A stretch of DNA of 64,000 bases, taken from assembly GCA_937928555.1 (NCBI GenBank), contig CALFWR010000072.1, positions 1-64,000 of the forward strand. The letters run 5' to 3'. Source of the DNA: an uncultured Pirellulaceae bacterium (lineage in GTDB: Bacteria; Planctomycetota; Planctomycetia; Pirellulales; Pirellulaceae). Below, in pieces: positions 1 to 64,000 of the stretch; positions within the stretch are counted from its first letter, which is position 1; every line of letters begins with the position of its first letter. The notes below the pieces were generated by a model. The model was not told the DNA's origin and did not search any database. It saw nothing but the letters and a program-made list of their open reading frames with translations. Made by a program: the position numbers and the translations under genes.

Positions 1-10
1 GATCCTGTAG

Positions 11-304
11 GTGTTCGATGATTGCTCTTTTGGCGGCCGGAATCCCGCGCAAGTAATTCAGGAACAGTCCAAGATTGGAGAAATCTTCTTCCAGTCGATC
101 ACCTGGCAAGTCAGCAGATTGCGGACTTCGAAAAACGGATGTTCGTCCAAATGACCATTCACGATACAAACGAATGTCATTGTAGGAGTTGGCAAGCTGT
201 GTCAGAATAAAGGTGTCAAGTACCGTTTTGTTAATCCAAACGCATCAAAGCGAAGCATTTTGCGCGAAGCCAAACGTATTGACGAACTTCTTGGTAGCCG
301 CTGA
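11..304 (+). pseudogene. Possible decayed or partial coding frame at the left edge
   Basis: One forward frame is open from base 11 to the stop at 302-304, except for a single in-frame TGA at 152-154. The part after the TGA (about 49 residues, ending RIDELLGSR) is basic and has protein-like composition. The part before it is less convincing, and a second frame (22-210) is also open here. I recognise no family. It could be the broken 3' end of a gene or chance open frames. Seen: one internal stop. Inferred: pseudogene. Confidence 0.2.
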
Positions 305-310
305 ACGTCG

Positions 311-835
311 TCAAGGACGTTTTGAAAAATAAGTAAGTGAGGAAACTATTGTTTCACTACACCAGTCGCCGGTTGCCCGCTCAACGAAATGCTCCCAGTT
401 TCGGATACCCCGAATCACATCTTTTGGGGCAGGTTCGGCCTCTGAATACCAGTCTGCGTGAATGAATTTGAGAAAGGCAAGAGTCGCCGCGAATTGGCCG
501 CGATCAAACGTGGAAGCAAACCGCAGATAGTCTGGCGGTGCGGATTTGGAAACGGGCTCGCCGAGCATCGTCACGAAGTTCCAGCAAAGATCGTCATCGG
601 CGTCATCACAAAGGCAGTTACGAACCAACTGAGGCATCAAGTACCGCACGGCATCAGGTGACAGCAGTGGGAGTTTCCAGGCCAGTCCCGGAGGCAGCGT
701 GTCGTCGCATGACTGAAACGAGAGATTTACATCAGCACATTCTGGGCAAGAGCAGGCGGACGCAAAGTCCTCAGGGCGAGGCGCACTCGCAAAAGCGACA
801 GACACTAACTGTTGGATTTTGGCGGATGTCAACAT
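311..835 (-). CDS. Conserved small hypothetical protein with a Cys motif
   Basis: A 174-residue soluble protein starting MLTSAKIQQLVSVAF. An upstream extension to 988 is in frame, but its composition is unlike a protein, so the internal ATG at 835 is preferred. An early APRPEDF stretch is followed by CSCPECAD, then LLSPDAVRYLMPQLVR, a layout I associate with a small uncharacterised family in which a Cx2C-like motif precedes an LSP-x-RY-x-P motif. There is no signal peptide or membrane segment. The gene stands alone, with a 240-base gap before the waaA group on the other strand. The family function is unknown. Confidence 0.6.
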   Translation of the reverse strand: MLTSAKIQQLVSVAFASAPRPEDFASACSCPECADVNLSFQSCDDTLPPGLAWKLPLLSPDAVRYLMPQLVRNCLCDDADDDLCWNFVTMLGEPVSKSAPPDYLRFASTFDRGQFAATLAFLKFIHADWYSEAEPAPKDVIRGIRNWEHFVERATGDWCSETIVSSLTYFSKRP

Positions 836-1072
836 TTGGCTCCAGCGGACAGAGGCTTCCGCAGCACCGCCCCAAACGCCAGGCGAGCGACATCTGCATT
901 TTGGCAAGATTGTACCGACGCCAACCCGCGTCGCCAAATTTGGAAGGCCGGCAACACGTGTTTGCGCGACACCGTGTCGTACAAACACGACTACTTCGAT
1001 AGATTATAAACAAAGTTGTCCGTGTGACCAACAAACACAACGACAGGTGACCCTCGCAAACTGGAGAGTCCA

Positions 1073-1246
1073 ATGGCAGGAAAAAGGGATAAAGATCTTC
1101 AACAGCAGAAGCGTAAATCTGGCGAGGGGCAGGGGCGCAATACAGAGCGGCGTTCATCGGTGGTCACCCAGGGTGCACCGGACCGCGTTGTGATGGCTTG
1201 CGACGGGGTCGCGTTCCTGGCGACGCGTGGACATGGGATTGCATGA
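1073..1246 (+). CDS. Possible small basic protein coupled to waaA
   Basis: A 57-codon frame starting MAGKRDKDLQQQKRKSGEG, rich in Lys, Arg and Gln. A GGAGAG ribosome-binding site lies seven bases before the ATG. Its stop overlaps the waaA start as ATGA (1243-1246), the usual arrangement for translational coupling. The C-terminal half has no features I recognise. It may be a leader ORF whose translation delivers ribosomes to waaA rather than a protein of independent function. No family is recognised, and the evidence is only the RBS and the overlap. Confidence 0.4.
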   Translation: MAGKRDKDLQQQKRKSGEGQGRNTERRSSVVTQGAPDRVVMACDGVAFLATRGHGIA

Positions 1247-2544
1247 GAAGTGCGGTTTTCAATTTAGTCTATGCCATTGGCATCACCATTGTTGCCCCGT
1301 GGCTGCTGTGGAGATTCCTGTTTCGTGGTCGCTATCGGCGCGGGCTGAAAGAAAAACTGTTGGGACTTGTTTCGCCCCAAGTCGAAGAACGCGAAAACGA
1401 AACACGAATTTGGCTGCACGCCGTGAGTGTCGGCGAAGTTCATTTGCTCAAAACCCTGATTGACCAACTGCGGACGCGGTTTCCCGAGAGCCGCATCTTT
1501 ATTTCGACAACAACGGAATCGGGATACGACCGGGCGAGGGAGCTTTTTGCAGAGCAACATCAGGTTTTCTTTTGGCCCACCGATTTCTCGTGGGCGGTGA
1601 AGAACTCGCTTTCCCGAATTCGCCCCGACTTGGTCGTCCTGATGGAGTTGGAACTGTGGCCAAACTTCCTGGGCATTTGCAGAGCCAGGAAGATTCCCGT
1701 TGCGGTCGTCAATGGTCGGCTGAGCGAAAACAGCCACGCAGGCTACCAAAAGATCAGGCTGCTTGTGAGTCGCTCATTTCAAGGCCTGTCGCTGGTGTTG
1801 GCTCAGAACCAAACCTATGCGACGCGGTTCAGACAATTGGGCTGTCCCGATGATTGCGTTCGAGTAACGGGCAACATCAAATTTGACTCGCTGGTTGAAT
1901 CACTTGATTCGATCCGCGAATCCGGACTACAACAGCAGGCCGCCACAGGGTTCGCGCCGGAGCATCGACTGTTCGTTGCCGGTAGCACGCAGATCGAAGA
2001 CGAACGAGCAGCGGTTTTGGCATACCGCGAGTTGGGGAAAACGCGACCGAACTTGCGATTGATTCTGGTTCCCAGGCACCCTCAACGGCGCGACGAAGTT
2101 TTGACGCTTCTTCAGGGCAAAGGGCTTCGCGGGGTCCTGTTTTCAGAGCAGCAAAAATTGGACAACGCGGGTCCTGACGATGTGTTGGTGATCGATGCGA
2201 TCGGAGAACTGACGAAGTGGTGGTCGGTGGCAAAAGTGGCGTTTGTGGGTGGAGCCATGGGTTCTCGTGGCGGGCAAAACATGATTGAACCAGCCGCGTT
2301 TGGGGCTCCGGTTTGCTTTGGTCCCAACACGAGGAACTTTCGCGAGACGGTCGCATCGCTGCTAAGCGTTGATGCGTCGAAGGTCGTTCATGACGCAAAC
2401 GAACTTGAGGCGTTTGTTGACTGGGCGTTGGACGACGTCGAGGCCGCCAGGGCGATGGGGGCTCGGGCTCGCCAAGTTGTGGTCGCCAATCAGGGAGCGA
2501 CGAAGCGAACGGTCGAGCAATTGGCGGAGCTGTTGGGGAAATGA
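1243..2544 (+). CDS. waaA: 3-deoxy-D-manno-octulosonic acid (Kdo) transferase WaaA/KdtA
   Basis: Transfers Kdo from CMP-Kdo to lipid A precursor at the inner face of the cytoplasmic membrane, so the organism should make lipid A-type lipopolysaccharide. The 433-residue length matches the family. An N-terminal membrane segment (about residues 5-22) precedes the GT30 motif WLHAVSVGEVHLLK and ISTTTESGYDRA. The C-terminal nucleotide-binding half contains FVGGAMGSRGGQNMIEPAA. The ATG at 1243 is chosen because it places the membrane helix at the N-terminus and overlaps the small upstream ORF; an in-frame ATG at 1198 would add 15 unlikely residues. No other LPS gene is adjacent. Confidence 0.93.
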   Translation: MRSAVFNLVYAIGITIVAPWLLWRFLFRGRYRRGLKEKLLGLVSPQVEERENETRIWLHAVSVGEVHLLKTLIDQLRTRFPESRIFISTTTESGYDRARELFAEQHQVFFWPTDFSWAVKNSLSRIRPDLVVLMELELWPNFLGICRARKIPVAVVNGRLSENSHAGYQKIRLLVSRSFQGLSLVLAQNQTYATRFRQLGCPDDCVRVTGNIKFDSLVESLDSIRESGLQQQAATGFAPEHRLFVAGSTQIEDERAAVLAYRELGKTRPNLRLILVPRHPQRRDEVLTLLQGKGLRGVLFSEQQKLDNAGPDDVLVIDAIGELTKWWSVAKVAFVGGAMGSRGGQNMIEPAAFGAPVCFGPNTRNFRETVASLLSVDASKVVHDANELEAFVDWALDDVEAARAMGARARQVVVANQGATKRTVEQLAELLGK

Positions 2545-2686
2545 CGTTGCTGGAAATGCGCGAGCGACGGGGCGGCGATCGGGTCGGTTTTGTGGGGTTT
2601 TTCCAGAGCCTAAACAACGTGGCTGCAAATCACAACGACAAAAACGGGCGTTAGCCGGGGCGTTTGAAATCCAACGGTCACCTGCC

Positions 2687-2863
2687 CCCGGATCATTTAC
2701 GAGGCGTGGGCGTCAGAACCAGTTCTGGCAGTGATCCGCGACTCTGATGCGATGAAATGATCGCTATGGTTTTCATCTGCCGGATGATTCAAATTTCTTG
2801 TTGAAATTTTGCTTTTCCCTTGCTCCCGTTGGCCAGACGTAGAATCAACGCCCGTCGTCCGGG
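2687..2863 (+). repeat. MITE-like inverted-repeat element, copy 1 (truncated right end)
   Basis: A 177-bp non-coding element beginning CCCGGATCATTTACGAGGCG and ending ACGCCCGTCGTCCGGG. Its terminal inverted repeats match the four other copies in the window. Ten bases (CGTGAATAAT) are missing from the right terminal repeat, so this copy is probably immobile. Flanks are CTGCC (2682-2686) and CTGAC (2864-2868), a 5-bp duplication with one mismatch. The body closely matches the outer copy at 54444-54822. The rest of the 530-base gap between waaA and metK (2545-2681 and 2869-3075) shows no gene and no convincing riboswitch. Confidence 0.85.
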
Positions 2864-3075
2864 CTGACGAGTCACCTTTTTTGCTTGATTAACGGACGTA
2901 TTTTAGCGGCTTGGCCCAGCCGATGCGGCCCGTTGAATAGGCGTCGGACCAAAATCATGTCTGGAAAGCAGGGAATGAATGGTTATGATTTGTGTTCGAA
3001 ATACAAATAAATTGCGGATCTGCCCTGTGGAATCTTTGGGAGATTCCAGCGGCGTTTAGCTTTCAGGAGAGTTTT

Positions 3076-4230
3076 GTGGCTTCAGGTAAATATCTTTTCA
3101 CAAGTGAATCTGTCAGTATGGGTCACCCCGACAAGTTGGCTGACCAGATTTCTGACGCGGTGCTTGACGCCATGCTTGATCAGGATCCGGCCAGCCGAGT
3201 TGCTTGTGAGACGATGGTCTCCACGGAGATGGTTGTGATTGCTGGCGAGATTACTTCGAGTGCCAAAGTTGACATCGAGAAGCTTGCCCGCGACGTCATC
3301 CGCGACGTTGGTTACACCGATGCTTCGATCGGAATCGGTTGTGACAGCTGCGAAGTCAGCGTGAAGCTTGACCAGCAAAGCCCTGACATTGCGATGGGTG
3401 TTGATGCTGATGGTGCCGGAGACCAGGGCCTGATGTTTGGCTTTGCTTGCGACGACACCGAAGAGTTGATGCCGCTTCCGATTTCTCTTTCGCACAAGAT
3501 CCTTGATCGCCTGAACAAAGCACGCTTTGACAAGGAAGTGGATTGGCTTCGTCCGGACAGCAAGAGCCAGGTGACGGTGGAGTACGATGGCTTCAAGCCG
3601 GTCCGCATCGACACCGTTGTCGTTTCGACACAGCACGGACCCGATGTCGACAACGAGGCCATTCAAAAGTTCGTTCGCGAGCAAATCGTCGAACCTTTGC
3701 TTCCTGCCGAACTCAACAAAGGTGACATCAAGTATCACATCAACCCGACCGGAAAGTTCGTCATCGGCGGACCGCATGGAGACTGTGGTTTGACCGGTCG
3801 CAAGATCATCGTTGACACCTACGGAGGCTGGGGCCGTCACGGAGGCGGTGCCTTCAGCGGCAAGGACTCCACCAAAGTCGACCGCAGTGCAGCTTATATG
3901 GCTCGCCACGTTGCCAAGAACATTGTGGCCGCCGGATTGGCCAAGCGATGCGAAGTCCAGTTGGCTTATGCGATTGGCGTTGCCGAACCGGTCAGCGTTC
4001 ACGTCGATACCCAGGGCACCGGGTCGGTTCCTGATGAGCGAATTTGCGACATCGTGAAAGAGCAGTATCCGCTTTCGACTCAGGGTATCATCAACTACCT
4101 TCAGTTGCGTCGTCCGATCTTCCGCAAGACTGCCGCCGGGGGTCACTTTGGCCGCAGCGATGCGGACTTCTCGTGGGAAGACACGTCCTCGGCCGCCAAG
4201 CTGGCCGAAAAGGCATCTGCGGCGGTCTAA
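3076..4230 (+). CDS. metK: S-adenosylmethionine synthase MetK
   Basis: Makes S-adenosylmethionine from methionine and ATP in the cytoplasm. SAM supplies the radical SAM and methyltransferase genes seen elsewhere in the window (BtaA/B, LipA, the STM4011/4012-type proteins). The 384 residues match the family. Motifs include GHPDK near the N-terminus, [20 protein letters not shown], the phosphate-binding [15 protein letters not shown] and [19 protein letters not shown]. The GTG at 3076 has an AGGAGA site six bases upstream and gives the standard start; an ATG at 2992 would add 28 unusual residues. It appears monocistronic, followed by a strong terminator. Confidence 0.97.
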
Positions 4231-4270
4231 CGGGGCAGGCCCGGCCAGCAATCAATACCCGTTCATATTA

Positions 4271-4298
4271 GGGCGACTGCTCCGGCAGTCGCCTTTTT
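4271..4298 (+). terminator. Rho-independent terminator after metK
   Basis: A GC-rich stem GGCGACTGC / GCAGTCGCC with a short loop, followed by a run of six T. It lies about 40 bases after the metK stop codon. Confidence 0.88.
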
Positions 4299-4376
4299 TC
4301 GTTCCCTCAGGCCATCGCCGGAGTCAAGGCCCAAATCTGCGTTCGATTGGAACTCAAATTCTGCTAAAAAGCGGGC

Positions 4377-4862
4377 ATGCAAACGGACCCCATAAAACCC
4401 GAATCCGAATCCGAGTCTCCCGCGTGCGATGGAATCCGTTCCGCCGACATCGAGGCTCGCCTGGCGGCGTTGTCGTCCAAGGTCGAGCAGGAGGTGGCAG
4501 AGGAAAACCACGGCAACGAAATTGATCTGCTGGAGCGGTTTCTGTCTGACGATACCCAATCCCAGCTTCTGGTCAGGGAAATCAAACAGGACTCGACTGG
4601 CGAAACCGAGACCGCGACGAGTCTGCAGAAGATTCGCTTTGCTGTGCAACAGCAACGCCACGTGCTGCATTTGGCTTTTGAGCCAGACCTGTGCCAAACG
4701 CCCCAGGTTCAGGCTCGAATCGTTATCGGCGGCGGTCGCATCAAAGTCACCCACGCCGAGAAATTCGGTGTGCGACTGGAAGTCATTTTGCCGACTCCCT
4801 CTGATGACTTGAATGAAGTTGTCATCGAAATCGTCTGCACCGCCAGCTACAATCCCTGCTAG
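4377..4862 (+). CDS. Hypothetical protein upstream of the UDP-sugar pyrophosphorylase
   Basis: A 161-residue acidic soluble protein. The N-terminal 60 residues are rich in Glu and Ser and probably helical. The C-terminal half looks like a beta-rich domain (RHVLHLAFEPDLCQTPQVQ onward). There is no signal peptide or membrane helix. It sits 24 bases upstream of the UDP-sugar pyrophosphorylase gene, so the two are probably co-transcribed. I recognise no family; it is likely a planctomycete-restricted conserved protein. The ATG at 4377 is the first in frame. Confidence 0.7.
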   Translation: MQTDPIKPESESESPACDGIRSADIEARLAALSSKVEQEVAEENHGNEIDLLERFLSDDTQSQLLVREIKQDSTGETETATSLQKIRFAVQQQRHVLHLAFEPDLCQTPQVQARIVIGGGRIKVTHAEKFGVRLEVILPTPSDDLNEVVIEIVCTASYNPC

Positions 4863-4886
4863 TTTCCTTTCCTTCCCAATCATCGC

Positions 4887-6305
4887 ATGAATACATCAAT
4901 CGACACCCCGACGCTGGAATCCATCAAATCCAAACTTGAACAGCACGGCCAGGCGCATGCACTCCAATTCTGGGAGGAACTTGATCTGCAGCAACAGCAA
5001 TCACTGTTCTCGCAACTGGACAAAATTGACTTTGACCAACTGGCATCATTATTTGCATCGGTTGCCGAAGACAACAAATGGGCAGAGCTTGCCGCCAAAG
5101 CCGAGGCACCGCCAGCGATCACGTTGGAAGATTTCGCCAATGCTGCAACCCGTGACGCCGCCCGCGAGTTGGGCCTCAAAGCGCTCCGCGACGGAAAGCT
5201 TGCCATGATCGTTGTGGCCGGAGGGCAGGGCAGTCGATTGGGCTTCGATCACCCCAAGGGCATGTATCCCATCGGTCCGCTGAGCAACCGAACGCTGTTT
5301 CAGATCTTTATCGATACGATTCGCGCTCGCGCCGCACAGGCAGGGGCGGCGATCCCCTTGTACATCATGACCAGCCCGCCCACGCATGATGAAACGATCC
5401 GGTTCCTGACCGAAAACAAATGGTTTGGCGCAGACGAAAACGACATCAAGGTATTTTGCCAGGGAACGATGCCGGCTGTCGACGCGAACGGAAAAATCCT
5501 GTTGGAAACAAAGAGCAAAGTCTTCGAAAGTCCCGACGGTCACGGCGGCACGATCAAGGCCCTTGAGGTCAGCGGGTGCATCGCGGACATGAAAGCTCGC
5601 GGGGTCGAGCATGTCTTTTACGGCCAGATTGACAACCCGCTGGTCCAGATTTGCGATCCGACACTGGTTGGATTCCATATCCAGAAACAATCCGAACTGA
5701 CCAGCCAAGTGGTCCGCAAAACCGAGCCCATGCAAAAGGTCGGCAACGTCGTGCAGGTTGATGGCGTGGTCCAGATCATCGAATACAGTGACTTGACTGA
5801 AGAACCCGCGTCGCAAACACGCGACGATGGCTCGCTCAAATTATGGGCCGGCAGCATCGCGGTTCACATTTTCAAATTCGATTTCCTGACACGTTCTCTG
5901 GCCGATGCGGATTCGCTCCCCTTCCATCGGGCACACAAAAAGGTGCCTTTCCTTGATGCCGCCGGGAATCGCATCGATCCCGAATCGCCCAATGCTTACA
6001 AATTTGAGAAATTCATTTTTGATTTGCTTCCTGCGGCCAAAAACGCCATCGTCTGCGAAGTCGATCCGGCGGAAGGATTCTGCGCCGTGAAAAACGCACC
6101 ACCCGCCAAAGCTGAAACGCCCGATCACGTCAAAGCCGCGATCACCGCACTGCATCGCAAGTGGCTCCACCAAGCCGGAGCCGAAATTGCAGAGGGTGTC
6201 ACGATCGAGATTGATCCCATGTTTGCCGTAGACCGTGAGATGGTCGCTGAAAAAGTCGCAGCAGGAACAAAGTTTGACACTGATACATTTTTACAAGCCC
6301 AGTGA
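4887..6305 (+). CDS. UDP-N-acetylhexosamine / UDP-sugar pyrophosphorylase
   Basis: Member of the eukaryote-like UAP/UGP nucleotidyltransferase family (GT-A fold), which forms UDP-GlcNAc or a related UDP-sugar from UTP and the sugar 1-phosphate. The 472-residue length fits UAP1-type enzymes. An N-terminal helical region (1-90) precedes the nucleotide-binding VVAGGQGSRLGFDHPKGM at about 108-125, then the substrate-binding stretches YIMTSPPTHDETIRF, GHGGTIKAL and VFYGQIDNPL. It is grouped with mannose-1-phosphate guanylyltransferase downstream, suggesting a nucleotide-sugar supply unit. The exact sugar cannot be read from the sequence. Confidence 0.88.
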   Translation: MNTSIDTPTLESIKSKLEQHGQAHALQFWEELDLQQQQSLFSQLDKIDFDQLASLFASVAEDNKWAELAAKAEAPPAITLEDFANAATRDAARELGLKALRDGKLAMIVVAGGQGSRLGFDHPKGMYPIGPLSNRTLFQIFIDTIRARAAQAGAAIPLYIMTSPPTHDETIRFLTENKWFGADENDIKVFCQGTMPAVDANGKILLETKSKVFESPDGHGGTIKALEVSGCIADMKARGVEHVFYGQIDNPLVQICDPTLVGFHIQKQSELTSQVVRKTEPMQKVGNVVQVDGVVQIIEYSDLTEEPASQTRDDGSLKLWAGSIAVHIFKFDFLTRSLADADSLPFHRAHKKVPFLDAAGNRIDPESPNAYKFEKFIFDLLPAAKNAIVCEVDPAEGFCAVKNAPPAKAETPDHVKAAITALHRKWLHQAGAEIAEGVTIEIDPMFAVDREMVAEKVAAGTKFDTDTFLQAQ

Positions 6306-6588
6306 AACGAGACAGCTTAGAACTACAGTTGGCAACTACGTAGCTCAATCCTCGGAGGCTGTGATTTTTTCGGTCACCATCCTCCCACCCTTCGATCACC
6401 ATCCTCCCACTCGGGAGGGTCGGCTGCTCACTGCGGGGAAGGGTTGCCAAAGCGGCGAATCATACAACAGCAGCTTGTGACTTCGTCTACTGTAAAACGA
6501 AAACTCCATGACCGAATTGAAAACTCCCTGACCAAGTTGGCTTGGTCGAAGCCATCTACTGATACGTTCACTCAACCAAAATTTCTTC

Positions 6589-7665
6589 ATGCACGTCACC
6601 ATCATGGCCGGCGGAGCCGGTACTCGGTTCTGGCCAGCAAGCCGCAACCAAAATCCAAAGCAACTTTTGAATCTGACCGGCGAGCGGTCGATGATTCAGT
6701 CGACCGTCGATCGTCTGGGCGACTTGTGCGATCCCCAAAACATTCTGGTTGTTACCAACGAGTTGCTGGTTGACGCCATCCGCGAGCAGCTTCCCGGTGT
6801 TCCCGCCGAATCGATTATCGGTGAACCGGCCAAACGTGACACAGCCCCCTGCGTCGGCTTGGCGGCCGCATGGATCATGTCTGCTGACCCTGATGCGACC
6901 ATGGTCGTGATGCCTGCCGATCATGTGATTTCGCCAGACAGTGTTTTTCAGGACGCCCTGCGTCATGCTGAATCGGTTGTCGATGCCGACCCTTCAGCGA
7001 TCGTTACCTTTGGAATCCAGCCCAACTACCCGGCGGAAGTGTTCGGCTACATCGAGCGCGGCGATGCGATCTCCGACCAGGCCTTGCCAACTTTCGACGT
7101 TGTCCGATTTCGGGAAAAGCCCGACGCAGAAACGGCCAAACAGTTTCTCGAAGCGGGAACTTTTTACTGGAACTCCGGGATCTTTGTCTGGAAAGCCAAA
7201 ACCATCTGGGAAGCTCTGCAAAAACACCAGCCGGAGATGTGCGGTCACCTGTCAGCAATCGCCGATGCGATCGGCAGCGATTCGTTTGCTGAAGTTCTTC
7301 GCAAAGAATTCACTGCCATCAAAGGCACGTCAATCGACTACGCCGTCATGGAGCGTTACGAAAACGTGAAAGTCATCGAAGCTCCGTACCGCTGGGACGA
7401 CCTGGGCAACTGGACAGCCGTACCGCGGCAACGTGGCGTTGACGACCAGGGAAACACCGTCGATGCCGAAAGAACGATCACCCTGGACACAAGCAATACC
7501 ATCATCCGCTCTGACGACGATCATTTGATTGTCACTCTGGGAATGGAAGACTGTATCATTGTGCGTACCGCCGACGCGACACTGATTGCCAATCGCAACA
7601 ACGAAGCCGCAATCAAACAGGTGGTCAAAGAGTTGGAAGATCGCGGCTGGAATGAGTACCTGTAA
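6589..7665 (+). CDS. manC: Mannose-1-phosphate guanylyltransferase
   Basis: Makes GDP-mannose from mannose 1-phosphate and GTP. The N-terminal signature GGAGTRFWPASR is followed by PKQLL (residues 8-26), then MPADHVI, FREKP and the sugar-binding FYWNSGIFVWK. The 358-residue protein ends with the left-handed beta-helix region (VERGWNEYL-like end) and lacks the C-terminal isomerase domain of bifunctional ManC/AlgA. The preceding 283-base gap (6306-6588) holds no gene, only a short direct repeat CACCATCCTCCCA. The lipase gene follows after 14 bases. Confidence 0.9.
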   Translation: MHVTIMAGGAGTRFWPASRNQNPKQLLNLTGERSMIQSTVDRLGDLCDPQNILVVTNELLVDAIREQLPGVPAESIIGEPAKRDTAPCVGLAAAWIMSADPDATMVVMPADHVISPDSVFQDALRHAESVVDADPSAIVTFGIQPNYPAEVFGYIERGDAISDQALPTFDVVRFREKPDAETAKQFLEAGTFYWNSGIFVWKAKTIWEALQKHQPEMCGHLSAIADAIGSDSFAEVLRKEFTAIKGTSIDYAVMERYENVKVIEAPYRWDDLGNWTAVPRQRGVDDQGNTVDAERTITLDTSNTIIRSDDDHLIVTLGMEDCIIVRTADATLIANRNNEAAIKQVVKELEDRGWNEYL

Positions 7666-7679
7666 GACGACAGTGAAAA

Positions 7680-8906
7680 ATGCCAGGCCAATCATCGAGC
7701 ATCAAAGTGAAACGTAAGTCTCATCGACGGAAGTCTGACGTTTGTCGCACCGCCTTCTGGCAGAAACGGTGGAATCATACCCGGCGGGCTCAAGCTCGGG
7801 CAACGAACACCAATCGTCACCCACTGGCTTTCGTTGTTGGGCTGCGGGCATGCATCGCGGCGGTCCTGTTAATGACACAGTGTCTTTGCGTCAGCGGTCA
7901 GGAAACGAAACTCAAAGACACCATCGACAGCGCGGAGGAAGTCAAACAAAAGTCCGGCACGCTGGGTGGAACCCAATTTTGGACTGACAAACGGGTCATC
8001 GGAGGCTGGCGGATTCAGCAGAACAGCTACTTTGGTCAGTTCCGCTTGCTGGACGAAAGCAACAATCGGCACACCTGGGGCAGTGAGAAAGCCTGCGGGG
8101 AATTGCTAGACGAAAAAGTGAAATCCGGCGAGGCAAAACCACTTTCGGGCAAAGTCGTCATCCTGCTGCATGGTTTGATGCGATCCTACAACTCGATGCA
8201 ACCGATGGCCGAACACCTGGAGCAACAAGGGTACCAGTGTGTTCTGTTCCGCTATGCGAGTTCCCGCAAAAACGTTGCCAGCCACGCTGAATTTCTCCAC
8301 CACGTCATCGGGGGACTGGGCGAGGGCGTGACCGAGATCAACTTTGTGGGCCATTCGTTGGGCAATATTGTTGTGCGGCATTATGTGGATGACTGCCAGC
8401 GGAAGGCGGCACGAGAGGTCGATCCACGGATCAAACGAATGGTGATGCTGGGGCCGCCCAATCAGGGCTCACGGATGGCACGTTTGCTGCGTGGCAGCGT
8501 CACCTTCAAACTGGTCGCCGGAGCGTCGGGCTTGCAGTTGTCGCGGGGGTGGAAAGAACTGGAGTCCAAACTCGCAACACCTCCATTCGAATTCGGGATC
8601 ATCGCTGGCGGACAATCCGGAGAAGGGTGGACGTTCAACAACTACCTGCTCCCGGGCAAGGATGACTTTACGGTTTCGGTGGCGGAAACGAAACTCGTCG
8701 GGGCAAGGGACTTCCACGTCGAAGATCTGATTCATTCGACGATGATGAAGCAGCAAAGCGTCTTCAACAAAACAACCCGCTTTTTCAAAAACGGGTACTT
8801 CGTTTCCGAATTCAAACGCAGCCCGATCAAGACACTGAAATCTGAACCGCCAACATCTGAACCGCCAACCCAAGCCACAACCGAGGGCATCGTTGAACAA
8901 AAGTGA
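7680..8906 (+). CDS. Secreted or membrane-anchored alpha/beta hydrolase (lipase-like)
   Basis: A 408-residue protein with a long basic N-region followed by a hydrophobic segment (about 50-72, ending CVSG), consistent with a signal peptide or anchor. The hydrolase core has the oxyanion-region VVILLHGLMRSYNSM and the nucleophile elbow GHSLGN (triacylglycerol lipase-like G-H-S-x-G), then MLGPPNQGSRMA. A candidate His is in DLIHSTMM near the end. The C-terminus has a short SEPPT tandem repeat. The substrate is unknown; PGAP1/LipA-like esterases are the nearest class. It overlaps the next gene by 14 bases. Confidence 0.8.
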   Translation: MPGQSSSIKVKRKSHRRKSDVCRTAFWQKRWNHTRRAQARATNTNRHPLAFVVGLRACIAAVLLMTQCLCVSGQETKLKDTIDSAEEVKQKSGTLGGTQFWTDKRVIGGWRIQQNSYFGQFRLLDESNNRHTWGSEKACGELLDEKVKSGEAKPLSGKVVILLHGLMRSYNSMQPMAEHLEQQGYQCVLFRYASSRKNVASHAEFLHHVIGGLGEGVTEINFVGHSLGNIVVRHYVDDCQRKAAREVDPRIKRMVMLGPPNQGSRMARLLRGSVTFKLVAGASGLQLSRGWKELESKLATPPFEFGIIAGGQSGEGWTFNNYLLPGKDDFTVSVAETKLVGARDFHVEDLIHSTMMKQQSVFNKTTRFFKNGYFVSEFKRSPIKTLKSEPPTSEPPTQATTEGIVEQK

Positions 8907-9387
8907 ACCAACGAGACGGGAGCCGGTTTCAGATCAAATTCCGCATCAGGGTCGGGTGCTGGGCATCGATTACGGGACGGTGCGCATCGGATTGGCGATC
9001 TGCGATCCGGGTCAGTCCATCGCCAGCCCTTTGGATACGTATCATTCCAAAACCCGCGAGAAGGATGCCAAGTGGTTTCGAGGCGTGGTCGAGTCAGAAT
9101 CCGCGGTTGGTTTTGTGGTCGGTTTGCCGGTACACATGAGCGGCGACGCGAGCCAAAAGTCACGCGAGGCGGTTGCGTTTGGCGTCTGGCTGCGTACCGC
9201 GACCGGCTTGCCGGTGGCGTGGGTCGACGAGCGATACAGTACCGCGATGGCCAAAGAGATCTGCGCTCACATGGGGCTAAAAGGTGACAAAAGAAAAAAA
9301 CACCTGGACCGGATTGCGGCCCAGGTGATTTTGTCGGCATGGATTGAGAACGGCCGAACCGGAGAGGATCAGCCGAAAAGCCTCTGA
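8893..9387 (+). CDS. yqgF: Putative pre-16S rRNA nuclease / RuvX (YqgF) family
   Basis: RNase H-fold protein of the YqgF family, linked to 16S rRNA 5'-end maturation and proposed as a Holliday junction resolvase. The family motif LGIDYGTVRIGLAICD supplies the first catalytic Asp. VGLPVHMSGD, WVDERYST and the terminal HLDRIAAQVIL stretch (second Asp) are present. The TTG at 8893 overlaps the upstream stop and gives 164 residues; a GTG at 8956 would give a more standard length of about 143. It converges on the HtrA-like pair with an 18-base gap containing only a small inverted repeat (GAATTCATC/GATGAATT). Confidence 0.87.
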   Translation: MNKSEPTRREPVSDQIPHQGRVLGIDYGTVRIGLAICDPGQSIASPLDTYHSKTREKDAKWFRGVVESESAVGFVVGLPVHMSGDASQKSREAVAFGVWLRTATGLPVAWVDERYSTAMAKEICAHMGLKGDKRKKHLDRIAAQVILSAWIENGRTGEDQPKSL

Positions 9388-9405
9388 ATTCATCGCAGGG
9401 ATGAA

Positions 9406-10884
9406 TTAGTAGCTTCGTCCCTTTTTGAGTGCTTCAATTTTTCGTTTAAGCTTGTTGATCTCCACTTGGGCTTCCTTGTTTTTCGCCTTAAGTTGGCGTC
9501 TGGTTTTGGAGAAGCCTTCGCGTTCCTTGTACAGCTCATTGATCCGCTCGGACGTTTCGGTTTTGAGTTTTTCCAGTTCCAGAGCCTGGGCTTGGTAAAT
9601 TTTCTCAATCCGCTGCGCGACGTCCTTTCGCATCCGCTCGAGTTCCTGAATCCTCGCCGACTGAGAGTCGTAATCGCGTGTGCTTTTGTCGAGACTTTTT
9701 GCATCTTTCGCAAGCGACCGGGTCAACTTTTTCAGGTCTGTTTCGGCGTACTTGATGCGATCGGCGTAAACCGCAACCGGCGAAAACTCACCTGTCTTGA
9801 GTTTATCGATAACCGCCAGGACCAGTGAAGTCGGAATAGCGAGGCTCGAAACGCGGCCTTCGCGGGCGATGTTGATACCCACAATTCGGCCTTCGATATC
9901 AACGACAGGGCCGCCGCACTGGTTGGCCTGGAGCGCTGTGTCGTGCTGAAAGGCCATCGGAAAGTCCTTGGCTCGTCGGCTTAATTCACTTCCCATCCGG
10001 TTCTGAATTCGGCTACGGCCTCCCATTGGGCCAACCCGATTTCGGTCTTCGAGCGTAAGCAGGAACTCCATCTCTTCGTCGCCGCGGAGAACCTTCAGAG
10101 TGATGCGATTTTCGGGGCTGTACTTACCAATCGATTCTCGCAACGATTCAATGTCATCAATCACATCGTCGTCAAGCTTGAGAATGATATCGCCTGCGCG
10201 GAGACGGGCTTTGGCGGCAGGCAGGCCAGGAATGACGGTGACAATCTCCACACCCTCCTCGGAGTCCTGCATATTGATACCGATGAAAGCACCGCCTCGC
10301 GGAATCTCCCGTTCGTTAACGGCGACAACGCCAATGGCAATTTTTCCTTTTTCGTCTATCGGCGTGACCAGCCACGAACCTCGCAGCGGAGAGTCTTCAT
10401 CGGCCAGCGGCGCCACGGCAAGGCCATCAGCGTCCACTTTCAAAAGAGCCAAATCGTGCTGGGTATCGATCCCGATGACTTCCGCTGCTAGGACTTCGCC
10501 ATCGGCAAGGCGGCACTTGAGTTGCCCACGAAGCTCACTGGCTTTGGTCATGACAATCCCGTCGCTTCCCACAACCGTGCCCACGGCAATTTGCCGCGAA
10601 CCGCTCATCACGCGAACGGTGGACTCCGAAGCAGAAATGGCAACCGGCTTGAATACCGAAAGCAACGACGAATCGGCTCGCGTGACAGACCGACCCGAAC
10701 GAAAACGCCGTTTTCGTGTTTTCTTTTTGGTTTCGGTCGCTTCCGAATTCGCGGGCTCGGCTTTGTTTTCAGCCGCTTCAGCTTTGGTATCCGCCTCGGC
10801 TTTGGTTTGTGCGAAAGAGGCTGGAACCTGTCCAAAAAGAACCAATCCCAAACAGACCAGGAAGATAGACGAGTATCGCTTCAT
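9406..10884 (-). CDS. HtrA-like pseudoprotease with internal PDZ domain and coiled-coil tail
   Basis: A 492-residue protein with a signal peptide (1-25) and an Ala/Glu/Lys-rich linker to about 70. The first half of a trypsin-like fold follows (80-190), including the catalytic-Asp region IDTQHDLALLKVD (Asp144). A PDZ domain lies at about 195-280. The second protease half with NQCGGPVVDIEGRIVGINIA is at 321-340, and a coiled-coil tail runs from about 375 to 490. The His of the usual TAAH motif is replaced (MTKASE, Ser116) and the catalytic Ser is Cys323. The PDZ lies inside the protease domain rather than after it. It is probably catalytically inactive and may bind or scaffold. It lies 35 bases downstream of the active HtrA gene. 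The ATG at 10884 is chosen to place the signal peptide at the N-terminus. Confidence 0.85.
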   Translation of the reverse strand: MKRYSSIFLVCLGLVLFGQVPASFAQTKAEADTKAEAAENKAEPANSEATETKKKTRKRRFRSGRSVTRADSSLLSVFKPVAISASESTVRVMSGSRQIAVGTVVGSDGIVMTKASELRGQLKCRLADGEVLAAEVIGIDTQHDLALLKVDADGLAVAPLADEDSPLRGSWLVTPIDEKGKIAIGVVAVNEREIPRGGAFIGINMQDSEEGVEIVTVIPGLPAAKARLRAGDIILKLDDDVIDDIESLRESIGKYSPENRITLKVLRGDEEMEFLLTLEDRNRVGPMGGRSRIQNRMGSELSRRAKDFPMAFQHDTALQANQCGGPVVDIEGRIVGINIAREGRVSSLAIPTSLVLAVIDKLKTGEFSPVAVYADRIKYAETDLKKLTRSLAKDAKSLDKSTRDYDSQSARIQELERMRKDVAQRIEKIYQAQALELEKLKTETSERINELYKEREGFSKTRRQLKAKNKEAQVEINKLKRKIEALKKGRSY

Positions 10885-10919
10885 GGAACATATCCTTGTT
10901 TTATTCAAGATGACTTTCA

Positions 10920-12167
10920 TTATCGACCTCGCGCCACCGATGATGGTTTGCGGCCGACGGTGACGACAAAGGTTTTCTTTTCGCCCTTTCTGAGCACCTC
11001 AAATTCCACTTCCTGAGAAGGCTTGAGTGTGCCGATGGCTTCTTTGAATTGCCAGTAATCAAAAACTTCCTTGTCATCAATACGAATGATTCGGTCTTTG
11101 AGTTGCAATCCCGCACGTCTCGCGGCGGAGGATCTGCCAAAGCCAGAAACAAGATTCGTTCGCTTTTCGAGTTGCAGACCCAGCAGAGGTTCCCGGTCGA
11201 TGACAACAGGTTCCTTCAGTTCATCCCACTGGTTGACGAACTGGTTCGAAGGAACATGAAAATTGTCGCGAAGCTCTCCGCCAATGCGGCTATGAATCCC
11301 GACCACACGACCGAACATGTCGATCAGCGGGCCACCGGAGTCACCGCCGACGAGCGTGCAGTCGGTTCGGATCACAGTCGGTTTAGCAGACCCAATCCTA
11401 CCGACGCGTAGAACCAGACCACGTTCCTTGTTGATACCACCGGGGTGTCCAATCGCGATCACCCACTGACCGGTGGACAGGTCATTGGAATCGGCGATGT
11501 CGAGGTAAGGAAACTCCGGCAAATCGGGATCGACTTTGAACAAGTCCGAACGACGCCGCGGTCTGGTGGTGTCTTTTTCTTCTTCTGCATCTTTCTCGTC
11601 GGCATCGTCTTCTTCTGTTTTCTGCTTTTGAGAGTCGTCGTCTTCCTGTTTCGTTTCCTCTCTGGACCTTCTTCGATTTTTCTTTTTTTCCATACGGATG
11701 ATTCGCAGGATGCCCGCATCAACGCCGACTGCCAAACCCAGCGTCTGAGCTTTGGCCTTGGTGCCATCAGGGAACGTAATATCCGCCATCAGATTCGGCG
11801 TCGAGATCACGTGGGCGGCGGTGAGAATGTAACCATCGCGCGAGATGACGACCCCGCTACCTTGTCCCATCCCGTTGTTGATATTGACAACCGCCGGTTC
11901 GACTTTTTCGTACAGGGCCTGAACATGGGCCTGCATCGCTTTGAGTTCTTCCAACGATTCGGGCGCTTCGCCGGTCGAGGTAAACTTAAGATCCTCGATC
12001 GCGTCCGGTTCGACCAGGTACTCGAGCTGATCGAGTTCCAAACTCTTGAACTGCTCGTAGATCGAATCGGTCAGACTGTCATCGTCGACCTGAGCCGCAG
12101 TGGAAGAAAGTCCTGCGACGCTGAAGGTCAAGACCAGGAAAAATAGCGTTTTGCCGAAACGGATCAT
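10920..12167 (-). CDS. HtrA/DegP-like secreted serine protease with PDZ domain
   Basis: A 415-residue exported trypsin-like protease with a signal peptide (1-25). The triad is intact: His119 in ILTAAHV, Asp150 in VGVDAGILRI, Ser277 in VGGDSGGPL. A very charged insertion of about 50 residues (159-208, Lys/Arg then Glu/Asp runs) separates the Asp from the second barrel. A C-terminal PDZ domain occupies about 325-410 (GLQLEKRTNLVSGFG onward). It probably acts in envelope protein quality control, paired with the inactive homologue downstream. In-frame ATGs at 12203 and 12251 would extend the N-terminus; 12167 gives the cleanest signal peptide, with no clear RBS at any of them. Confidence 0.87.
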   Translation of the reverse strand: MIRFGKTLFFLVLTFSVAGLSSTAAQVDDDSLTDSIYEQFKSLELDQLEYLVEPDAIEDLKFTSTGEAPESLEELKAMQAHVQALYEKVEPAVVNINNGMGQGSGVVISRDGYILTAAHVISTPNLMADITFPDGTKAKAQTLGLAVGVDAGILRIIRMEKKKNRRRSREETKQEDDDSQKQKTEEDDADEKDAEEEKDTTRPRRRSDLFKVDPDLPEFPYLDIADSNDLSTGQWVIAIGHPGGINKERGLVLRVGRIGSAKPTVIRTDCTLVGGDSGGPLIDMFGRVVGIHSRIGGELRDNFHVPSNQFVNQWDELKEPVVIDREPLLGLQLEKRTNLVSGFGRSSAARRAGLQLKDRIIRIDDKEVFDYWQFKEAIGTLKPSQEVEFEVLRKGEKKTFVVTVGRKPSSVARGR

Positions 12168-12319
12168 TTGAATTTTGCCAATCGAAGGGAAACGGCTTTT
12201 CATCGTTTTAACTGTATAAGTGTACGTCACATTTATGTACGCCACACCCAATTAAGACTGCACGGATATCGTGTATCATACTGGGAATCCCAAAATTACG
12301 TAATTTACCGGCGTTTATC

Positions 12320-13216
12320 TTGAAAAGACTTGTCATTGGATGCGGATTTCTGGGCAAACCACTGGCTCAACACTGGCTTTACGGTGGAGATCATGTGTAC
12401 GTCACAACACGTTTCGAGGATCGTTTAGCGGACTTGCAACGGCTTGGACTTTCACCCATCGTAGCCGATATCACGATCCGCGGCTCGCTTGAAGCCCTTG
12501 GCAAAACGCAAGTCGAATCGCCACTGGACACGATCGTTGTGGCGGTAGGGATGGATCGCACCCGTTACGACAGTGTTCATTCTGTTTACGTCGATGGGCT
12601 AAGAAACGTTCTTCATGTCCTGGAAGATTCCACTCCGGATTCCCATCGCCCGCACTTGATCTACGTCAGTTCAACCGGCGTGTACGGAGACTTCGCAGGA
12701 GCATGGGTCGATGAAGACTCCCACACGGAGCCCCAACGCGAAGGCGGCCAAGCCTGCCTTGCGGCGGAGCAACTGCTGCAGGAAAGTTCGTTCGCAGATC
12801 AAACGACGATTCTCAGAATGGCGGGACTGTATGGTGGAGAGCGGGTTCCGACACTGGCAAAGATCAAATCCGGCAACTGGGAGAAACTTTCCCCGGATGG
12901 CTTTTTGAATCTCATCCACCGTGACGATGCCGTTGCCGCGATCGCCGCGATTGCAGAAAAGAGGCTGACGGGCGAAACCTTTTGCGTTGTCGATTCGCAC
13001 CCGACGTTACGGCGAGATTACTATCAATACATTGCTGACCAGATGGGGCTGGGACCGATCCAATGGCCCCGGCAATCAAACGTGGACCCCAATTCGCGTT
13101 CATCGAGCAGCAAACGGATTCGCAACGACAAGCTGTTTGCTGCGACGGGATTGGCTCTCAAGCATCCGGATTTTCGCAGCGGCCTGGCAGAGTGTTTTGC
13201 CGGCCCACAAAGCTGA
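12320..13216 (+). CDS. NAD-dependent epimerase/dehydratase-like SDR protein
   Basis: A 298-residue Rossmann-fold protein of the extended/atypical SDR type. The nucleotide-binding motif is at the very start (LVIGCGFLGKPLAQHW). A catalytic-type YVSSTGVYGDFAGAWVDE follows, then LRMAGLYGGER and the substrate-region FLNLIHRDDAVAAI. These match YeeZ/YbjS-like SDR proteins, whose substrates are mostly unknown. The start codon is TTG at 12320, which directly precedes the nucleotide-binding strand. The gene is divergent from the HtrA pair and has no operon partner. Confidence 0.8.
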   Translation: MKRLVIGCGFLGKPLAQHWLYGGDHVYVTTRFEDRLADLQRLGLSPIVADITIRGSLEALGKTQVESPLDTIVVAVGMDRTRYDSVHSVYVDGLRNVLHVLEDSTPDSHRPHLIYVSSTGVYGDFAGAWVDEDSHTEPQREGGQACLAAEQLLQESSFADQTTILRMAGLYGGERVPTLAKIKSGNWEKLSPDGFLNLIHRDDAVAAIAAIAEKRLTGETFCVVDSHPTLRRDYYQYIADQMGLGPIQWPRQSNVDPNSRSSSSKRIRNDKLFAATGLALKHPDFRSGLAECFAGPQS

Positions 13217-13437
13217 TAGCATCGCTGCCCGCAGAGTTTACCCAGCCCTCAGTTGCCTGGCTGGCCAGAAATTACTCGCGTAAACTTCTTCGATTGTGCC
13301 AGCGGCTTCGGATATTCGTCTCAATCCCGTTGTCCGATTTCGCCGAAGCATACTTCCACGGAAGCACTTTGCTTTTCGCGCTTTAACAAAGTTGACCCAG
13401 TCCAGGCGGCGCTGCCGTCCCAACGGAGGAACTCTCC

Positions 13438-13764
13438 ATGTTTCGTCGAATTTGCACAATCGTAGTCTGTGCTGTCGCCATCGCGATGACCAGCGGTGAA
13501 GAATTGCAGGCTCAGCAAAAGGCTTATGGCGCCAACTGGGGTGCACGACAGACCTCAAGCAACCTGAGCCGCTTTTACCATTACCCTTATGTAACATACC
13601 CGCACAACTATTGGGGCAGCGAGTACTTCCGCAGCGCGGACAACCTGTACCATCGCTATCCACCCGAAATGCGCGTCCCGGTTTACAATCGCTCGTGGCA
13701 AAACTTTTACCCGCAACCCCGACGTTACCACTGGGGTCACCACTTCATCCTCGACGTGTTCTAA
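13438..13764 (+). CDS. Small secreted Tyr/Trp-rich planctomycete protein
   Basis: A 108-residue protein with a signal peptide (MFRRICTIVVCAVAIAMTS) and a mature part dense in aromatic residues: YHYPYVTYPHNYWGSEYF, MRVPVYNRSW, RRYHWGHHFILDVF. This matches, from memory, small secreted planctomycete proteins sometimes labelled calmodulin-binding; I would not rely on that label. It probably resides in the cell envelope. It is followed directly by an inverted-repeat element that separates it from a downstream terminator. Confidence 0.75.
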   Translation: MFRRICTIVVCAVAIAMTSGEELQAQQKAYGANWGARQTSSNLSRFYHYPYVTYPHNYWGSEYFRSADNLYHRYPPEMRVPVYNRSWQNFYPQPRRYHWGHHFILDVF

Positions 13765-13765
13765 A

Positions 13766-13953
13766 CCCGAATTATTCACGACGACGGGCGTTGATTCGCG
13801 TTGAACCACACGGACACGAAGGCCAAAGCTTGATTGTCGCCCCGATTTCGGTTCACCTCGTTGACGAAGTCCAGACCAGAGACTCTTTTCCAACCGGTGC
13901 GATGTTCATTGGCTAAACTGAAAGTTACGCCCACGCCTCGTGAATAATCCGGG
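13766..13953 (-). repeat. MITE-like inverted-repeat element, copy 2
   Basis: A 188-bp element with terminal inverted repeats CCCGAATTATTCACGACGAC and its partner ending CGTGAATAATCCGGG. Perfect 5-bp flanking duplications CTAAA lie at 13761-13765 and 13954-13958. The orientation is inverted relative to copy 1. The body belongs to the second subfamily (with copies 48670-48857 and 54557-54743). It lies between the small secreted protein gene and its probable terminator. Confidence 0.92.
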
Positions 13954-13988
13954 CTAAAGAGGAACGGCGGGATAAATGAGAACGCTCA

Positions 13989-14017
13989 AAGCGACGGTTG
14001 CGATGCCGTCGCTTTTT
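13989..14017 (+). terminator. Rho-independent terminator
   Basis: Stem GCGACGG / CCGTCGC with an eight-base loop and six T. It lies between the small secreted protein gene and the 3' end of ruvA. On the plus strand it would end transcripts of the former, but the inverted-repeat element now intervenes. Confidence 0.8.
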
Positions 14018-14130
14018 TCGTTTGGCATCGGCGAAACAAATGAGTGTCGCATTGGATTTCACCCGCAATCCCCCGGTTGCAGCGAATTCTGGCGAATCCC
14101 ACTCCCGAATCGGACATGTTCTTCGATTGA

Positions 14131-14766
14131 TTAGCCTTCGTTTCTCTTGTCGTACACGGCACTCAGAAACGCATCCACGTCCTTGAATTTCTTTTTCTCG
14201 ACAAGGACTTCGTCGACCATCTTGCGGGCTTCCTGATCGGCGTGGCCAAAGGAAACCAGAATCTGCAAGACTTCTTCGGCAATCGACGGCGCGGTCATCG
14301 GCGAGTCTCCTTCGGCTCCGTCTGCGGGTATCAACAGGGCGAACCGAGCCATCTTGCGGCGAAGTTCGGCAACGATTTTCTCGGCCATCTTGGGACCGAT
14401 TCCGGGAAGCGTCGTCAGTCCCTTGACGTCCTGGCTTTCGATCGTGCGGGCGACTTCGGGGACAGGGCGGACCATCGCGCGGAGCGCTTTTTTGACACCA
14501 AGGCCACCAACGGAACAGAAAGCTTCAAAGAACTGCTTTTCTGCGATCGACGTAAAACCGATCAGCCGCGGAGTCATGCGGCCGCCTTTTTGGACGTTGC
14601 CGTCAATGTACTGAATCGTATGCAGCGAGATCTTTTCGTGCAGGTTCAGCTGAATCTGCCGACGTGTGAACTCGGGAACGAGGACTTCGTATTCAAAAGG
14701 CGCCACTTCGATCGTTGCGCATTGTTCGGAAAGCTCCAGCAAGACGCCGGAAATTTTGGTGATCAT
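14131..14766 (-). CDS. ruvA: Holliday junction branch-migration protein RuvA
   Basis: DNA-binding subunit that targets the RuvB motor to Holliday junctions. The 211 residues show the N-terminal OB-fold ([12 protein letters not shown] onward), the helix-hairpin-helix region with [13 protein letters not shown] and [18 protein letters not shown], and a C-terminal RuvB-interacting domain. The ATG at 14766 overlaps the ruvC stop (ATGA), so ruvA is coupled to ruvC. An in-frame ATG at 14805 would add 13 residues within ruvC and is not preferred. ruvB is not in the window. Confidence 0.95.
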
Positions 14767-15266
14767 AAAAGTGCACCTGGCCGTGAAGCCATAAAGTGAT
14801 GACAAATAGCGATTGCAGCAGCGTCGGCCACGTCGGCCGGCTCGGGAACTGATTCGAGTTGAAGCTGATTGGCGACGGCGAACTGCACCTGGTCTTTGGG
14901 CGCCCGACCGTTACCGGTCATGACTTTTTTGACTTGCGTCGCGGCGTAAGAGTGCACCGGAACATTCTGATTCGCACACGCTAGACAAATCACGCCCCTT
15001 GCATGCCCCATGATGATCGCCGTTTTTGCCCGCTCATAGTGACTGTAAAGTTCTTCCAGACCGACAACGTGTGGCTTGAACCGATCCACAACTTCGGTGA
15101 CGCCGTCGTAGATATCCTTGAGACGATCCTGCAATGAGTCGCGCCGGTTGCTGCGGACGATGCCGCCTTCTTCGAGCCGAAACTGGCCACCGTCAACGGA
15201 CAGGACACAGTAGCCGGTAATGTTCAGGCCTGGGTCGATACCAAGAATCCTTGTGGGCTGTTGCAT
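14763..15266 (-). CDS. ruvC: Crossover junction endodeoxyribonuclease RuvC
   Basis: Resolves Holliday junctions by symmetrical nicking. The 167 residues contain the RNase H-like active-site acidic motifs: LGIDPGLNITGY (first Asp), VVGLEELYSHYERAKTAI (Glu) and the C-terminal DVADAAAIAICHH. The start at 15266 has a GGAGA site upstream (GGAGAAAATCACATG). An alternative start at 15326 adds 20 residues that do not fit the family. Operon order is ispF, ruvC, ruvA, with a 97-base gap after ispF and an ATGA overlap with ruvA. Confidence 0.95.
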   Translation of the reverse strand: MQQPTRILGIDPGLNITGYCVLSVDGGQFRLEEGGIVRSNRRDSLQDRLKDIYDGVTEVVDRFKPHVVGLEELYSHYERAKTAIIMGHARGVICLACANQNVPVHSYAATQVKKVMTGNGRAPKDQVQFAVANQLQLESVPEPADVADAAAIAICHHFMASRPGALL

Positions 15267-15363
15267 GTGATTTTCTCCGTCGGTGCCGAGCGAATATCTG
15301 AGAAGTTGGGTTGGAATTGAGAGCAAGCTTCCGCAGCGTGACGACTACGGCCAGTGATGAAAG

Positions 15364-15849
15364 TCAGTTTTCTTTCCGCAGAAGCAATGCGACGCACTGG
15401 GCTTGCATGATTTTCCCGGTTCCGACATCGCCAATGCCTTCGCCTGTTTTGGCTTTGATGCCAACGGTGTCCGGGGAGACCTCCAAAATCTGGCCAACCC
15501 GGATGGCCATCGCACGTTTGTACTGGGAAAGCTTGGGCCGCTGCGCGAACACGATGCAGTCCATATTGGCCAATGTGTAGCCCTGTTGTTGAACTTCGAC
15601 CCACGCCTTCTGAAGCATCTGAGCCGAATCGCGATTGAGATTTTCCGCAGCGGTGTCGGGAAACATCTCGCCGATATCACCCATCGCCGCGGCACCGAGA
15701 ATCGCGTCAGTGATCGCGTGCAGCAACACGTCGGCGTCGCTGTGACCGGCCAGATGAGAATCAAAGTCAATCGTCACGCCGCCAAGCCGCAACGGACCGC
15801 CCGGTTCGAGGCGGTGCGTGTCATGCCCAATTCCAATCCTGAAGTCCAT
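15364..15849 (-). CDS. ispF: 2-C-methyl-D-erythritol 2,4-cyclodiphosphate synthase IspF
   Basis: Fifth step of the MEP isoprenoid pathway, releasing CMP to form the cyclic diphosphate. The 161 residues fit the family. Zinc ligands are in GIGHDTHRLEPGG and HLAGHSDADVLLHAITDA. GDIGEMFPDT and the C-terminal KAKTGEGIGDVGTG region, where the usual Thr-rich nucleotide loop sits, are present. It is the first gene of the ispF-ruvC-ruvA group, divergent from the ABC ATPase gene. Confidence 0.95.
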   Translation of the reverse strand: MDFRIGIGHDTHRLEPGGPLRLGGVTIDFDSHLAGHSDADVLLHAITDAILGAAAMGDIGEMFPDTAAENLNRDSAQMLQKAWVEVQQQGYTLANMDCIVFAQRPKLSQYKRAMAIRVGQILEVSPDTVGIKAKTGEGIGDVGTGKIMQAQCVALLLRKEN

Positions 15850-15998
15850 CCGTGGCCTGTTGCTGTAATCGCCGTTGCTGTGATCGTCGACGAAAATTAT
15901 AGCGAGACCCGAGCATTAACCACAGTCCCGACGGTTGGCTCCTGTTGCGCGATGCAGATCGATCTATAATCCGGGTTTGCACTCTTTTCAGGCGCCCG

Positions 15999-17015
15999 AT
16001 GGCTGTCATCGAAATCGACAATTTGTCCAAGTCGTACCGTGTGTACCAGAAAAAAGAAGGAGTTCTGGCATCCCTGAAAGGTCTTTTTCACCGCGAGTAC
16101 AAGGAGATTCATGCCGTTCAGGGAATCGACCTGCGCGTCGAGCGGGGAGAGTTCGTGGCCTTTTTGGGGCCCAATGGTGCCGGCAAAACGACAACGCTGA
16201 AGCTGCTTTCGGGGGTCATCAATCCGACCGGCGGAACGTGCCGCGTGATGGGCTTTGTTCCCTGGGAACGCCAAAACGAATACCGCCGTCGGTTTGCACT
16301 GGTGATGGGGCAAAAGAACCAACTGTGGTGGGATTTACCGGCGATGGAATCCTTTCGCCTGAACCAACACATCTATGGCGTTCCCGCAGAAGAGTTCGAT
16401 CGCACCCGCGACGAGTTGACCGACATGCTGGACGTGACCCGATTGCTGTCGCAGCCAGTCCGCGAGCTTTCGCTTGGCGAACGAATGAAGATGGAGCTGA
16501 TCGCGGCGTTGCTTCACAAGCCCGATGTGCTGTTCCTGGACGAACCGACGATCGGCCTAGACGTCGTGGCTCAGCACAAGATCCAGCAGTTCCTCAAGCA
16601 CTACCAGGAAGAACGCAAAAACACGATCCTGCTGACCAGCCACTACATGAAAGACATCGCGGCACTTTGCAAACGCGTTGTCATCATTGCGGCCGGTTCG
16701 ATCTATCATGACGGATCATTGGAGGAGATTGTCGATCGCTTCAGCAAAGACAAAATCGTGACGTTGCAAATGGAAAAGAAAGAGTCACTCGAAGGCCTGA
16801 AGGATCTTCCCAACGTGATTTCGGTAGAAGCCCCCCGCATCAAGTTCCGCGTCGATCGCGAAGACGTCGGCCAGACGCTTTCTGAAATTCTCAGTATTCA
16901 CGAAGTGGACGACATCGTGGTCGAAGACCCGCCGCTCGAAGAAGTGATCTCCAACGCGTTCTCTGACGCCGAAGCGCAACGCAACGCCGAAAAGATCGCT
17001 CCGACCAATGCGTGA
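15999..17015 (+). CDS. ABC-2 type exporter, ATP-binding subunit
   Basis: A 338-residue ATPase: Walker A GPNGAGKTTTLKLL, a Q-loop in VMGQKNQLWWDL, signature LSLGERMKME and Walker B VLFLDEPTIGLD. A C-terminal extension of about 80 residues follows. The QKNQLWWDLP stretch is typical of the COG4586-type ATPases that work with two membrane proteins of the COG4587/COG3694 type. Such permeases are found at 24137-25863, about 7 kb downstream on the same strand, separated by the radical SAM cluster. The ATG at 15999 gives MAVIEIDNLSKSY, the expected start. The substrate is unknown. Confidence 0.9.
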   Translation: MAVIEIDNLSKSYRVYQKKEGVLASLKGLFHREYKEIHAVQGIDLRVERGEFVAFLGPNGAGKTTTLKLLSGVINPTGGTCRVMGFVPWERQNEYRRRFALVMGQKNQLWWDLPAMESFRLNQHIYGVPAEEFDRTRDELTDMLDVTRLLSQPVRELSLGERMKMELIAALLHKPDVLFLDEPTIGLDVVAQHKIQQFLKHYQEERKNTILLTSHYMKDIAALCKRVVIIAAGSIYHDGSLEEIVDRFSKDKIVTLQMEKKESLEGLKDLPNVISVEAPRIKFRVDREDVGQTLSEILSIHEVDDIVVEDPPLEEVISNAFSDAEAQRNAEKIAPTNA

Positions 17016-17177
17016 CCGCCCGCTAACCCTGGGCAACCTTGTGCCCCAGGGCTTTGGCGCAATCTGGAACGGTGAATCGGTATTCTGCGACGCGGAATCC
17101 GCGCTGACAACGCGCCCGCGATCTGTCGCGGTTGTTCGCAACCGACAGCCGACCGTGCGAGCCAAATGGGTTACCGA

Positions 17178-18041
17178 TCAGGATTCGGTATCCAGTGGAA
17201 TACGCTCCAGAATCGAATCGCCAAACACGGCGTCCATCTTGAGCTCTTTCAGGTGAACGTAACCAATGTGACATCCGCAGGTTGCGTTGGTGCAAAGCCG
17301 CGGTTTAAGGACTTGGTTCAGGTCGTCCACGTACAAGTTACCAATGATCGATTTGATGAAATGGCATCGTCGAATACTGCCGTCGCCATCAACCGAAATC
17401 GTGGTGTGCCCTGTGTTGCATGGCTTGCCATCGCTGGGGTGGCGAAAGTTGTTGACCGGGAACAAAGGATCAATGCCGGTAAACTGTTCGATCAATCCCG
17501 AGTCGTAGTAGTTGGCTTCTCGCTTGAACGCGTTGATCCACAGGTAGACGTTCCGATCAAGCTCTGCACGCAAGGCAACGATCTCATCGCGGTGTTCCTT
17601 CAGTCCCACTGTCCCGACGCTGTAACGGATCTTCATCGCATCCAACTGGCGACACTGGGCAACAAAGTCCGCACGTGAAACTTCGTCGGGGTGATAGGTA
17701 CACCAAAGTGCCAGGGCCTTCCGTTCTGCTTTGTCCAGCCATTGAAGCGGCGCCGAAAGGTTCGTCTGAACCGCAACTCTAACAACGTGCTGCATGTGAC
17801 TGAGCCCAACCATGGCATCGCGATACCAACGCCGCGTCAAGGCTTCGCCCCAAGGCGTGAACAGCACACCAACCTCTCGCTGATCGTTCGCTGCAACCCA
17901 ATCCACAAACCGGTCCAGGCATTCGCGGTCCACACGCAGTTCTGCAGCCGTTTCATGCTTTTTCGCGAAAGGACAATAATGGCAGCGGTAATTGCAGCTC
18001 GACAACGGTCCGCGATACAGAATGTTCAGGCGCTGTCCCAA
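17178..18041 (-). CDS. STM4011-type radical SAM protein
   Basis: A 287-residue radical SAM enzyme. The start region carries the cluster motif LYRGPLSSCNYRCHYCPFAK, with Cys16, Cys20 and Cys23 binding the [4Fe-4S] cluster. A later CNTGHTTISVDGDGSIRRCHF and terminal CGCHIGYVHLKEL add five Cys that could hold an auxiliary cluster. The whole pattern matches my recollection of the STM4011 family; its reaction is unknown. The TTG at 18041 is chosen because GGAGGG lies six bases upstream; a GTG at 18086 is the alternative. It overlaps the end of the STM4012-type gene by 16 bases and is last in a three-gene minus-strand operon. Confidence 0.88.
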   Translation of the reverse strand: MGQRLNILYRGPLSSCNYRCHYCPFAKKHETAAELRVDRECLDRFVDWVAANDQREVGVLFTPWGEALTRRWYRDAMVGLSHMQHVVRVAVQTNLSAPLQWLDKAERKALALWCTYHPDEVSRADFVAQCRQLDAMKIRYSVGTVGLKEHRDEIVALRAELDRNVYLWINAFKREANYYDSGLIEQFTGIDPLFPVNNFRHPSDGKPCNTGHTTISVDGDGSIRRCHFIKSIIGNLYVDDLNQVLKPRLCTNATCGCHIGYVHLKELKMDAVFGDSILERIPLDTES

Positions 18042-19402
18042 GAGTAGCCCTCCATTCTCTGACGAACTTCCGCACCATACAGCCACGGACCAATGGAATC
18101 CGACCAGGCGATTCCTTTTTGCGTCAGCGTCAACCGATCATCGGTCCGCACTGCGAAACCCAACTCCAGCAACTGCGACAACTGCGGAAAATCGTCCAGC
18201 ACACTTTGGCCGAATCGTTGCTGGTACTCCTGTTCGCACATTCCTTCTGTGAGAAACAGCGAAAGAATCAAATGGCGGCGACGGATTTCATTTTCATCCA
18301 ACTCGATCCCAAACTCAACGTTCGCAAGCTCATCCTCAGACTGCCCGACGTAATGCTGCACAATTGCAGAGATCGCCCGCTGACGAACTCCGTACCGGGA
18401 ACCATAGTGCAGTTTGCCAGTATAAGACCGCGATCCACACCCCAGCCCAACCATTGCGTCCTCCTGGCATCGATAGTCCGACTTGTGCGAACTCGACGGC
18501 AAGGGCTTGCGAAACATCCGCATCGAAACCTGCTGGTACCCTCGCTGCAGCAACCGGTCTCGCCCGGCATGATACAAATCCAGACGGTGCCGGTCCTGAA
18601 CCGGTGACGCTTTGCGGCGGCGGGAAAGCCCCGTCAGTTCGCGAACGTAGAGCGGATAGAGATAGACTTCTTCCGGATCACAGTCGATCGTTCGTTCCAC
18701 CGAATCCAGCCACGAGTCGGCAGTCTGCCCGGAAGCGCCGTAAATCAAATCCAGATTCATGATCGGGAAGTCCAGCTTTTTGATCTGCTCGATTGAACCC
18801 ATCACCGTCGCAAGATCCTGTGGCCTTCCCATTGCTCCAACGTCTTTGCCATCGAAACTTTGCACGCCCATGCTCACGCGATCAACGCCAAAATCCTTCA
18901 TCTGTTTTAGCTTTGCCGCATCCACCGTCGCGGGAGACACTTCCATCGAAACCGGCAATCTCTGACCGCTAACACGTAGCACTTCATTCAGCGTCGTAAA
19001 AAGCGATTCCAGCTCCGAGCCATTCAAATAAGTCGGCGTTCCCCCGCCGATCGCGATTTGGCCGAAGCTTGCATCCGGCAACTGCTCGCGCAACACCGTC
19101 GCTTCACGCTGGAACGCAGCCAACCAATCACGAGGTAGATCCGCATCGGGTTGCGAGAGCGTAAACAGGTTACAGAACCCGCAGCGGAACTCACAAAATG
19201 GAACGTGAACGTAGAGAAACAAAGAGTCCTGCGGTTCGTCGCGCCAAACATCCTCAAGTGATCGAGCGGGCAAATTTCGGTACGCCGTCTTGTGCGGATA
19301 CGAGTAACAGTAGCCAACGTACGGCCCTTGCTGCAGAAACGTTTCCAGATCGCGATCGACCCGGTGAGTCACCTGGCTGTTGGGGCTGTTGGGAGCGGTC
19401 AA
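18026..19402 (-). CDS. STM4012-type radical SAM protein (HemN-like)
   Basis: A 458-residue coproporphyrinogen-dehydrogenase-like radical SAM protein. The cluster motif VHVPFCEFRCGFCNLFT has Cys70, Cys74 and Cys77. IAIGGGTPTYLN, MEVSPATVDAAKL and VSMGVQSF are the SAM-binding HemN-type elements. A HemN_C-like C-terminal region ends LTLTQKGIAWSDSIGPWL. The architecture and the flanking partners match the STM4012 family. It is not a haem enzyme by context, and its substrate is unknown. Its ATG overlaps the STM4013-type stop as ATGA, indicating translational coupling. Confidence 0.88.
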   Translation of the reverse strand: MTAPNSPNSQVTHRVDRDLETFLQQGPYVGYCYSYPHKTAYRNLPARSLEDVWRDEPQDSLFLYVHVPFCEFRCGFCNLFTLSQPDADLPRDWLAAFQREATVLREQLPDASFGQIAIGGGTPTYLNGSELESLFTTLNEVLRVSGQRLPVSMEVSPATVDAAKLKQMKDFGVDRVSMGVQSFDGKDVGAMGRPQDLATVMGSIEQIKKLDFPIMNLDLIYGASGQTADSWLDSVERTIDCDPEEVYLYPLYVRELTGLSRRRKASPVQDRHRLDLYHAGRDRLLQRGYQQVSMRMFRKPLPSSSHKSDYRCQEDAMVGLGCGSRSYTGKLHYGSRYGVRQRAISAIVQHYVGQSEDELANVEFGIELDENEIRRRHLILSLFLTEGMCEQEYQQRFGQSVLDDFPQLSQLLELGFAVRTDDRLTLTQKGIAWSDSIGPWLYGAEVRQRMEGYSWDSA

Positions 19403-20232
19403 GTCGCGTCCTCCGAATTTGAACTGCCTGCAACAACAAAATCCGCATAAGGAACATCGCCGATCACCGGATGATTCCAGCGATGGCCGACTCTGCCCTG
19501 TTCGCCGTACGCGGTACCGTGATCGCTACACGCAATCACAAACCACGGATCGCTTCCTGTGATAACAGCAAACAAATTTGCCAGTGCGCCATCGACGACT
19601 GCCAACGCTGCCGCCTGGCTTTCAATAGAATCCTCCGTCGCGCCGGGCAGGTAAAAGTGGTTCGGTTGGTGAAGCGCAGAGAAGTTGATAAAGACAAAAA
19701 GCCGTTGGCCAGGCTTTCGGTCTTGCACGATCTTCATCGCCAACTCGACCTGGTTGGTGGCGGACTGGGGACACGTCACCCCGAGACTTTGTTCCCAGTA
19801 ACTGTGTTGAAAAAGACCCGGCAGCACCTTTCCCAGAGCCGTTGCCTTGTTGAAAAAACCGACGCCGCCAATGCAATGCGTTTGGTAGCCACGATTCGCC
19901 AGACCTTCGACAATGGTTGCTTCTTCGAAAACGCAGGTGTTCTGACCGGTCGTTTCGCTTCCCGGAAACGCCGTCGCAAAAAGCCGCATCTGGTTTTCAG
20001 GGTCGAGCGAGGTTGGCAAAAAGCCCGCGAAAAACGCATGATGGGCCGCGTAGGTAAAATTTGCTGGCGAATGCCGCCGCTCCCAACCGCCAGGACCGAT
20101 TAGCCGCGACAGCGTCGGGGTGCTTCCGGCTTTCGCTGCCCGCTGGGCCACATCAAATCGGAGCGTATCGAAGGTAAGCATCAATACGTCATGCGTCCCG
20201 ATCACTTGGTTCATTGAACGACTTTGGGACAT
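19399..20232 (-). CDS. STM4013-type alkaline-phosphatase-superfamily hydrolase
   Basis: A 277-residue cytoplasmic hydrolase with a sulfatase/phosphatase fold. Metal-binding motifs are VLMLTFDTLRFDVA near the start, the likely Thr nucleophile in SPANFTYAAHHAFFAGF, and the C-terminal ACSDHGTAYGEQGRVGHRW with Asp/His ligands. There is no signal peptide, unlike most true sulfatases. It matches the STM4013/SEN3800 family by motif and context. It is first gene of the minus-strand arm and coupled to the STM4012-type gene. An in-frame ATG at 20214 is an alternative start. Confidence 0.87.
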   Translation of the reverse strand: MSQSRSMNQVIGTHDVLMLTFDTLRFDVAQRAAKAGSTPTLSRLIGPGGWERRHSPANFTYAAHHAFFAGFLPTSLDPENQMRLFATAFPGSETTGQNTCVFEEATIVEGLANRGYQTHCIGGVGFFNKATALGKVLPGLFQHSYWEQSLGVTCPQSATNQVELAMKIVQDRKPGQRLFVFINFSALHQPNHFYLPGATEDSIESQAAALAVVDGALANLFAVITGSDPWFVIACSDHGTAYGEQGRVGHRWNHPVIGDVPYADFVVAGSSNSEDAT

Positions 20233-20277
20233 CGAAAGCTTTTAGCGGACAACGAGCACGAAACGACAGCTTGGATT

Positions 20278-20286
20278 TGATATACT
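20278..20286 (+). promoter_or_regulatory. Candidate extended -10 promoter for the plus-strand arm
   Basis: TGATATACT fits an extended -10 (TGn plus TATACT) in the 89-base divergent space between the STM4013-type gene and the 104-residue protein gene. Initiation would fall about 30 bases before the ATG at 20322. No good -35 is visible. It is a consensus match only. Confidence 0.4.
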
Positions 20287-20321
20287 TTCACCAGCCACAA
20301 TTCAAGGTTGCAAGGTAACAA

Positions 20322-20636
20322 ATGTTGTATCGACACGGCGATGTGCTGGTTCAAAAAGTTGACGAAATCCCCCAGACGGCGAAGAAGGCCAGGCACGTGA
20401 CGTTGGCCGAAGGAGAAGTGACCGGTCACAGCCACCGCATCAAGGAACCCGGTGCCGCCGAGTTGTTCGTGCACAACAAGGGCCGAGCGGACGAACTGAG
20501 GTACCTTTCGGTCAACCATGAAATCGCCACCTTGATCCATCAGGAGCACGGCGCGATCGAATTGCCGGGCGGCATCTACAAGGTTTGGCGGCAACGGGAG
20601 TACACGCCCGAGCGGATCATCACCGTCAGAGATTGA
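20322..20636 (+). CDS. Small conserved protein partnered with the LRR-DUF6745 gene
   Basis: A 104-residue soluble protein, beta-rich by appearance: MLYRHGDVLVQKVDEIP, then LAEGEVTGHSHRI, ATLIHQEHGAIELPGGIY and the end YKVWRQREYTPERI. I recall this compact family (GDVL, GE-TGH-H, EEH, LP-G-Y-V-RQREYTP) lying next to DUF6745 proteins in several phyla; no function is known. The conserved His residues suggest metal or ligand binding, which is inference. It is the first gene of the plus-strand arm and 40 bases before the LRR-DUF6745 gene. Confidence 0.78.
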   Translation: MLYRHGDVLVQKVDEIPQTAKKARHVTLAEGEVTGHSHRIKEPGAAELFVHNKGRADELRYLSVNHEIATLIHQEHGAIELPGGIYKVWRQREYTPERIITVRD

Positions 20637-20676
20637 CTTCCACGAGAACGTTTTCCGCTTTGACAGGAGCTTGAGT

Positions 20677-21627
20677 TTGCCCGCAGACAAAAAAGTTACA
20701 CCCGCCGTTGCCAAAGCAATGATCGCCGAGGGTTCCGCGCCCGATGGACTGGCGGTGTCGGGAACGTTGGACCTTTCGGACCTCGACAAACCGTTTCAGC
20801 TTCCCAGCGGACTCACCTGCTTTGAGCTTATTGCCAGTGGGACGCAGATTGAAAAACTGCCCAATATAAACGTCGAATTCGCCATTACGCTCGACAACTG
20901 CCATCTTCTGACATCGCTTCCGCAAGGGCTCAAAACCGGAACGCTCAGCATTCGCAACTGCGGTTCGCTTACGGCGCTGCCGGAGGGACTGGACGTCTGG
21001 TACCTCGACGCGTCGGGTTGCTCTGCGCTCTCAACGCTTCCCAACACGGGAACCCTTGGCAGGGGCGACGTCAACTTTTCGGGCTGCTCGAACCTGACAC
21101 AATTTCCCAATTCGATGGGGCCCGTTTCCACATTGAACCTCAGTGACTGCTCTGGCATAGTCGGACTGCCGGAGAAACTTCGCATCAACCTATGGATCGA
21201 TATCGGTGGCAGCGGCCTGGTGTCACTGTCAGAATCACAGCGACAAATCGGGCTGCGATGGCGAGGCGTTCCACTGGACTATGAAACCGCGTTTCACCCA
21301 AAATCGATTCGTGTTGAAAAGGTCTTACAAGAAAGCAACACTGAAAAACGTCGTGTGCTGATCGAGCGGATGGGCTACGACCGGTTCATGACCGAAGCCA
21401 AAGCCGAGAGGCTGGACAAAGACACCGACCCCGGAGGCGAGCGCGAACTCCTGAAGGTCAAACTTACAGGCGACGAGGACATGGTTTGCCTTTCGTGCTT
21501 TTGCCCTTCGACGCAGCGGCACTATTTCCTGCGTGTTCCTCCGGCGACCCAAACCTGCCACCAGGCTGCGGCGTGGATGGCGGGCTTTGACGATCCTGCC
21601 AAATACAAACCCGTTATCGAGACTTGA
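20677..21627 (+). CDS. Leucine-rich-repeat protein with DUF6745-like C-terminus
   Basis: About 317 residues. Residues 25-180 are six or so irregular LRR-like repeats of roughly 20 residues with an L-x(2)-C/S-x(2)-L-x(2)-LP pattern (DNCHLLTSLPQGL, RNCGSLTALPEGL, SGCSALSTLPN, SGCSNLTQFPN, SDCSGIVGLPEKL). The C-terminus (about 215-317) has RRVLIERMGYDRFMTEA, HYFLRVPPATQTCHQAAAWM and YKPVIET, which I associate with DUF6745. The TTG at 20677 is seven bases after an AGGAG; a second TTG at 20671 is closer than usual spacing allows. It is cytoplasmic. The role is unknown; the repeats suggest protein-protein binding. Confidence 0.8.
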   Translation: MPADKKVTPAVAKAMIAEGSAPDGLAVSGTLDLSDLDKPFQLPSGLTCFELIASGTQIEKLPNINVEFAITLDNCHLLTSLPQGLKTGTLSIRNCGSLTALPEGLDVWYLDASGCSALSTLPNTGTLGRGDVNFSGCSNLTQFPNSMGPVSTLNLSDCSGIVGLPEKLRINLWIDIGGSGLVSLSESQRQIGLRWRGVPLDYETAFHPKSIRVEKVLQESNTEKRRVLIERMGYDRFMTEAKAERLDKDTDPGGERELLKVKLTGDEDMVCLSCFCPSTQRHYFLRVPPATQTCHQAAAWMAGFDDPAKYKPVIET

Positions 21628-21651
21628 TCAGTTTTTTTAAGGAGACATTTC

Positions 21652-22851
21652 ATGGCAGCCAGAAAGTTTGAATACTCTGACAGCAAGTCCCACAAGTTTT
21701 GGCACATCGAAATATCGGGAAACCTGATCACGACGACTTACGGTCGGATTGGAACCGACGGACAAAGCAAAACCAAAGAACTCGCTGACGATGCGGCAGC
21801 CCAAAAAGAGTACGACAAGCTGATCAAACAAAAGACCAGCAAGGGCTACGAAGAAGTTGGCTCCGGGGCGGACCAGGGCGATTCCGCTGACGGATTGAAG
21901 TCGATGATGTTTTCAACGACCAGCGACGGGAACTTCGAACACCTGAAAACCTTTATCGGCCACCGCGTGATCGATTACAAATCGGAAAAATCGATCAAAA
22001 AAGGAGATCAGGTCTACGCGATTCGAATGTCCTGGGATGACGAAGACGTCAGCTTTGACGAACTGTTCAGCTCCTATCTCCAGTCCGATGGTCCGGCCAA
22101 TACAGTCGGGCTGGTGATCGGCAACTGGTCGCTGGAGGAGCCCACCAATCCCGTCGAGATCGTGAACAAACTGTGCGCCAATAAAGACAAATTCGGAAAG
22201 CTCGTGGCGATCTTTTTCGGCGACATCGAGATGGAAGAGAGCGAAGTTTCTTGGATCGAACAGTGCAGCCTGACGCCGATACTGGATGCATTTCCGAATC
22301 TGGAAATGCTTCGCGTCCGAGGTGCCAACGGCCTTGGATTCCCCAAAGCCAAACACAAAAAACTCAGAGCGTTTGCAATCGAATCAGGCGGCATGGGCAG
22401 TGAACTGGCCAAACAGGTTTGCCAAGCCGATTTCCCCAATCTCGAACATCTGGAACTCTGGCTGGGCACGCCGAACTACGGCGGGGACTGTCGGCCCAAT
22501 GACCTTCAACCGATCCTCGCAGCAAAGGCATTTCCAAAACTGAAGTACCTTGGTTTGCGGAATTCGGAGATTGCGGATGATATCGCCGGTGTGATCGTGA
22601 ACAGTCCTCTGCTGAAGAAACTCGATACGTTCGATCTTTCGCTGGGGACGCTTTCTGATGAAGGCGGCAACGCGCTGCTTTCACTCACCGACAGCATCAA
22701 CCTGAAGCGTTTGAATCTGAATCATCATTTCCTTTCCAATGACATGGTCAAGAAAGTGAAGAAGCTTCCGTTCACCATCAGCGTATCGGACAAACAGGAA
22801 CCCGAGGATTGGGGCGACGGCGAATTCAGGTTCGTGGCAATCAGTGAATAG
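21652..22851 (+). CDS. WGR-domain fusion to an STM4015-type leucine-rich-repeat protein
   Basis: A 399-residue protein. Residues 1-72 are a WGR domain (KFWHIEISGNLITTTYGRIG then TDGQ), with Tyr in place of the eponymous Trp. Residues 95-399 match the STM4015 family: HLKTFIGHRVIDY, an IGNWSLEEP stretch, LVAIFFGDIEMEESEVSWI, LEMLRVRGANGL, AFAIESGGMG, HLELWLGTPNYGGD, LGLRNSEIADDIA, FDLSLGTLSDEGG and the end GEFRFVAISE. A strong AAGGAGA precedes the ATG. It overlaps the ATP-grasp gene by eight bases. The WGR fusion is the notable difference; WGR domains elsewhere (PARP, MolR) bind nucleic acid. Confidence 0.88.
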   Translation: MAARKFEYSDSKSHKFWHIEISGNLITTTYGRIGTDGQSKTKELADDAAAQKEYDKLIKQKTSKGYEEVGSGADQGDSADGLKSMMFSTTSDGNFEHLKTFIGHRVIDYKSEKSIKKGDQVYAIRMSWDDEDVSFDELFSSYLQSDGPANTVGLVIGNWSLEEPTNPVEIVNKLCANKDKFGKLVAIFFGDIEMEESEVSWIEQCSLTPILDAFPNLEMLRVRGANGLGFPKAKHKKLRAFAIESGGMGSELAKQVCQADFPNLEHLELWLGTPNYGGDCRPNDLQPILAAKAFPKLKYLGLRNSEIADDIAGVIVNSPLLKKLDTFDLSLGTLSDEGGNALLSLTDSINLKRLNLNHHFLSNDMVKKVKKLPFTISVSDKQEPEDWGDGEFRFVAISE

Positions 22852-24007
22852 ACGCTGCCTGAAACACATTTTGCTTTGCAATCCGGAGAACCGCCGCGCA
22901 AGCCTGTTTCAGAACGCACTCGCGTCTCAATCGGCCGACCCGGCGGCGGTTGTGTCGTGGCGGGACTATTTACACAGCCCTCGACGGTTAACGGATTTGG
23001 TTGACGACCGATCGAATCAGGTTTTGCGCATCGATTCGCCGGGTGAAAACCATCACGTTGATTGCGAATTGATTGCCCGAGGGGCTCAAGGCCGTGAGAA
23101 TGGGGCAGCATCTGATGTCGCGATCACAGCCAACGAAGCGCGGCAGCTACCGTTTGATCGCGGTAGAATTCGGTATCTTGGGCAGTGGTATCGGGGTTTG
23201 CAGCACGTACTCCTTGAACTGGAAAAGCAATTGCCGTCGTGTCGTTTTTACAACCACCCGGCAGACATCGCGCTGATGTTCGACAAAATCGCCTGCCATG
23301 CGGCATTGCAAGAACTGGGTCTACCGGTGGTAGAGTCCATCGGCGCAGTTGGAAACCTGGCCGAAATTCTCGCAGCGATGGAAGCTCGAAACTGGAAGCG
23401 GGTTTTCATCAAGCCGGCTCACGGTTCGTCGGCATCGGGAGTTATTGCCCTGAAGGTATCTGACACTGGTCTTTCGGCGCTGACCACCGTCGAACTGGAC
23501 AGCGATCCACGGCGTGGCCCGTCTTTTTACAACAACTTGAAATTACGAAACTATTCGAACCATCCGGACGTCCAACAGGTTGTTAACTTTATCTGCCAGC
23601 AACGTGCTTACGTAGAAAAATGGCTTCCCAAGGCGTCACAGGACGGCAGGAACTTTGATCTGCGAGTCATGGTGATTGATGGCCAGGCACGTCATACGGT
23701 CGTCCGCAGCAGCAAACATCCGATCACCAACTTGCATCTCGGGAATCGACGTGGCGACCTGGAGCGACTGGTCCAGCAGATGGGTGAACAAAACTGGCAT
23801 CGCGCGAAACAGGTTGCCGAAGAATCGGTTCGGGTCGTCCCCCGGTCGCACGCTGTGGGCGTGGACCTGTTGCTCTTGCCGGGCAGCTTCGAACCGAAGA
23901 TTGTGGAACTCAACGCCTTCGGCGACCTTTTGCCAAACGTGTTTCATGACGGGCTGGACGTCTGGGAATCGCAGATCGCGACAATGGTTTCTAAGTATCG
24001 CCCGTGA
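22844..24007 (+). CDS. STM4014-type ATP-grasp protein
   Basis: A 387-residue soluble protein starting at a GTG inside the end of the STM4015-type gene (eight-base overlap). The N-terminal pre-ATP-grasp region includes VVSWRDYLHSP and LRIDSPGENHHVDCELIARG, a motif I associate with STM4014. ATP-grasp elements are FDKIACHAAL, the nucleotide-binding VFIKPAHGSSASGVIAL, NFDLRVMVIDG and the metal-binding end VELNAFGDLLPN. It should form an amide or thioester-type bond on an unknown carboxylate using ATP. It is last gene of the plus-strand arm; the ABC permease genes follow after 129 bases. Confidence 0.87.
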   Translation: MNRRCLKHILLCNPENRRASLFQNALASQSADPAAVVSWRDYLHSPRRLTDLVDDRSNQVLRIDSPGENHHVDCELIARGAQGRENGAASDVAITANEARQLPFDRGRIRYLGQWYRGLQHVLLELEKQLPSCRFYNHPADIALMFDKIACHAALQELGLPVVESIGAVGNLAEILAAMEARNWKRVFIKPAHGSSASGVIALKVSDTGLSALTTVELDSDPRRGPSFYNNLKLRNYSNHPDVQQVVNFICQQRAYVEKWLPKASQDGRNFDLRVMVIDGQARHTVVRSSKHPITNLHLGNRRGDLERLVQQMGEQNWHRAKQVAEESVRVVPRSHAVGVDLLLLPGSFEPKIVELNAFGDLLPNVFHDGLDVWESQIATMVSKYRP

Positions 24008-24136
24008 GCCGTTGGCCGTGCCGGAACGTGCAAAGTCGCTCCAAATCGGGTGATCAGCTTCACGACCGCGTCAGTGGCATTGTATTTTCCCGGGTTCAGC
24101 CAACAATCCTGCTCTGAACTTTGCCCAAGACAATCG

Positions 24137-25012
24137 ATGAGCACTGCCACTACACAACCAGAAACCAGGCTTTCACTCTCCCGACGCGGTCGTGTGTGGT
24201 GGACTTTTTTTCAGGTCGCCATCAATGAACGCTTGGTCTATCGCGGCGATTTCATGATCGGGACGCTGATGCGATTCCTGCCGACGTTGACGCAGATCTT
24301 TCTCTGGTGGGCAATTTACGACGTGGTGGCGAACAAAGGATCAAATTCGATTGCCAGCTATCGCTACGGTGACATGGTGGCCTATTACCTGATGGTCACA
24401 ATCAGCCGGGCGTTTTCCAGCATGCCAGGACTGACTCGGGGAATCGCCACCCAGGTTCGTAGCGGCGAAATCAAAAAGTTTCTCATTCAGCCAATCGACA
24501 TGGTGGGTTGCCTGCTGGTCCAGCGCGTCGCGCACAAACTGGTTTACTACCTGATCGCCACGCTACCGTTTGCGTTGGTGTTTTTCCTCTGTCGGCAGTT
24601 TTTCATCGAAGGCTGGCCTTCGGGCGAAGTGTTGCTGGTGTTTTTCGCCTCGCTGGTTCTGGCGTTTTTGCTGGGCTTCTTTTTGGAAGCCGCCATCGGG
24701 ATGGTGTCGTTCTGGTTCCTGGAAGTAACCGCCCTGACGTTCATCTACATGCTGATGAGCTTTTTTCTCTCGGGGCACATGTTTCCGCTTGAACTGCTGC
24801 CCGAATCGCCGGTGAATGTTCGAGCGATCGTCGAGTTTTTTCCGTTCAAGTACCTGGCCTATTTTCCTGCTGCGGTCTTTTTGGGGAAAGTCGAAGGCGC
24901 CGACCTGTATCGCGGCCTGGCGATTGAAACCGCGTGGGTGGTGTTCTTCATCGTGCTTACCCGGGTGATGTGGTGGCGTGGCGTGAAGCGGTACAGCGGT
25001 TACGGAGGATAA
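24137..25012 (+). CDS. ABC-2 type exporter, permease subunit 1
   Basis: A 291-residue membrane protein with about six transmembrane helices and a cytoplasmic N-terminus (TFFQVAINERLVYRGDFMIG). The short conserved loop RSGEIKKFLIQPIDM resembles the coupling loop of COG4587-type (ABC2_membrane_6) permeases. It ends nine bases before the second permease ATG, so the two are co-translated. The ATG at 24137 is chosen over an upstream frame start at 24050 that would add 29 non-conserved residues. It probably works with the ATPase at 15999-17015. Confidence 0.85.
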   Translation: MSTATTQPETRLSLSRRGRVWWTFFQVAINERLVYRGDFMIGTLMRFLPTLTQIFLWWAIYDVVANKGSNSIASYRYGDMVAYYLMVTISRAFSSMPGLTRGIATQVRSGEIKKFLIQPIDMVGCLLVQRVAHKLVYYLIATLPFALVFFLCRQFFIEGWPSGEVLLVFFASLVLAFLLGFFLEAAIGMVSFWFLEVTALTFIYMLMSFFLSGHMFPLELLPESPVNVRAIVEFFPFKYLAYFPAAVFLGKVEGADLYRGLAIETAWVVFFIVLTRVMWWRGVKRYSGYGG

Positions 25013-25020
25013 CGCCAACG

Positions 25021-25863
25021 ATGCACTCGCCGTCCTACTTGAAAGTCTTCCTCACGTTCGCCCGCAATTCGCTGGTCCGCGACATGTCGTTCCGGCTGAA
25101 CTTTATTTTGCAGTGCCTCTCGTCGCTGTCGTGGGCGATGATGAACTTCCTGCTGTTCAAAATCATCTACCAGCACACCGAATCGATCGGCAACGGAACC
25201 GGCTGGTTCGAGAACGAGTTCTTTGTGTTTCTGGGAACGATCTGGATCATCAATTCCTTTATCCAGACGTTTTTTATGCTCAACGCGGAAGAGTTTTCGG
25301 AACTGATCCGCACCGGCAACCTCGACTTTGCCTTGCTCAAGCCAATCGACACGCAGTTTTTGGTGTCTTTCCCAAAAGTCAACTGGGCGCAGATCCCCAA
25401 CGGCCTGCTGGGTCTGGGGCTGGTGATCTATTCCGTTGGCCAGCTAATGACAACACGAGGCATTTCGATTGGTCCGTGGGAGATTTTCCTGTACGGATTC
25501 TTTTTGCTGTGCGGCGTGGCGGTGATGTACAGCGTGATGATTATCCTTGCATCGACCAGCATTTGGCTGGGACGCAACCAGAACCTGTACACATTCTGGT
25601 TCTACATTACGAACTTTTACCGCTACCCGATGGAGATCTATCAGCGCAGTGGAATCGGGATGGCGCTCTGGGGCACGTTTACGTTTGTGGTACCGATCCT
25701 GGTGGTCTCCAACGTCCCAGCCCGGGTGTTGGCTCAGCCGCTCGAAAGGGGATGGTTTCACTGGCAGTCGGCGTACGCGATCGTTGCCGCGGTGGGTTCG
25801 GTGATGGCCAGCCGCTGGGTCTTCAAGAAGGCACTGCTCAGCTACCGCAGCGCGAGTTCTTAG
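25021..25863 (+). CDS. ABC-2 type exporter, permease subunit 2
   Basis: A 280-residue membrane protein with about six helices. It starts MHSPSYLKVFLTFARNSL and contains the loop ELIRTGNLDFALLKPIDTQF, equivalent to the RSGEIKKFLIQPID loop of subunit 1. It ends RWVFKKALLSYRSASS, the C-terminal pattern of COG3694-type permeases. It would form a heterodimer with subunit 1. An in-frame start at 24934 lies within the previous gene and is rejected. Confidence 0.85.
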   Translation: MHSPSYLKVFLTFARNSLVRDMSFRLNFILQCLSSLSWAMMNFLLFKIIYQHTESIGNGTGWFENEFFVFLGTIWIINSFIQTFFMLNAEEFSELIRTGNLDFALLKPIDTQFLVSFPKVNWAQIPNGLLGLGLVIYSVGQLMTTRGISIGPWEIFLYGFFLLCGVAVMYSVMIILASTSIWLGRNQNLYTFWFYITNFYRYPMEIYQRSGIGMALWGTFTFVVPILVVSNVPARVLAQPLERGWFHWQSAYAIVAAVGSVMASRWVFKKALLSYRSASS

Positions 25864-26409
25864 TCCGCAGAGCCACCCTTGCGATAAACATCACCTTCCT
25901 TACCTCCGAGAGGGCCGAGAGGGTGTTCAGGGGTATTCAGAGCGTTCTCTTTGTCGTGAGAAGATTCGCATTCGCAACCGTTTTGGGGTGGCATGAGCGG
26001 GGGTGAAGCCGGCGTGGGCTTGACCTAAATTCCGGATCTGCGGGTATTCAGGGATAGAAGGCTTTCCAACTGTCCGGCTGTACTGATGTCCGATTACCGG
26101 TTGGATTAGCTTGCAAATTGCGTCGAAAAGTTCCGAGTAAGCCCAATTCCAGCGGATGCCATGCAGTGGGTCTGTCCCTCACGGCGGGACCGCAAACTTG
26201 CTTTGGCGTTGTTTTCGAGCAAAATTGGTTGAAAACGCGGGCGAAAAAGTGGGATTCGAGGCTGGCAAGTTATACTGCATTGACGAACTCTGCTGGTGGG
26301 AGAAAGTCTCGGGTCTCAAAATGGCCCGGCGTTCACCCGTTGAGGACACAACTGGATCACACTACGCGATAACTCGCCTGATTGGGCAATCGACACGGAG
26401 CTACACACG
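25864..26409 (+). other. Non-coding stretch between the permease operon and the HTH protein
   Basis: About 546 bases with short open frames in several frames but none with coding character or an RBS. No tRNA, terminator with T-run or repeat copy was found. It probably contains the promoter of the acidic HTH protein gene, which I cannot place. Confidence 0.5.
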
Positions 26410-27969
26410 ATGTCAAAACTGATTCCGATGGAACAAGCCGCCACCATGTTGGGCATGTCTGTGGACAAGCTGAACGAGCTGCGGACGAACCAGGAAATCT
26501 TTGGATACAAAGACGGGGGAACCTGGAAGTTCAAAGTCACCGAGCTTGAACGCGTCGCCGACACCATGGGAATCTCGCTTGGCGGGGCCGGAGAGATGGC
26601 CGGAGGCGTAATGGACAAAGCCAAAGGTCTTGCAGATGACTTTGGGTTGGAGTTGGGCGATTCCGAAGAACTGCTGATCGATGACGATTCCAGCAGCGAC
26701 TCTCTCGAACTGGACATCGAAGATTCTTCGGTTGAGCTTCTTCAAAGCGGCCGCAAGCCGAGCTCGGACATTCTTGGCGGCGATGACGTAGGCGTCACCC
26801 TTGAAGACAGTGGGATCGTGGGCAACGGGACGTCCAAGGATCTGGCCGCCGAGGACGATCTGGTGATTGACAGCGGATCGATCAAACTTAGTGACAGTGG
26901 TTCTCTCAAGCTCAGCGACAGCGGCGAGTTACTTGCCGATTTAGGGGAGAGTGCAAAAATCAAAGCCGGCGACAGCGCGTTGGATCTTGGCGAAAGCGGC
27001 GAATTGAACCTCAGCGGGTCCGGCGTGCTCGATGACGACGACGAACAGCTTTCGTTCGGCACCAGCGACATTAACCTGGCGTCCGATAGCAGCAAGAAAC
27101 TCACCGGCAACGATACCGGTTCGGACGTCCTGGACGAAGACATTGAAAAGAAAGAAAACTCTTCGGACACCGGCAAGATGCTGGGCGAAAGCAACGATGA
27201 CGACCTGCTGTTGGCCGAAGACGACTTGTTCGACGACGACCTGATCCTTCAGGACAGCGCTTCCTTCGAAGACAGCTCCGACCTTGGCAGCGATTTTGAG
27301 GAAAGTGATCTGATCCTGGAAGACAGCGACTCCAGCTCCGAGCTGGCCCTGGAAGCCAACAAAAGCGGCATTTCGCTCAGCCCCAACGAAAGCGGAATCT
27401 CGCTGGGCGATGAACCGCTGGAACTGGGCGGTTCAGACATCGACGAACTGGAGCTTCCCGAGGGCGATGACATGATCATCCTCGAAGACGCTGCCGATCC
27501 CGACGCCGCGACCATGATGCCTGAAGATGACTTCAACCTGACGCCGCTGGAGCAATCGCTCGACGGCGAAGATTCAAGCTCGTCGTCTCAGGTGATCGCA
27601 CTAGAAGATTCCGAGATCTACGCGGATGAGTCTTCGGCAACGATTCTTGGTGACAGCGTCGGCGACTTTGGGGCTCAACCGGCTCTGGTCGATGACGGCA
27701 TGGGATTTCAGCAAGGTGGCTACGATGACGGAGGCGCTTTGATCGCTCCGGGCATGGACCCCGGCATGCAAGGTACCGCTCCTGCGGGTCCAGCAGAGGC
27801 ACCTTATACGCTCTGGAACATTATCAGCTTGGCCGTCTGTGCGTTGATTCTTGGTCTGGCGACCTTGCTGACGTATGACATGTGTCGCAACATGTGGATT
27901 GGCGATCAGGCCGTTGTTTCCAGCGGACCCCTGAACATCCTGATCGACGCATTGGGAATGAAGAACTGA
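26410..27969 (+). CDS. HTH-domain protein with long acidic repeat region and C-terminal membrane anchor
   Basis: A 519-residue protein. Residues 1-55 form an excisionase/MerR-like winged HTH (MEQAATMLGMSVDKLNELR, then FGYKDGGTWKFKVTELERVA). Residues 75-440 are low complexity and very acidic, with repeated motifs such as LSDSGSLKLSDSGELLADLG, ESGISLGDEPLELGGS and runs of Asp/Ser. A single transmembrane helix lies at about 475-497 (IISLAVCALILGLATLL), followed by YDMCRNMWI. This matches planctomycete proteins with an N-terminal HTH and C-terminal anchor. The role may be membrane-tethered regulation or assembly; this is inference. Confidence 0.82.
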   Translation: MSKLIPMEQAATMLGMSVDKLNELRTNQEIFGYKDGGTWKFKVTELERVADTMGISLGGAGEMAGGVMDKAKGLADDFGLELGDSEELLIDDDSSSDSLELDIEDSSVELLQSGRKPSSDILGGDDVGVTLEDSGIVGNGTSKDLAAEDDLVIDSGSIKLSDSGSLKLSDSGELLADLGESAKIKAGDSALDLGESGELNLSGSGVLDDDDEQLSFGTSDINLASDSSKKLTGNDTGSDVLDEDIEKKENSSDTGKMLGESNDDDLLLAEDDLFDDDLILQDSASFEDSSDLGSDFEESDLILEDSDSSSELALEANKSGISLSPNESGISLGDEPLELGGSDIDELELPEGDDMIILEDAADPDAATMMPEDDFNLTPLEQSLDGEDSSSSSQVIALEDSEIYADESSATILGDSVGDFGAQPALVDDGMGFQQGGYDDGGALIAPGMDPGMQGTAPAGPAEAPYTLWNIISLAVCALILGLATLLTYDMCRNMWIGDQAVVSSGPLNILIDALGMKN

Positions 27970-28033
27970 TAACCCGCCTGTTGGCGGACCAAAATCTAGG
28001 AATTCGCAAGGATTCACGAGGGAACGATTCACA

Positions 28034-28061
28034 GGAGAACGAGAAATTCGTTCTCTTTTTT
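28034..28061 (+). terminator. Rho-independent terminator after the acidic HTH gene
   Basis: Stem GAGAACGA / TCGTTCTC with a five-base loop followed by a run of T. It is about 65 bases after the stop codon. Confidence 0.85.
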
Positions 28062-28197
28062 TATGCGCTTGTCCAAATTGCCCCATGCTTATCTGCGGCA
28101 CCGCGGGTTACATGTACTGGGCTTTTTTGTATTCTCCTGCAAAGCCCAATGCATATTTGTCGCATACTGCGATATAGTTGGGAGCGACTCGCGGTTT

Positions 28198-28203
28198 TAT
28201 AAT
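28198..28203 (+). promoter_or_regulatory. Candidate -10 box (TATAAT) just before a lipoprotein gene
   Basis: A perfect TATAAT six bases before the ATG at 28210. With normal spacing, transcription would start at or next to that ATG, giving a leaderless or nearly leaderless mRNA. The upstream TTGGGA is only 14 bases away, a poor -35. Confidence 0.35.
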
Positions 28204-28209
28204 TAGCTC

Positions 28210-28815
28210 ATGATTCAATTTTCGCCCAATTTTCGCACACGATGCGCCCATCTTCGAACCGGCGCATTGGGCGTTGTCGTACTGGTTGCTACTTTGTTTG
28301 TCGGTTGCAAGGAAGCTCCAAAAATCAATCAGTACGAAATCCCAAAGTCTCAATCGGACATGGGCATTTACACGATCATTGATTCGGCACCTGCCAAACC
28401 CGACTGGCCGGTGCCCGCAGGATGGACCTTCGAGGGCGAAGGCAGCTTTGGCGTCATTCACAAAATCTCAAAGGACGTCGACGGCGAAACGGCACTCGTT
28501 TCGGTTGCCAAACTTCAAATCGCGGCGGCAGACTGGCCCGCCAATGTCGATCGCTGGGCAGGTGGCCAACTGGGCGTCAAACTGGATGTCGAAACGATTG
28601 AGAAACGTACTGAGGAAGTCACCGTCGATGGGAAACCCGGCAAGCTGATCGTGCTCGACGACGAGGGGGCCACCGATGGAAAAGCCACCATCGCCGCGAT
28701 GGTCGTCCGGGACAAAGAGGTCTGGGTGTTCAAGAGTACCGGCGACGCGGCTGCGGTGAAGGCCACCGAGTCCGAGTTTCGGGACTATATGACAACGTTC
28801 AAATTCAAGCAATAA
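28210..28815 (+). CDS. Predicted lipoprotein of unknown function
   Basis: A 201-residue exported protein with a signal peptide and lipobox-like end (LVATLFVGC, Cys about 36). The mature part contains WPVPAGWTFEGEG and ends YMTTFKFKQ, with a compact alpha/beta appearance and no known catalytic motif. It lies 33 bases upstream of the ResB-CcsA fusion gene, so a role in cytochrome c maturation or redox membrane assembly is possible but only inferred from position. The last 15 coding bases are duplicated just after the stop. Confidence 0.78.
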   Translation: MIQFSPNFRTRCAHLRTGALGVVVLVATLFVGCKEAPKINQYEIPKSQSDMGIYTIIDSAPAKPDWPVPAGWTFEGEGSFGVIHKISKDVDGETALVSVAKLQIAAADWPANVDRWAGGQLGVKLDVETIEKRTEEVTVDGKPGKLIVLDDEGATDGKATIAAMVVRDKEVWVFKSTGDAAAVKATESEFRDYMTTFKFKQ

Positions 28816-28848
28816 ACGTTCAAATTCAAGTAAAAAAGGCAACACGCC

Positions 28849-31800
28849 ATGGCAACGGAATCGATTCAACCCGGTGCACTCCAAGGTCACTCTGCCTCCG
28901 AGCGTTCCACGCCCGCGTTGGGGATTGGCGATATCGTCACTGCGATCATGACGCCGTTGGCCTCCATCAAGCTGACCGTGTTTTTGCTTTTGTTGGCCAC
29001 GATCGTTGTCTTTATCGCGACAGTGCAGCAGTCCTGGATGGACATGTGGTCGGTCAAACGTATGCACTACGACAGCTGGATCATTGGCATTCCTTACCAG
29101 CACCTGTTCGTGGAACGTTGGTTTCCGTCGATGCAAAACGTGCCCGGCAAGTTTTACATCCCTTCCGGTAAAGCAATCATCTATGCGCTGCTGGTCAACC
29201 TGTGCTGCGCTCACATGCTACGGTATCGAATCAAAGCCACCGGCGTGAAACTGTGGTTGGGCGCCGCTACCGCGGTGGCAGCAGGATTGGTCACATGGCT
29301 GATTACTTTCAACACACTCTCGTCGGATGGCTTTCAAAAGGAACCGCCGATCAGCTACCGGCAAATGTGGCAGATGATGCAAATTGTCCTGCTGGGACTC
29401 TCGCTGTCCTGTGTCGCGGGAATCTTCCTGAGCAAGAAAGGCGACCGCATTCGCAAGTCCGTGTTTGCAGCCTGTGCTTTTGTAGGTTTTGCCATGCTGG
29501 GCACCATCGTTGGCTTGGGTGAAAAGTCATTCATTGGCAACGAAGGCATGCGGATCCTCTGGCAACTGGCACAGGCCACCATTGCGGCCTGTGTTGGCTG
29601 GCTGGCCTGCGTGTTGCTGTTCCATCGCAAAGCCGGCATCGTTTTGCTGCACTTTGGTGTCGCGGGCCTGATGCTCAACGAGCTGTACGTGACGTACACC
29701 AATGACGAAAACCGCATCCAGTTTAGCGAGGGGCAGACAACCAGCCGCGCTTACGACACGCGCGATACTGAATTTTTCATTGTCGATCGTTCGGATCCGG
29801 AGTCTGACAAAATCTCTGTGATTCCCGAGTCAATTCTCAAATCAGGCGAATGGGTCAAGGGCGAAGGCTTGCCCTTCCAGGTTCGCTGCGTCGAGTTTAT
29901 GGACAACTCGACCCCGGTTTCGTCACGGGGAGCCAATGAAGGATTCACTGGCATCGGCAAATTTCGCAAGGCAAGCGACATTGATCCCTTCAATGACGAT
30001 CGCGTCGACGTTGCCGCAGCAGTCATCGAACTGCAAACCAATGATGGCCAGCCGTTGGGCAAACAGTGGCTCGCCTCGCAGTGGTACACCGACCTTGGTT
30101 TCGTCTTTGAACAGGAGCAATACATGATCGATGCCGTCGAAGTCGACGGAAAGCAAATGGCATTTGGCCTGCGATATCGATCCGAATACAAGCCATACGA
30201 GCTTGGGCTAAAGGATGTCCGCGCTGAATACTATCCGGGAACAAAAGAGCCAAAGTGGTTTTCGTCGAACATTACTTTGACGGACCTGGAAAGTAAAACG
30301 CAGACCAGCCATGAAATCTACATGAATAATCCGCTGCGATACGGCGGCGAGACGTTTTACCAATCCAACTATCGTGACCTTGGTGAAGGTACCGAGCAAT
30401 CGGTCCTGCAGGTGGTCCGCAACCATGGCTGGATGATTCCTTACATTTGCTGCATGTTCACGGTCGTCGGATTGGCCGCGCAGTTCTGCAGTTCGCTGGT
30501 CGCACACCTGGAGAAGAACCAGAAAAAACGCGACGCGGAAATCTCGAAGCTAAAACTCGATGACGCCGCGATTGCACCGGGACAAGATCGAGCCAAATCG
30601 CGGGTCGCTGCGATGCTTTCGCTCAAGACTATGAGGCTCCCCGGGATTCTGGCTTTTGTCGCTCTTGGGCTCTACGCACTTTCCGGGTTGATGAAAGCCA
30701 ATCGCCCAGTGGAGACGACCGAAGGGATGCGACTGGACCCGTTTGGACAAATTCCGATCCTGAGCGAGGGCCGCGTCCAACCGCTGGATTCCTTTGCCCG
30801 CAACACGGCTCGTCAATTCTCGAAGCGTGAGTTCGTCTACGACGGCGACCTTGAGAAACAACCGGCGATCAAGTGGCTTGCCGACACGATGTTCCAGGCC
30901 CCTGGCCACGACAAGTACAAGCTCTTCCGCATCGAAGACCTCGAGGTTCTGCAATCGCTCGAACTTCCTGCCGAAGCAACAGCCGGCGAACCCAAGGGAG
31001 CTCGCTTTCGCTACAGCCTTGAGCAACTGGTGCCACATTCGGCAAAGATCCGTAGCATCGTCCCGGACCCGGAACAGGTGCCTCCTGAAACGTGGACAGC
31101 ATTTCAAAAACGAATTAATCAGGTTCGGATTCGGAAGCTGATCACACAATTTCTGGGAGTCGTGGTTGAACAGAAACCGGTCTCGGAAGTCGGCTTTGGC
31201 GACGTCATGGCTCGCGGCAGGTTGCCCTCAAACACCATTCGCCTAATCCCGGACGCCAAGGGCTCCGATACCTGGCATCCGCTTTCCAAAGGACAAAACC
31301 TGCAGTGGATTCAACACAAAGCCAAAGAGTTGAACGTCAAGACGGTGAGTGCCCTGTTGGGCAAACTTGCAGAGGACAGCGAATCGGAGTTTTCCAGGTT
31401 TCGCCAAATGCAAATTGTTGACGGATTTTTCGAAATGCCCGAATTCAGGGCCGACATGGACAAGAGTGGCATTGAGGAAGTGCTCAGTTCGCAGAAGTGG
31501 CGTTCTGTATTGCGGAGATTCGAGGGTGCGGTGGACGGCGGCATGCACGCAATGCTGACCGAATTCAACAGCGGCGAACATGACATCGATACCTCTGGCG
31601 AAAACGACGTTCTGGGCACCAAACTGGCAGGGCTGTTCGCGCAGATGGGCGAGGCATGGCGAAGCAACAACGCGGAGCAATTCAACGAATTAACCGGCCA
31701 GTACCTGGCGGCCGTCAATGCACATCCCAAATCTTCCAGCCAAAGCGGAAAACTGGCCGTCGAAGGCCTCTACAACGGCTGGTCGCCTTTTTACATCGCC

Positions 31801-32721
31801 ATGGTTCTGTACCTGTTTGGCTTTGCCGCTGTCCTTGCCGGCTGGTCCTGTTTTGGATTCAGCGAGGCGATGGGCAAGAACTTTTTCGCGATTGCCGTGG
31901 GCATTATGGTCGTCGCGGTCCTGGTTCAGTTCACCGGCCTGGTAATGCGAGTTTACATCTCAGGAAGACCGCCGACAACGAACCTCTATTCATCAGCCAT
32001 TACCGTTTCCGCAATCTTCGTTTTGGTCATGCTGCTTATCGAGTACGTCACCAAACTTGGCATTGGTTCAGCAATGGGCTGTATCGGTGCTTTCGCAGCT
32101 CTGATGTGGGCCTGGACGATGTCGATTGTCGACGGCGACACATTTACAGTTCTGGTCGCAGTCCTGGACACGCAGTTCTGGCTTTCGACGCACGTTGTTT
32201 GCATCACCATTGGCTACGCGGTTACCTTTGCCGCGGGAGTCCTTGGGGTGGCCTATATTCTGGCCACGATGTTTACGCCGGTGCTCGACAAACAACGACG
32301 ACGACTGTTTGCGAATCTGATTTACGGCGTGAGCTGCTGTGCATTGTTCTTCAGCTTCTTTGGCACCGTTCTGGGCGGCCTCTGGGGCGACGATTCCTGG
32401 GGCCGATTCTGGGGTTGGGATCCGAAAGAGAACGGAGCCCTCATGATCGTGCTGTGGAGTGCCTTGCTGCTGCACGCTCGCTGGGGCGGCGTCGTCAAGG
32501 AACGCGGCCTGGCCATCATCGCGGCTCTTGGCAACGTGGTTGTTCTCTGGTCATGGAAAGGCGTTAACTCAATGGGGGTCGGCTTGCACGCCTACGCTGG
32601 CACGTCGGATGACCTTTCGCTGACCTACATCGTAATTGTTGCTTTGGTTCACGTTGCGATTGTGTTGCTTGCCTGTGTCCCCACAAAGTTCTGGTACAGC
32701 CACATTCGACACGTGAACTGA
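28849..32721 (+). CDS. ResB-CcsA fusion, system II cytochrome c biogenesis
   Basis: A 1290-residue membrane protein. The N-terminal ResB-like half (about 1-560) has four or so helices (LASIKLTVFLLLLATIVVFI first) and a large exported loop. A middle region (650-970) contains the planctomycete-type DPFGQIPILSEGRVQPLDSF. The C-terminal CcsA domain (about 980-1290) has the tryptophan-rich haem-handling WWD signature WGDDSWGRFWGWDPKENGAL and conserved His at the helix ends. It would export haem and attach it to apocytochrome c. The fusion replaces the separate resB and resC genes. It is preceded by a lipoprotein gene. Confidence 0.9.
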   Translation: MATESIQPGALQGHSASERSTPALGIGDIVTAIMTPLASIKLTVFLLLLATIVVFIATVQQSWMDMWSVKRMHYDSWIIGIPYQHLFVERWFPSMQNVPGKFYIPSGKAIIYALLVNLCCAHMLRYRIKATGVKLWLGAATAVAAGLVTWLITFNTLSSDGFQKEPPISYRQMWQMMQIVLLGLSLSCVAGIFLSKKGDRIRKSVFAACAFVGFAMLGTIVGLGEKSFIGNEGMRILWQLAQATIAACVGWLACVLLFHRKAGIVLLHFGVAGLMLNELYVTYTNDENRIQFSEGQTTSRAYDTRDTEFFIVDRSDPESDKISVIPESILKSGEWVKGEGLPFQVRCVEFMDNSTPVSSRGANEGFTGIGKFRKASDIDPFNDDRVDVAAAVIELQTNDGQPLGKQWLASQWYTDLGFVFEQEQYMIDAVEVDGKQMAFGLRYRSEYKPYELGLKDVRAEYYPGTKEPKWFSSNITLTDLESKTQTSHEIYMNNPLRYGGETFYQSNYRDLGEGTEQSVLQVVRNHGWMIPYICCMFTVVGLAAQFCSSLVAHLEKNQKKRDAEISKLKLDDAAIAPGQDRAKSRVAAMLSLKTMRLPGILAFVALGLYALSGLMKANRPVETTEGMRLDPFGQIPILSEGRVQPLDSFARNTARQFSKREFVYDGDLEKQPAIKWLADTMFQAPGHDKYKLFRIEDLEVLQSLELPAEATAGEPKGARFRYSLEQLVPHSAKIRSIVPDPEQVPPETWTAFQKRINQVRIRKLITQFLGVVVEQKPVSEVGFGDVMARGRLPSNTIRLIPDAKGSDTWHPLSKGQNLQWIQHKAKELNVKTVSALLGKLAEDSESEFSRFRQMQIVDGFFEMPEFRADMDKSGIEEVLSSQKWRSVLRRFEGAVDGGMHAMLTEFNSGEHDIDTSGENDVLGTKLAGLFAQMGEAWRSNNAEQFNELTGQYLAAVNAHPKSSSQSGKLAVEGLYNGWSPFYIAMVLYLFGFAAVLAGWSCFGFSEAMGKNFFAIAVGIMVVAVLVQFTGLVMRVYISGRPPTTNLYSSAITVSAIFVLVMLLIEYVTKLGIGSAMGCIGAFAALMWAWTMSIVDGDTFTVLVAVLDTQFWLSTHVVCITIGYAVTFAAGVLGVAYILATMFTPVLDKQRRRLFANLIYGVSCCALFFSFFGTVLGGLWGDDSWGRFWGWDPKENGALMIVLWSALLLHARWGGVVKERGLAIIAALGNVVVLWSWKGVNSMGVGLHAYAGTSDDLSLTYIVIVALVHVAIVLLACVPTKFWYSHIRHVN

Positions 32722-32922
32722 TCGACAAGTTGAACACTGGAACTCGCAAGGACGAAAATTGGCTAAACTGTCCTGCGTCGCTGCTATTGGTATTGTTTAG
32801 CGGATTACCAACAGCTGTTTATTCTTCTGAATCCTGTTTGAACCAGACGCTACAGCCCTAAACTTCGTGCGACCTTCAATCAGGATGGAGGAAATTCCAC
32901 TGTTCGCACGCGAGGGCCAGAT

Positions 32923-34545
32923 ATGCTTGATGTTACTAGGATCGGAAACAATGTTGCTTCATTGTGGAACTCGCGGCGGAAAGCAAATCACAGTCAGAAA
33001 AATCGAAACCGACGGTCCCAACACAATTACGGCACGCTGGAAAGCAAAGAGCTTCTGGCAGGGATTGTCTTTCTCCCACAAACCGGCGAAGTCCTGATCG
33101 GCGGCACAACCGGCGCAGACGTCGCTCAGGTCGTCCAAAATGGAAGCCAAATCACCGTCTCCCACCAGGGCTTTGGTTCGGAGACTTTTGCTGTCGCCGA
33201 CGTCAACCAGATTCGTTTCGTCGGGCTTGCGGGCGATGATCGATTTGAAAATCAGAGTTCGATTCGCTCGCTGGCTTTCGGTCAGGCCGGCAATGACACC
33301 CTGATCGGAGGTACAGGTGACGACCGACTCGTTGGCAACAACGGCAACGACCAGATCGCAGGCAACGCAGGCAATGATGTTCTGATTGCCGGAATCGGCG
33401 ACGACATTGTCTTTGCAGGGGACGGAAATGACAGGGTGCTGGGTGTTAACGGCATCAACCAAATCAATGGCGGGGCAGGAGACGACACGCTCTTCGGTGG
33501 TCAGGGGGATGACACCATTGTCGATCCTTCGGGCACCAACACCATCGCCGGTTCACTGGGCAACGATGAAATCCGGGGCGGAAGCGGTGTCGATCGCATC
33601 TTTGCGGGACCGGGAAATGATCTGGTGTTTGCCGGCGGCGGCGACGATTTTGTCTTCGGTCAACTTGGCAACGATACGCTTGTCGGCGACGCCGGAGCGG
33701 ATGTGCTCAACGGCAACGACGGTGACGATTTGATTCAGGGTCGGATTGGCGATGACCGTCTTGTGGGAGGCCCCGGCCAAGACCGCGCTGCCTTTTCCGG
33801 CAACACGTCTGAATACCGAGTAGAAAGCCTAGGAGTCAACTTCAGCATTACCGACCTACGCGGTTCACAGTTTGGTGGCACCGATCGGTTGTTCGCCCTT
33901 GAGCAACTGGATTTCTCGGACGGTTCGCATGCCCCAGAAGACCTGGTCAACAATCAGGGAGGCAGTGCCGAGCGAATTTTTGTGCAACCCATCATCGCGG
34001 CCAACACCGATGGTTCGAATGTGGCCGAGTTCTTTGGTAACGCAAGCCAGCAAGCCGACATCATGGATCGCATCGATGCGATCTTTGCACAAGCGAATGT
34101 CGATGTGGAATTTCTGCCGGCCAGGCGATGGAATAATACCTCGGTGAATGTTGGTTCAGGATCGGGGACACGATCGCAAAGTGATCTCGGCACGATCGTT
34201 CGCGGCGGTGATGCTGCCGGTTTCGGAAGCCGCGACCCCCGCGTCGTTGACATTTACTTTGTCGAACGGGTTCCGGCGTTTGGCGATGTTGCGGAAAACG
34301 TCGCCAATGGACTGGCGTTTGTTGGTGCCAGTGGAATCGCCATGCAAACTGGAGACCTGTTGGTCAACTCCAGTTCCGGTCGCGCGGTCGTAGCCCGGGT
34401 TGCCGCTCATGAGATTGCCCACAATCTGGGACTGGAGCATACCGAAAACAGTGGCAATCTCTTGTCCAGCAACAGCCGTGCGACTCAGTTGACGCCAAGT
34501 CAGATCGAAATCATCCTGGCCAGCCAAATCACTCAACCGATCTAG
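32923..34545 (+). CDS. Secreted RTX-repeat protein with C-terminal metzincin-like protease domain
   Basis: A 540-residue protein. The N-terminus carries HNYGTLESKELLA, resembling the LE-x-R-x-LLA sorting-like motif of large planctomycete exported proteins. Residues 110-285 contain many RTX calcium-binding nonapeptides (GGTGDDRLVGNNGNDQI, GGAGDDTLFGGQGDDTI). The C-terminal domain has the zinc motif HEIAHNLGLEH at 496-506, fitting HExxHxxGxxH. The Met of the usual Met-turn appears to be Leu (GNLLSS). RTX repeats precede the protease, the reverse of serralysins. It converges on btaB, sharing four bases. Confidence 0.85.
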   Translation: MLDVTRIGNNVASLWNSRRKANHSQKNRNRRSQHNYGTLESKELLAGIVFLPQTGEVLIGGTTGADVAQVVQNGSQITVSHQGFGSETFAVADVNQIRFVGLAGDDRFENQSSIRSLAFGQAGNDTLIGGTGDDRLVGNNGNDQIAGNAGNDVLIAGIGDDIVFAGDGNDRVLGVNGINQINGGAGDDTLFGGQGDDTIVDPSGTNTIAGSLGNDEIRGGSGVDRIFAGPGNDLVFAGGGDDFVFGQLGNDTLVGDAGADVLNGNDGDDLIQGRIGDDRLVGGPGQDRAAFSGNTSEYRVESLGVNFSITDLRGSQFGGTDRLFALEQLDFSDGSHAPEDLVNNQGGSAERIFVQPIIAANTDGSNVAEFFGNASQQADIMDRIDAIFAQANVDVEFLPARRWNNTSVNVGSGSGTRSQSDLGTIVRGGDAAGFGSRDPRVVDIYFVERVPAFGDVAENVANGLAFVGASGIAMQTGDLLVNSSSGRAVVARVAAHEIAHNLGLEHTENSGNLLSSNSRATQLTPSQIEIILASQITQPI

Positions 34546-34566
34546 CCCGATCTAGCCCGATCTAGC
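34537..34566 (+). repeat. Three 10-bp tandem repeats spanning two stop codons
   Basis: CCGATCTAG is repeated in CCCGATCTAG units (34537-34566). The first unit provides the TAG stop of the RTX protein. Read on the other strand, the units encode the last residues (DRARSG) and the stop of BtaB. Confidence 0.8.
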
Positions 34567-35306
34567 AAATCGGCTTGCATCGGCTTGCGACCGATGAAAC
34601 GATAATAAGGCGTCTTCAAAAGCGGCACGTAGGGCATCCGAAACCGGTCTTCGAGCAGATCGACCTGCTCGAACCGGCCAAGCAAAAACGGCAGGTGGTC
34701 CGGTGACGGAAAAACATTGTCCGTCGCGAACCACGGTCCCCAGAGGTTCCGGGCCAGCCAACGGTGTTGCTTGAGACCCTCAATCGGCCACTTTCTGCCA
34801 ACATAAAAGTCAACCACCCCGATAAGGCCTCCGGGCTTGAGCATTCGCATCGCGTTTTCGATTGCGCCGAACCAGTCTGGAATCATGGTCAACGAATACG
34901 AAAAAGTCACCACGTCTGCTTGGCCTTCCGGTGGCTGCCACTTCGTTGCGTCCGCACATACGGTTTCGGCATTGCTCCAACGGTGTTGCCGGAATCGATC
35001 ATCGGCGACCTTCAGCAGCGATTCCGACAGGTCCACGACGTAGACTTTTCCCAGTTGGTCAATTTCCCCGGCAAGGTTTTCGATATTGGCACCGGTTCCG
35101 CCTCCCATATCGACCCAGACACCCCCAGAAGGTTTGTCGATCTTCTGGTAAAGCTCTTCACGGCCTCGCAGCAACCGGCGTCGAAAGTCGTCGTAGTTCT
35201 TCGCCTGACCCCCGTAAAAGCTTTCCATCCGCTGCGCGTGATCCTCCCCGCGCACAGGCTTGAACAGCATGTGGTAGAGGATCTTCATGTCCGAAAGAAA
35301 AGGCAT
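34542..35306 (-). CDS. btaB: BtaB-like methyltransferase for betaine lipid synthesis
   Basis: SAM-dependent N-methyltransferase expected to trimethylate diacylglyceryl homoserine to the betaine lipid DGTS. About 254 residues from the ATG at 35306 (35288 is an alternative). The SAM-binding motif I VDMGGGTGANIENL is followed by VYVVDLSESLLKVA, VTFSYSLTMIPDW and LKPGGLIGVVDFYVG. It lies directly downstream of btaA on the same strand (158-base gap). That pairing, plus the conserved YDDFRRRLL start, supports the call. The C-terminal tail of about six residues is encoded by a 10-bp tandem repeat. Confidence 0.88.
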   Translation of the reverse strand: MPFLSDMKILYHMLFKPVRGEDHAQRMESFYGGQAKNYDDFRRRLLRGREELYQKIDKPSGGVWVDMGGGTGANIENLAGEIDQLGKVYVVDLSESLLKVADDRFRQHRWSNAETVCADATKWQPPEGQADVVTFSYSLTMIPDWFGAIENAMRMLKPGGLIGVVDFYVGRKWPIEGLKQHRWLARNLWGPWFATDNVFPSPDHLPFLLGRFEQVDLLEDRFRMPYVPLLKTPYYRFIGRKPMQADLLDRARSG

Positions 35307-35465
35307 TCTTCTCACGTATGTGGGTTCAGTGTGTTGAGCGATACTTGTGCCCGCAGTGTCGAAACCAACGGGCGCTGCGGCGATTTGCCTACCGTCGGCG
35401 ACTTCCCGCAATTGCGAGGTTGCGAGCAAACGCAAATCAACCCCGCCGCAACGGTGCCATGTTCC

Positions 35466-36656
35466 CTACGTGGCAAGGTTGGCAATGTAGAAACTGCCAT
35501 ACGTATGCACGCGGTCTTTCTCGTGCAACTCGTCGGCCAGATCATCACGGTAGGTCAACATCTCGGACACCGATTGAAGCTGCCCGTTACGTGTGACTTG
35601 CACCTGATCAATAAAGTCCGTTCGCAGTCCACCACTACGCCAAATCAAGCGGGCGTCGGGCGCGGCACGATCAACAATCGCCTGCCACTCTGATTCCAAC
35701 AGCGGAAAGAACTGGTCGCTAAGCCAATCCATGTGATCGAGCAGAATGTAGCGGGAGATCTGGCCGTCATGCTTTTCAAGGAACCCCTGGACCGAATCCG
35801 TATGCGTCGTAACGCGATCCACAAGGCCACCTTTGAGCGACTGAAAGTTGTCTTCCTTGAGATATTCGGGACAACATTCGCGCGTGTAGCTTCCGTTGAG
35901 ATACACCCGCCAAAAGTAGTTATCGTGGATCGGCAATTCTGCAAAAACGCTTTGCACGCAGTCCTGAATGAACTTGACCAACCCACCGGGATACTGGGTT
36001 TCGATTTGTCGGCGTTGGGCCTTGGGAACGCCCAGCATGGACATGGTTGTGTCACGCCCCATCGCGAACTTCATCAGCCCCGACCAGAATTTTTCGTGCA
36101 GATGTTTGTCGTAGATTTCGCGTTGCTCTTGGACCGAAGAGGCATCAAGAATCGCGTTGATGTGAGGTCGGACCCGAATCACCCGATCGGTGTACGCTTT
36201 CACCATCCGGGCAAAAGAACCACTGGTGCCCCGAAAGTAAAATGTTTTCTTTGGGTGGTCGAACCATTTGATCCGCTTGTCCCAGAACTGCTGCGACCAC
36301 GCGGGGAGGTCGGCACGCAGTTTGTCAGCGTAGACGTCTTTGACACCCTTGAGCCGACCTTCACCGAAGAGCTGGAAAAACTGATCAAACTCCAGATTGC
36401 GGATTCCGGACTTCTTCAGGTCCAACAATGCATTTTGACGCGGGTTCATATCGACCGCATAAATATGTGCCGGACCGGCGAGTGAATAATCCAAGGCGTT
36501 GCAGCCGGCTGAAGTGATAACCACAACATGGTCATTGGGTCCAAAATCAAGGGCTGTGCGGTCAAGCCGGGGATCTTCCCAGCAGGTGTTGTAGACCAGG
36601 TTGTTACCGTGGACGGTCTGAAAAACCCTCCGACTGATCCAATCAAGCAGTAGCAT
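35466..36656 (-). CDS. btaA: BtaA, SAM:diacylglycerol 3-amino-3-carboxypropyltransferase
   Basis: Transfers the 3-amino-3-carboxypropyl group of SAM to diacylglycerol, the first step of DGTS betaine lipid synthesis, allowing replacement of phospholipids when phosphate is scarce. The 396-residue protein has VFQTVHGNNLVYNTCWEDPR, VVVITSAGCNALDYSLAG (SAM site), IYAVDMNPRQNALLDLK and YLNGSYTRECCPEYL, all family-typical. It stands first in a two-gene unit with btaB. No Pho box could be identified upstream by eye. Confidence 0.93.
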   Translation of the reverse strand: MLLLDWISRRVFQTVHGNNLVYNTCWEDPRLDRTALDFGPNDHVVVITSAGCNALDYSLAGPAHIYAVDMNPRQNALLDLKKSGIRNLEFDQFFQLFGEGRLKGVKDVYADKLRADLPAWSQQFWDKRIKWFDHPKKTFYFRGTSGSFARMVKAYTDRVIRVRPHINAILDASSVQEQREIYDKHLHEKFWSGLMKFAMGRDTTMSMLGVPKAQRRQIETQYPGGLVKFIQDCVQSVFAELPIHDNYFWRVYLNGSYTRECCPEYLKEDNFQSLKGGLVDRVTTHTDSVQGFLEKHDGQISRYILLDHMDWLSDQFFPLLESEWQAIVDRAAPDARLIWRSGGLRTDFIDQVQVTRNGQLQSVSEMLTYRDDLADELHEKDRVHTYGSFYIANLAT

Positions 36657-36891
36657 CTTTTTGAGTTCCCATTTCTGTTTCTGCGAAGCCTAGGATTGTA
36701 TCACCGTCCAGGAAAGATTCCATGATCTGAGGTCTGCGGGTTGTAACGGAAGTCGGAATTGAAACGGAAACGGAAGTGCCAATATTCGCCGATTCTTATT
36801 TTTTTCCCCTTTGAAGCCTCGCGCAACAAGCTAGGGGGTATTTTTCTTCGCAGCACACGGCTGCAATTTGATCAACGAGAAGAGGTTCCAG

Positions 36892-37515
36892 ATGTTCAAG
36901 TATGTTTTTGCGGCAATCGCTTGCCTTGCAATTTCCTTTCCCGCAGCAGCTCCAGCCCAAGATTGTGGTTGTGAGCCCGCTCCGGCTCCATGCGTCAAAA
37001 TGCGCAAACGACTCAAGCTGGTCGACGTTCAACATCAAGTTTGTCGTCCAAAAATGGTTTGTGGCACTGACGCCTGTGGCTGCTCAAAGCGACAGGTCGT
37101 CCATCAGCACCAAATGGTGACTCGCAAGAGATTGACGGTTGTCGAAGAAGCAGTCGATCCATGCGGATGCAAAGCCGGCCCCATGAAGAAACTCATTAAA
37201 GGTCTCGATCGGATGAAGTGCCGACTGGGCATCAACCCTGCCAAGCACTGCTCAGACGGTGGTTGTGGCGGTGCTGCTCCTGCTTGCGGTTGTGCCGCGC
37301 CCGCCCCAGCTCCATGTGGCTGCAGCGCTCCGGCCCCCGCACAATCATGTTGTGATGGTGGCGAATTTACACCCATCGAGGGCGTTATTGTGACCGGTCC
37401 ATCAACGGCAGCACCCGCCGTTGCAGCTCCTGTGATGGCAGATTCAGTGACGACGGAAGCTGCTCCCATGTTCGAAGCTCCTGCAGGAAGCTCAATCCTC
37501 GAAGGTGCCAAGTAG
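36892..37515 (+). CDS. Secreted cysteine-rich planctomycete protein
   Basis: A 207-residue exported protein with a signal peptide (MFKYVFAAIACLAISFPAAA, cut before QDCGCEP). The mature part has about 20 Cys in CGC, CxC and CC groups (CGCEPAPAPC, ACGCAAPAPAPCGC, QSCCDGG) separated by Pro/Ala-rich linkers, then an acidic Cys-free tail. The Cys pattern suggests disulfide-rich envelope material or metal binding. The family is unknown to me, though similar proteins are common in planctomycetes. The ATG at 36892 is preferred; 36868 would precede the signal peptide. Confidence 0.72.
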   Translation: MFKYVFAAIACLAISFPAAAPAQDCGCEPAPAPCVKMRKRLKLVDVQHQVCRPKMVCGTDACGCSKRQVVHQHQMVTRKRLTVVEEAVDPCGCKAGPMKKLIKGLDRMKCRLGINPAKHCSDGGCGGAAPACGCAAPAPAPCGCSAPAPAQSCCDGGEFTPIEGVIVTGPSTAAPAVAAPVMADSVTTEAAPMFEAPAGSSILEGAK

Positions 37516-37653
37516 CTTTAAGTAGTACGCCCCCCGGGGCGTTGAAATTCGACTCGGAGCGTCGAGCTACATAACTGGCAACGGTAACAGTTATCTTTCT
37601 CGGTGCACCAGGCATTTTTCAGCAAGGCTCGACTGAGCAATCTATCTATGTCA

Positions 37654-37687
37654 AAGGCCAGGTACGAAGCCGTGCCTGGCCTTTTCC
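37654..37687 (+). terminator. Rho-independent terminator
   Basis: Stem AAGGCCAGG / CCTGGCCTT with an interior loop, followed by a T-rich stretch. It is 140 bases after the Cys-rich protein gene. Confidence 0.65.
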
Positions 37688-37755
37688 TTTCGCTCCTTTG
37701 GCATGGCACAAGCTGACACAAGCCAGCACCGATTCAGCGTCCATCATGTGAAACA

Positions 37756-38427
37756 CTAATTCACAACCTTCGCGTTTTTCATTCGAAAGATTGCTAGGAC
37801 CAACCCGTCCAGCTCGTATTCCTTCAGATAAAACGTGCCCGACACCCGGATCGGCCTGACGCTCCACGAGGTCGCGGTGCCCTTCTTCAGCTTGACCAAC
37901 ACGCAGTCGTAAATCGCCGCTTGCGGGCCAAAGCAACATTCTTTGTTATCGCGAACAAAGATAAATGACTCCAAGCCATCCTGCTTGTAAGTGGGACGAA
38001 TGAACCCGCCCAGAGTAATCTGCTTCCCATCAAGGGCCTTGAGCTCTTCGGTCAGCAAGCTTCTTTCAAAAGGATCTCCGACTTCGATGTCGAATTTGAG
38101 GTCGTCAAAAGTCAGATCCTGTGGCTTCCCGTCGGCCACGATTTGTCTTTTGTGTTCGCGCTGCGGATCGCGATACTCTTCTGGCGTCGACATTGCGGGG
38201 TTAGGCGGCGAAGCATCCGCGACATCGCCTCGCGGATCGTCTGCGGATGTAGCCTCGACATCGGCTGAAGTATCCGCCACCGTATCACTCGGCGTCGGAT
38301 CCACTTTCGAAACAGACGCTCCACCGTCGCAACCCGCCATAACGATCATCAATGTTGCGGCGAGGGCTATCGAAGCACCAGCAAACGGAACGTTTCGTCT
38401 AGCGTACGTAGTCTGCTTCGATTTCAT
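37756..38427 (-). CDS. Lipoprotein with DUF3299-like domain
   Basis: A 223-residue predicted lipoprotein. The signal segment ends LMIVMAGC (Cys about 32), then an Asp/Ser/Thr-rich linker, then a compact beta domain: GKQITLGGFIRPTYKQDGLE, FIFVRDNKECCFGPQAA, IRVSGTFYLKEYELDG. This resembles DUF3299 (ZapB-like OB fold) with CCFG. The upstream gene encodes a second copy of the same domain and its 3' end overlaps this gene by 29 bases. The start at 38427 is the ATG inside the previous gene. Function unknown; a paired envelope role is inferred. Confidence 0.75.
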   Translation of the reverse strand: MKSKQTTYARRNVPFAGASIALAATLMIVMAGCDGGASVSKVDPTPSDTVADTSADVEATSADDPRGDVADASPPNPAMSTPEEYRDPQREHKRQIVADGKPQDLTFDDLKFDIEVGDPFERSLLTEELKALDGKQITLGGFIRPTYKQDGLESFIFVRDNKECCFGPQAAIYDCVLVKLKKGTATSWSVRPIRVSGTFYLKEYELDGLVLAIFRMKNAKVVN

Positions 38428-39103
38428 AATAGACACCCGGAATTTCCTTTTCATCTGCAGGCATTGCGTTGGGATTAAGTTTGAAAACCCCCCCAATTCG
38501 ACGCAATCCGTAGCCGTAGTTGACAGTATCGTCCGAGTTGATCTTCACTGCAATCAAATCAGTCGCCGCGGGATCACCACCAAAACAGCAATCGCCAAAG
38601 TCACCCACCATGATGAAACTCTTCAGATTGTTCTTCTTGCCGCTCGGTGGGCGCACGTAACCTTTTACGAATACCTGCTGGCCATCAAAATCGAGGGCTC
38701 GTTCGGGAGGTCGATTGACCGACGTTCGACTGGGCTTGAGTTCCGCAAAGGAAATTCTTCGGTAGCCATCGGGAACTTCGGTGGCGTAAATAAAGCTGTG
38801 CATTGCGATACTGCTCACCAGGCAGAGCAAGCCAACAACAAGCCCAAACTTTGCCGCCCCTTTTCCGACCAACTCGTCGGGATACTTCCGGATCGCCGCA
38901 AGCGCCATGATGCCAAACACAATCGCCATCGCGGGCACGACGACAAACAACTGGGCCAAAAAAGCAGTCAGCCCAAGAACGGCGAAAATGACCGAAGTGA
39001 CCGCTGTCTTGCAAACCGTCTTGTAAGCTTCGACTTCGCTAAAGCCCGGTTCGGCGCGGAAGGCTTCATCGACCGACTGTTTTTCGTTTTCGAGAGGTGT
39101 CAT
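38399..39103 (-). CDS. Membrane protein with DUF3299-like domain
   Basis: A 234-residue protein. Two or three hydrophobic helices at about 33-105 (VTSVIFAVLGLTAFLAQLFV, DUF4190-like) precede an exported domain: GQQVFVKGYVRPPSGKKNNL, FIMVGDFGDCCFGGDPAA and RIGGVFKLNP. The second part is clearly homologous to the lipoprotein encoded next (shared V-x-GY/FxRP, FI-V, CCFG). They are probably products of a tandem duplication and co-translated. Function unknown. Confidence 0.75.
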   Translation of the reverse strand: MTPLENEKQSVDEAFRAEPGFSEVEAYKTVCKTAVTSVIFAVLGLTAFLAQLFVVVPAMAIVFGIMALAAIRKYPDELVGKGAAKFGLVVGLLCLVSSIAMHSFIYATEVPDGYRRISFAELKPSRTSVNRPPERALDFDGQQVFVKGYVRPPSGKKNNLKSFIMVGDFGDCCFGGDPAATDLIAVKINSDDTVNYGYGLRRIGGVFKLNPNAMPADEKEIPGVYYEIEADYVR

Positions 39104-39181
39104 GGTTCAGGTGGGCAAGGCTATGTGACTTTTCCCAGAATAGCATCCAAAGCAGGCAGCCCCCGGAAAGGATGACGAGGG

Positions 39182-40843
39182 TCAAAAAATCAGTCGCTCA
39201 AATCGACCGCTCATGACCGACCAAAGCAACACAAACAACAAAACCGAAACCATCGCCGGAATAAACACGACATGCCACGTGATCCTCGCTTGAGCCACCG
39301 GCGGTTGCGGTTGTTGAGGCAGCGGAGGCTCCGGAGCGACAACGACCGGGCTACTTGAACCCGTTGAAGTCGCTACGGCAGCGGCCGACGTTTGGTTCGC
39401 CAAAGTTTCACTTTCAGCCGTTACGATGTCTCCAGCAACAGCGGCAGGATCCAATTCGGTGCCCATGTCCACTTTTCTGACTTTGTGAATCGTTGTTTGT
39501 TCAGCGGCCGCCGAAGCCTGACTCGCCGGTGCCGCCGGTGCGGATACGTACCGCAGCGGTGAATCAGGGAACCGTCCAGAAGTTTCCGGATCGGGCTTGG
39601 AAGCCTCGGCTTTTTCCTGCTCGCTTTTCCCGCTGCCTGTATCGTTTAGGTCTTCTTTGGGGTCTTCGTCGTCCTCGTCGTCGTCTTCGTCATCGAAATC
39701 AAAGTCACCACTGAGATACTTCGCTCTGGCAACGGCATCGGGATCGATTTTGGCAAGCTCTTGAATGTAGTCTTTTGCTTTTGGTAGCGGACAGGCAAAC
39801 AGGTAGGAGATGATCGGGATCCGCACCCAACTGTCATCGTCATCGCTATCGCGGAAAATCTGAACTAGCTTTTCCATCACCGTCCAGTCTTTCCAGCGTG
39901 CCAAATCCGCGATCACCATGTCGCGAACTTCGTCGCGATCGAGCACCGTGCGGACCGCTTCGATCAGGCGTTGTTTTGGAATCACCTTGCCTTCGGAAGC
40001 ATGAAAGCGAACCGCCTGTAGCGCCAACATCGAATCGGTAAACTCACACTGGTCGTTCGCCAAAAAGGTCTCCTGAACCAGATCCACACCGGCCTCACCT
40101 TTGAGACTCAGGTAACACGCCACCAATGCCTCCAAGCCCCGCGTCTGCTTGCGGCTACCGGACAGCATCATCTCTTCAAGCATCGGCACATCCTCTGGCT
40201 GACCGCAAATACCGAGCATCGTGAAGTACAACCGTCGTCGATTCGTTGCCGTTTTCTCGTCTTTGATCAAAGCAATCAACTTCTCACGTTCCATCCGATC
40301 CTTGAGATCGATCATGTCCGCATAGTCGGCTTTGGCAAATTCGTCGTAAGCATCGAAGGCCATATCGGGCTCTTCGTCTTCGAAGTACTGCTGAAAGAAC
40401 GCCAATCGATCGGCACCCTTTTCCGGCAGCTTTTCCAGGGCAGCAAAGTACTCCATCAGCCGATCGCTGGCCTTCATGGGCGTTGCCCAGTTGATGTTTG
40501 GTGGATTGACACCCATCACAACAAAATCTTGCCCAACCGGATAACGCCCGACAAGCACGGACTCAAACTTCATTCCCGCCCGGACGAGCTTTTTCCCGCG
40601 AAAGACTCGCGTGATCTCAAATTTTGAACGAGGCAACTCCTGGTCGCCTTCTTTCATTTTCGGTGCACGCTCGACCAACCTGGCCGCAACGACGACGTCT
40701 TTGGATTTCATCTGGTCGGTAAACGTCAAACCGACAGCGTTGCAAAAAGGACAAGCCTCCAGCACCGCAAGCGACGCTACGACTCCGAAAAGGATCAAAA
40801 CCGCGGTGACCAGAAAGTTTTTGGTTGTCAACAATTTACTCAT
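39182..40843 (-). CDS. Exported helical-repeat protein with C-terminal membrane anchor
   Basis: A 553-residue protein with a signal peptide (about 1-28, ending LEACPFCNA), a beta-rich domain with FEITRVFRGKKLVRAGM, then helical HEAT-like repeats (DVPMLEEMMLSGS, MVIADLARWKDWTVMEKLV). A strongly acidic run (FDFDDEDDDEDDEDPKEDL) leads into a Pro/Ala-rich linker. A C-terminal transmembrane helix (FIPAMVSVLLFVLLWSVM) is followed by a short tail. The CPFC near the mature N-terminus is a possible redox pair. It is probably an envelope scaffold; no known function. The ATG at 40843 gives the signal peptide. Confidence 0.75.
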   Translation of the reverse strand: MSKLLTTKNFLVTAVLILFGVVASLAVLEACPFCNAVGLTFTDQMKSKDVVVAARLVERAPKMKEGDQELPRSKFEITRVFRGKKLVRAGMKFESVLVGRYPVGQDFVVMGVNPPNINWATPMKASDRLMEYFAALEKLPEKGADRLAFFQQYFEDEEPDMAFDAYDEFAKADYADMIDLKDRMEREKLIALIKDEKTATNRRRLYFTMLGICGQPEDVPMLEEMMLSGSRKQTRGLEALVACYLSLKGEAGVDLVQETFLANDQCEFTDSMLALQAVRFHASEGKVIPKQRLIEAVRTVLDRDEVRDMVIADLARWKDWTVMEKLVQIFRDSDDDDSWVRIPIISYLFACPLPKAKDYIQELAKIDPDAVARAKYLSGDFDFDDEDDDEDDEDPKEDLNDTGSGKSEQEKAEASKPDPETSGRFPDSPLRYVSAPAAPASQASAAAEQTTIHKVRKVDMGTELDPAAVAGDIVTAESETLANQTSAAAVATSTGSSSPVVVAPEPPLPQQPQPPVAQARITWHVVFIPAMVSVLLFVLLWSVMSGRFERLIF

Positions 40844-41010
40844 GGACGGGTTATCCGTGCCCGGGAAAAACAGGCCCAGATTATATCGCATTGGCTTCAA
40901 ACCCCAGCCCCGAAACCGGCTTTTTTTTGTGACCGGAAGGTCAGGAATTTACGGTTAGCCCACAATTATTGTTCACAACAGACCAAAATTGGATCGCCCC
41001 TTATCTGGGC

Positions 41011-42726
41011 CTATTTACCCAGCGATGCCGACACGTCAGTGCGATAAGCAGAAATCGCCGGGTAGATCCCGACCAAGATCGCCAGCAAGACCAAACCGGG
41101 CACCACCAGCAACTCCGGAGAAACCGTGACCGCAGAAAGCCAACCCGGCAATGTGCTACCACCAGGAAGAAAGGCCAATGGAATCGAAGGGGCCAGATCA
41201 AAGAATCCAACCTGGATGCCGGTTCGGTCTTCAATCATCGGCGCCATCATCGCGTTCAAGCCATGTCCGGCGACCCAACCGATGATTCCCGCCGCGATCG
41301 CCATCAACACCGACTCGCAAAGCATAATCATCAGGACTTTGCTGCGGCTGGCTCCCAACGCTCGCATGACCGCAATTTCGTGACGACGCTGCGTCATCGA
41401 GTTGTAGATCCCAACCAGAATGCTGATCGAAGACACCACGCAAATCAACAACGTCAACGCCAACAACAGCTTTTGAATCGGATCAACGAAAACCGAAAAC
41501 AGGCGAAAGACCTCGGACACGGGATTGACCGCCATCGCAGCATCCTGGGATCGCTCTGGCGTGAACGGAGTCCAGTTCAAGGTCGTCTTCAAATCACCCT
41601 GTTCGATTTGCTTGGGCAGGAACTCTCCAACCACGTCGGCTTCACCTTCGCGGACTTCGCCACGAATCAATAGCGATGTGATCTCCCGCCTTTCGACCGG
41701 CAGGCGGGCAGGCACTGCGGTCGCGATGTTCAGCTCTGCATCGGAAACCGGTTCGTCCGCGTCAACGACTTCTCCGGCAGCCCTGGCTTCCCTGTCTTCT
41801 CTCACCCGTTTGGCAATTCCACGCGGCGAATCGTCCTTGATTGGCTTGGTGTGGTCTTCCATCAAAAAGAAGCCTTCCATGTTCAGAAACAGAACACGGT
41901 CGTTGGGCGTCCCGCTGGGTTCCAGAATCCCGACGATGTAAAAGTCCGTTTCATGCAGATGAGAACCGGAACTGTTGGGGTCACCGTGGGTCGGCTGAAT
42001 CGTGTCGCCAATCTTCAACCCGCTTTGACTGGCGACCACCGAACCAATGACGACTTCGTTGAACCCGTGCTCACGGTTGTATTCTTCGAACGGGCGGCCG
42101 TCGGCGAACTCGAGTTTTCTTTCGGTATCGACATCCAGAACCAATTCGGTAAAGAACGATGGCTTGGTTGCGACGCAGCGAAACTGCTGCGTCATGTCTT
42201 CGTTGACCCAAAAATCGCCCAGCCCAATCGGCACCACCGTGTGAACCCAACTGTCAAACAGACCGCCTTCATTGATCTGCATCTTTTCCAGTTGCTGAAA
42301 ATCAAGCGAGGCTTTTGCCAGCTGACCGCCGAGCGCACCGACGCCCCCCAGCGGACCGGCCAACTGCGACTGAATCGCCAACAGTTCCTGCTCCTGCTGA
42401 TGTACGACGTTGACCAACGAGTGCTGCATTTCTTGCTGGCGTTGCTCTTTTTCTGCAAAAGCCAGATAGAACTCGTAAGGAATATTTTCAACCGGCGGCG
42501 CGAGGTAGAAAACGCTGCTCATCGTCAACTGCACCGCACCACCGCGAGCACCAACAAGAACGTTGTACCCAAAAGTACTGTTACTCTGAAACGTTTTGGA
42601 AACGATCCCGTGAATGGAAATCACAGAGATCACCATCATGATCCCGAGGGCCATCGAGAGAATCGTCAAAAACGATCCCAAGCCGCGATGCTGAATGCTA
42701 CGCCAAGCAATTTTGAATACGTTCAT
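41011..42726 (-). CDS. MacB/FtsX-type ABC transporter permease
   Basis: A 571-residue permease with an N-terminal helix (GSFLTILSMALGIMMVISVI), a large exported MacB-PCD-like domain of about 380 residues, and three C-terminal helices (VFVDPIQKLLLALTLLICVVSSIS; SVLMAIAAGIIGW; LLVVPGLVLLAILVGI). It has the cytoplasmic signature RRHEIAVMRALGASRSKV. The ATP-binding partner is encoded immediately upstream with an ATGA overlap. It may extract lipoproteins or export a substrate by mechanotransmission; the substrate is unknown. Confidence 0.88.
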   Translation of the reverse strand: MNVFKIAWRSIQHRGLGSFLTILSMALGIMMVISVISIHGIVSKTFQSNSTFGYNVLVGARGGAVQLTMSSVFYLAPPVENIPYEFYLAFAEKEQRQQEMQHSLVNVVHQQEQELLAIQSQLAGPLGGVGALGGQLAKASLDFQQLEKMQINEGGLFDSWVHTVVPIGLGDFWVNEDMTQQFRCVATKPSFFTELVLDVDTERKLEFADGRPFEEYNREHGFNEVVIGSVVASQSGLKIGDTIQPTHGDPNSSGSHLHETDFYIVGILEPSGTPNDRVLFLNMEGFFLMEDHTKPIKDDSPRGIAKRVREDREARAAGEVVDADEPVSDAELNIATAVPARLPVERREITSLLIRGEVREGEADVVGEFLPKQIEQGDLKTTLNWTPFTPERSQDAAMAVNPVSEVFRLFSVFVDPIQKLLLALTLLICVVSSISILVGIYNSMTQRRHEIAVMRALGASRSKVLMIMLCESVLMAIAAGIIGWVAGHGLNAMMAPMIEDRTGIQVGFFDLAPSIPLAFLPGGSTLPGWLSAVTVSPELLVVPGLVLLAILVGIYPAISAYRTDVSASLGK

Positions 42727-43424
42727 TTGTCGCCTCCCGCTGCTGCGGCTTGCCGAGCCCGGGCGACGACCCGATTCAGCTCCTCAAGTTCCACCACGCG
42801 GTCGAATTGCGATGACACTTCTATCGAGTGCGTCACCATCAGCATTGCGATGTTTTCGCTGCGGCACGTTTCGCGGATCAGGTCCACAACCTGCTGCTGA
42901 TTCTGCGGATCCACGTTCGCCGTTGGCTCGTCGGCAAGCAACAGGGCAGGGCGGTTGGCCACCGCGCGGGCGACCGCCACACGCTGCTTTTCTCCGACCG
43001 ACATCTGGTGCGGCTTGTTGTTCAAGCGATGACCAAGCCCAACTTTTTCCAGCAGCTCTTTGGCCCGCGCCGGCGACGAGCGTTTCGCACCAAAACTGAT
43101 TCCCAGCAGCACGTTTTCCATCGCCGAAAACCCGTCCAGCAAGTTAAACGTCTGAAAAACGTAGCCGATTTTGTCCGCTCGAATTCGATCGCGTGTCGAT
43201 TCACTGAACTTCGTCAGCTCCACTGCGTCTAGGATTACTTTGCCGCTGTCGGGTTTTGTGATGCCCGAGATGATGTGCAGCAATGTTGTCTTGCCGCAGC
43301 CCGAAGGCCCCACCAAAACCACTTGCTCGCCAGCGGGAATTTCGAAAGTGGGCACGTCAAGGATCGGAACCCGCTCGCCGTCTGGCTGGACGAAACTTTT
43401 TTTGATGTCTTCCAGTTTGAGCAT
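42723..43424 (-). CDS. MacB/LolD-type ABC transporter ATP-binding protein
   Basis: A 233-residue ATPase: Walker A GPSGCGKTTLLHIISG, signature MSVGEKQRVAVARAVANRP and Walker B LLLADEPTANVD, with the H-loop in VTHSIEVSSQFDRV. It belongs to the LolD/MacB class that pairs with FtsX-like permeases such as its downstream neighbour, whose ATG overlaps this stop (ATGA). It is probably cytoplasmic and membrane associated through the permease. Confidence 0.92.
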   Translation of the reverse strand: MLKLEDIKKSFVQPDGERVPILDVPTFEIPAGEQVVLVGPSGCGKTTLLHIISGITKPDSGKVILDAVELTKFSESTRDRIRADKIGYVFQTFNLLDGFSAMENVLLGISFGAKRSSPARAKELLEKVGLGHRLNNKPHQMSVGEKQRVAVARAVANRPALLLADEPTANVDPQNQQQVVDLIRETCRSENIAMLMVTHSIEVSSQFDRVVELEELNRVVARARQAAAAGGDK

Positions 43425-43524
43425 AAAAAATTGGAGAGTCCGTAGAAGTGCAAACGCCGGAGATCAGTTGACTACCGTAACCGATTTCCTTGCTACGAAA
43501 AGTACGCTGCGGGGTTCGGGACTT

Positions 43525-44223
43525 TCAAAAAGCCATCCACCGCTGGACCGGCGGCATCAAAGTCTCATGCCCGGCGCTGTCTTTGAGCGTAACGACAATG
43601 TCGCCGGAAATCGAAATCCTCGGCTGATCCGTCAGGTTGGGGGCAGTCGAATGCAACGTCCTGGACGGAAACACCAGAATCTCGTCCTCAACCGGTTCGA
43701 CGTAAATCCGATTAAGCGTCCTTGGGCCGGGAGTCTTCAGGATCCCCAGCGATTCTTTGGCCAGCGTAAAGAGCCCCGCAGCGAATTCGTTGGGGTGCGT
43801 CGCGACACTAAAGTAAATCCCGCCCCCTTCGGTGGGCTTTTGCAGGTAGTAGGCAAACGACAAGTGCGACTGAAGGTGAGCGTGCTCGAAAATTCGCTCG
43901 CCTTCGTGGCTGATCGTGGCCCAAGAACGCTGGAACCAAAATGCCAATTGCTCCGTGTCGAGCCCCAACCCGGCCACGTAACTGCGAACCGAAACACCAA
44001 TCGCTGCAAACAGATCTGCAAACGCTTCGTGCGAGAAAAGAAACTCGGATCCCGAAACGTCGCCCAGCCACGCCTCTTCTTCGCCCCGGGAACGCTTGTC
44101 GTTCTTTTCCAGATCGAGAATCAATTCGGCAAGCTGGCGTCGCTGTTGGTCTGCCACAGCCAATCGCTGGCGAAACACCGAAAGCGCAAACAAGTCCAAA
44201 AATTCGCCTTGTTCCTCGCCCAT
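43525..44223 (-). CDS. 2OG-Fe(II) oxygenase superfamily protein
   Basis: A 232-residue protein. Residues 1-110 are helical and of unknown fold. The C-terminal half has HEGERIFEHAHLQSHLSFAYYL (candidate His iron ligands), then EILVFPSRTLHSTAPNL and PRISISGDI with the distal His and the 2-oxoglutarate-binding Arg. This matches the 2OG-FeII_Oxy_5-type family. Substrate unknown. The ATG at 44223 is preferred to one at 44256. It lies between the ABC pair and smpB on the same strand. Confidence 0.78.
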   Translation of the reverse strand: MGEEQGEFLDLFALSVFRQRLAVADQQRRQLAELILDLEKNDKRSRGEEEAWLGDVSGSEFLFSHEAFADLFAAIGVSVRSYVAGLGLDTEQLAFWFQRSWATISHEGERIFEHAHLQSHLSFAYYLQKPTEGGGIYFSVATHPNEFAAGLFTLAKESLGILKTPGPRTLNRIYVEPVEDEILVFPSRTLHSTAPNLTDQPRISISGDIVVTLKDSAGHETLMPPVQRWMAF

Positions 44224-44270
44224 TAGAATCTGTTTCTGTTCTGGTTGCCGATGCAATTGAAACGATGGAA

Positions 44271-44819
44271 CTACCGTCGTGCGGCTTTCATTTGTCGGTC
44301 GATCTGCCGCTTCGCATCCTGCTTCCGCAATGTCTCGCGTTTGTCATGCGTCTTCTTACCGCGAGCGACAGCAATCATCAGCTTCGCGATGCCGCGCTCA
44401 TTAAAGTAAGCCTTCAGCGGGACGATCGTCAGCCCGCCGGAAGTTGCCTTGATTCCAAGCCGCTCAAGTTCTTTCTTTTTCACTAACAGTTTGCGGCGGC
44501 GTTTCGGGTCGTGGTTCCAAAGATTCGCCTGGCGGAACTCGCCGATGTCGGCCCCCACAAGCCATAGCTCATCGCCCTGGTAGCGGACGTAAGCCTCTTC
44601 GAGGGAAAGCTTCCCATCGCGGAGGGCTTTGACTTCGCTGCCATGCAGTACGATGCCGCATTCGAGCTTTTCCAGCAACTCATAATTGTGCCGAGCCTTG
44701 CGGTTCTCTGCGATCTGCTTGTTCCTGCTGGCCGCGGCACCCTTCTTTTTGGCGGGTTTGTTTTGCGAGGTCGGCTTGGATCCGGATTTTTTCTTCTTCT
44801 TTGACATTGTTTTCATCAT
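44271..44819 (-). CDS. smpB: SsrA-binding protein SmpB
   Basis: Binds tmRNA and delivers it to stalled ribosomes in trans-translation. The protein is 182 residues, with an unusually long Lys/Ser-rich N-terminus (about 30 residues: [18 protein letters not shown]). The core then follows: [40 protein letters not shown] and the Lys/Arg-rich tail [17 protein letters not shown] that enters the mRNA channel. A tmRNA gene was not found nearby. An ATG four codons in (44807) is an alternative start. Confidence 0.95.
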
Positions 44820-44985
44820 AACGCACAGCCAGCCAGATCCAACGGATATAGAAATTCGTGAACTCAGCGGATAAACTAAAATCTGTTATTTGGCAAATCA
44901 CCGCTGTATTGAGCGTCCGACGGCAACAACGGCAGGCTTTGGATGTGCGTCAGCCCGCATGGGCGGCCTCAAAACTGGAGAATTC

Positions 44986-45954
44986 ATGTCTCAACTCCCA
45001 ATCGTCAACCCCTCGGAAGAATCTCCGTCCGCTGGCAGCAGCGGTGGCGGAGGTGCCTGCGGCGGAGCAAGCTTTCCCGATCAGGCCGAAATGAGCCCCA
45101 CCGGTCGCCTGCCGAAATGGCTTAAACGCCAGGTCCCCAAAGGCAACCACGTCAACCATACCGCCAAACTTCTGGACGAACTTCGACTGGAGACAGTCTG
45201 CGACAACGCCCGCTGCCCCAACCGAATGGAGTGCTACTCCCAGCAAACCGCGACGTTTATGGTCTTGGGCAACACCTGCACGAGGCCCTGCGGTTTTTGT
45301 GCCGTCAAACGCGGACGCCCCGAAGCCCTCGAATTGGACGAACCGCAGCGCCTCGCCGAAGCCGCCGTTCGACTTGGGCTCAAACACGTGGTCATCACAT
45401 CGGTGACCCGCGATGACCTGCCCGATGGCGGCGCCGAGCACTTCTATCAATGCATCAAAGCCGTCCGCGAGAGATGCGATGCGTCTGTCGAAGTCCTCAC
45501 GCCGGACTTTCTCAACAATCCTGAGGCACTGATGCGGGTCGTCGAAGCCAAACCCGAGGTCTTCAATCACAACACCGAAACCGTACCGAGACTTTACCGC
45601 CGTGTCCGCGGCCCAAAAAGCGATTACAAATGGACCCTGGAAATGCTTCGTCTGGTCAAGCAAGCCGATCCCGAAATTCGCACCAAAAGCGGCCTGATGC
45701 TGGGGCTGGGCGAGACCCGTGACGAGCTTCTCGATGTGCTGGCGGATCTGCGTGGAATCGACTGCGATTTTTTGACCCTCGGCCAGTATCTTCAACCGTC
45801 CACCGACCGCTATTTGCCGGTAGTTCGCTACGTAACTCCGGAAGAATTTGACGAACTGGGCCAATCCGCCAAAATGCTTGGGTTCCGCAAAGTTGCCAGC
45901 GGGCCGTTTGTGCGAAGCAGCTTCCACGCCCGCGACATGGTTGAAAACGGCTAA
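44986..45954 (+). CDS. lipA: Lipoyl synthase LipA
   Basis: Radical SAM enzyme inserting two sulfur atoms into the octanoyl group of lipoyl domains. From the ATG at 44986 (CTGGAG site just before it) the protein is 322 residues. It has a Gly/Ser-rich N-terminal tail, then the auxiliary-cluster Cys motif CDNARCPNRMEC, the radical SAM motif CTRPCGFCAVKRG and the C-terminal SSFHARDM with the Ser of the auxiliary cluster. thiS begins five bases after its stop, so lipA, thiS and thiG probably form one unit joining lipoate and thiamin sulfur chemistry. Confidence 0.96.
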   Translation: MSQLPIVNPSEESPSAGSSGGGGACGGASFPDQAEMSPTGRLPKWLKRQVPKGNHVNHTAKLLDELRLETVCDNARCPNRMECYSQQTATFMVLGNTCTRPCGFCAVKRGRPEALELDEPQRLAEAAVRLGLKHVVITSVTRDDLPDGGAEHFYQCIKAVRERCDASVEVLTPDFLNNPEALMRVVEAKPEVFNHNTETVPRLYRRVRGPKSDYKWTLEMLRLVKQADPEIRTKSGLMLGLGETRDELLDVLADLRGIDCDFLTLGQYLQPSTDRYLPVVRYVTPEEFDELGQSAKMLGFRKVASGPFVRSSFHARDMVENG

Positions 45955-45959
45955 ATTCA

Positions 45960-46202
45960 ATGAGCGAAATCGAAGTTCCGCAAATTGAGGTTTGGGTCAA
46001 TGGCGAAATCAGCCACGTCGCCGCTGGCTGGACCATTGAACAACTTTTGCTTGAGCGGAGAAAACAGAAAGGCCAGCCAGAAAGCTTCAAAGCTCTGGCG
46101 GTCGAAATAAACGGAGAATTGCTGCCTTGTTCGCAGTACGCATCCACCAAACTTTGCGACGCAGACCAAATCGAAGTCGTCACTCTCGTTGGCGGTGGAT
46201 AA
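45960..46202 (+). CDS. thiS: Thiamin biosynthesis sulfur carrier ThiS
   Basis: An 80-residue ubiquitin-fold sulfur carrier ending VVTLVGGG, the Gly-Gly tail that is thiocarboxylated and gives sulfur to ThiG. Other family points are VWVNGEISHVAAG and LAVEINGELLP. It has about ten more residues at the N-terminus than the usual 66-70. It sits between lipA and thiG with 5- and 9-base gaps. No thiF was seen in the window. Confidence 0.92.
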   Translation: MSEIEVPQIEVWVNGEISHVAAGWTIEQLLLERRKQKGQPESFKALAVEINGELLPCSQYASTKLCDADQIEVVTLVGGG

Positions 46203-46211
46203 ACTCTGTAG

Positions 46212-47075
46212 ATGCCCCAAACGAAGCCCAATTTGCAAACCGCGCAAACCGTTCCAGACCAAAGCCTGACGATCGGAACCCATGTGCTCAACAGCCGCCT
46301 GATTCTCGGAACAGGCCTGTTTGACTCATTCGAAACCATGCAGGCAGCCATCGACGCCAGCGGCACAAACTGCGTGACCATCGCAATTCGCCGCGAAAGG
46401 CTCAACGATAGCGACACCCGGAACATTCTTGATTTTATTGATCACCAAAAAATCACCCTCCTTCCCAACACCGCCGGCAGCTACGACGCAACCACCGCAG
46501 TTCGCTACGCTCGCATGGGTCGCGCGATCCTCGAAAATCTGGAGAACCCCGGCCACAACTGGGTCAAACTCGAAGTGCTCGGAGACACCCGAACACTGCT
46601 GCCGGACCCCTTCGAACTCTTAAAAGCCACGGAAACCTTGGCCTCCGAGGGTTTCGAAGTTCTCTGCTACTCCAATGACGACCCTGTTGTGGCTCGTCGC
46701 CTAAAAGATGCCGGTGCCACCGCCGTTATGCCCGCCGGGAGTCCCATCGGGTCGGGCCTTGGACTGGTCAACCAGAACGCCCATCGCCTGATCATTGCCG
46801 ACCTCAAACGTAATGACCCGGATTATCCGGTAATTCTTGATGCCGGAGTGGGAACAGCAAGCGATGCTACCATTGCCATGGAAATCGGTTTTGACGCTGT
46901 GCTACTCAACAGTGCAGTCGCACATGCCCAATCGCCGATTACAATGTCGTCTGCCATGAAATTTTCTGTAATAGCAGGTAAGCTGGCCGCGGATGCCGGA
47001 CGAATGGTCAAATCCCCCTATGGAGCTGCGAGCACTCCCGAGATTGGGGTCATTTCCGACCATAAACCCAGTTAA
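46212..47075 (+). CDS. thiG: Thiazole synthase ThiG
   Basis: Forms the thiazole phosphate of thiamin from deoxyxylulose phosphate, ThiS thiocarboxylate and dehydroglycine. The 287 residues contain the TIM-barrel family motifs SRLILGTGLFDSFE, LLPNTAGSY, NWVKLEVLGD (Schiff-base Lys), the C-terminal PVILDAGVGTASDATIAMEI and VLLNSAVAHA. It is last in the lipA-thiS-thiG unit. Confidence 0.95.
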   Translation: MPQTKPNLQTAQTVPDQSLTIGTHVLNSRLILGTGLFDSFETMQAAIDASGTNCVTIAIRRERLNDSDTRNILDFIDHQKITLLPNTAGSYDATTAVRYARMGRAILENLENPGHNWVKLEVLGDTRTLLPDPFELLKATETLASEGFEVLCYSNDDPVVARRLKDAGATAVMPAGSPIGSGLGLVNQNAHRLIIADLKRNDPDYPVILDAGVGTASDATIAMEIGFDAVLLNSAVAHAQSPITMSSAMKFSVIAGKLAADAGRMVKSPYGAASTPEIGVISDHKPS

Positions 47076-47165
47076 AGGCGAATTTTAGGAATAATCTGAT
47101 TTTAACGGCAGCCCATCGGCCAGACATTAACACCCAACTTACCTAACCTTTCTCAGCCAATTTCC

Positions 47166-47194
47166 TTGACCACTGATTAGCCAGCGGTTATAAG
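47166..47194 (+). promoter_or_regulatory. Candidate sigma70-type promoter
   Basis: TTGACC (47166-47171), 17 bases, then TATAAG (47189-47194). This is a near-consensus pair at ideal spacing, about 70 bases upstream of the secreted B-domain protein gene at 47264. Confidence 0.6.
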
Positions 47195-47263
47195 TTAGAG
47201 GTTCAGTGCTTTCCCAAGCGCCGAATTGCTTCATGCTTCAATTTGACAACTTTGAGTGACGTA

Positions 47264-48553
47264 ATGAAAAAACGGAACAAGATTCAATGGGCACTGATGC
47301 TCGCTGCTCTCCCCTTTCTGGCAACGGCAGCCGCTTCCGCCCACCAATGGATTTCGGCTAATTCTCCAATCGATGCACCCGTCATCGCTGATGGCAATTT
47401 CTCATCGGCTCGCGTGCACAACATCGTGCTCAATCGCAACGGTGGAATCGAAGGCCGAGTAACAAACATCGATGGCGAAGAAGGCCAAGGGCTTGAAAGC
47501 CTGAAAGTCTATTTCGTCCGCAACGGCGAAATCGCCAACGAAACAACAACCGATGAAAACGGTAAGTTCCACATCGACAACATGATCGAAGGTGCCTACT
47601 CGTTCGTCGCAACGGGTGAAAACGGTTTTGCTGCTTACGGCGTCAACGTCGTGGCTCACGCCCAAGGCGCTTCAACAAACATCATCGAAGCTGCGGCTGT
47701 TTCGCCAAGCTTCTCTGTCGTTCAGCGAATCCTTCGAGACAACCTTCCAGCGGAAATCGCTCAGGAAATCATCGAAGGATCTTCCAACATCACTGACAAG
47801 ATGGTCGGTTCAAACCGCATCAAGCTCAGCAACGGAACTCTGACCGGCCACTTGGTGCCTCTCTTCGGTCAAACTTCTGACGTCGAAGGCACGCACGTTC
47901 ACATTATCCAAGGCGACAAGCAAATCGCTGAAGTCGAAGCCAATGCTTCGGGTGCATTTTCGGTATCCAATCTCGAGCCTGGCGTTTACGACTTCGTTGC
48001 TGCTGGTCCAACCGGAATCGCCGCTGTAAGCTTTCAGGCGATCGATGACGTCATCACGGCTTCATCAATCGACAGTGATGAAATCCCAGTAGCGATCGAG
48101 CCTGCCGCTGCGGCAGCGGCTCTTCCTTTCCAGGACGTTGTTAACACTGACATTCCCTTCGATGCTTCTTCATCTCTGGACGTCTGCCTGACTTGCCAGA
48201 ATGATGCGGGTTTCGTCGGTCAGCAAGCAGGTTTTGCTGGCGATCCAATCGTTAACACTGGCTACGAAGCGGCTCCTATCGAGTACGCCTCTGAGGCCGT
48301 TAGCTTGGGCGGTGCCTGTGGCGGAACTTGCGGTGCTGCTGCTGACTTCAGTGGCTTCAGCAGCTGCAATACTTGCAACTCTTGCTGCGGCGGAGCAACT
48401 GCAGGTGGCCGAGGTGGAATCGGCGGTCGTCTCTTCGGCGGACGCTTGGGCGGAACCGGACTTCGTCGTCTGGCGCTTCTGGGTGGAATCGCTGGTGCGG
48501 TTGTCGCAATCGCAACTGATGACGATGACCAGACTCCTGGTGCTCCTAACTAA
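47264..48553 (+). CDS. Secreted B-domain (carboxypeptidase-regulatory-like) protein
   Basis: A 429-residue exported protein with a signal peptide (to about 27, ending AAASAHQW). Two SdrD B-like/carboxypeptidase regulatory domains follow: GGIEGRVTNIDGEEGQGLES... DNMIEGAYSFVATGENG (about 60-140) and GTLTGHLVPLFGQTSDVEGT... NLEPGVYDFVAAG (about 200-265). An Ala-rich linker, a Cys cluster (SSCNTCNSCCGG) and a Gly-rich end with GGIGGRLFGGRLGG then LLGGIAGAVVAIA (possible membrane segment) complete it. It is probably an abundant envelope or adhesive protein, with a near-consensus promoter and a strong terminator. Confidence 0.82.
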   Translation: MKKRNKIQWALMLAALPFLATAAASAHQWISANSPIDAPVIADGNFSSARVHNIVLNRNGGIEGRVTNIDGEEGQGLESLKVYFVRNGEIANETTTDENGKFHIDNMIEGAYSFVATGENGFAAYGVNVVAHAQGASTNIIEAAAVSPSFSVVQRILRDNLPAEIAQEIIEGSSNITDKMVGSNRIKLSNGTLTGHLVPLFGQTSDVEGTHVHIIQGDKQIAEVEANASGAFSVSNLEPGVYDFVAAGPTGIAAVSFQAIDDVITASSIDSDEIPVAIEPAAAAAALPFQDVVNTDIPFDASSSLDVCLTCQNDAGFVGQQAGFAGDPIVNTGYEAAPIEYASEAVSLGGACGGTCGAAADFSGFSSCNTCNSCCGGATAGGRGGIGGRLFGGRLGGTGLRRLALLGGIAGAVVAIATDDDDQTPGAPN

Positions 48554-48585
48554 GCCAACTTGGCAAAGTTCGAAAACATTGAAGC

Positions 48586-48612
48586 AACCGCCCCAAATCG
48601 GGGCGGTTTTTT
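48586..48612 (+). terminator. Rho-independent terminator after the B-domain protein
   Basis: AACCGCCCC / GGGGCGGTT stem with a short AAAT loop and six T. It starts 33 bases after the stop codon. Confidence 0.9.
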
Positions 48613-48669
48613 CATGCGCAGACTCCGCAGTCCAGCCAGAAACAGATCCACTCTTTCTCGACGACTAAT

Positions 48670-48857
48670 CCCGGATTATTCACGACGACGGGCGTTGATT
48701 CGCGTTGAACCTCACTGATACGAAGGTCAAAGCTGGATTGTCGCTCAGATTTCGGTTCACCTCGTTGATGAAGTCTTGGACAGAGACTCTTTTCAAACCC
48801 GTGCGATGATCACTGGCTAAACTGAAAGCTACGCCCACGCCTCTTGAATAATCCGGG
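48670..48857 (-). repeat. MITE-like inverted-repeat element, copy 3
   Basis: A 188-bp element with ends CCCGGATTATTCACGACGAC and CTTGAATAATCCGGG. Perfect CTAAT duplications lie at 48665-48669 and 48858-48862. Same orientation and body subfamily as copy 2 (about 80 percent alike by eye). It is downstream of the terminator of the B-domain protein gene and just before the SprT-like gene's 3' end. No gene lies in the 48554-48920 gap. Confidence 0.92.
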
Positions 48858-48920
48858 CTAATGTCAGATGTTTCCGGGGCGTTAAGCCGGCATTGTGCAG
48901 CACCACGTGTAATCTGTTGC

Positions 48921-49751
48921 CTACGCCGCAGACGCCTTTTTTAACTGATTCAGCGGAACGTAGAACTTTCGGTAACAGACGCCGTCACTGTATGCCACGC
49001 CTGACGAATCCTTCACAAGGACGGTCGCTCGCTTGGTAATTCGATTTACCAATCCCTGGTATCGCCTGCCATCTCGGTAAAAGCAAACAAAGTCGCCGCA
49101 GCGGATCCCCAGCGAACGACTCGCGACGTCGCGGGGCGTCAGCAACTCATGATTCGATTCGACATGGCCGAAGTTTCGTTTCACAAATCGGCGAAACGGC
49201 CCCGCTTGGCAATTCGAATCGCCGGTCAGCATCAGTTCCACCAAATGAACCATTTCGTGCTCCACAATCCGTTGCAAAGCCTCCAGCCTTGACCGGCAGG
49301 CAAGCCCGCCAACAGTGGATTGGGAATCGACATTGAAGGTCTCGAACAACGGTGTTGTCGCCACCGCGATTTCAAAACGCGTCTCCGACGGCCTCGCCCC
49401 GTACTCACGAACCATCGTCGTCATCCCACCCGATATCGTCATTCGTTTTGACAATCGAAAACTCAATGGGCTCGCGTAAGTATGCTCAAAGAAACTGCCT
49501 ATCTTGCCACCGAAGAAAAACTCATCGGTCGCATGAAAGACGTGACCCAGATCGGCAACTGATATCTGGGCAAAGTTCGGCTTGCGTATGTTGGGCGAAT
49601 TCAGAAGCACGTGCTCAAACACGTGCCTTTGGTAGCGCCGTACTTCTCGCTGTGCTTGCGTATTTCTGGAAAGAGATGCTTTGAGCTGCGCGCGATTCAT
49701 CATTGCCCTGCCTGTTGATTCTTTCTTGATTGGATTGGATTTGACACTCAT
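48921..49751 (-). CDS. SprT-like zinc metalloprotease
   Basis: A 276-residue protein. The central SprT-like domain contains the HExxH motif RIVEHEMVHLVELM (about 164-177) and a possible third ligand in the later FVKRNFGH. A basic start (residues 1-45) and a C-terminal domain (YRDGRRYQGLVNRITKRATVLV), which may bind nucleic acid, flank it. The ATG at 49751 is chosen; a TTG two codons earlier also exists. It is divergent from nrdA, sharing the region with the NrdR-like boxes. Function is inferred from the fold only. Confidence 0.75.
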   Translation of the reverse strand: MSVKSNPIKKESTGRAMMNRAQLKASLSRNTQAQREVRRYQRHVFEHVLLNSPNIRKPNFAQISVADLGHVFHATDEFFFGGKIGSFFEHTYASPLSFRLSKRMTISGGMTTMVREYGARPSETRFEIAVATTPLFETFNVDSQSTVGGLACRSRLEALQRIVEHEMVHLVELMLTGDSNCQAGPFRRFVKRNFGHVESNHELLTPRDVASRSLGIRCGDFVCFYRDGRRYQGLVNRITKRATVLVKDSSGVAYSDGVCYRKFYVPLNQLKKASAA

Positions 49752-49897
49752 CTTCAAGCGAGTCTTTTGCTTGCATAATTTCGCTAGCGGGAACCACCAG
49801 ATATTGATCTGAAAAATTTTGCCATTCCGATTTCCACTCGAATTGCCTTATTTCACGTCCAAACTTGGTAAAGATCCCTTCACACCCACCCCACGAG

Positions 49898-49944
49898 GCA
49901 CAACATGTGGTGTTGACACGCAAAACAACACCCATATATTGGGG
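49898..49944 (+). promoter_or_regulatory. Tandem NrdR-like boxes upstream of nrdA
   Basis: Two 16-mers, GCACAACATGTGGTGT (49898-49913) and CACCCATATATTGGGG (49929-49944), resemble the NrdR consensus acaCwAtATaTwGtgt. The second core CCATATATTG matches nine of ten positions. They are 15 bases apart, a centre-to-centre distance of 31 bases (three helical turns), the usual arrangement for paired NrdR boxes. They lie about 310-360 bases before the nrdA ATG. NrdR itself is not in the window. Confidence 0.6.
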
Positions 49945-50030
49945 TTCGTCGTGGCGGGAATGAAGAACACTCAAGTTTAGCCACCCTAAACCGCCCAACT
50001 GGCAGCCTGAGGCTGCCAGGATCGAACGAA

Positions 50031-50046
50031 CCACAACATGTTGTGT
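50031..50046 (+). promoter_or_regulatory. Third NrdR-like palindrome upstream of nrdA
   Basis: CCACAACATGTTGTGT contains the perfect palindrome CACAACATGTTGTG and matches about 13 of 16 positions of the NrdR consensus. It shares its left half with the box at 49898-49913. It is 211 bases before the nrdA start. Confidence 0.55.
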
Positions 50047-50256
50047 TGAGTTCACGACAAAAAGACCTCGGCCGCGTGACCAGATGTGTCCCAGCAGCGG
50101 CGAAAACGAGGCTATGAACGGAACAACTCGGCTCAAGCAAGGATGCGACTCCTATTCTGCTGTCATGCAGTGGATTGGTGAATGCACTTCATTGCCCAAT
50201 GTCGTGTTTTTGCCAACAGCGGGCATCAAGCCCAAGGAAAAAAGGAGATCAAAGGA

Positions 50257-53118
50257 ATGCCAGAGTCAGGAAACTTCCAACCATCAGGTTCATCCGACCT
50301 AACCACCAGTTCTTCACCGGGTGCCGGAGTTATGAACGTTATCAAAAGAGACGGTCGACAGGTTTCGTTTGAACGAAAACTGATCACGCGTGCTTTGGAG
50401 AAAGCTTTCTGTGCCGATCTGGATCTGAAAGAGATCGAGTCACTTTCGTCCGAGACCACAGACAGCATCTCATCGGTAGCCGAACGGGTCATGAAGATCA
50501 TCAGTCCGATCGCGCAAACCGATACCGGAGTATCGGTCGAAAAGATCCAGGATGTCGTCGAAGCAGAGCTGATGCGAAGTGAGCACTTCTCGGTGGCTCG
50601 TCGCTACATTCTCTATCGCGCCGAGCACAACAAGATCCGTCAGCTTCGCGCCGAAGAACGCATGGAGAGCGATTCTGCGTTCCCTTCGATCATGGTCAGC
50701 CGCGACGGGAAACTTGAGAACCTTGACTTCGAGCGACTGCGTTCGCAAATCGAAGCAGCATGCGAAGGGCTTGAATCCTGCTCTGCGGAAGAGTTGCTGA
50801 CCGAAGTTCAAAAACAGTTTTTCAACGGCATCACGCCACGCGAGATTGCCCGCTGCATGGTTCTGGCGGCCCGATCGCGGATTGAAAACGATCCTGACTA
50901 CGACACCGTTGCCGGCCGATTGGTGCTTTACATTATCTATCGCGAGTCGCTCGGCAAGTCTGGCAAAACTTCCCAAATGGTTGAACGTTATCGGGAGAAC
51001 TTTGCGGACTACGTCGCTGAAGGCATCAAAGCCGAACGTCTGACTCCCGAATTGTCTTCATTCGATCTGGAGCGACTCGCCGAAGTCATCGTTCCCGAGC
51101 GCGATGAACTGTTTCCCTATCTTGGGCTACAAACGATCTACGACCGATATCTTTTGCACATTGACGGACGTCGCTTTGAATCACCCCAGTATTTTTGGAT
51201 GCGGGTTGCGATGGGTCTGTCTTTGAATGAGGACGACAAAAACGCCAGAGCGATCGAGTTCTACAACATCCTCTCTTCATTCCGATTTACTTCGGCAACG
51301 CCGACGTTGTTTAATGCGGGCACGCTGCATCCGCAGCTTAGTTCCTGCTACCTCAGCACCGTCACCGATGATCTGGACAGCATCTTCAAAGCCGTCGCTG
51401 ACAACGCGAAACTTTCCAAATGGGCCGGTGGACTTGGTAACGACTGGACCAACATTCGTGCAACCAATTCCCACATCAAGGGCACCAACGGTCAGAGCCA
51501 GGGCGTCATCCCATTCCTCAAGGTCGTCAGCGACACCGCCGTTGCCGTCAACCAGGGTGGCAAGCGAAAAGGGGCTGTCTGCTCGTACCTTGAGTCGTGG
51601 CACCTCGATGTCGAGGAGTTCCTTGACCTTCGCAAGAACACCGGTGACGACCGTCGCCGCACGCACGACATGCACACCGCGAACTGGATTCCGGACCTGT
51701 TCATGCGTCGCGTGATGGAAGAAAAAGAATGGACGTTGTTCAGTCCTGACGAAGTCCCGGACCTTCACGACCTCTACGGCAAGGCTTTCGAGGATCGCTA
51801 CGTTCACTACGAGCAGCAGGCCGCCGAAGGCAACATGCGCCTTTCCCGCAAAATTCCAGCAGTTGAACTTTGGCGAAAGATGCTCACGCGGGTCTTTGAA
51901 ACGGGTCACCCATGGATCACATTCAAGGATCCATCGAACATTCGTTCGCCTCAGGACCACTGCGGCGTGGTTCACAGCAGTAACCTGTGTACCGAAATTC
52001 TGCTTAATACCTCCGCCGAAGAAACCGCCGTCTGCAACCTTGGTTCAATCAACCTGCTGAACCATATCACCGAAGGCGAACTCGACCTGACAAAGCTGGA
52101 AGAAACCATCAACACAGCCGTCCGCATGTTGGACAACGTGATTGACATTAACTTCTATCCAACGCCCGAAGCAAAGAACGCCAACCAGCGTCATCGGCCT
52201 GTTGGGATGGGATTGATGGGATTCCAGGATGCCCTTTCCGCTTGCGGGATCAGCTACGCCAGCGACGAAGGCGTCGAATTCGCGGACCGCAGCATGGAAG
52301 CGATCTCGTGGTTCGCCCTGCTGGCGTCCAGCAAACTGGCTGAAGAACGTGGCACGTACTCGTCTTACGAGGGCTCCAAATGGGATCGAGGATTGCTTCC
52401 GATCGACACCGTTACTCTCCTCGAAGAAGAACGCGGCGTCCCGGTTGCGATGGACAAATCCACGACCATGGACTGGCAAGTCGTCCGCGACAGCATCGCG
52501 AAACACGGCATGCGTAACAGCAACGTCATGGCGATCGCTCCCACGGCCACGATTTCCACGATCATCGGCGTCACCCAGTCGATCGAGCCCACCTACAAGC
52601 ACCTGTTCGTAAAGAGCAATCTGTCAGGCGAATTCGTTCAGATCAACGTCAAGCTGGTCAACGAACTCAAGGAACGTGACCTTTGGTGCGACGACCTTCT
52701 GGAAGCGATCAAATACTACGACGGTTCGCTGGGCGAGATCCCGGGGCTTCCCGACGACATCAAAGGCCGCTACGCAACGGCGTTCGAGATTCAGCCAAAG
52801 TGGCTGATCGAATGTGCAAGTCGTCGTCAGAAATGGATCGACATGGGCCAATCGCTAAACCTCTACCTCGGTCAGCCCAGCGGTCGCAAGCTCGACGACA
52901 TGTACAAGCTTGCCTGGCAAGCCGGTCTCAAGACAACTTACTACCTGCGTTCGCTTGGTGCCACGACGGTCGAAAAGTCCACCGTCGATATCAACAAGTA
53001 CGGCGTTCAGCCGCGTTGGATGAAGAACGCAAGTTCCTCATCGGAGATCGCGGTCGAACGTCAACCCGAGGTCAAAGCGTGCAGCATTCTTGACCCTGAC
53101 TGCGAAGCTTGTCAGTAA
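50257..53118 (+). CDS. nrdA: Ribonucleotide reductase alpha subunit NrdA
   Basis: Catalytic subunit of aerobic ribonucleotide reductase, reducing ribonucleotides to deoxyribonucleotides. The protein is 953 residues, starting [11 protein letters not shown] after an AAGGAG nine bases upstream; an in-frame ATG at 50182 is rejected. An N-terminal ATP-cone ([20 protein letters not shown]) is followed by a second cone-like region ([20 protein letters not shown]) for allosteric control. The core has [38 protein letters not shown] and a C-terminal Cys-rich tail [12 protein letters not shown] for re-reduction. nrdB follows. Confidence 0.95.
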
Positions 53119-53223
53119 GCCAACCATTTGTTTTGTCCCAACTTTGCCAACCCGGAGCCGCTACCACGGCGGCTTTTATTAAAAACATTCCCCAGTTTGA
53201 CTGCTAAAGGAGTCGCAAGAAAC

Positions 53224-54279
53224 ATGGCTACGGATATTCGAGAATTAAGCGCAACCGGAGTTTCCGGGCGCGTTGACGCCAGTGAGAAACGTCTGATCAA
53301 CTGTTCAAAGGTCGACGTCAATCAGCTGATGCCGCTGAAATACAAGTGGGCATGGGAGCATTACGTCAACGGTTGTGCCAACCACTGGATGCCAACCGAA
53401 GTCCCGATGAACAAAGACATCGAGATCTGGAAATCGGACACGCTCACCGCCGGCGAACGGCACGTGATCATGCGGAACCTCGGGTTTTTCTCGACCGCAG
53501 AAAGTCTTGTCGGAAACAATCTGGTTCTGGCAATCTTCAAGCACATCACCAACGCAGAATGCCGCCAGTATCTGCTGCGTCAGGCGTTCGAAGAAGCAGT
53601 CCATTCGCACACGTTTCTGTACGTAGTTGAAAGCCTTGGCCTGGACGAAGGCGAAGTCTTCAACATGTACAACGAAGTCCCGGCGATCGCCCGCAAGGAC
53701 GCGTTCGAGATGGAACTGACTCGTGAAGTCCTGGATCCGGAATTTACGACCGAGACGTTCGAGGGTGCTCAGGCGTTGCTCAAGAACCTGATCGGATTCT
53801 ACCTGATCATGGAAGGCATTTTCTTCTACACCGGATTTGTGATGATCCTTTCGTTCCATCGCAGGAACCTGATGAAGGGCATCGGCGAGCAATTTCAGTA
53901 CATTCTTCGTGACGAGTCGATCCATCTGAACTTTGGCATCGACCTGATCAACGGCATCAAGTCCGAGAATCCAGAACTTTGGACTCCCGAGTTCCAGCAG
54001 AAGATGATCGATCGGGTTCGCGAGTCGGTTGAACTGGAAATCGAGTACGCCAAAGACTGCCTTCCCAACGGAGTCCTTGGTCTCAATGCGGACCTGTTCC
54101 GCGACTACGTTCAGTTCATTGCTGACCGTCGCCTGGAGCGAATCGGTTTGGCGACGCAGTACGGCAGCCCAAACCCATTCCCATGGATGAGCGAAACCAT
54201 GGACCTTGCCAAGGAAAAGAACTTTTTCGAAACGCGAGTCACGGAATATCAAACCGGCGGCCAACTGGACTGGGACTAG
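53224..54279 (+). CDS. nrdB: Ribonucleotide reductase beta subunit NrdB, class Ic type
   Basis: Radical-generating metal subunit, 351 residues, AAGGAG upstream of the ATG. Metal ligands by position: Glu93 (FFSTAESL), Glu124 and His127 ([10 protein letters not shown]), and the later [10 protein letters not shown] Glu/His. The residue that carries the tyrosyl radical in E. coli (four after the His) is Phe131, and the E. coli Asp84 equivalent is Glu. The same spacing with Glu89 and Phe127 is known from Chlamydia trachomatis R2, so a Mn/Fe class Ic cofactor is expected. It is followed by a terminator. Confidence 0.94.
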
Positions 54280-54308
54280 TCAACCCGGCCGCGCAACAGC
54301 GCACCACC

Positions 54309-54337
54309 AAGCCCGGCGTCTTTGCCGGGCTTTTTTT
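54309..54337 (+). terminator. Rho-independent terminator after nrdAB
   Basis: AAGCCCGGC / GCCGGGCTT stem with a six-base loop and seven T, 30 bases after the nrdB stop. Confidence 0.92.
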
Positions 54338-54443
54338 GTGCGCTCGCAACCGCAGCAATGCCAAAGCCGCCATCAATTACATCGCATGACGGTGGTCGTC
54401 CACGCGCGCACGAAACGCAATTCAGTGGATGCCGAAAACTCAA

Positions 54444-54822
54444 CCCGGATTATTCACGAGGCGTGGGCGTCAGAATCAGTTGAGACAGTGATCCGCGACT
54501 CAGATACGATGAAACGATCGCTGCGGTTTTCATCTACCGGATGATTTACATTTCTTCCCGGATTATTCACGAGGCGTGGGCGTGACTTTCAGTTCAGCCA
54601 ATGGACGCCGTGTCAGTCTGGGTAAAATCGCTTTACTGCACTTCATCGGCGAGGTGAACCGAAATTTCCGAGGCGAACCCGGTGTCACGTTTGCTTTTGT
54701 GTCGTTCAACCTGATCTACGCCCGTCGTCGTGAATAATTCCGGTTCTTGTTGAATTTCAGTCTTTCCCTTGCTCCCGTTGGCCAGACGTAGAATCAACGC
54801 CCGTCGTCGTGAATAATCCGGG
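54444..54822 (+). repeat. MITE-like element, copy 4 (outer, interrupted)
   Basis: An element with ends CCCGGATTATTCACGAGGCG and CGTGAATAATCCGGG and perfect CTCAA duplications (54439-54443 and 54823-54827). Its body matches copy 1 (shared GTCAGAA, TGATCCGCGACTC, GTTGGCCAGACGTAGAATCA). It is split by another element (54557-54743). Removing that insert and one TTCTT leaves 187 bp, the size of the other copies. The gap 54338-55033 contains no gene. Confidence 0.93.
54557..54743 (+). repeat. MITE-like element, copy 5, nested inside copy 4
   Basis: A 187-bp element, ends CCCGGATTATTCACGAGGCG and CGTGAATAATTCCGG, flanked by TTCTT duplications (54552-54556 and 54744-54748). The uninterrupted sequence at copy 1 (ATTTCTTGTTGAA) shows that a single TTCTT existed before insertion. 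The body is the copies 2 and 3 subfamily. Confidence 0.93.
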
Positions 54823-55033
54823 CTCAAGGTCGCCCTGCTTCAGCATGAGCCAAACACAATGGCAACCGTTGCGCAAGCGAAGATGGATCGCGGGTTCGGC
54901 TTCGGACTCGCTCACGCGTCGGATTACCATTTCGGGCTCACCGTTGCCCGTTGGTAGCGTTTATGACGAAAGTTCATGCTTAACTGCGAGGTACACTTCT
55001 GCGACGACAAGGTTCCATTCATCCTCATTCAGG

Positions 55034-55912
55034 ATGACCACAGACAGGCACAACAAGATGATCACTCAGTCCCTCCCCGAGCACACGACCCTCGACCACA
55101 GCCAACGATTCGCAGACGTCCTCGAACGACTTCGTGATTGCGAAGGACTCGTCGAGCAGGAACTGTCCCAGTACCGGGCGGCTGGGGCAAAAGAACCGAA
55201 AAACGAAACTGAAACGGCAACAGACTGGCTGCTGTCGATTGTCATTCCGGTTTACAACGAAGAAGCCACCGTCGCCCGCGTGGTCAGCCGTGTTGCCGCC
55301 CTTCCGATCAACAGCGAAATCGTCATTGTCGATGATTGCAGCACCGACAGGACCCGCGAGATTCTTTCTCGCCTCGAAGGACTGCCCAACGTCAATGTTA
55401 TCCTGAAAGAGAAAAATGCAGGAAAAGGCGCCGCACTGCGAACCGGATTCGAGCATTTCTCAGGCGACTTTGTCATCGTCCAGGACGCAGACCTCGAATA
55501 CGATCCACGCGACATCCCCACCCTGGTTCAACCGCTGGTCAACGGAGACGCTGACATCGTTTACGGTTCACGATTCCTTGGCGAAACAGTTCACGACGAG
55601 TCCTTCATTCATCGCCTTGGCAATGGAATTCTGACATGGGCTTCGAATATGTTTAGTGGCCTGAAGTTGACCGACATGGAAACCTGCTACAAGGCTTTCA
55701 CTCGCGAAGCCATCGAAGCGGTCGACATTGAACAGCAAAGATTTGGCATCGAGCCGGAAATCACGGCCAAGCTGGCCCGCCAGGGATTCCGCTTTCTCGA
55801 AGTCCCCATCAGCAGCTACGAAAGCCGGGGCTACGACGAAGGCAAGAAAATTGGCGTCCGCGATCTGTTCAATGCTATCTGGTGCATCGGTCGCTACGGC
55901 GCCTGCGATTAA
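55034..55912 (+). CDS. Family 2 glycosyltransferase (dolichyl-phosphate mannosyltransferase-like)
   Basis: A 292-residue GT-A fold enzyme. After a helical N-terminus of about 75 residues come LSIVIPVYNEEATVARVVS, IVIVDDCSTDRTREIL, NAGKGAALRTGFEH and the metal-binding IVQDADLEYDPRDIP (DxD). The acceptor-side VYGSRFLG and FGIEPEITAKLARQG follow. No transmembrane helix was seen, so it acts at the inner face of the membrane or in the cytosol. It could make polyprenyl-phosphate sugars. Start is uncertain between 55034 and 55058. Confidence 0.88.
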   Translation: MTTDRHNKMITQSLPEHTTLDHSQRFADVLERLRDCEGLVEQELSQYRAAGAKEPKNETETATDWLLSIVIPVYNEEATVARVVSRVAALPINSEIVIVDDCSTDRTREILSRLEGLPNVNVILKEKNAGKGAALRTGFEHFSGDFVIVQDADLEYDPRDIPTLVQPLVNGDADIVYGSRFLGETVHDESFIHRLGNGILTWASNMFSGLKLTDMETCYKAFTREAIEAVDIEQQRFGIEPEITAKLARQGFRFLEVPISSYESRGYDEGKKIGVRDLFNAIWCIGRYGACD

Positions 55913-56096
55913 CGGACATAATCGGTGACGTCACCACGCCCGCGATGGTTCAATTCGACCCGGCATCGCTGTGTCAGAAACGGGATTGACCGGAAACACT
56001 CGTGGGGTGGCCCGCCGTTTTTTGGATCTCAGCACTGCACTTCCGAGCCGTTTGGCCTATCCTGACACTGGGCCCACAATTCTACGGATTCAAAAA

Positions 56097-57182
56097 ATGA
56101 GCCGAATTTCCACTATTGCGATCTTGGTTTGTGCCTTGACGGTCGGCATTACTTCTTCACCCGATTCCTCTGGACAAAGGTTTCAAAGTCGTAGCCAGCG
56201 TCAGTCCGACACGGCCACCAAGCGACTGATCGAGCTCAGGGTCCAGGTCCACCCACGCAGCCCGCTCGGCACCCAGCAAGAGTGGATGCAGGCACTGGCC
56301 GAAGTCGGCGCAGAGCAGCTGAAAATCGAGACATCGAAGAAATCCCGACCGTCGTTTGAAGAAATCGGCAGCGGCCCCCGGAAAACGCTGTCAGTAACCG
56401 CAATCGTCAATCGAGGCAAACTGCACCTTCCCGGCGGCCAGTTCACCGCGCGGCAAACTGCAGCGATCAAGGCACACTTGGACAAACTGCGCGCCGATGG
56501 CGGTGAAGCAACCGTTGCCAAAAAAGTTGCCTTTGGCTTGACTGCTAAACAACTCATCGGCATTCACGAGCAGTTCGAAGCGGTCAAAAGCCCATCCACC
56601 AAAGACCAACCTGCTGCCGATGTCGCCCGGTCACTGATAGCCCGTTGCGGCTATAAGGTAACCATCTCCGGTGCCGCCAGCCAAAAACTGGCGACCTCTG
56701 AAGAGAACCTTTCATCGGAACTGAATGGATTCACCGCTGGCACCTCACTGGCGTACGCGCTTCGAACGATGGGACTGGTCTTTCGACCCCAGCGCAAAAC
56801 CGGGCAGCCGATTGAGCTACAAGTTGACGTCGCCAACGCAGAGCAAACGAATTGGCCGGTGGGATGGCCGGTCGAGGAAAAACTGCGTGAGTCGGTGCCA
56901 AAAATGTTCACCAAGATCGATCTTCAAGTGCAACAGAACCCGATCCTCGACGTGCTTGGTGCGATCGAATCCCGCGGCGGAACCCCCTTTTTCTACGACG
57001 ATGCGAGACTGAAACTAAAAAAAATTGACCTAGCAAATCTCAAAGTCGACTACGTCAAAAACAGGACGTCTTACTATTCGGCGGCCGTGGGCGTGCTGAA
57101 ACAAAGCAAACCGTCACTCAAATTCGATCTTCGTATCGACGAAACGGGGAAACGATTCTTCTGGATTACCCCGGTAAACTAG
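56097..57182 (+). CDS. Exported hypothetical protein
   Basis: A 361-residue exported protein with a signal peptide (MSRISTIAILVCALTVGITS). The mature part is soluble, alpha/beta in appearance, with LIELRVQVHPRSPLGTQQEW, RKTLSVTAIVNRGKLHLPGG, VARSLIARCGYKVTISGAAS and an end rich in basic and aromatic residues. I recognise no family. The ATG at 56097 gives the signal peptide; an upstream in-frame ATG at 55971 is unlikely. The PQQ-propeller gene follows on the same strand after about 100 bases. Confidence 0.7.
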   Translation: MSRISTIAILVCALTVGITSSPDSSGQRFQSRSQRQSDTATKRLIELRVQVHPRSPLGTQQEWMQALAEVGAEQLKIETSKKSRPSFEEIGSGPRKTLSVTAIVNRGKLHLPGGQFTARQTAAIKAHLDKLRADGGEATVAKKVAFGLTAKQLIGIHEQFEAVKSPSTKDQPAADVARSLIARCGYKVTISGAASQKLATSEENLSSELNGFTAGTSLAYALRTMGLVFRPQRKTGQPIELQVDVANAEQTNWPVGWPVEEKLRESVPKMFTKIDLQVQQNPILDVLGAIESRGGTPFFYDDARLKLKKIDLANLKVDYVKNRTSYYSAAVGVLKQSKPSLKFDLRIDETGKRFFWITPVN

Positions 57183-57285
57183 CCGACACTCCGCATAACT
57201 GGCCCTGCGTTTTGTGCAACGTCACAGCTTTCTTGCTGTGCTTTTCAGCTACAATTTACCCATTCGAATTCTGCTGGAACCAAAT

Positions 57286-58665
57286 ATGTTGCGATCTGCT
57301 TTCGCCCTGATCATTGCGGGCCTGTTCTTTAGCTCTTCAGTCGATGCACAAACCGACTGGCTGAACTTTCGTGGCCACCAGGGCAACGGAGTTTCCTCAA
57401 CGGCAACTCCGCCGACAACCTGGAGCGACACTGAAAATATCGCCTGGAAAAAGAAGATCCCCGGTCTGGGCTCTTCGTCACCCATCGTTGTCGGCAACCG
57501 GGTGATTATCACCGCGGCCGCGCTCAGCGATCCCGATGCCGAACTTCCACGCCGACTGTCCCGCGCTGAACTTCGCAAGAAGTTTGACGAAAACGGTGAT
57601 GGGCAGATCAGTCGAGCCGAACAAAACAAAGCCCGTGCATTCATGCGGGAACAACAAAAAAAGCGCCTCGTCGAACACAATTTCATGGTGCTGTGCTACG
57701 ACCGCTCGTCAGGTGACCTGCTGTGGGAAAAGAAAGCCACCACCGGCACGCCCCACGAAGCCCACCATCCGGACCACGGCTATGCTTCGGCGTCGCCAAC
57801 TTCCGATGGCGAAGTCATCCTTGTCAACTTTGGCTCCCAGGGGCTTTACTGCTTTGATCTGGAAGGCAACCTGCGATGGAAACGCGACGACCTTGGCAAA
57901 ATGCAAACACGTGGCACATTCGGCGAAGGCAGCTCCGTCGCGATCGACGGCGACAGCGTTGTCCTTCCCTGGGACCACGAAGGACAGTCTCGCATCGAGG
58001 TCATCAATCGACTTTCTGGCGAAACCATCTGGTCCAAAGACCGCGACGAGCCATCCAACTGGGTGACACCGCGCATTGCAGAAGTCGCAGGTCGAAAACA
58101 GATCGTTCAGGTCGGTCAGAACTTTTCGCGGGGCTACGACCTTGCCACCGGCGAAGAACTCTGGCAGGCCAGCGGCATGTCGCAACGACCGGTCTCCACA
58201 CCCGCCTTGATGGGCAACATGGCATTCGTTTCGAGTGCACGCGGCGGTGCGATTCTTCAGGCGATTCGCCTAGACCAACAGGGTGACATCACGAAATCCG
58301 GAATCGAATGGACCGTCAGCAAGCAAACTCCCGACATCCCGTCGCTGTTGCTTTCGGAGAACCGGCTGTTCTTCGTCGGTTCCAACAGCGGAATCCTCTC
58401 ATGCGTCGATGCGAAAACCGGCCAGAACCTTTTCGGACCCTCGCGGCTGCCGATCTCGGCCGTTTACTCTTCGCCGGTGGCGGCAAACGGCAACGTCTAC
58501 ATCACCGGGCGTGACGGAAAGACCTTGGTGGTCGGCGACAGCGTGACGTTTGAACGCGTGGCGCTGAACGACATCGGAGAGCCCGTCGATGCCACCCTGG
58601 CCCCAGCGGGCAATGAGATTTTCATCCGCGGACGTGACCACCTGTTTTGCGTACGGAACAAGTAA
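57286..58665 (+). CDS. Exported PQQ-like beta-propeller protein with EF-hand
   Basis: A 459-residue exported protein with a signal peptide (to about 22, ending SSVDAQ). The PQQ/quinoprotein-type WD-like propeller has repeated blades (GDLLWEKKATTGTP, GNLRWKRDDLG, GETIWSKDRDE, GEELWQASGMS). An EF-hand, DENGDGQISRAE (about 106-117), is inserted after the first blade. No PQQ-ligand motif is clear, so it is probably a scaffold or binding protein rather than a dehydrogenase. It is a common planctomycete type with unknown partner. Confidence 0.85.
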   Translation: MLRSAFALIIAGLFFSSSVDAQTDWLNFRGHQGNGVSSTATPPTTWSDTENIAWKKKIPGLGSSSPIVVGNRVIITAAALSDPDAELPRRLSRAELRKKFDENGDGQISRAEQNKARAFMREQQKKRLVEHNFMVLCYDRSSGDLLWEKKATTGTPHEAHHPDHGYASASPTSDGEVILVNFGSQGLYCFDLEGNLRWKRDDLGKMQTRGTFGEGSSVAIDGDSVVLPWDHEGQSRIEVINRLSGETIWSKDRDEPSNWVTPRIAEVAGRKQIVQVGQNFSRGYDLATGEELWQASGMSQRPVSTPALMGNMAFVSSARGGAILQAIRLDQQGDITKSGIEWTVSKQTPDIPSLLLSENRLFFVGSNSGILSCVDAKTGQNLFGPSRLPISAVYSSPVAANGNVYITGRDGKTLVVGDSVTFERVALNDIGEPVDATLAPAGNEIFIRGRDHLFCVRNK

Positions 58666-58859
58666 GCCTGCGGAAAACGACGCAAATTCGATCACGTGCA
58701 GCGGATTCGTTTCGTTCGCTCAGTCCTGATGCCCTGATCGTCGCTACCGAATTCCGGCGGCAAGCGACGCGACTGGACCTCCCGATTGGAAACCCTGCAA
58801 AGCCGACGGCGCCATCGGGTGCAATCGGAACGATGTGTGGTCCTGCGGCTTCGGCCGCG

Positions 58860-59984
58860 CTACTTCATCTTGACCTTCATCGAAACGCGGGCATCCTTAC
58901 GCAGCACCCACTGGCCTTCCATCATGCGGTTCTTGACTAGGGCTTTGACCATGTATTCTTCCCCGGAACCCGCATCGTTGGGGGGAATAACTTTGACAAT
59001 GCCATCAAAGTCCATTTGCTCGTTCTGTGCCAACTCGACACTGACAACCACGGGCTTGTTCAACAACTCGTGAGCGTTGAACTCGGAGTAGCGAATCAGA
59101 CCTTGGACATACATCTCGTCCATTCTCGCGACCTTGGCGATCGGTTCGCCGGCCTGAACCCACTCGCCGGCGTGCTTGAATAGCTCGACCACGACTCCGT
59201 CAAATCGAACAGCCACAAGGTGCCTTGCCAGGCGTTCGCGATACTGGTCCAACTGAGCGGTAACTTCTTCGAATTCAATGCGGGCTTCTTTTTTCTGCTG
59301 CTTGGCGGCATCGATTTCCAGTCTGGATCGTTCGTATTGAAACTTCGCGCGATCAAGTTCCGCTGCCGATCGTGCCCCTTTGACGGCAAGCCTTCTGGTT
59401 GTTTCGTATTCGTTTTTCGCCAGTTCATATGCTTTGACCTGCGCCAGGATCGTCGTGCGGTCCTCGGCACGCTCGAGGGCAAGCTCCTGACGTTTCAGGA
59501 TTGTCTGGATTTCAAGCTCTTGCAGTTTGGAGTTGATGCGAGCAATCGCCTTTCCGGTCGGAACTGCGTCACCTTCGTGTACCGTAACCTCCATCAGGTC
59601 GCCAATCTCCAGTGCCGGCACATCCACGACCTCAACGAACTCAACGCTACAGCTTCCCACGTCCGCCCAGGGGCCACGACTGTTAGACGGTTCTGCGGTG
59701 CCAGCCTGCCGCGATTGCGATGGCGTCGTGTTCGAAGGCAACATCGCCTTGGGAGTGCTCTGTTGTTGGAATCGAGCACGGGGCGGACCTTGTTTGGTCG
59801 GATTGGGCGTGTACTGACTGACGCCGGGGGTCTCCCGACTGGACTGGCCGTTTTTGTACGCCGAACCCTGGAACGATTTGCCTTGCGCATTTTGCGCAAA
59901 CACGCCTTCCACATCCAACGTCATCACGCCAACGGCGACTACGATCAACAGGGCAAAGTTTGATTTCGTTAAAGAGTAATTCAT
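58860..59984 (-). CDS. HlyD-family periplasmic adaptor protein
   Basis: A 374-residue exported protein with a signal peptide (about 1-31) and a low-complexity Gln/Ser/Pro-rich stretch to about 100. The barrel-sandwich domain with LMEVTVHEGDAVPTGKAIARI follows, then a long coiled coil (ILKRQELALERAEDRTTIL to QLDQYRERLARH) and the beta-barrel with VRFDGVVVELFKHAGEWVQAG. It is downstream of the GAF-HlyD gene on the same strand and likely works with it. No inner-membrane pump gene is adjacent, so the transported substrate is unknown. Confidence 0.85.
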   Translation of the reverse strand: MNYSLTKSNFALLIVVAVGVMTLDVEGVFAQNAQGKSFQGSAYKNGQSSRETPGVSQYTPNPTKQGPPRARFQQQSTPKAMLPSNTTPSQSRQAGTAEPSNSRGPWADVGSCSVEFVEVVDVPALEIGDLMEVTVHEGDAVPTGKAIARINSKLQELEIQTILKRQELALERAEDRTTILAQVKAYELAKNEYETTRRLAVKGARSAAELDRAKFQYERSRLEIDAAKQQKKEARIEFEEVTAQLDQYRERLARHLVAVRFDGVVVELFKHAGEWVQAGEPIAKVARMDEMYVQGLIRYSEFNAHELLNKPVVVSVELAQNEQMDFDGIVKVIPPNDAGSGEEYMVKALVKNRMMEGQWVLRKDARVSMKVKMK

Positions 59985-60234
59985 CGAACTCTCAATTCCA
60001 TTGAAATGGGTTAGTGCCTGCGACCAGCTTTGGCTTGGACAGCAGAAGCACTGGTGTGCGGGTCGAAAAGATGTACGTCACAGGAGAAAAATCGGCATCT
60101 GAAAGTCACGCAAAACAGTCAAATTCTGTCCGCTAGCAAACCACCGGCCTCTGACAACTCCAGTTTAGAAGCCAACTGGGATCAAGAAAACCAAAAAGCG
60201 GCAGGACGCCAGTGATATTCGCGGTTCTTTTGGC

Positions 60235-62412
60235 TCAGAACCAAAACTGCCAGCGGGACTTAACTGTCTCGATCAGTTCATAAAACATCGAATAACCGAT
60301 CGAAGCGGACCCACAGTGAACTTTCGCACGTGCTCGGGTTCCGGATTTGAGCAGTTCTGCGGGCACTTCAGAATTCAGGAACGCAACACGAACGAGAGCA
60401 CAATTGCCTTCCTCGGAGTAAACGTCCAGCTTCTGATCAACCGAAATCAACTCGCCTTCGAATTCGCGACCGGGCCAGGAGAGCAGGGCGAATGTGACTT
60501 TTAATCCGGAATCGGATGCTTTCAACTCGCGGGCCAAATGAGCCAACCTCCGCTCGGGCATCTCAAGCTCCAACAGCCACTGCGTGTCCGGCGGGACCAC
60601 GGTCATCAGGTGCTGACCAAAACGCACCGGACGCCTCATCAGGTTCTGGCGAACCTGCCAATTGACGACCTGGCCATCGATCGGGGCACGGACTTCAAGC
60701 TTGCTCTGTTCCAACAGCAGGTGATCCAGCTCCCGCGTCAGGTTTTTGAAATTTTGTTCGGCTCGGTCATACTGAAACGAATACGCGGCTTTGTCTTCCG
60801 GGGTGCGAGCTGTTGCTTTTCGGTGCCCCGAGTCGTCACGTTCCTGTCGTGCCTGACTGATTTGGCCCCGCAGGTTCTCAATTTCCAGATCCAACCTTGA
60901 ACTGGCCAGTTGAGCCAGCAGGTCGCCTTGCTGCACAACCGTGTTGCCGGCATCGGAAACATTCACGGCAGTCAAAATTCCATCAATCGGCGCGTATATC
61001 TCGTGCTTTTGTTCTGGCACCAACGCCCCGTTGGCTCCCAGCGAAAACGGATAGGGAAACAGACACAGAAACGCGACAACTCCCGCCACCGCCGCAGCGA
61101 CCAACGCGGTGCGAACAAGCTTTCGCCCGCGAAACTGACCAGTGAGCGCACCGATGGCTTTCCAGAGCGGCAAAAGAAAAATGCTCTGATGATCAAGGCA
61201 ATTGGTCAGCGAAACTTCGGAGTGCTGCACAACCAGTTCCGCACTGGCCTTGAGTTCCCGGGTGGAGTCGGATTCGGCGAGCTGTTCAATGACAATCGCA
61301 CCGACAGGTTTTCGATTGCGGGAAAGCCCTTCGTCGCCTTCGTCGCCTTCGACCGTTTCGAGCAATGGCAACACAACCAGCATCCGGGCATGCGACCGAT
61401 CGACGTGATCGTGGACCCGTTTTTCAAGTTGCGGCGGAAGGTCAGCACTCTGCCCATCAAACCAAAGCTCCCGTCGTGTTTTGACCACCGCGGTGGCCAG
61501 ACGCGAAAGCGTTTTGACTTGCTCGCTACGTCGTTCAATGGAATCCAACCCACTGACGGCTTTGATGTGGCAGCGACTTCCCTGCATCAGCCCTACGCTA
61601 ACACGATCGCAACCGATCAGACGCCGGCCTTCATTGGCGATCGCGTACGCCGTTTCTGTTGTATCGAGTCCCGCATGAACCGACTGCACAAACTGCTCGA
61701 GTCGATGCCAAATCTTTTCCTGTTTTTGGTACGATCGCAATCTAAGGTTCGAAAGAAACTCGCTCGCGATCTCGCTCATCTGCAGCACAAAACGAAGGTA
61801 CCCGCGCTGCGTCGTCGGACCCGCTCCGGCCCGCTGGAAAACCTCGACCAGCCCCACCACTTCGCCATCGACACGCAGCGGTGCGATCACCAGAAGCTGA
61901 CTGGTTGGGTTTTCACCGGCCTGGTTCTTGCTGCCGGCCCCCGGTGGAATCAAAGCCGGTTCGCCGGTCTCACATAGCCGACGGACCAGCAGGCTGTGAC
62001 GATTGCGGGCTTCCTCGTCGTCACCCAGGCTGGTCTGCTTCAGGTTGATGTGTACCTGAAGGTCGATGGCTTTGTTTTCTGCATCAATCGTCCAGATCGC
62101 GCCGCCCACCGATGCCAACGCGGTTACGATTCGGGTGAGGAATCCTTCGTAGAATTCCTCGGCATTGACGCTGCCTTTGGAGAGCTGATGGACTTCGTCG
62201 ACAAGCTCACGGATCTGCGCACGTGTCTTGTCAACCAGCGCGGATTCAGATTGGGTCAGATCAACGCGACGCCTGCTGGATCGCTTGCTGCTGGTTGCCG
62301 CCGTCGCCGCGGTTGGCGCGGTTGGCGCATCAGACACCGCTTCACTGCCTGCGTCTGGGTCAGCAGGAAGAATTTGAGGGCTTTGCGGTCCTGTTCCGGG
62401 ATCGTTGACCAT
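60235..62412 (-). CDS. GAF-domain and HlyD-adaptor fusion with one transmembrane helix
   Basis: A 725-residue protein. A low-complexity Ala/Thr start is followed by two GAF-like domains (about 75-200 and 235-400; ALASVGGAIWTIDAENKAID, LGLDTTETAYAIANEGRRLIG region). A transmembrane helix lies at about 437-458 (VRTALVAAAVAGVVAFLCLF). An exported HlyD-like half has YAPIDGILTAVNVSDAGNTV, a coiled coil and VRAPIDGQVVNWQVRQN (two lipoyl halves, about 465-720). It could sense a cytoplasmic signal and act as the adaptor, which is inference. Planctomycete genomes often carry such fusions. It is upstream of the second adaptor gene. Confidence 0.85.
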   Translation of the reverse strand: MVNDPGTGPQSPQILPADPDAGSEAVSDAPTAPTAATAATSSKRSSRRRVDLTQSESALVDKTRAQIRELVDEVHQLSKGSVNAEEFYEGFLTRIVTALASVGGAIWTIDAENKAIDLQVHINLKQTSLGDDEEARNRHSLLVRRLCETGEPALIPPGAGSKNQAGENPTSQLLVIAPLRVDGEVVGLVEVFQRAGAGPTTQRGYLRFVLQMSEIASEFLSNLRLRSYQKQEKIWHRLEQFVQSVHAGLDTTETAYAIANEGRRLIGCDRVSVGLMQGSRCHIKAVSGLDSIERRSEQVKTLSRLATAVVKTRRELWFDGQSADLPPQLEKRVHDHVDRSHARMLVVLPLLETVEGDEGDEGLSRNRKPVGAIVIEQLAESDSTRELKASAELVVQHSEVSLTNCLDHQSIFLLPLWKAIGALTGQFRGRKLVRTALVAAAVAGVVAFLCLFPYPFSLGANGALVPEQKHEIYAPIDGILTAVNVSDAGNTVVQQGDLLAQLASSRLDLEIENLRGQISQARQERDDSGHRKATARTPEDKAAYSFQYDRAEQNFKNLTRELDHLLLEQSKLEVRAPIDGQVVNWQVRQNLMRRPVRFGQHLMTVVPPDTQWLLELEMPERRLAHLARELKASDSGLKVTFALLSWPGREFEGELISVDQKLDVYSEEGNCALVRVAFLNSEVPAELLKSGTRARAKVHCGSASIGYSMFYELIETVKSRWQFWF

Positions 62413-62606
62413 AAAGGGCTATGAAAAATCGCTGTGAAGTGGACAACGTGGGTCGGGATCGGCAATAATCTCCACTGCCGATCGCTGAAGTACCCAAAAC
62501 GGGGACTTTCGTTGAATCGGTGTGACGTGGCAAGCTTGATTTGGACCAGCGATGCTGGCAATCTCGTCAACTTGCATACCTTCTGGAAGAATGCGAAAGA
62601 TAGCCA

Positions 62607-63638
62607 ATGAGACTTGTCGGGGAACTGTCCAGCGAAGAACAGGCAAGCAAATTCTCTGCCTGGCTTTTGACGCGTTCAATCGACTCCCACGTCGATCAGG
62701 CAGGGGACGTTTTTGAGATCTGGATCAAGGACGAGGATGCCTTTGATGAAGCCCGCGACGAGCTGGTGAAGTTTCGCGAGAACCCGGACTTGGAGCAATA
62801 CAAGTCCGCGCTCAACACCGCTGCCAAAATCGAAAAGCAGAAACAGGCCAAAGTCCAGCAATACAAAAAGAACGTCAAGCAGGGCGTTCAAAAGCGAAGC
62901 ATCCTCGAAGTCGCTCCGCTGACGATCGCGCTGCTGGGCATTTCTGCTTTGGTGGCAATCATGACCGATTTTGGATCAATAGAAAAAGCTGATCGGGCCA
63001 TGTCTAGGGCACTGCAATTCGTGTCAGTCGACTCGCCCAACGAAGATCTTATCCGCGACTACATCATGTCACGGGACAAGTTTTCAGTGCGACTTGCGAG
63101 CATCTACCGCGGGGAGTTCTGGCGTGCGGTGTCTCCGATCTTCATTCACTACGGCGCGATGCACATCGTCTTCAACATGGTTTGGCTGATTTATTTTGGT
63201 CGCATGATTGAACAGCGATACGGCACGTTGCGGATGTTCATGATCGTCATATTCACGGCAATATTTTCCAACGCCATGCAGGCACTGGTTCCCGAAAGCG
63301 TAGGGGGCTCGATACCCTACCTGGCTTCCGAAGGTTCACTTCTGATCACCCGCTTTGGTGGAATGTCGGGTGTTAACTACGGACTCTTTGGCTTTATCTG
63401 GATCCGCTTTCTCTACGATCGCGGCTCCGGACTTTTCTTGTCCCAGTCAACGATCCTGCTGATGCTGGGCTGGCTTGTGTTTTGTATTGTCTCGCCTAAC
63501 ATCACGTCACTTGATGGCTCATCGGGATCGGTCGCAAACTGGGCACACGGTGGTGGGCTGGTGATGGGCATGCTGCTGGGGCTTTCGCCACTGGGAAAGG
63601 CCTTCATCCGCCGCCGGAAAAAGGACACCAGTTCCTGA
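62607..63638 (+). CDS. Rhomboid family intramembrane serine protease
   Basis: A 343-residue protein with a soluble N-terminal domain (about 1-100; SSEEQASKFSAWLLT, GlpG-like cytoplasmic domain) then six or seven helices. Catalytic features are FIHYGAMHIVFNMVWLIYFG, the Ser in GGMSGVNYGLFGF and the His in SVANWAHGGGLVMG. The target substrates are unknown. It is divergent from the GAF-HlyD gene and followed by a bidirectional hairpin terminator. Confidence 0.92.
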   Translation: MRLVGELSSEEQASKFSAWLLTRSIDSHVDQAGDVFEIWIKDEDAFDEARDELVKFRENPDLEQYKSALNTAAKIEKQKQAKVQQYKKNVKQGVQKRSILEVAPLTIALLGISALVAIMTDFGSIEKADRAMSRALQFVSVDSPNEDLIRDYIMSRDKFSVRLASIYRGEFWRAVSPIFIHYGAMHIVFNMVWLIYFGRMIEQRYGTLRMFMIVIFTAIFSNAMQALVPESVGGSIPYLASEGSLLITRFGGMSGVNYGLFGFIWIRFLYDRGSGLFLSQSTILLMLGWLVFCIVSPNITSLDGSSGSVANWAHGGGLVMGMLLGLSPLGKAFIRRRKKDTSS

Positions 63639-63697
63639 TTCGTGGATGTAGTTTCCAAGCCATAAACCGCAACCACAAACGTACAACCCGAAACGAC

Positions 63698-63728
63698 AAG
63701 AGCAGGCCAGGTTGGCCTGCTCTTTTTT
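63698..63728. terminator. Bidirectional hairpin terminator
   Basis: A 12-base perfect stem AAGAGCAGGCCA / TGGCCTGCTCTT with a three-base loop and a T-run. It is placed 60 bases after the rhomboid stop codon. Confidence 0.9.
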
Positions 63729-64000
63729 CATGGATACCGTCGTTGGCGTTTCTAACGTCTTTGCGGAGGTACTGCTCCGGCAGATCCACCTGTCATTGCG
63801 TGGCGTGGGACTTTCTTCCAGCCAAGGGGAACATTGGGGCGAGCAAAGCGAGAAACGAAGTTACGGAAACCCAAAACGGCTCCGTTTAACGTCGGTTTTC
63901 CAAACATGATGTACACACTCTTTAATTTGTTTTTGGCGGGACTGTAACCCGGCAGGTACATATGGATGGCTTTGGGAATGAAAGGATCTTGACTAAGAAT
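63729..64000 (+). other. Right-edge region without a confident gene
   Basis: Short open frames exist on both strands (63712-63909 plus, 63752-63961 minus), but neither has an RBS or recognisable family motif. No repeat copy was found. It could be the start of an intergenic region or the far end of a gene outside the window. Confidence 0.4.

Follow-up and report, generated by a model that had tools for sequence, protein, structure and literature searches.

An STM4011–STM4015-type gene cluster that appears to modify the C-terminal end of its own LRR protein

The precursors of PQQ and mycofactocin are short peptides, and RimK acts on a C-terminal site of ribosomal protein S6. Chemistry of this kind has been described: the ATP-grasp enzyme RimK adds residues to the protein RpsF (PMC10092738), and a single mycofactocin enzyme decarboxylates a tyrosine and bridges it to the neighbouring valine (PMC8326336). 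The STM4011–STM4015-type cluster analysed here lies in a window of 64,000 nucleotides (positions 1 to 64,000 of contig CALFWR010000072.1, from an uncultured Pirellulaceae bacterium). Like PQQ (PqqE on PqqA) and mycofactocin (MftC on MftA), it would pair a SPASM/twitch-like radical SAM enzyme with a peptide target, which is here a predicted one. The candidate target, in which most copies have a Tyr with Val or Ile after it, as in the Tyr-Val bridge of mycofactocin, is however borne as a tail by an LRR protein of about 300 residues, and the cluster adds an ATP-grasp enzyme, a protein of phosphodiesterase fold and another radical SAM enzyme. STM4014 and the RimK-type ligases are both ATP-grasp enzymes with weak similarity (24.9 bits), but the substrate of STM4014 would be the LRR protein. 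Among the recurrent neighbours listed, none stood out as a candidate precursor-recognition protein.

Gene content, distribution and insertion site

The initial annotation had proposed a complete STM4011–STM4015-type cluster at positions 17178–24007, of unreported function. All five families are present, and each protein passes the curated NCBIfam cut-off of its own model rather than falling into an unrelated family (bits/cut-off: STM4011, NF038073, 402/200; STM4012, NF006067, 539/380; STM4013, NF038075, 387/250; STM4014, NF038074, 378/175; STM4015, NF038076, 315/275); the literature searched yielded no function for the STM4011–STM4015 or SEN3800 families. The two divergent arms and the junctions it described also match the open frames: a 4-base ATGA overlap between STM4013 and STM4012 (19399–19402), an 8-base overlap between STM4015 and STM4014 (22844–22851) and a 16-base overlap between STM4012 and STM4011, the last provided that STM4011 starts at TTG 18041, its likely start in a frame that is open to 18086. 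The gene order within the arms (4013-4012-4011 and 4015-4014) is the same as in Salmonella, from which the window cluster differs in its divergent arms, in the WGR domain fused to the N-terminus of STM4015 (residues 7–71; 70 bits against a Pfam cut-off of 22) and in the HSH and DUF6745 genes between the arms. New here are the conserved HSH gene with DUF6745, the C-terminal tail of STM4015 and the position of the cluster between an ABC ATPase and a permease (Table 1).

Table 1. Features of the cluster and its flanks, in window coordinates
Feature	Position	Strand	Basis
ABC-transporter ATPase; flank, outside the system	15945..17015	+	Pfam; adjoins permease in relatives
STM4011-family radical SAM enzyme	17178..18041	-	NF038073; CX3CX2C and five C-terminal cysteines
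STM4012-family HemN-like radical SAM enzyme	18026..19402	-	NF006067; Pfam Radical_SAM, HemN_C; CX3CX2C, GGGTP
STM4013-family hydrolase, alkaline-phosphatase superfamily	19399..20232	-	NF038075
HSH, conserved 104-aa protein, DUF6745 partner	20322..20636	+	alignments A2, A4, A5
LRR protein with C-terminal DUF6745	20671..21627	+	PF20530, 75 bits vs 27
STM4015-family LRR protein, N-terminal WGR; proposed carrier/substrate	21652..22851	+	NF038076; WGR
STM4015 C-terminal tail RFVAISE after acidic linker DKQEPEDWGDGEF; proposed modification site	22828..22848	+	translation, conservation
STM4014-family ATP-grasp ligase, YheC/D-like	22844..24007	+	NF038074; PF14398, 30.5 bits vs 26.8
ABC2_membrane_6 permease; flank, outside the system	24050..25012	+	Pfam; cluster separates permease from ATPase

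The cluster is widespread. A scan with STM4013 returned at least 574 stretches with relatives, and the best 80 genome loci, which were kept, come from cyanobacteria, actinobacteria, proteobacteria, myxobacteria, chloroflexi, planctomycetes and others, with plasmid-borne copies in Deinococcus, Paenibacillus and Salmonella. All five families lie within the stored DNA in 64 of these 80 loci, so that their grouping is not due to chance. Fourteen of the remaining 16 genomes were searched; both STM4011 and STM4014 score above cut-off somewhere in 11 of them, and neither does in three. Constant partnership of the five genes is thereby supported. The Salmonella cluster DNA gave no megablast match to E. 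coli in a collection of 5,426 genomes.

The cluster separates an ABC ATPase from its permease, the two being adjacent in all 11 genus-mates having the permease, and one of 28 genomes of the genus has the cluster; its spread is patchy and the insertion recent. The DNA of relatives becomes similar again only from about 24197 onward, and the permease may therefore truly start downstream of 24050. The base composition of the insert is not distinct (53–56% G+C inside, 53–57% around), and between 15900 and 26100 there is no Rfam match at gathering score.

The C-terminal tail of STM4015

STM4015 proteins terminate in a poorly conserved acidic linker followed by R[YF]VAVSE-COOH. Among 118 copies, Glu is found at position −1 in 114, Val at −3 in 95, Ala at −4 in 82, Tyr or Phe at −6 in 110 and Arg at −7 in 92; the terminal Glu is missing from four copies, and 18 miss a stricter tail pattern. 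A regular expression for the tail gave 100 matches in 22,376 ORFs of cluster loci, every one of them an STM4015, and four in 17,655 ORFs of other loci, three being STM4015 ends at loci of cluster genomes (L013, L017 and L018) and one unrelated. Within the phylum, cluster genomes contribute 11 STM4015 loci; 10 of them match and the eleventh still has the terminal Glu (of the 11 genes, eight already belong to the 118 and three are new). None of the 18 loci with LRR relatives from cluster-less genomes matches, or 0 of 17 with a visible end, one being truncated before its end. One cluster-less genome carries, at locus L280, a decayed STM4015 fragment whose stop immediately precedes the tail; since the profile continues to match for about six codons beyond this stop, the fragment is not evidence for loss of the tail itself. 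An overlap of stop and start of the xxA/TGA kind is impossible for 57 copies, of which 54 still end in Glu, and the other four cluster proteins share no last residue; the terminal Glu is thus not forced by gene overlap.

The copy number of STM4015 resembles that of a substrate. Its profile matches more than once in 25 of the 70 loci having STM4015, up to six times (a few of these perhaps fragments), and STM4011 to STM4014 are single copy in nearly all loci. Across 54 within-locus pairs of STM4015 paralogues, identity is 58% in the body, 15% in the linker and 70% in the tail, which exceeds the body in 40 pairs, the comparison being restricted to Glu-ending copies and hence slightly biased in favour of the tail.

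Since nearly all copies beside the enzymes bear the same short tail, the cluster appears to modify the end of its LRR protein. The initial annotation had envisaged modification of a peptide, a protein or a small molecule bound to an LRR scaffold; the families and their constant partnership agree with this, and the conserved tail narrows it by favouring the LRR protein itself as the target. This tail would be the conserved core of a linked ribosomal substrate, as expected of a RiPP, and we consider it somewhat probable that the system is RiPP-like, with the LRR protein bearing a peptide for modification by the radical SAM enzymes and the ATP-grasp ligase. Against this reading, a conserved C-terminus can also be a docking or degradation signal, and the exceptions counted above have to be accommodated, as do the three of 14 searched genomes in which STM4013 occurs without STM4011 or STM4014. 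The Salmonella STM4015 ends in NAMYTE, retaining the terminal Glu with most other tail residues different, despite the presence of all five genes. There is also no sign of co-divergence of enzymes and tail, since tail match and enzyme score do not correlate over 81 loci (for the four enzymes, Spearman coefficients run from −0.20 to −0.07, with p between 0.07 and 0.53). C-terminal motifs of such length are common signals, and the tail might serve only for degradation or partner binding while the enzymes target an unrelated host molecule; we regard this as very improbable, because in the material examined the tail is limited to the STM4015 of cluster genomes, and STM4015 co-occurs near-constantly with the enzymes. 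The tail pinpoints the protein and the residues to be followed by mass spectrometry, a precise and cheap prediction, and could uncover radical chemistry or a protein-bound cofactor of a new kind.

Enzymes and candidate chemistry

The cysteines C31, C35 and C38 of STM4011, together with C223, C241, C265, C270 and C272, each reach 97% conservation or more across an alignment of 83 sequences, which suggests a radical SAM enzyme with auxiliary-cluster-like, SPASM/twitch-like cysteines; the Pfam SPASM model gives no match, Radical_SAM stays below its cut-off (20.9 vs 29.5 bits) and a sequence search for solved relatives returned chance-level matches only. STM4014 has conserved K, E, N and D residues (79 sequences); it falls far below the RimK family cut-off (24.9 bits against 143.4), and of the Pfam models the YheC/D-like ATP-grasp one alone scores above its cut-off. 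Weak NCBIfam matches, all far below the respective cut-offs, link STM4011 to the peptide maturase PapB and to anaerobic sulfatase maturase, and STM4014 to MptN/RimK-type glutamate ligases; they may point, weakly, toward the RiPP-like reading. The motif columns of STM4012 show 97% conservation or more across 88 sequences, and the protein falls below the cut-offs for HemW, HemN and HutW (155/205, 148/325 and 134/400 bits).

STM4013 belongs to the PF00884 superfamily (32.4 vs 25 bits). T60, at the nucleophile position, and D22, D237 and H238, which we take to be metal residues, are invariant in alignment A1 (eight sequences). Its top-scoring solved relatives are the NPP phosphodiesterases, with which it aligns at the first Asp, at the Thr and at the Asp-His pair. 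Sulfatases carry a Cys-x-Pro-x-Arg motif, the nucleophile position being taken by the Cys or Ser of the formylglycine motif; unlike a sulfatase, STM4013, of about 270 residues, lacks this motif and has Thr60 there instead.

From these families we infer a putative order of steps in which STM4015, here with its WGR domain, would be both carrier and substrate, its acidic and probably flexible linker displaying the seven-residue tail R-[Y/F]-V-A-[V/I]-[S/G/A]-E-COOH. STM4011 would most likely oxidise or crosslink the tail, acting chiefly on the Tyr/Phe, and STM4012 may supply a second radical step, for example methylation or decarboxylation. STM4014 would most likely activate the carboxylate of the terminal Glu and attach an amine or amino acid, and STM4013, with its Thr-nucleophile phosphatase/phosphodiesterase fold, may process a phosphorylated donor or intermediate.

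Alternatively, the enzymes could make a metabolite, STM4015 serving as scaffold or receptor and its tail docking an enzyme or the product. The nucleotide pyrophosphatase/phosphodiesterases that head the solved relatives of STM4013 fit such a small-molecule pathway, as does the HemN-like STM4012, and a HAD hydrolase gene lies directly before STM4013 in 10 loci (two scanned copies are weakly related to nucleotidase-type families); like STM4013 itself, this gene is a hint that a small molecule carrying phosphate is involved, and both count against the RiPP-like reading. We nevertheless think the metabolite explanation unlikely. Among the neighbours listed, the HAD gene is the one biosynthesis-type gene shared between groups, and the clusters that recur near the core without being constant (ABC ATPase, 10 groups; MFS, six groups; 91 loci) look generic, although they may still contribute. 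A docking tail alone would also leave unexplained both the several tailed paralogues and a near-invariant free C-terminal Glu beside an ATP-grasp ligase.

Short ORFs and the HSH/DUF6745 pair

Conserved short ORFs next to the cluster had been suggested as worth seeking, and the search yielded one family, HSH beside DUF6745, which does not resemble a classical precursor peptide. Unassigned ORFs of at least 30 residues within 6 kb of the core were compared in 91 loci, HSH being set aside beforehand by profile, with a clustering threshold of 50 bits, below which weakly conserved short peptides would fall. Among the clusters listed, no conserved short ORF besides HSH occurs in three or more groups, and on this basis a classical short precursor was rejected. 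The HAD gene and a Cof-type HAD also recur there, as do transporters and kinases that look generic; the remaining recurrent clusters are frame shadows or near-identical flanks from Janthinobacterium, and no protease cluster recurs among those listed. As neither a constant protease nor a constant exporter was seen, the product of the RiPP-like system would probably remain on the LRR protein inside the cell.

The 104-residue HSH gene was absent from the initial annotation. HSH carries the motifs GExTGHxH and HxEH and a C-terminal Asp, and its gene stands ahead of the LRR-DUF6745 gene. Both are present in 27 of the 80 loci of relatives, neither ever singly, and they are also paired in phages, where a constant third partner was not found in the viral loci. 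In Foldseek searches of the PDB, neither predicted model had a match at E ≤0.001, the best for the DUF6745 protein being weak LRR matches; by sequence, solved relatives were absent for HSH and at chance level for DUF6745.

We put forward, as a tentative extension of the RiPP-like reading, a new class of ribosomal modification: folded LRR paralogues, up to six per cluster, with a C-terminal R-Y-V-A-V-S-E core would receive a permanent protein-bound cofactor or reactive group from both radical SAM enzymes, the ATP-grasp enzyme and the Thr-nucleophile phosphodiesterase, the LRR body acting as leader and picking the partner, and the phage-shared HSH/DUF6745 pair having been recruited as an accessory. 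The presence of this pair in phages, along with the patchy spread, the recent insertion, the WGR fusion and the paralogous LRR copies, would also suit a conflict or defence system in which diversified LRR proteins sense an invader and HSH/DUF6745 is target or regulator. This is improbable, since PADLOC-DB gave only weak, partial matches for the six proteins scanned, which did not include HSH (best bits: PDC-M51A 27 for STM4012, WGR_XIII 19.5 for the WGR part of STM4015 and a viperin model 15 for STM4011), arguing against a known anti-phage system, and in 53 of the 80 loci, some truncated by contig ends, the neighbourhood of the core yielded no HSH/DUF6745. The pair is an optional accessory module that is also found without the core. 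The mean pLDDT of the predicted models is 94.2 for the DUF6745 LRR protein and 93.3 for HSH, which is predicted to be a folded beta protein and, with its DUF6745 pairing in phages, is thus unlike a classical precursor peptide.

The cluster and its flanks in the window

The five frames previously assigned to the STM4011-STM4015 families from motifs (17178-24007) each exceed the cut-off of their own NCBIfam model, and the tight junctions proposed for them are confirmed, with overlaps of 4, 16 (TTG start at 18041) and 8 bases. In the LRR protein STM4015 Pfam finds an N-terminal WGR domain, and in the radical SAM protein STM4012 it finds HemN_C; it assigns the hydrolase STM4013 to the sulfatase superfamily and STM4014 to the YheC/D ATP-grasp proteins. 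Two further frames lie beside the core, of which HSH, a 104-residue protein encoded between the two arms, was absent from the initial annotation.

Features of the window outside the five core genes
Feature	Position	Strand	Remark
ABC ATPase, flank	15945-17015		split from permease by cluster
HSH	20322-20636	+	104 residues
LRR protein with DUF6745	20671-21627	+	Pfam; additional to core
ABC permease, flank	24050-25012		split from ATPase by cluster
519-residue protein	26410-27969		HTH_17 match slightly below cut-off; long acidic Ser/Asp-rich repeats; hydrophobic stretch close to end
Lipoyl synthase	44890-45954		adjoins ThiG
Thiazole synthase ThiG	46212-47075		adjoins lipoyl synthase

The flanking permease is present in 19 of the 20 genomes searched, the window's own included, and in 16 of the 18 others the ATPase lies inside its 1.5-kb flank (11 of 11 genus-mates), the gap between the two matches ranging from -37 to 199 bases in the ten genus-mates measured. 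STM4013 is over its cut-off in one of 28 genus genomes, that of the window, and the likeness to relatives' DNA stops at about 16975 and restarts at about 24197. These three observations argue that the cluster is in all probability an insertion of fairly recent date. Its base composition gives no hint of insertion, and within the set it is closest to the clusters of other planctomycetes, at about 50% identity and with low tree support.

Constancy and predicted enzymes of the core

When genome contigs were scanned with an STM4013 alignment, at least 591 stretches were obtained, at least 574 of them relatives. The best 80 loci were retained and searched with core-gene profiles derived from the clusters of the window and of plasmids, and matches above 40 bits were counted. 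Among these best 80, STM4012 occurs in 74, STM4011 in 72, STM4015 in 70 and STM4014 in 68. All five genes are found together in 64. For the 16 incomplete loci, 14 genomes were searched: 11 have STM4014 and STM4011 over the cut-off, and both are absent from three (a KSB3 bacterium, an Anaerolineae MAG and a Chloroflexi MAG). STM4013 stands without core neighbours in two actinobacterial plasmid stretches and three MAGs (L046, L056, L092, L100 and L120), and no STM4011 or STM4014 match was found in these three MAGs. Where all five genes score above 120 bits (63 loci), the Salmonella order on a single strand is found in 53 and a split like that of the window in 10. The four enzymes have correlated distance matrices (0.71-0.90, 74 loci), as expected for genes inherited together.

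Of 392 genomes of the phylum, 13 have STM4013 over its cut-off, and the 10 with STM4015 over its own all belong to those 13. Of the other three, G118 and G181 have lower-scoring or truncated STM4015 copies, whereas G282, which is 54% complete, has no copy. Beyond these 13, a single partial STM4015 match, of 102 bits, occurs in genome G044, and the remaining matches are low-scoring LRR proteins. Divergent STM4013-like proteins scoring 126-138 bits, below the cut-off, occur in four phylum members (loci L218-L221), with no core genes within the DNA examined around them; in L221 the neighbouring gene encodes a fusion of a glycosyltransferase with a radical SAM/SPASM domain.

STM4011 contains CX3CX2C and five more conserved cysteines, a pattern that looks SPASM/twitch-like; the Pfam SPASM model gives no match, and the next-best families, PapB and anaerobic sulfatase maturase, are both far below their cut-offs. 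STM4012 is HemN-like, yet falls below the HemW, HemN and HutW cut-offs. The best-scoring solved structures for STM4013 are NPP phosphodiesterases, and STM4013 has Thr at the nucleophile position, which favours phosphoryl chemistry over sulfate hydrolysis. The YheC/D-like protein STM4014 weakly resembles glutamate ligases. A single ORF family lies -18 to +54 bases upstream of STM4013 in 10 loci, among them L066 (4741-5457) and L102 (9204-10001). The loci represent about seven groups: Schlesneria (two loci), Myxococcus (three), Comamonas, Motilimonas and one member each of Desulfobacterales, Planctomycetales and Rhodocyclaceae. Both members scanned are HAD hydrolases, and the family is absent in the window.

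The HSH/DUF6745 pair

The HSH alignment contains the motifs RxGDVL, LAxGExTGHxH, HxEH and QxEY, and Asp is the final residue in 37/37 non-viral and 79/79 viral copies. For the window's HSH, AlphaFold predicts an all-beta structure (mean pLDDT 93.3), whose comparison with the PDB gave no convincing fold match. In three Deinococcus clusters, as well as in clusters of Methylobacterium and Streptomyces, the HSH relative has a DUF6745 gene next to it; among the best 80 genome loci HSH occurs in 27, always accompanied by DUF6745, and neither was seen singly. The pair is also found without the core, on plasmid stretches of Skermanella and Deinococcus ficus and as gp175/gp174 of Microcystis phage LMM01 (L050:4968-6499). 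A profile search of 80 HSH loci on viral contigs (L138-L217) detected DUF6745 in 54, and in the remaining 26 the DNA runs out less than 1.2 kb from HSH. The LMM01 module is adjoined by a uracil-DNA glycosylase gene, with a DNA polymerase gene nearby; no constant third partner was found across these viral loci and LMM01. DUF6745 occurs in 15 of the 392 phylum genomes, five of them among the 13 with STM4013, against about 0.5 expected, and it lies near the core in four of those five.

The STM4015 tail as a candidate substrate

The tail, comprising the last seven residues of STM4015, was compared in copies that score at least 120 bits and have a stop codon. The window, the plasmid clusters, ten phylum loci and the 80 loci supply 126 of these, and 118 are left once a single Janthinobacterium is retained. 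In order, the seven positions hold R in 92 of the 118, Y/F in 110, V/I/C in 91, A in 82, V in 95, S/G/A in 98 and E in 114, and they are preceded by a mainly acidic, poorly conserved stretch (positions -8 to -15). A regular expression for the tail matched 100 of 22,376 ORFs of cluster loci, all of them STM4015 genes, and 4 of 17,655 ORFs of other loci. Three of these four are the ends of STM4015 genes from cluster genomes, and the fourth is unrelated. Ten of 11 STM4015 loci in phylum cluster genomes match (eight of these genes are already within the 118), the eleventh ending in ...WRPILHAE. No match was found in the 18 LRR-relative loci of cluster-less phylum genomes, one of which is cut before its end. 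Another observation among the 18 is a decayed STM4015 fragment (L280), in a genome without STM4013, whose frame stops just short of the tail; the profile match extends about six codons beyond that stop, and the fragment is thus no evidence of tail loss itself.

Terminal Glu is kept in 54 of the 57 copies without a possible xxA/TGA start overlap, and the other four cluster proteins have no common final residue; gene overlap is therefore not its cause. Paralogue pairs inside one locus (n=54, drawn from copies ending in Glu) are 58% identical in the body, 15% in the linker and 70% in the tail, the values for random inter-locus pairs (n=300) being 42, 15.5 and 62%. Two to six tandem STM4015 copies occur in four loci (L042, L049, L089 and L098), with six in Actinomadura rifamycini (L098). 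Since the enzymes come as one set and the LRR proteins number one to six, all of them ending in this free heptapeptide after an acidic linker, the system may be RiPP-like, in which case STM4015 would act as the leader and its C-terminal heptapeptide as the core. Two observations count against this reading: the Salmonella tail is NAMYTE, in which Glu and little else is retained, and tail match shows no correspondence with enzyme divergence. On balance we lean slightly towards the tail being the substrate of the cluster enzymes, and any particular chemistry on it is proposed with less confidence.

No recurrent protease cluster was found near the core and the transporters there are not constant, which suggests that the product remains attached to the LRR protein. 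The C-terminus is where the ligase RimK extends its protein. Published work describes a comparable radical SAM enzyme that decarboxylates and bridges Tyr-containing peptides, in mycofactocin (PMC8326336), and the addition of residues to a protein by the ATP-grasp ligase RimK (PMC10092738). No paper on the STM4011-STM4015 system was found in the open-access literature searched, a scope that gives no proof of absence; where the gene names do occur, STM4013 or STM4015 is only an entry in tables, one of them, with STM4013, a table of sigma-54 binding sites.
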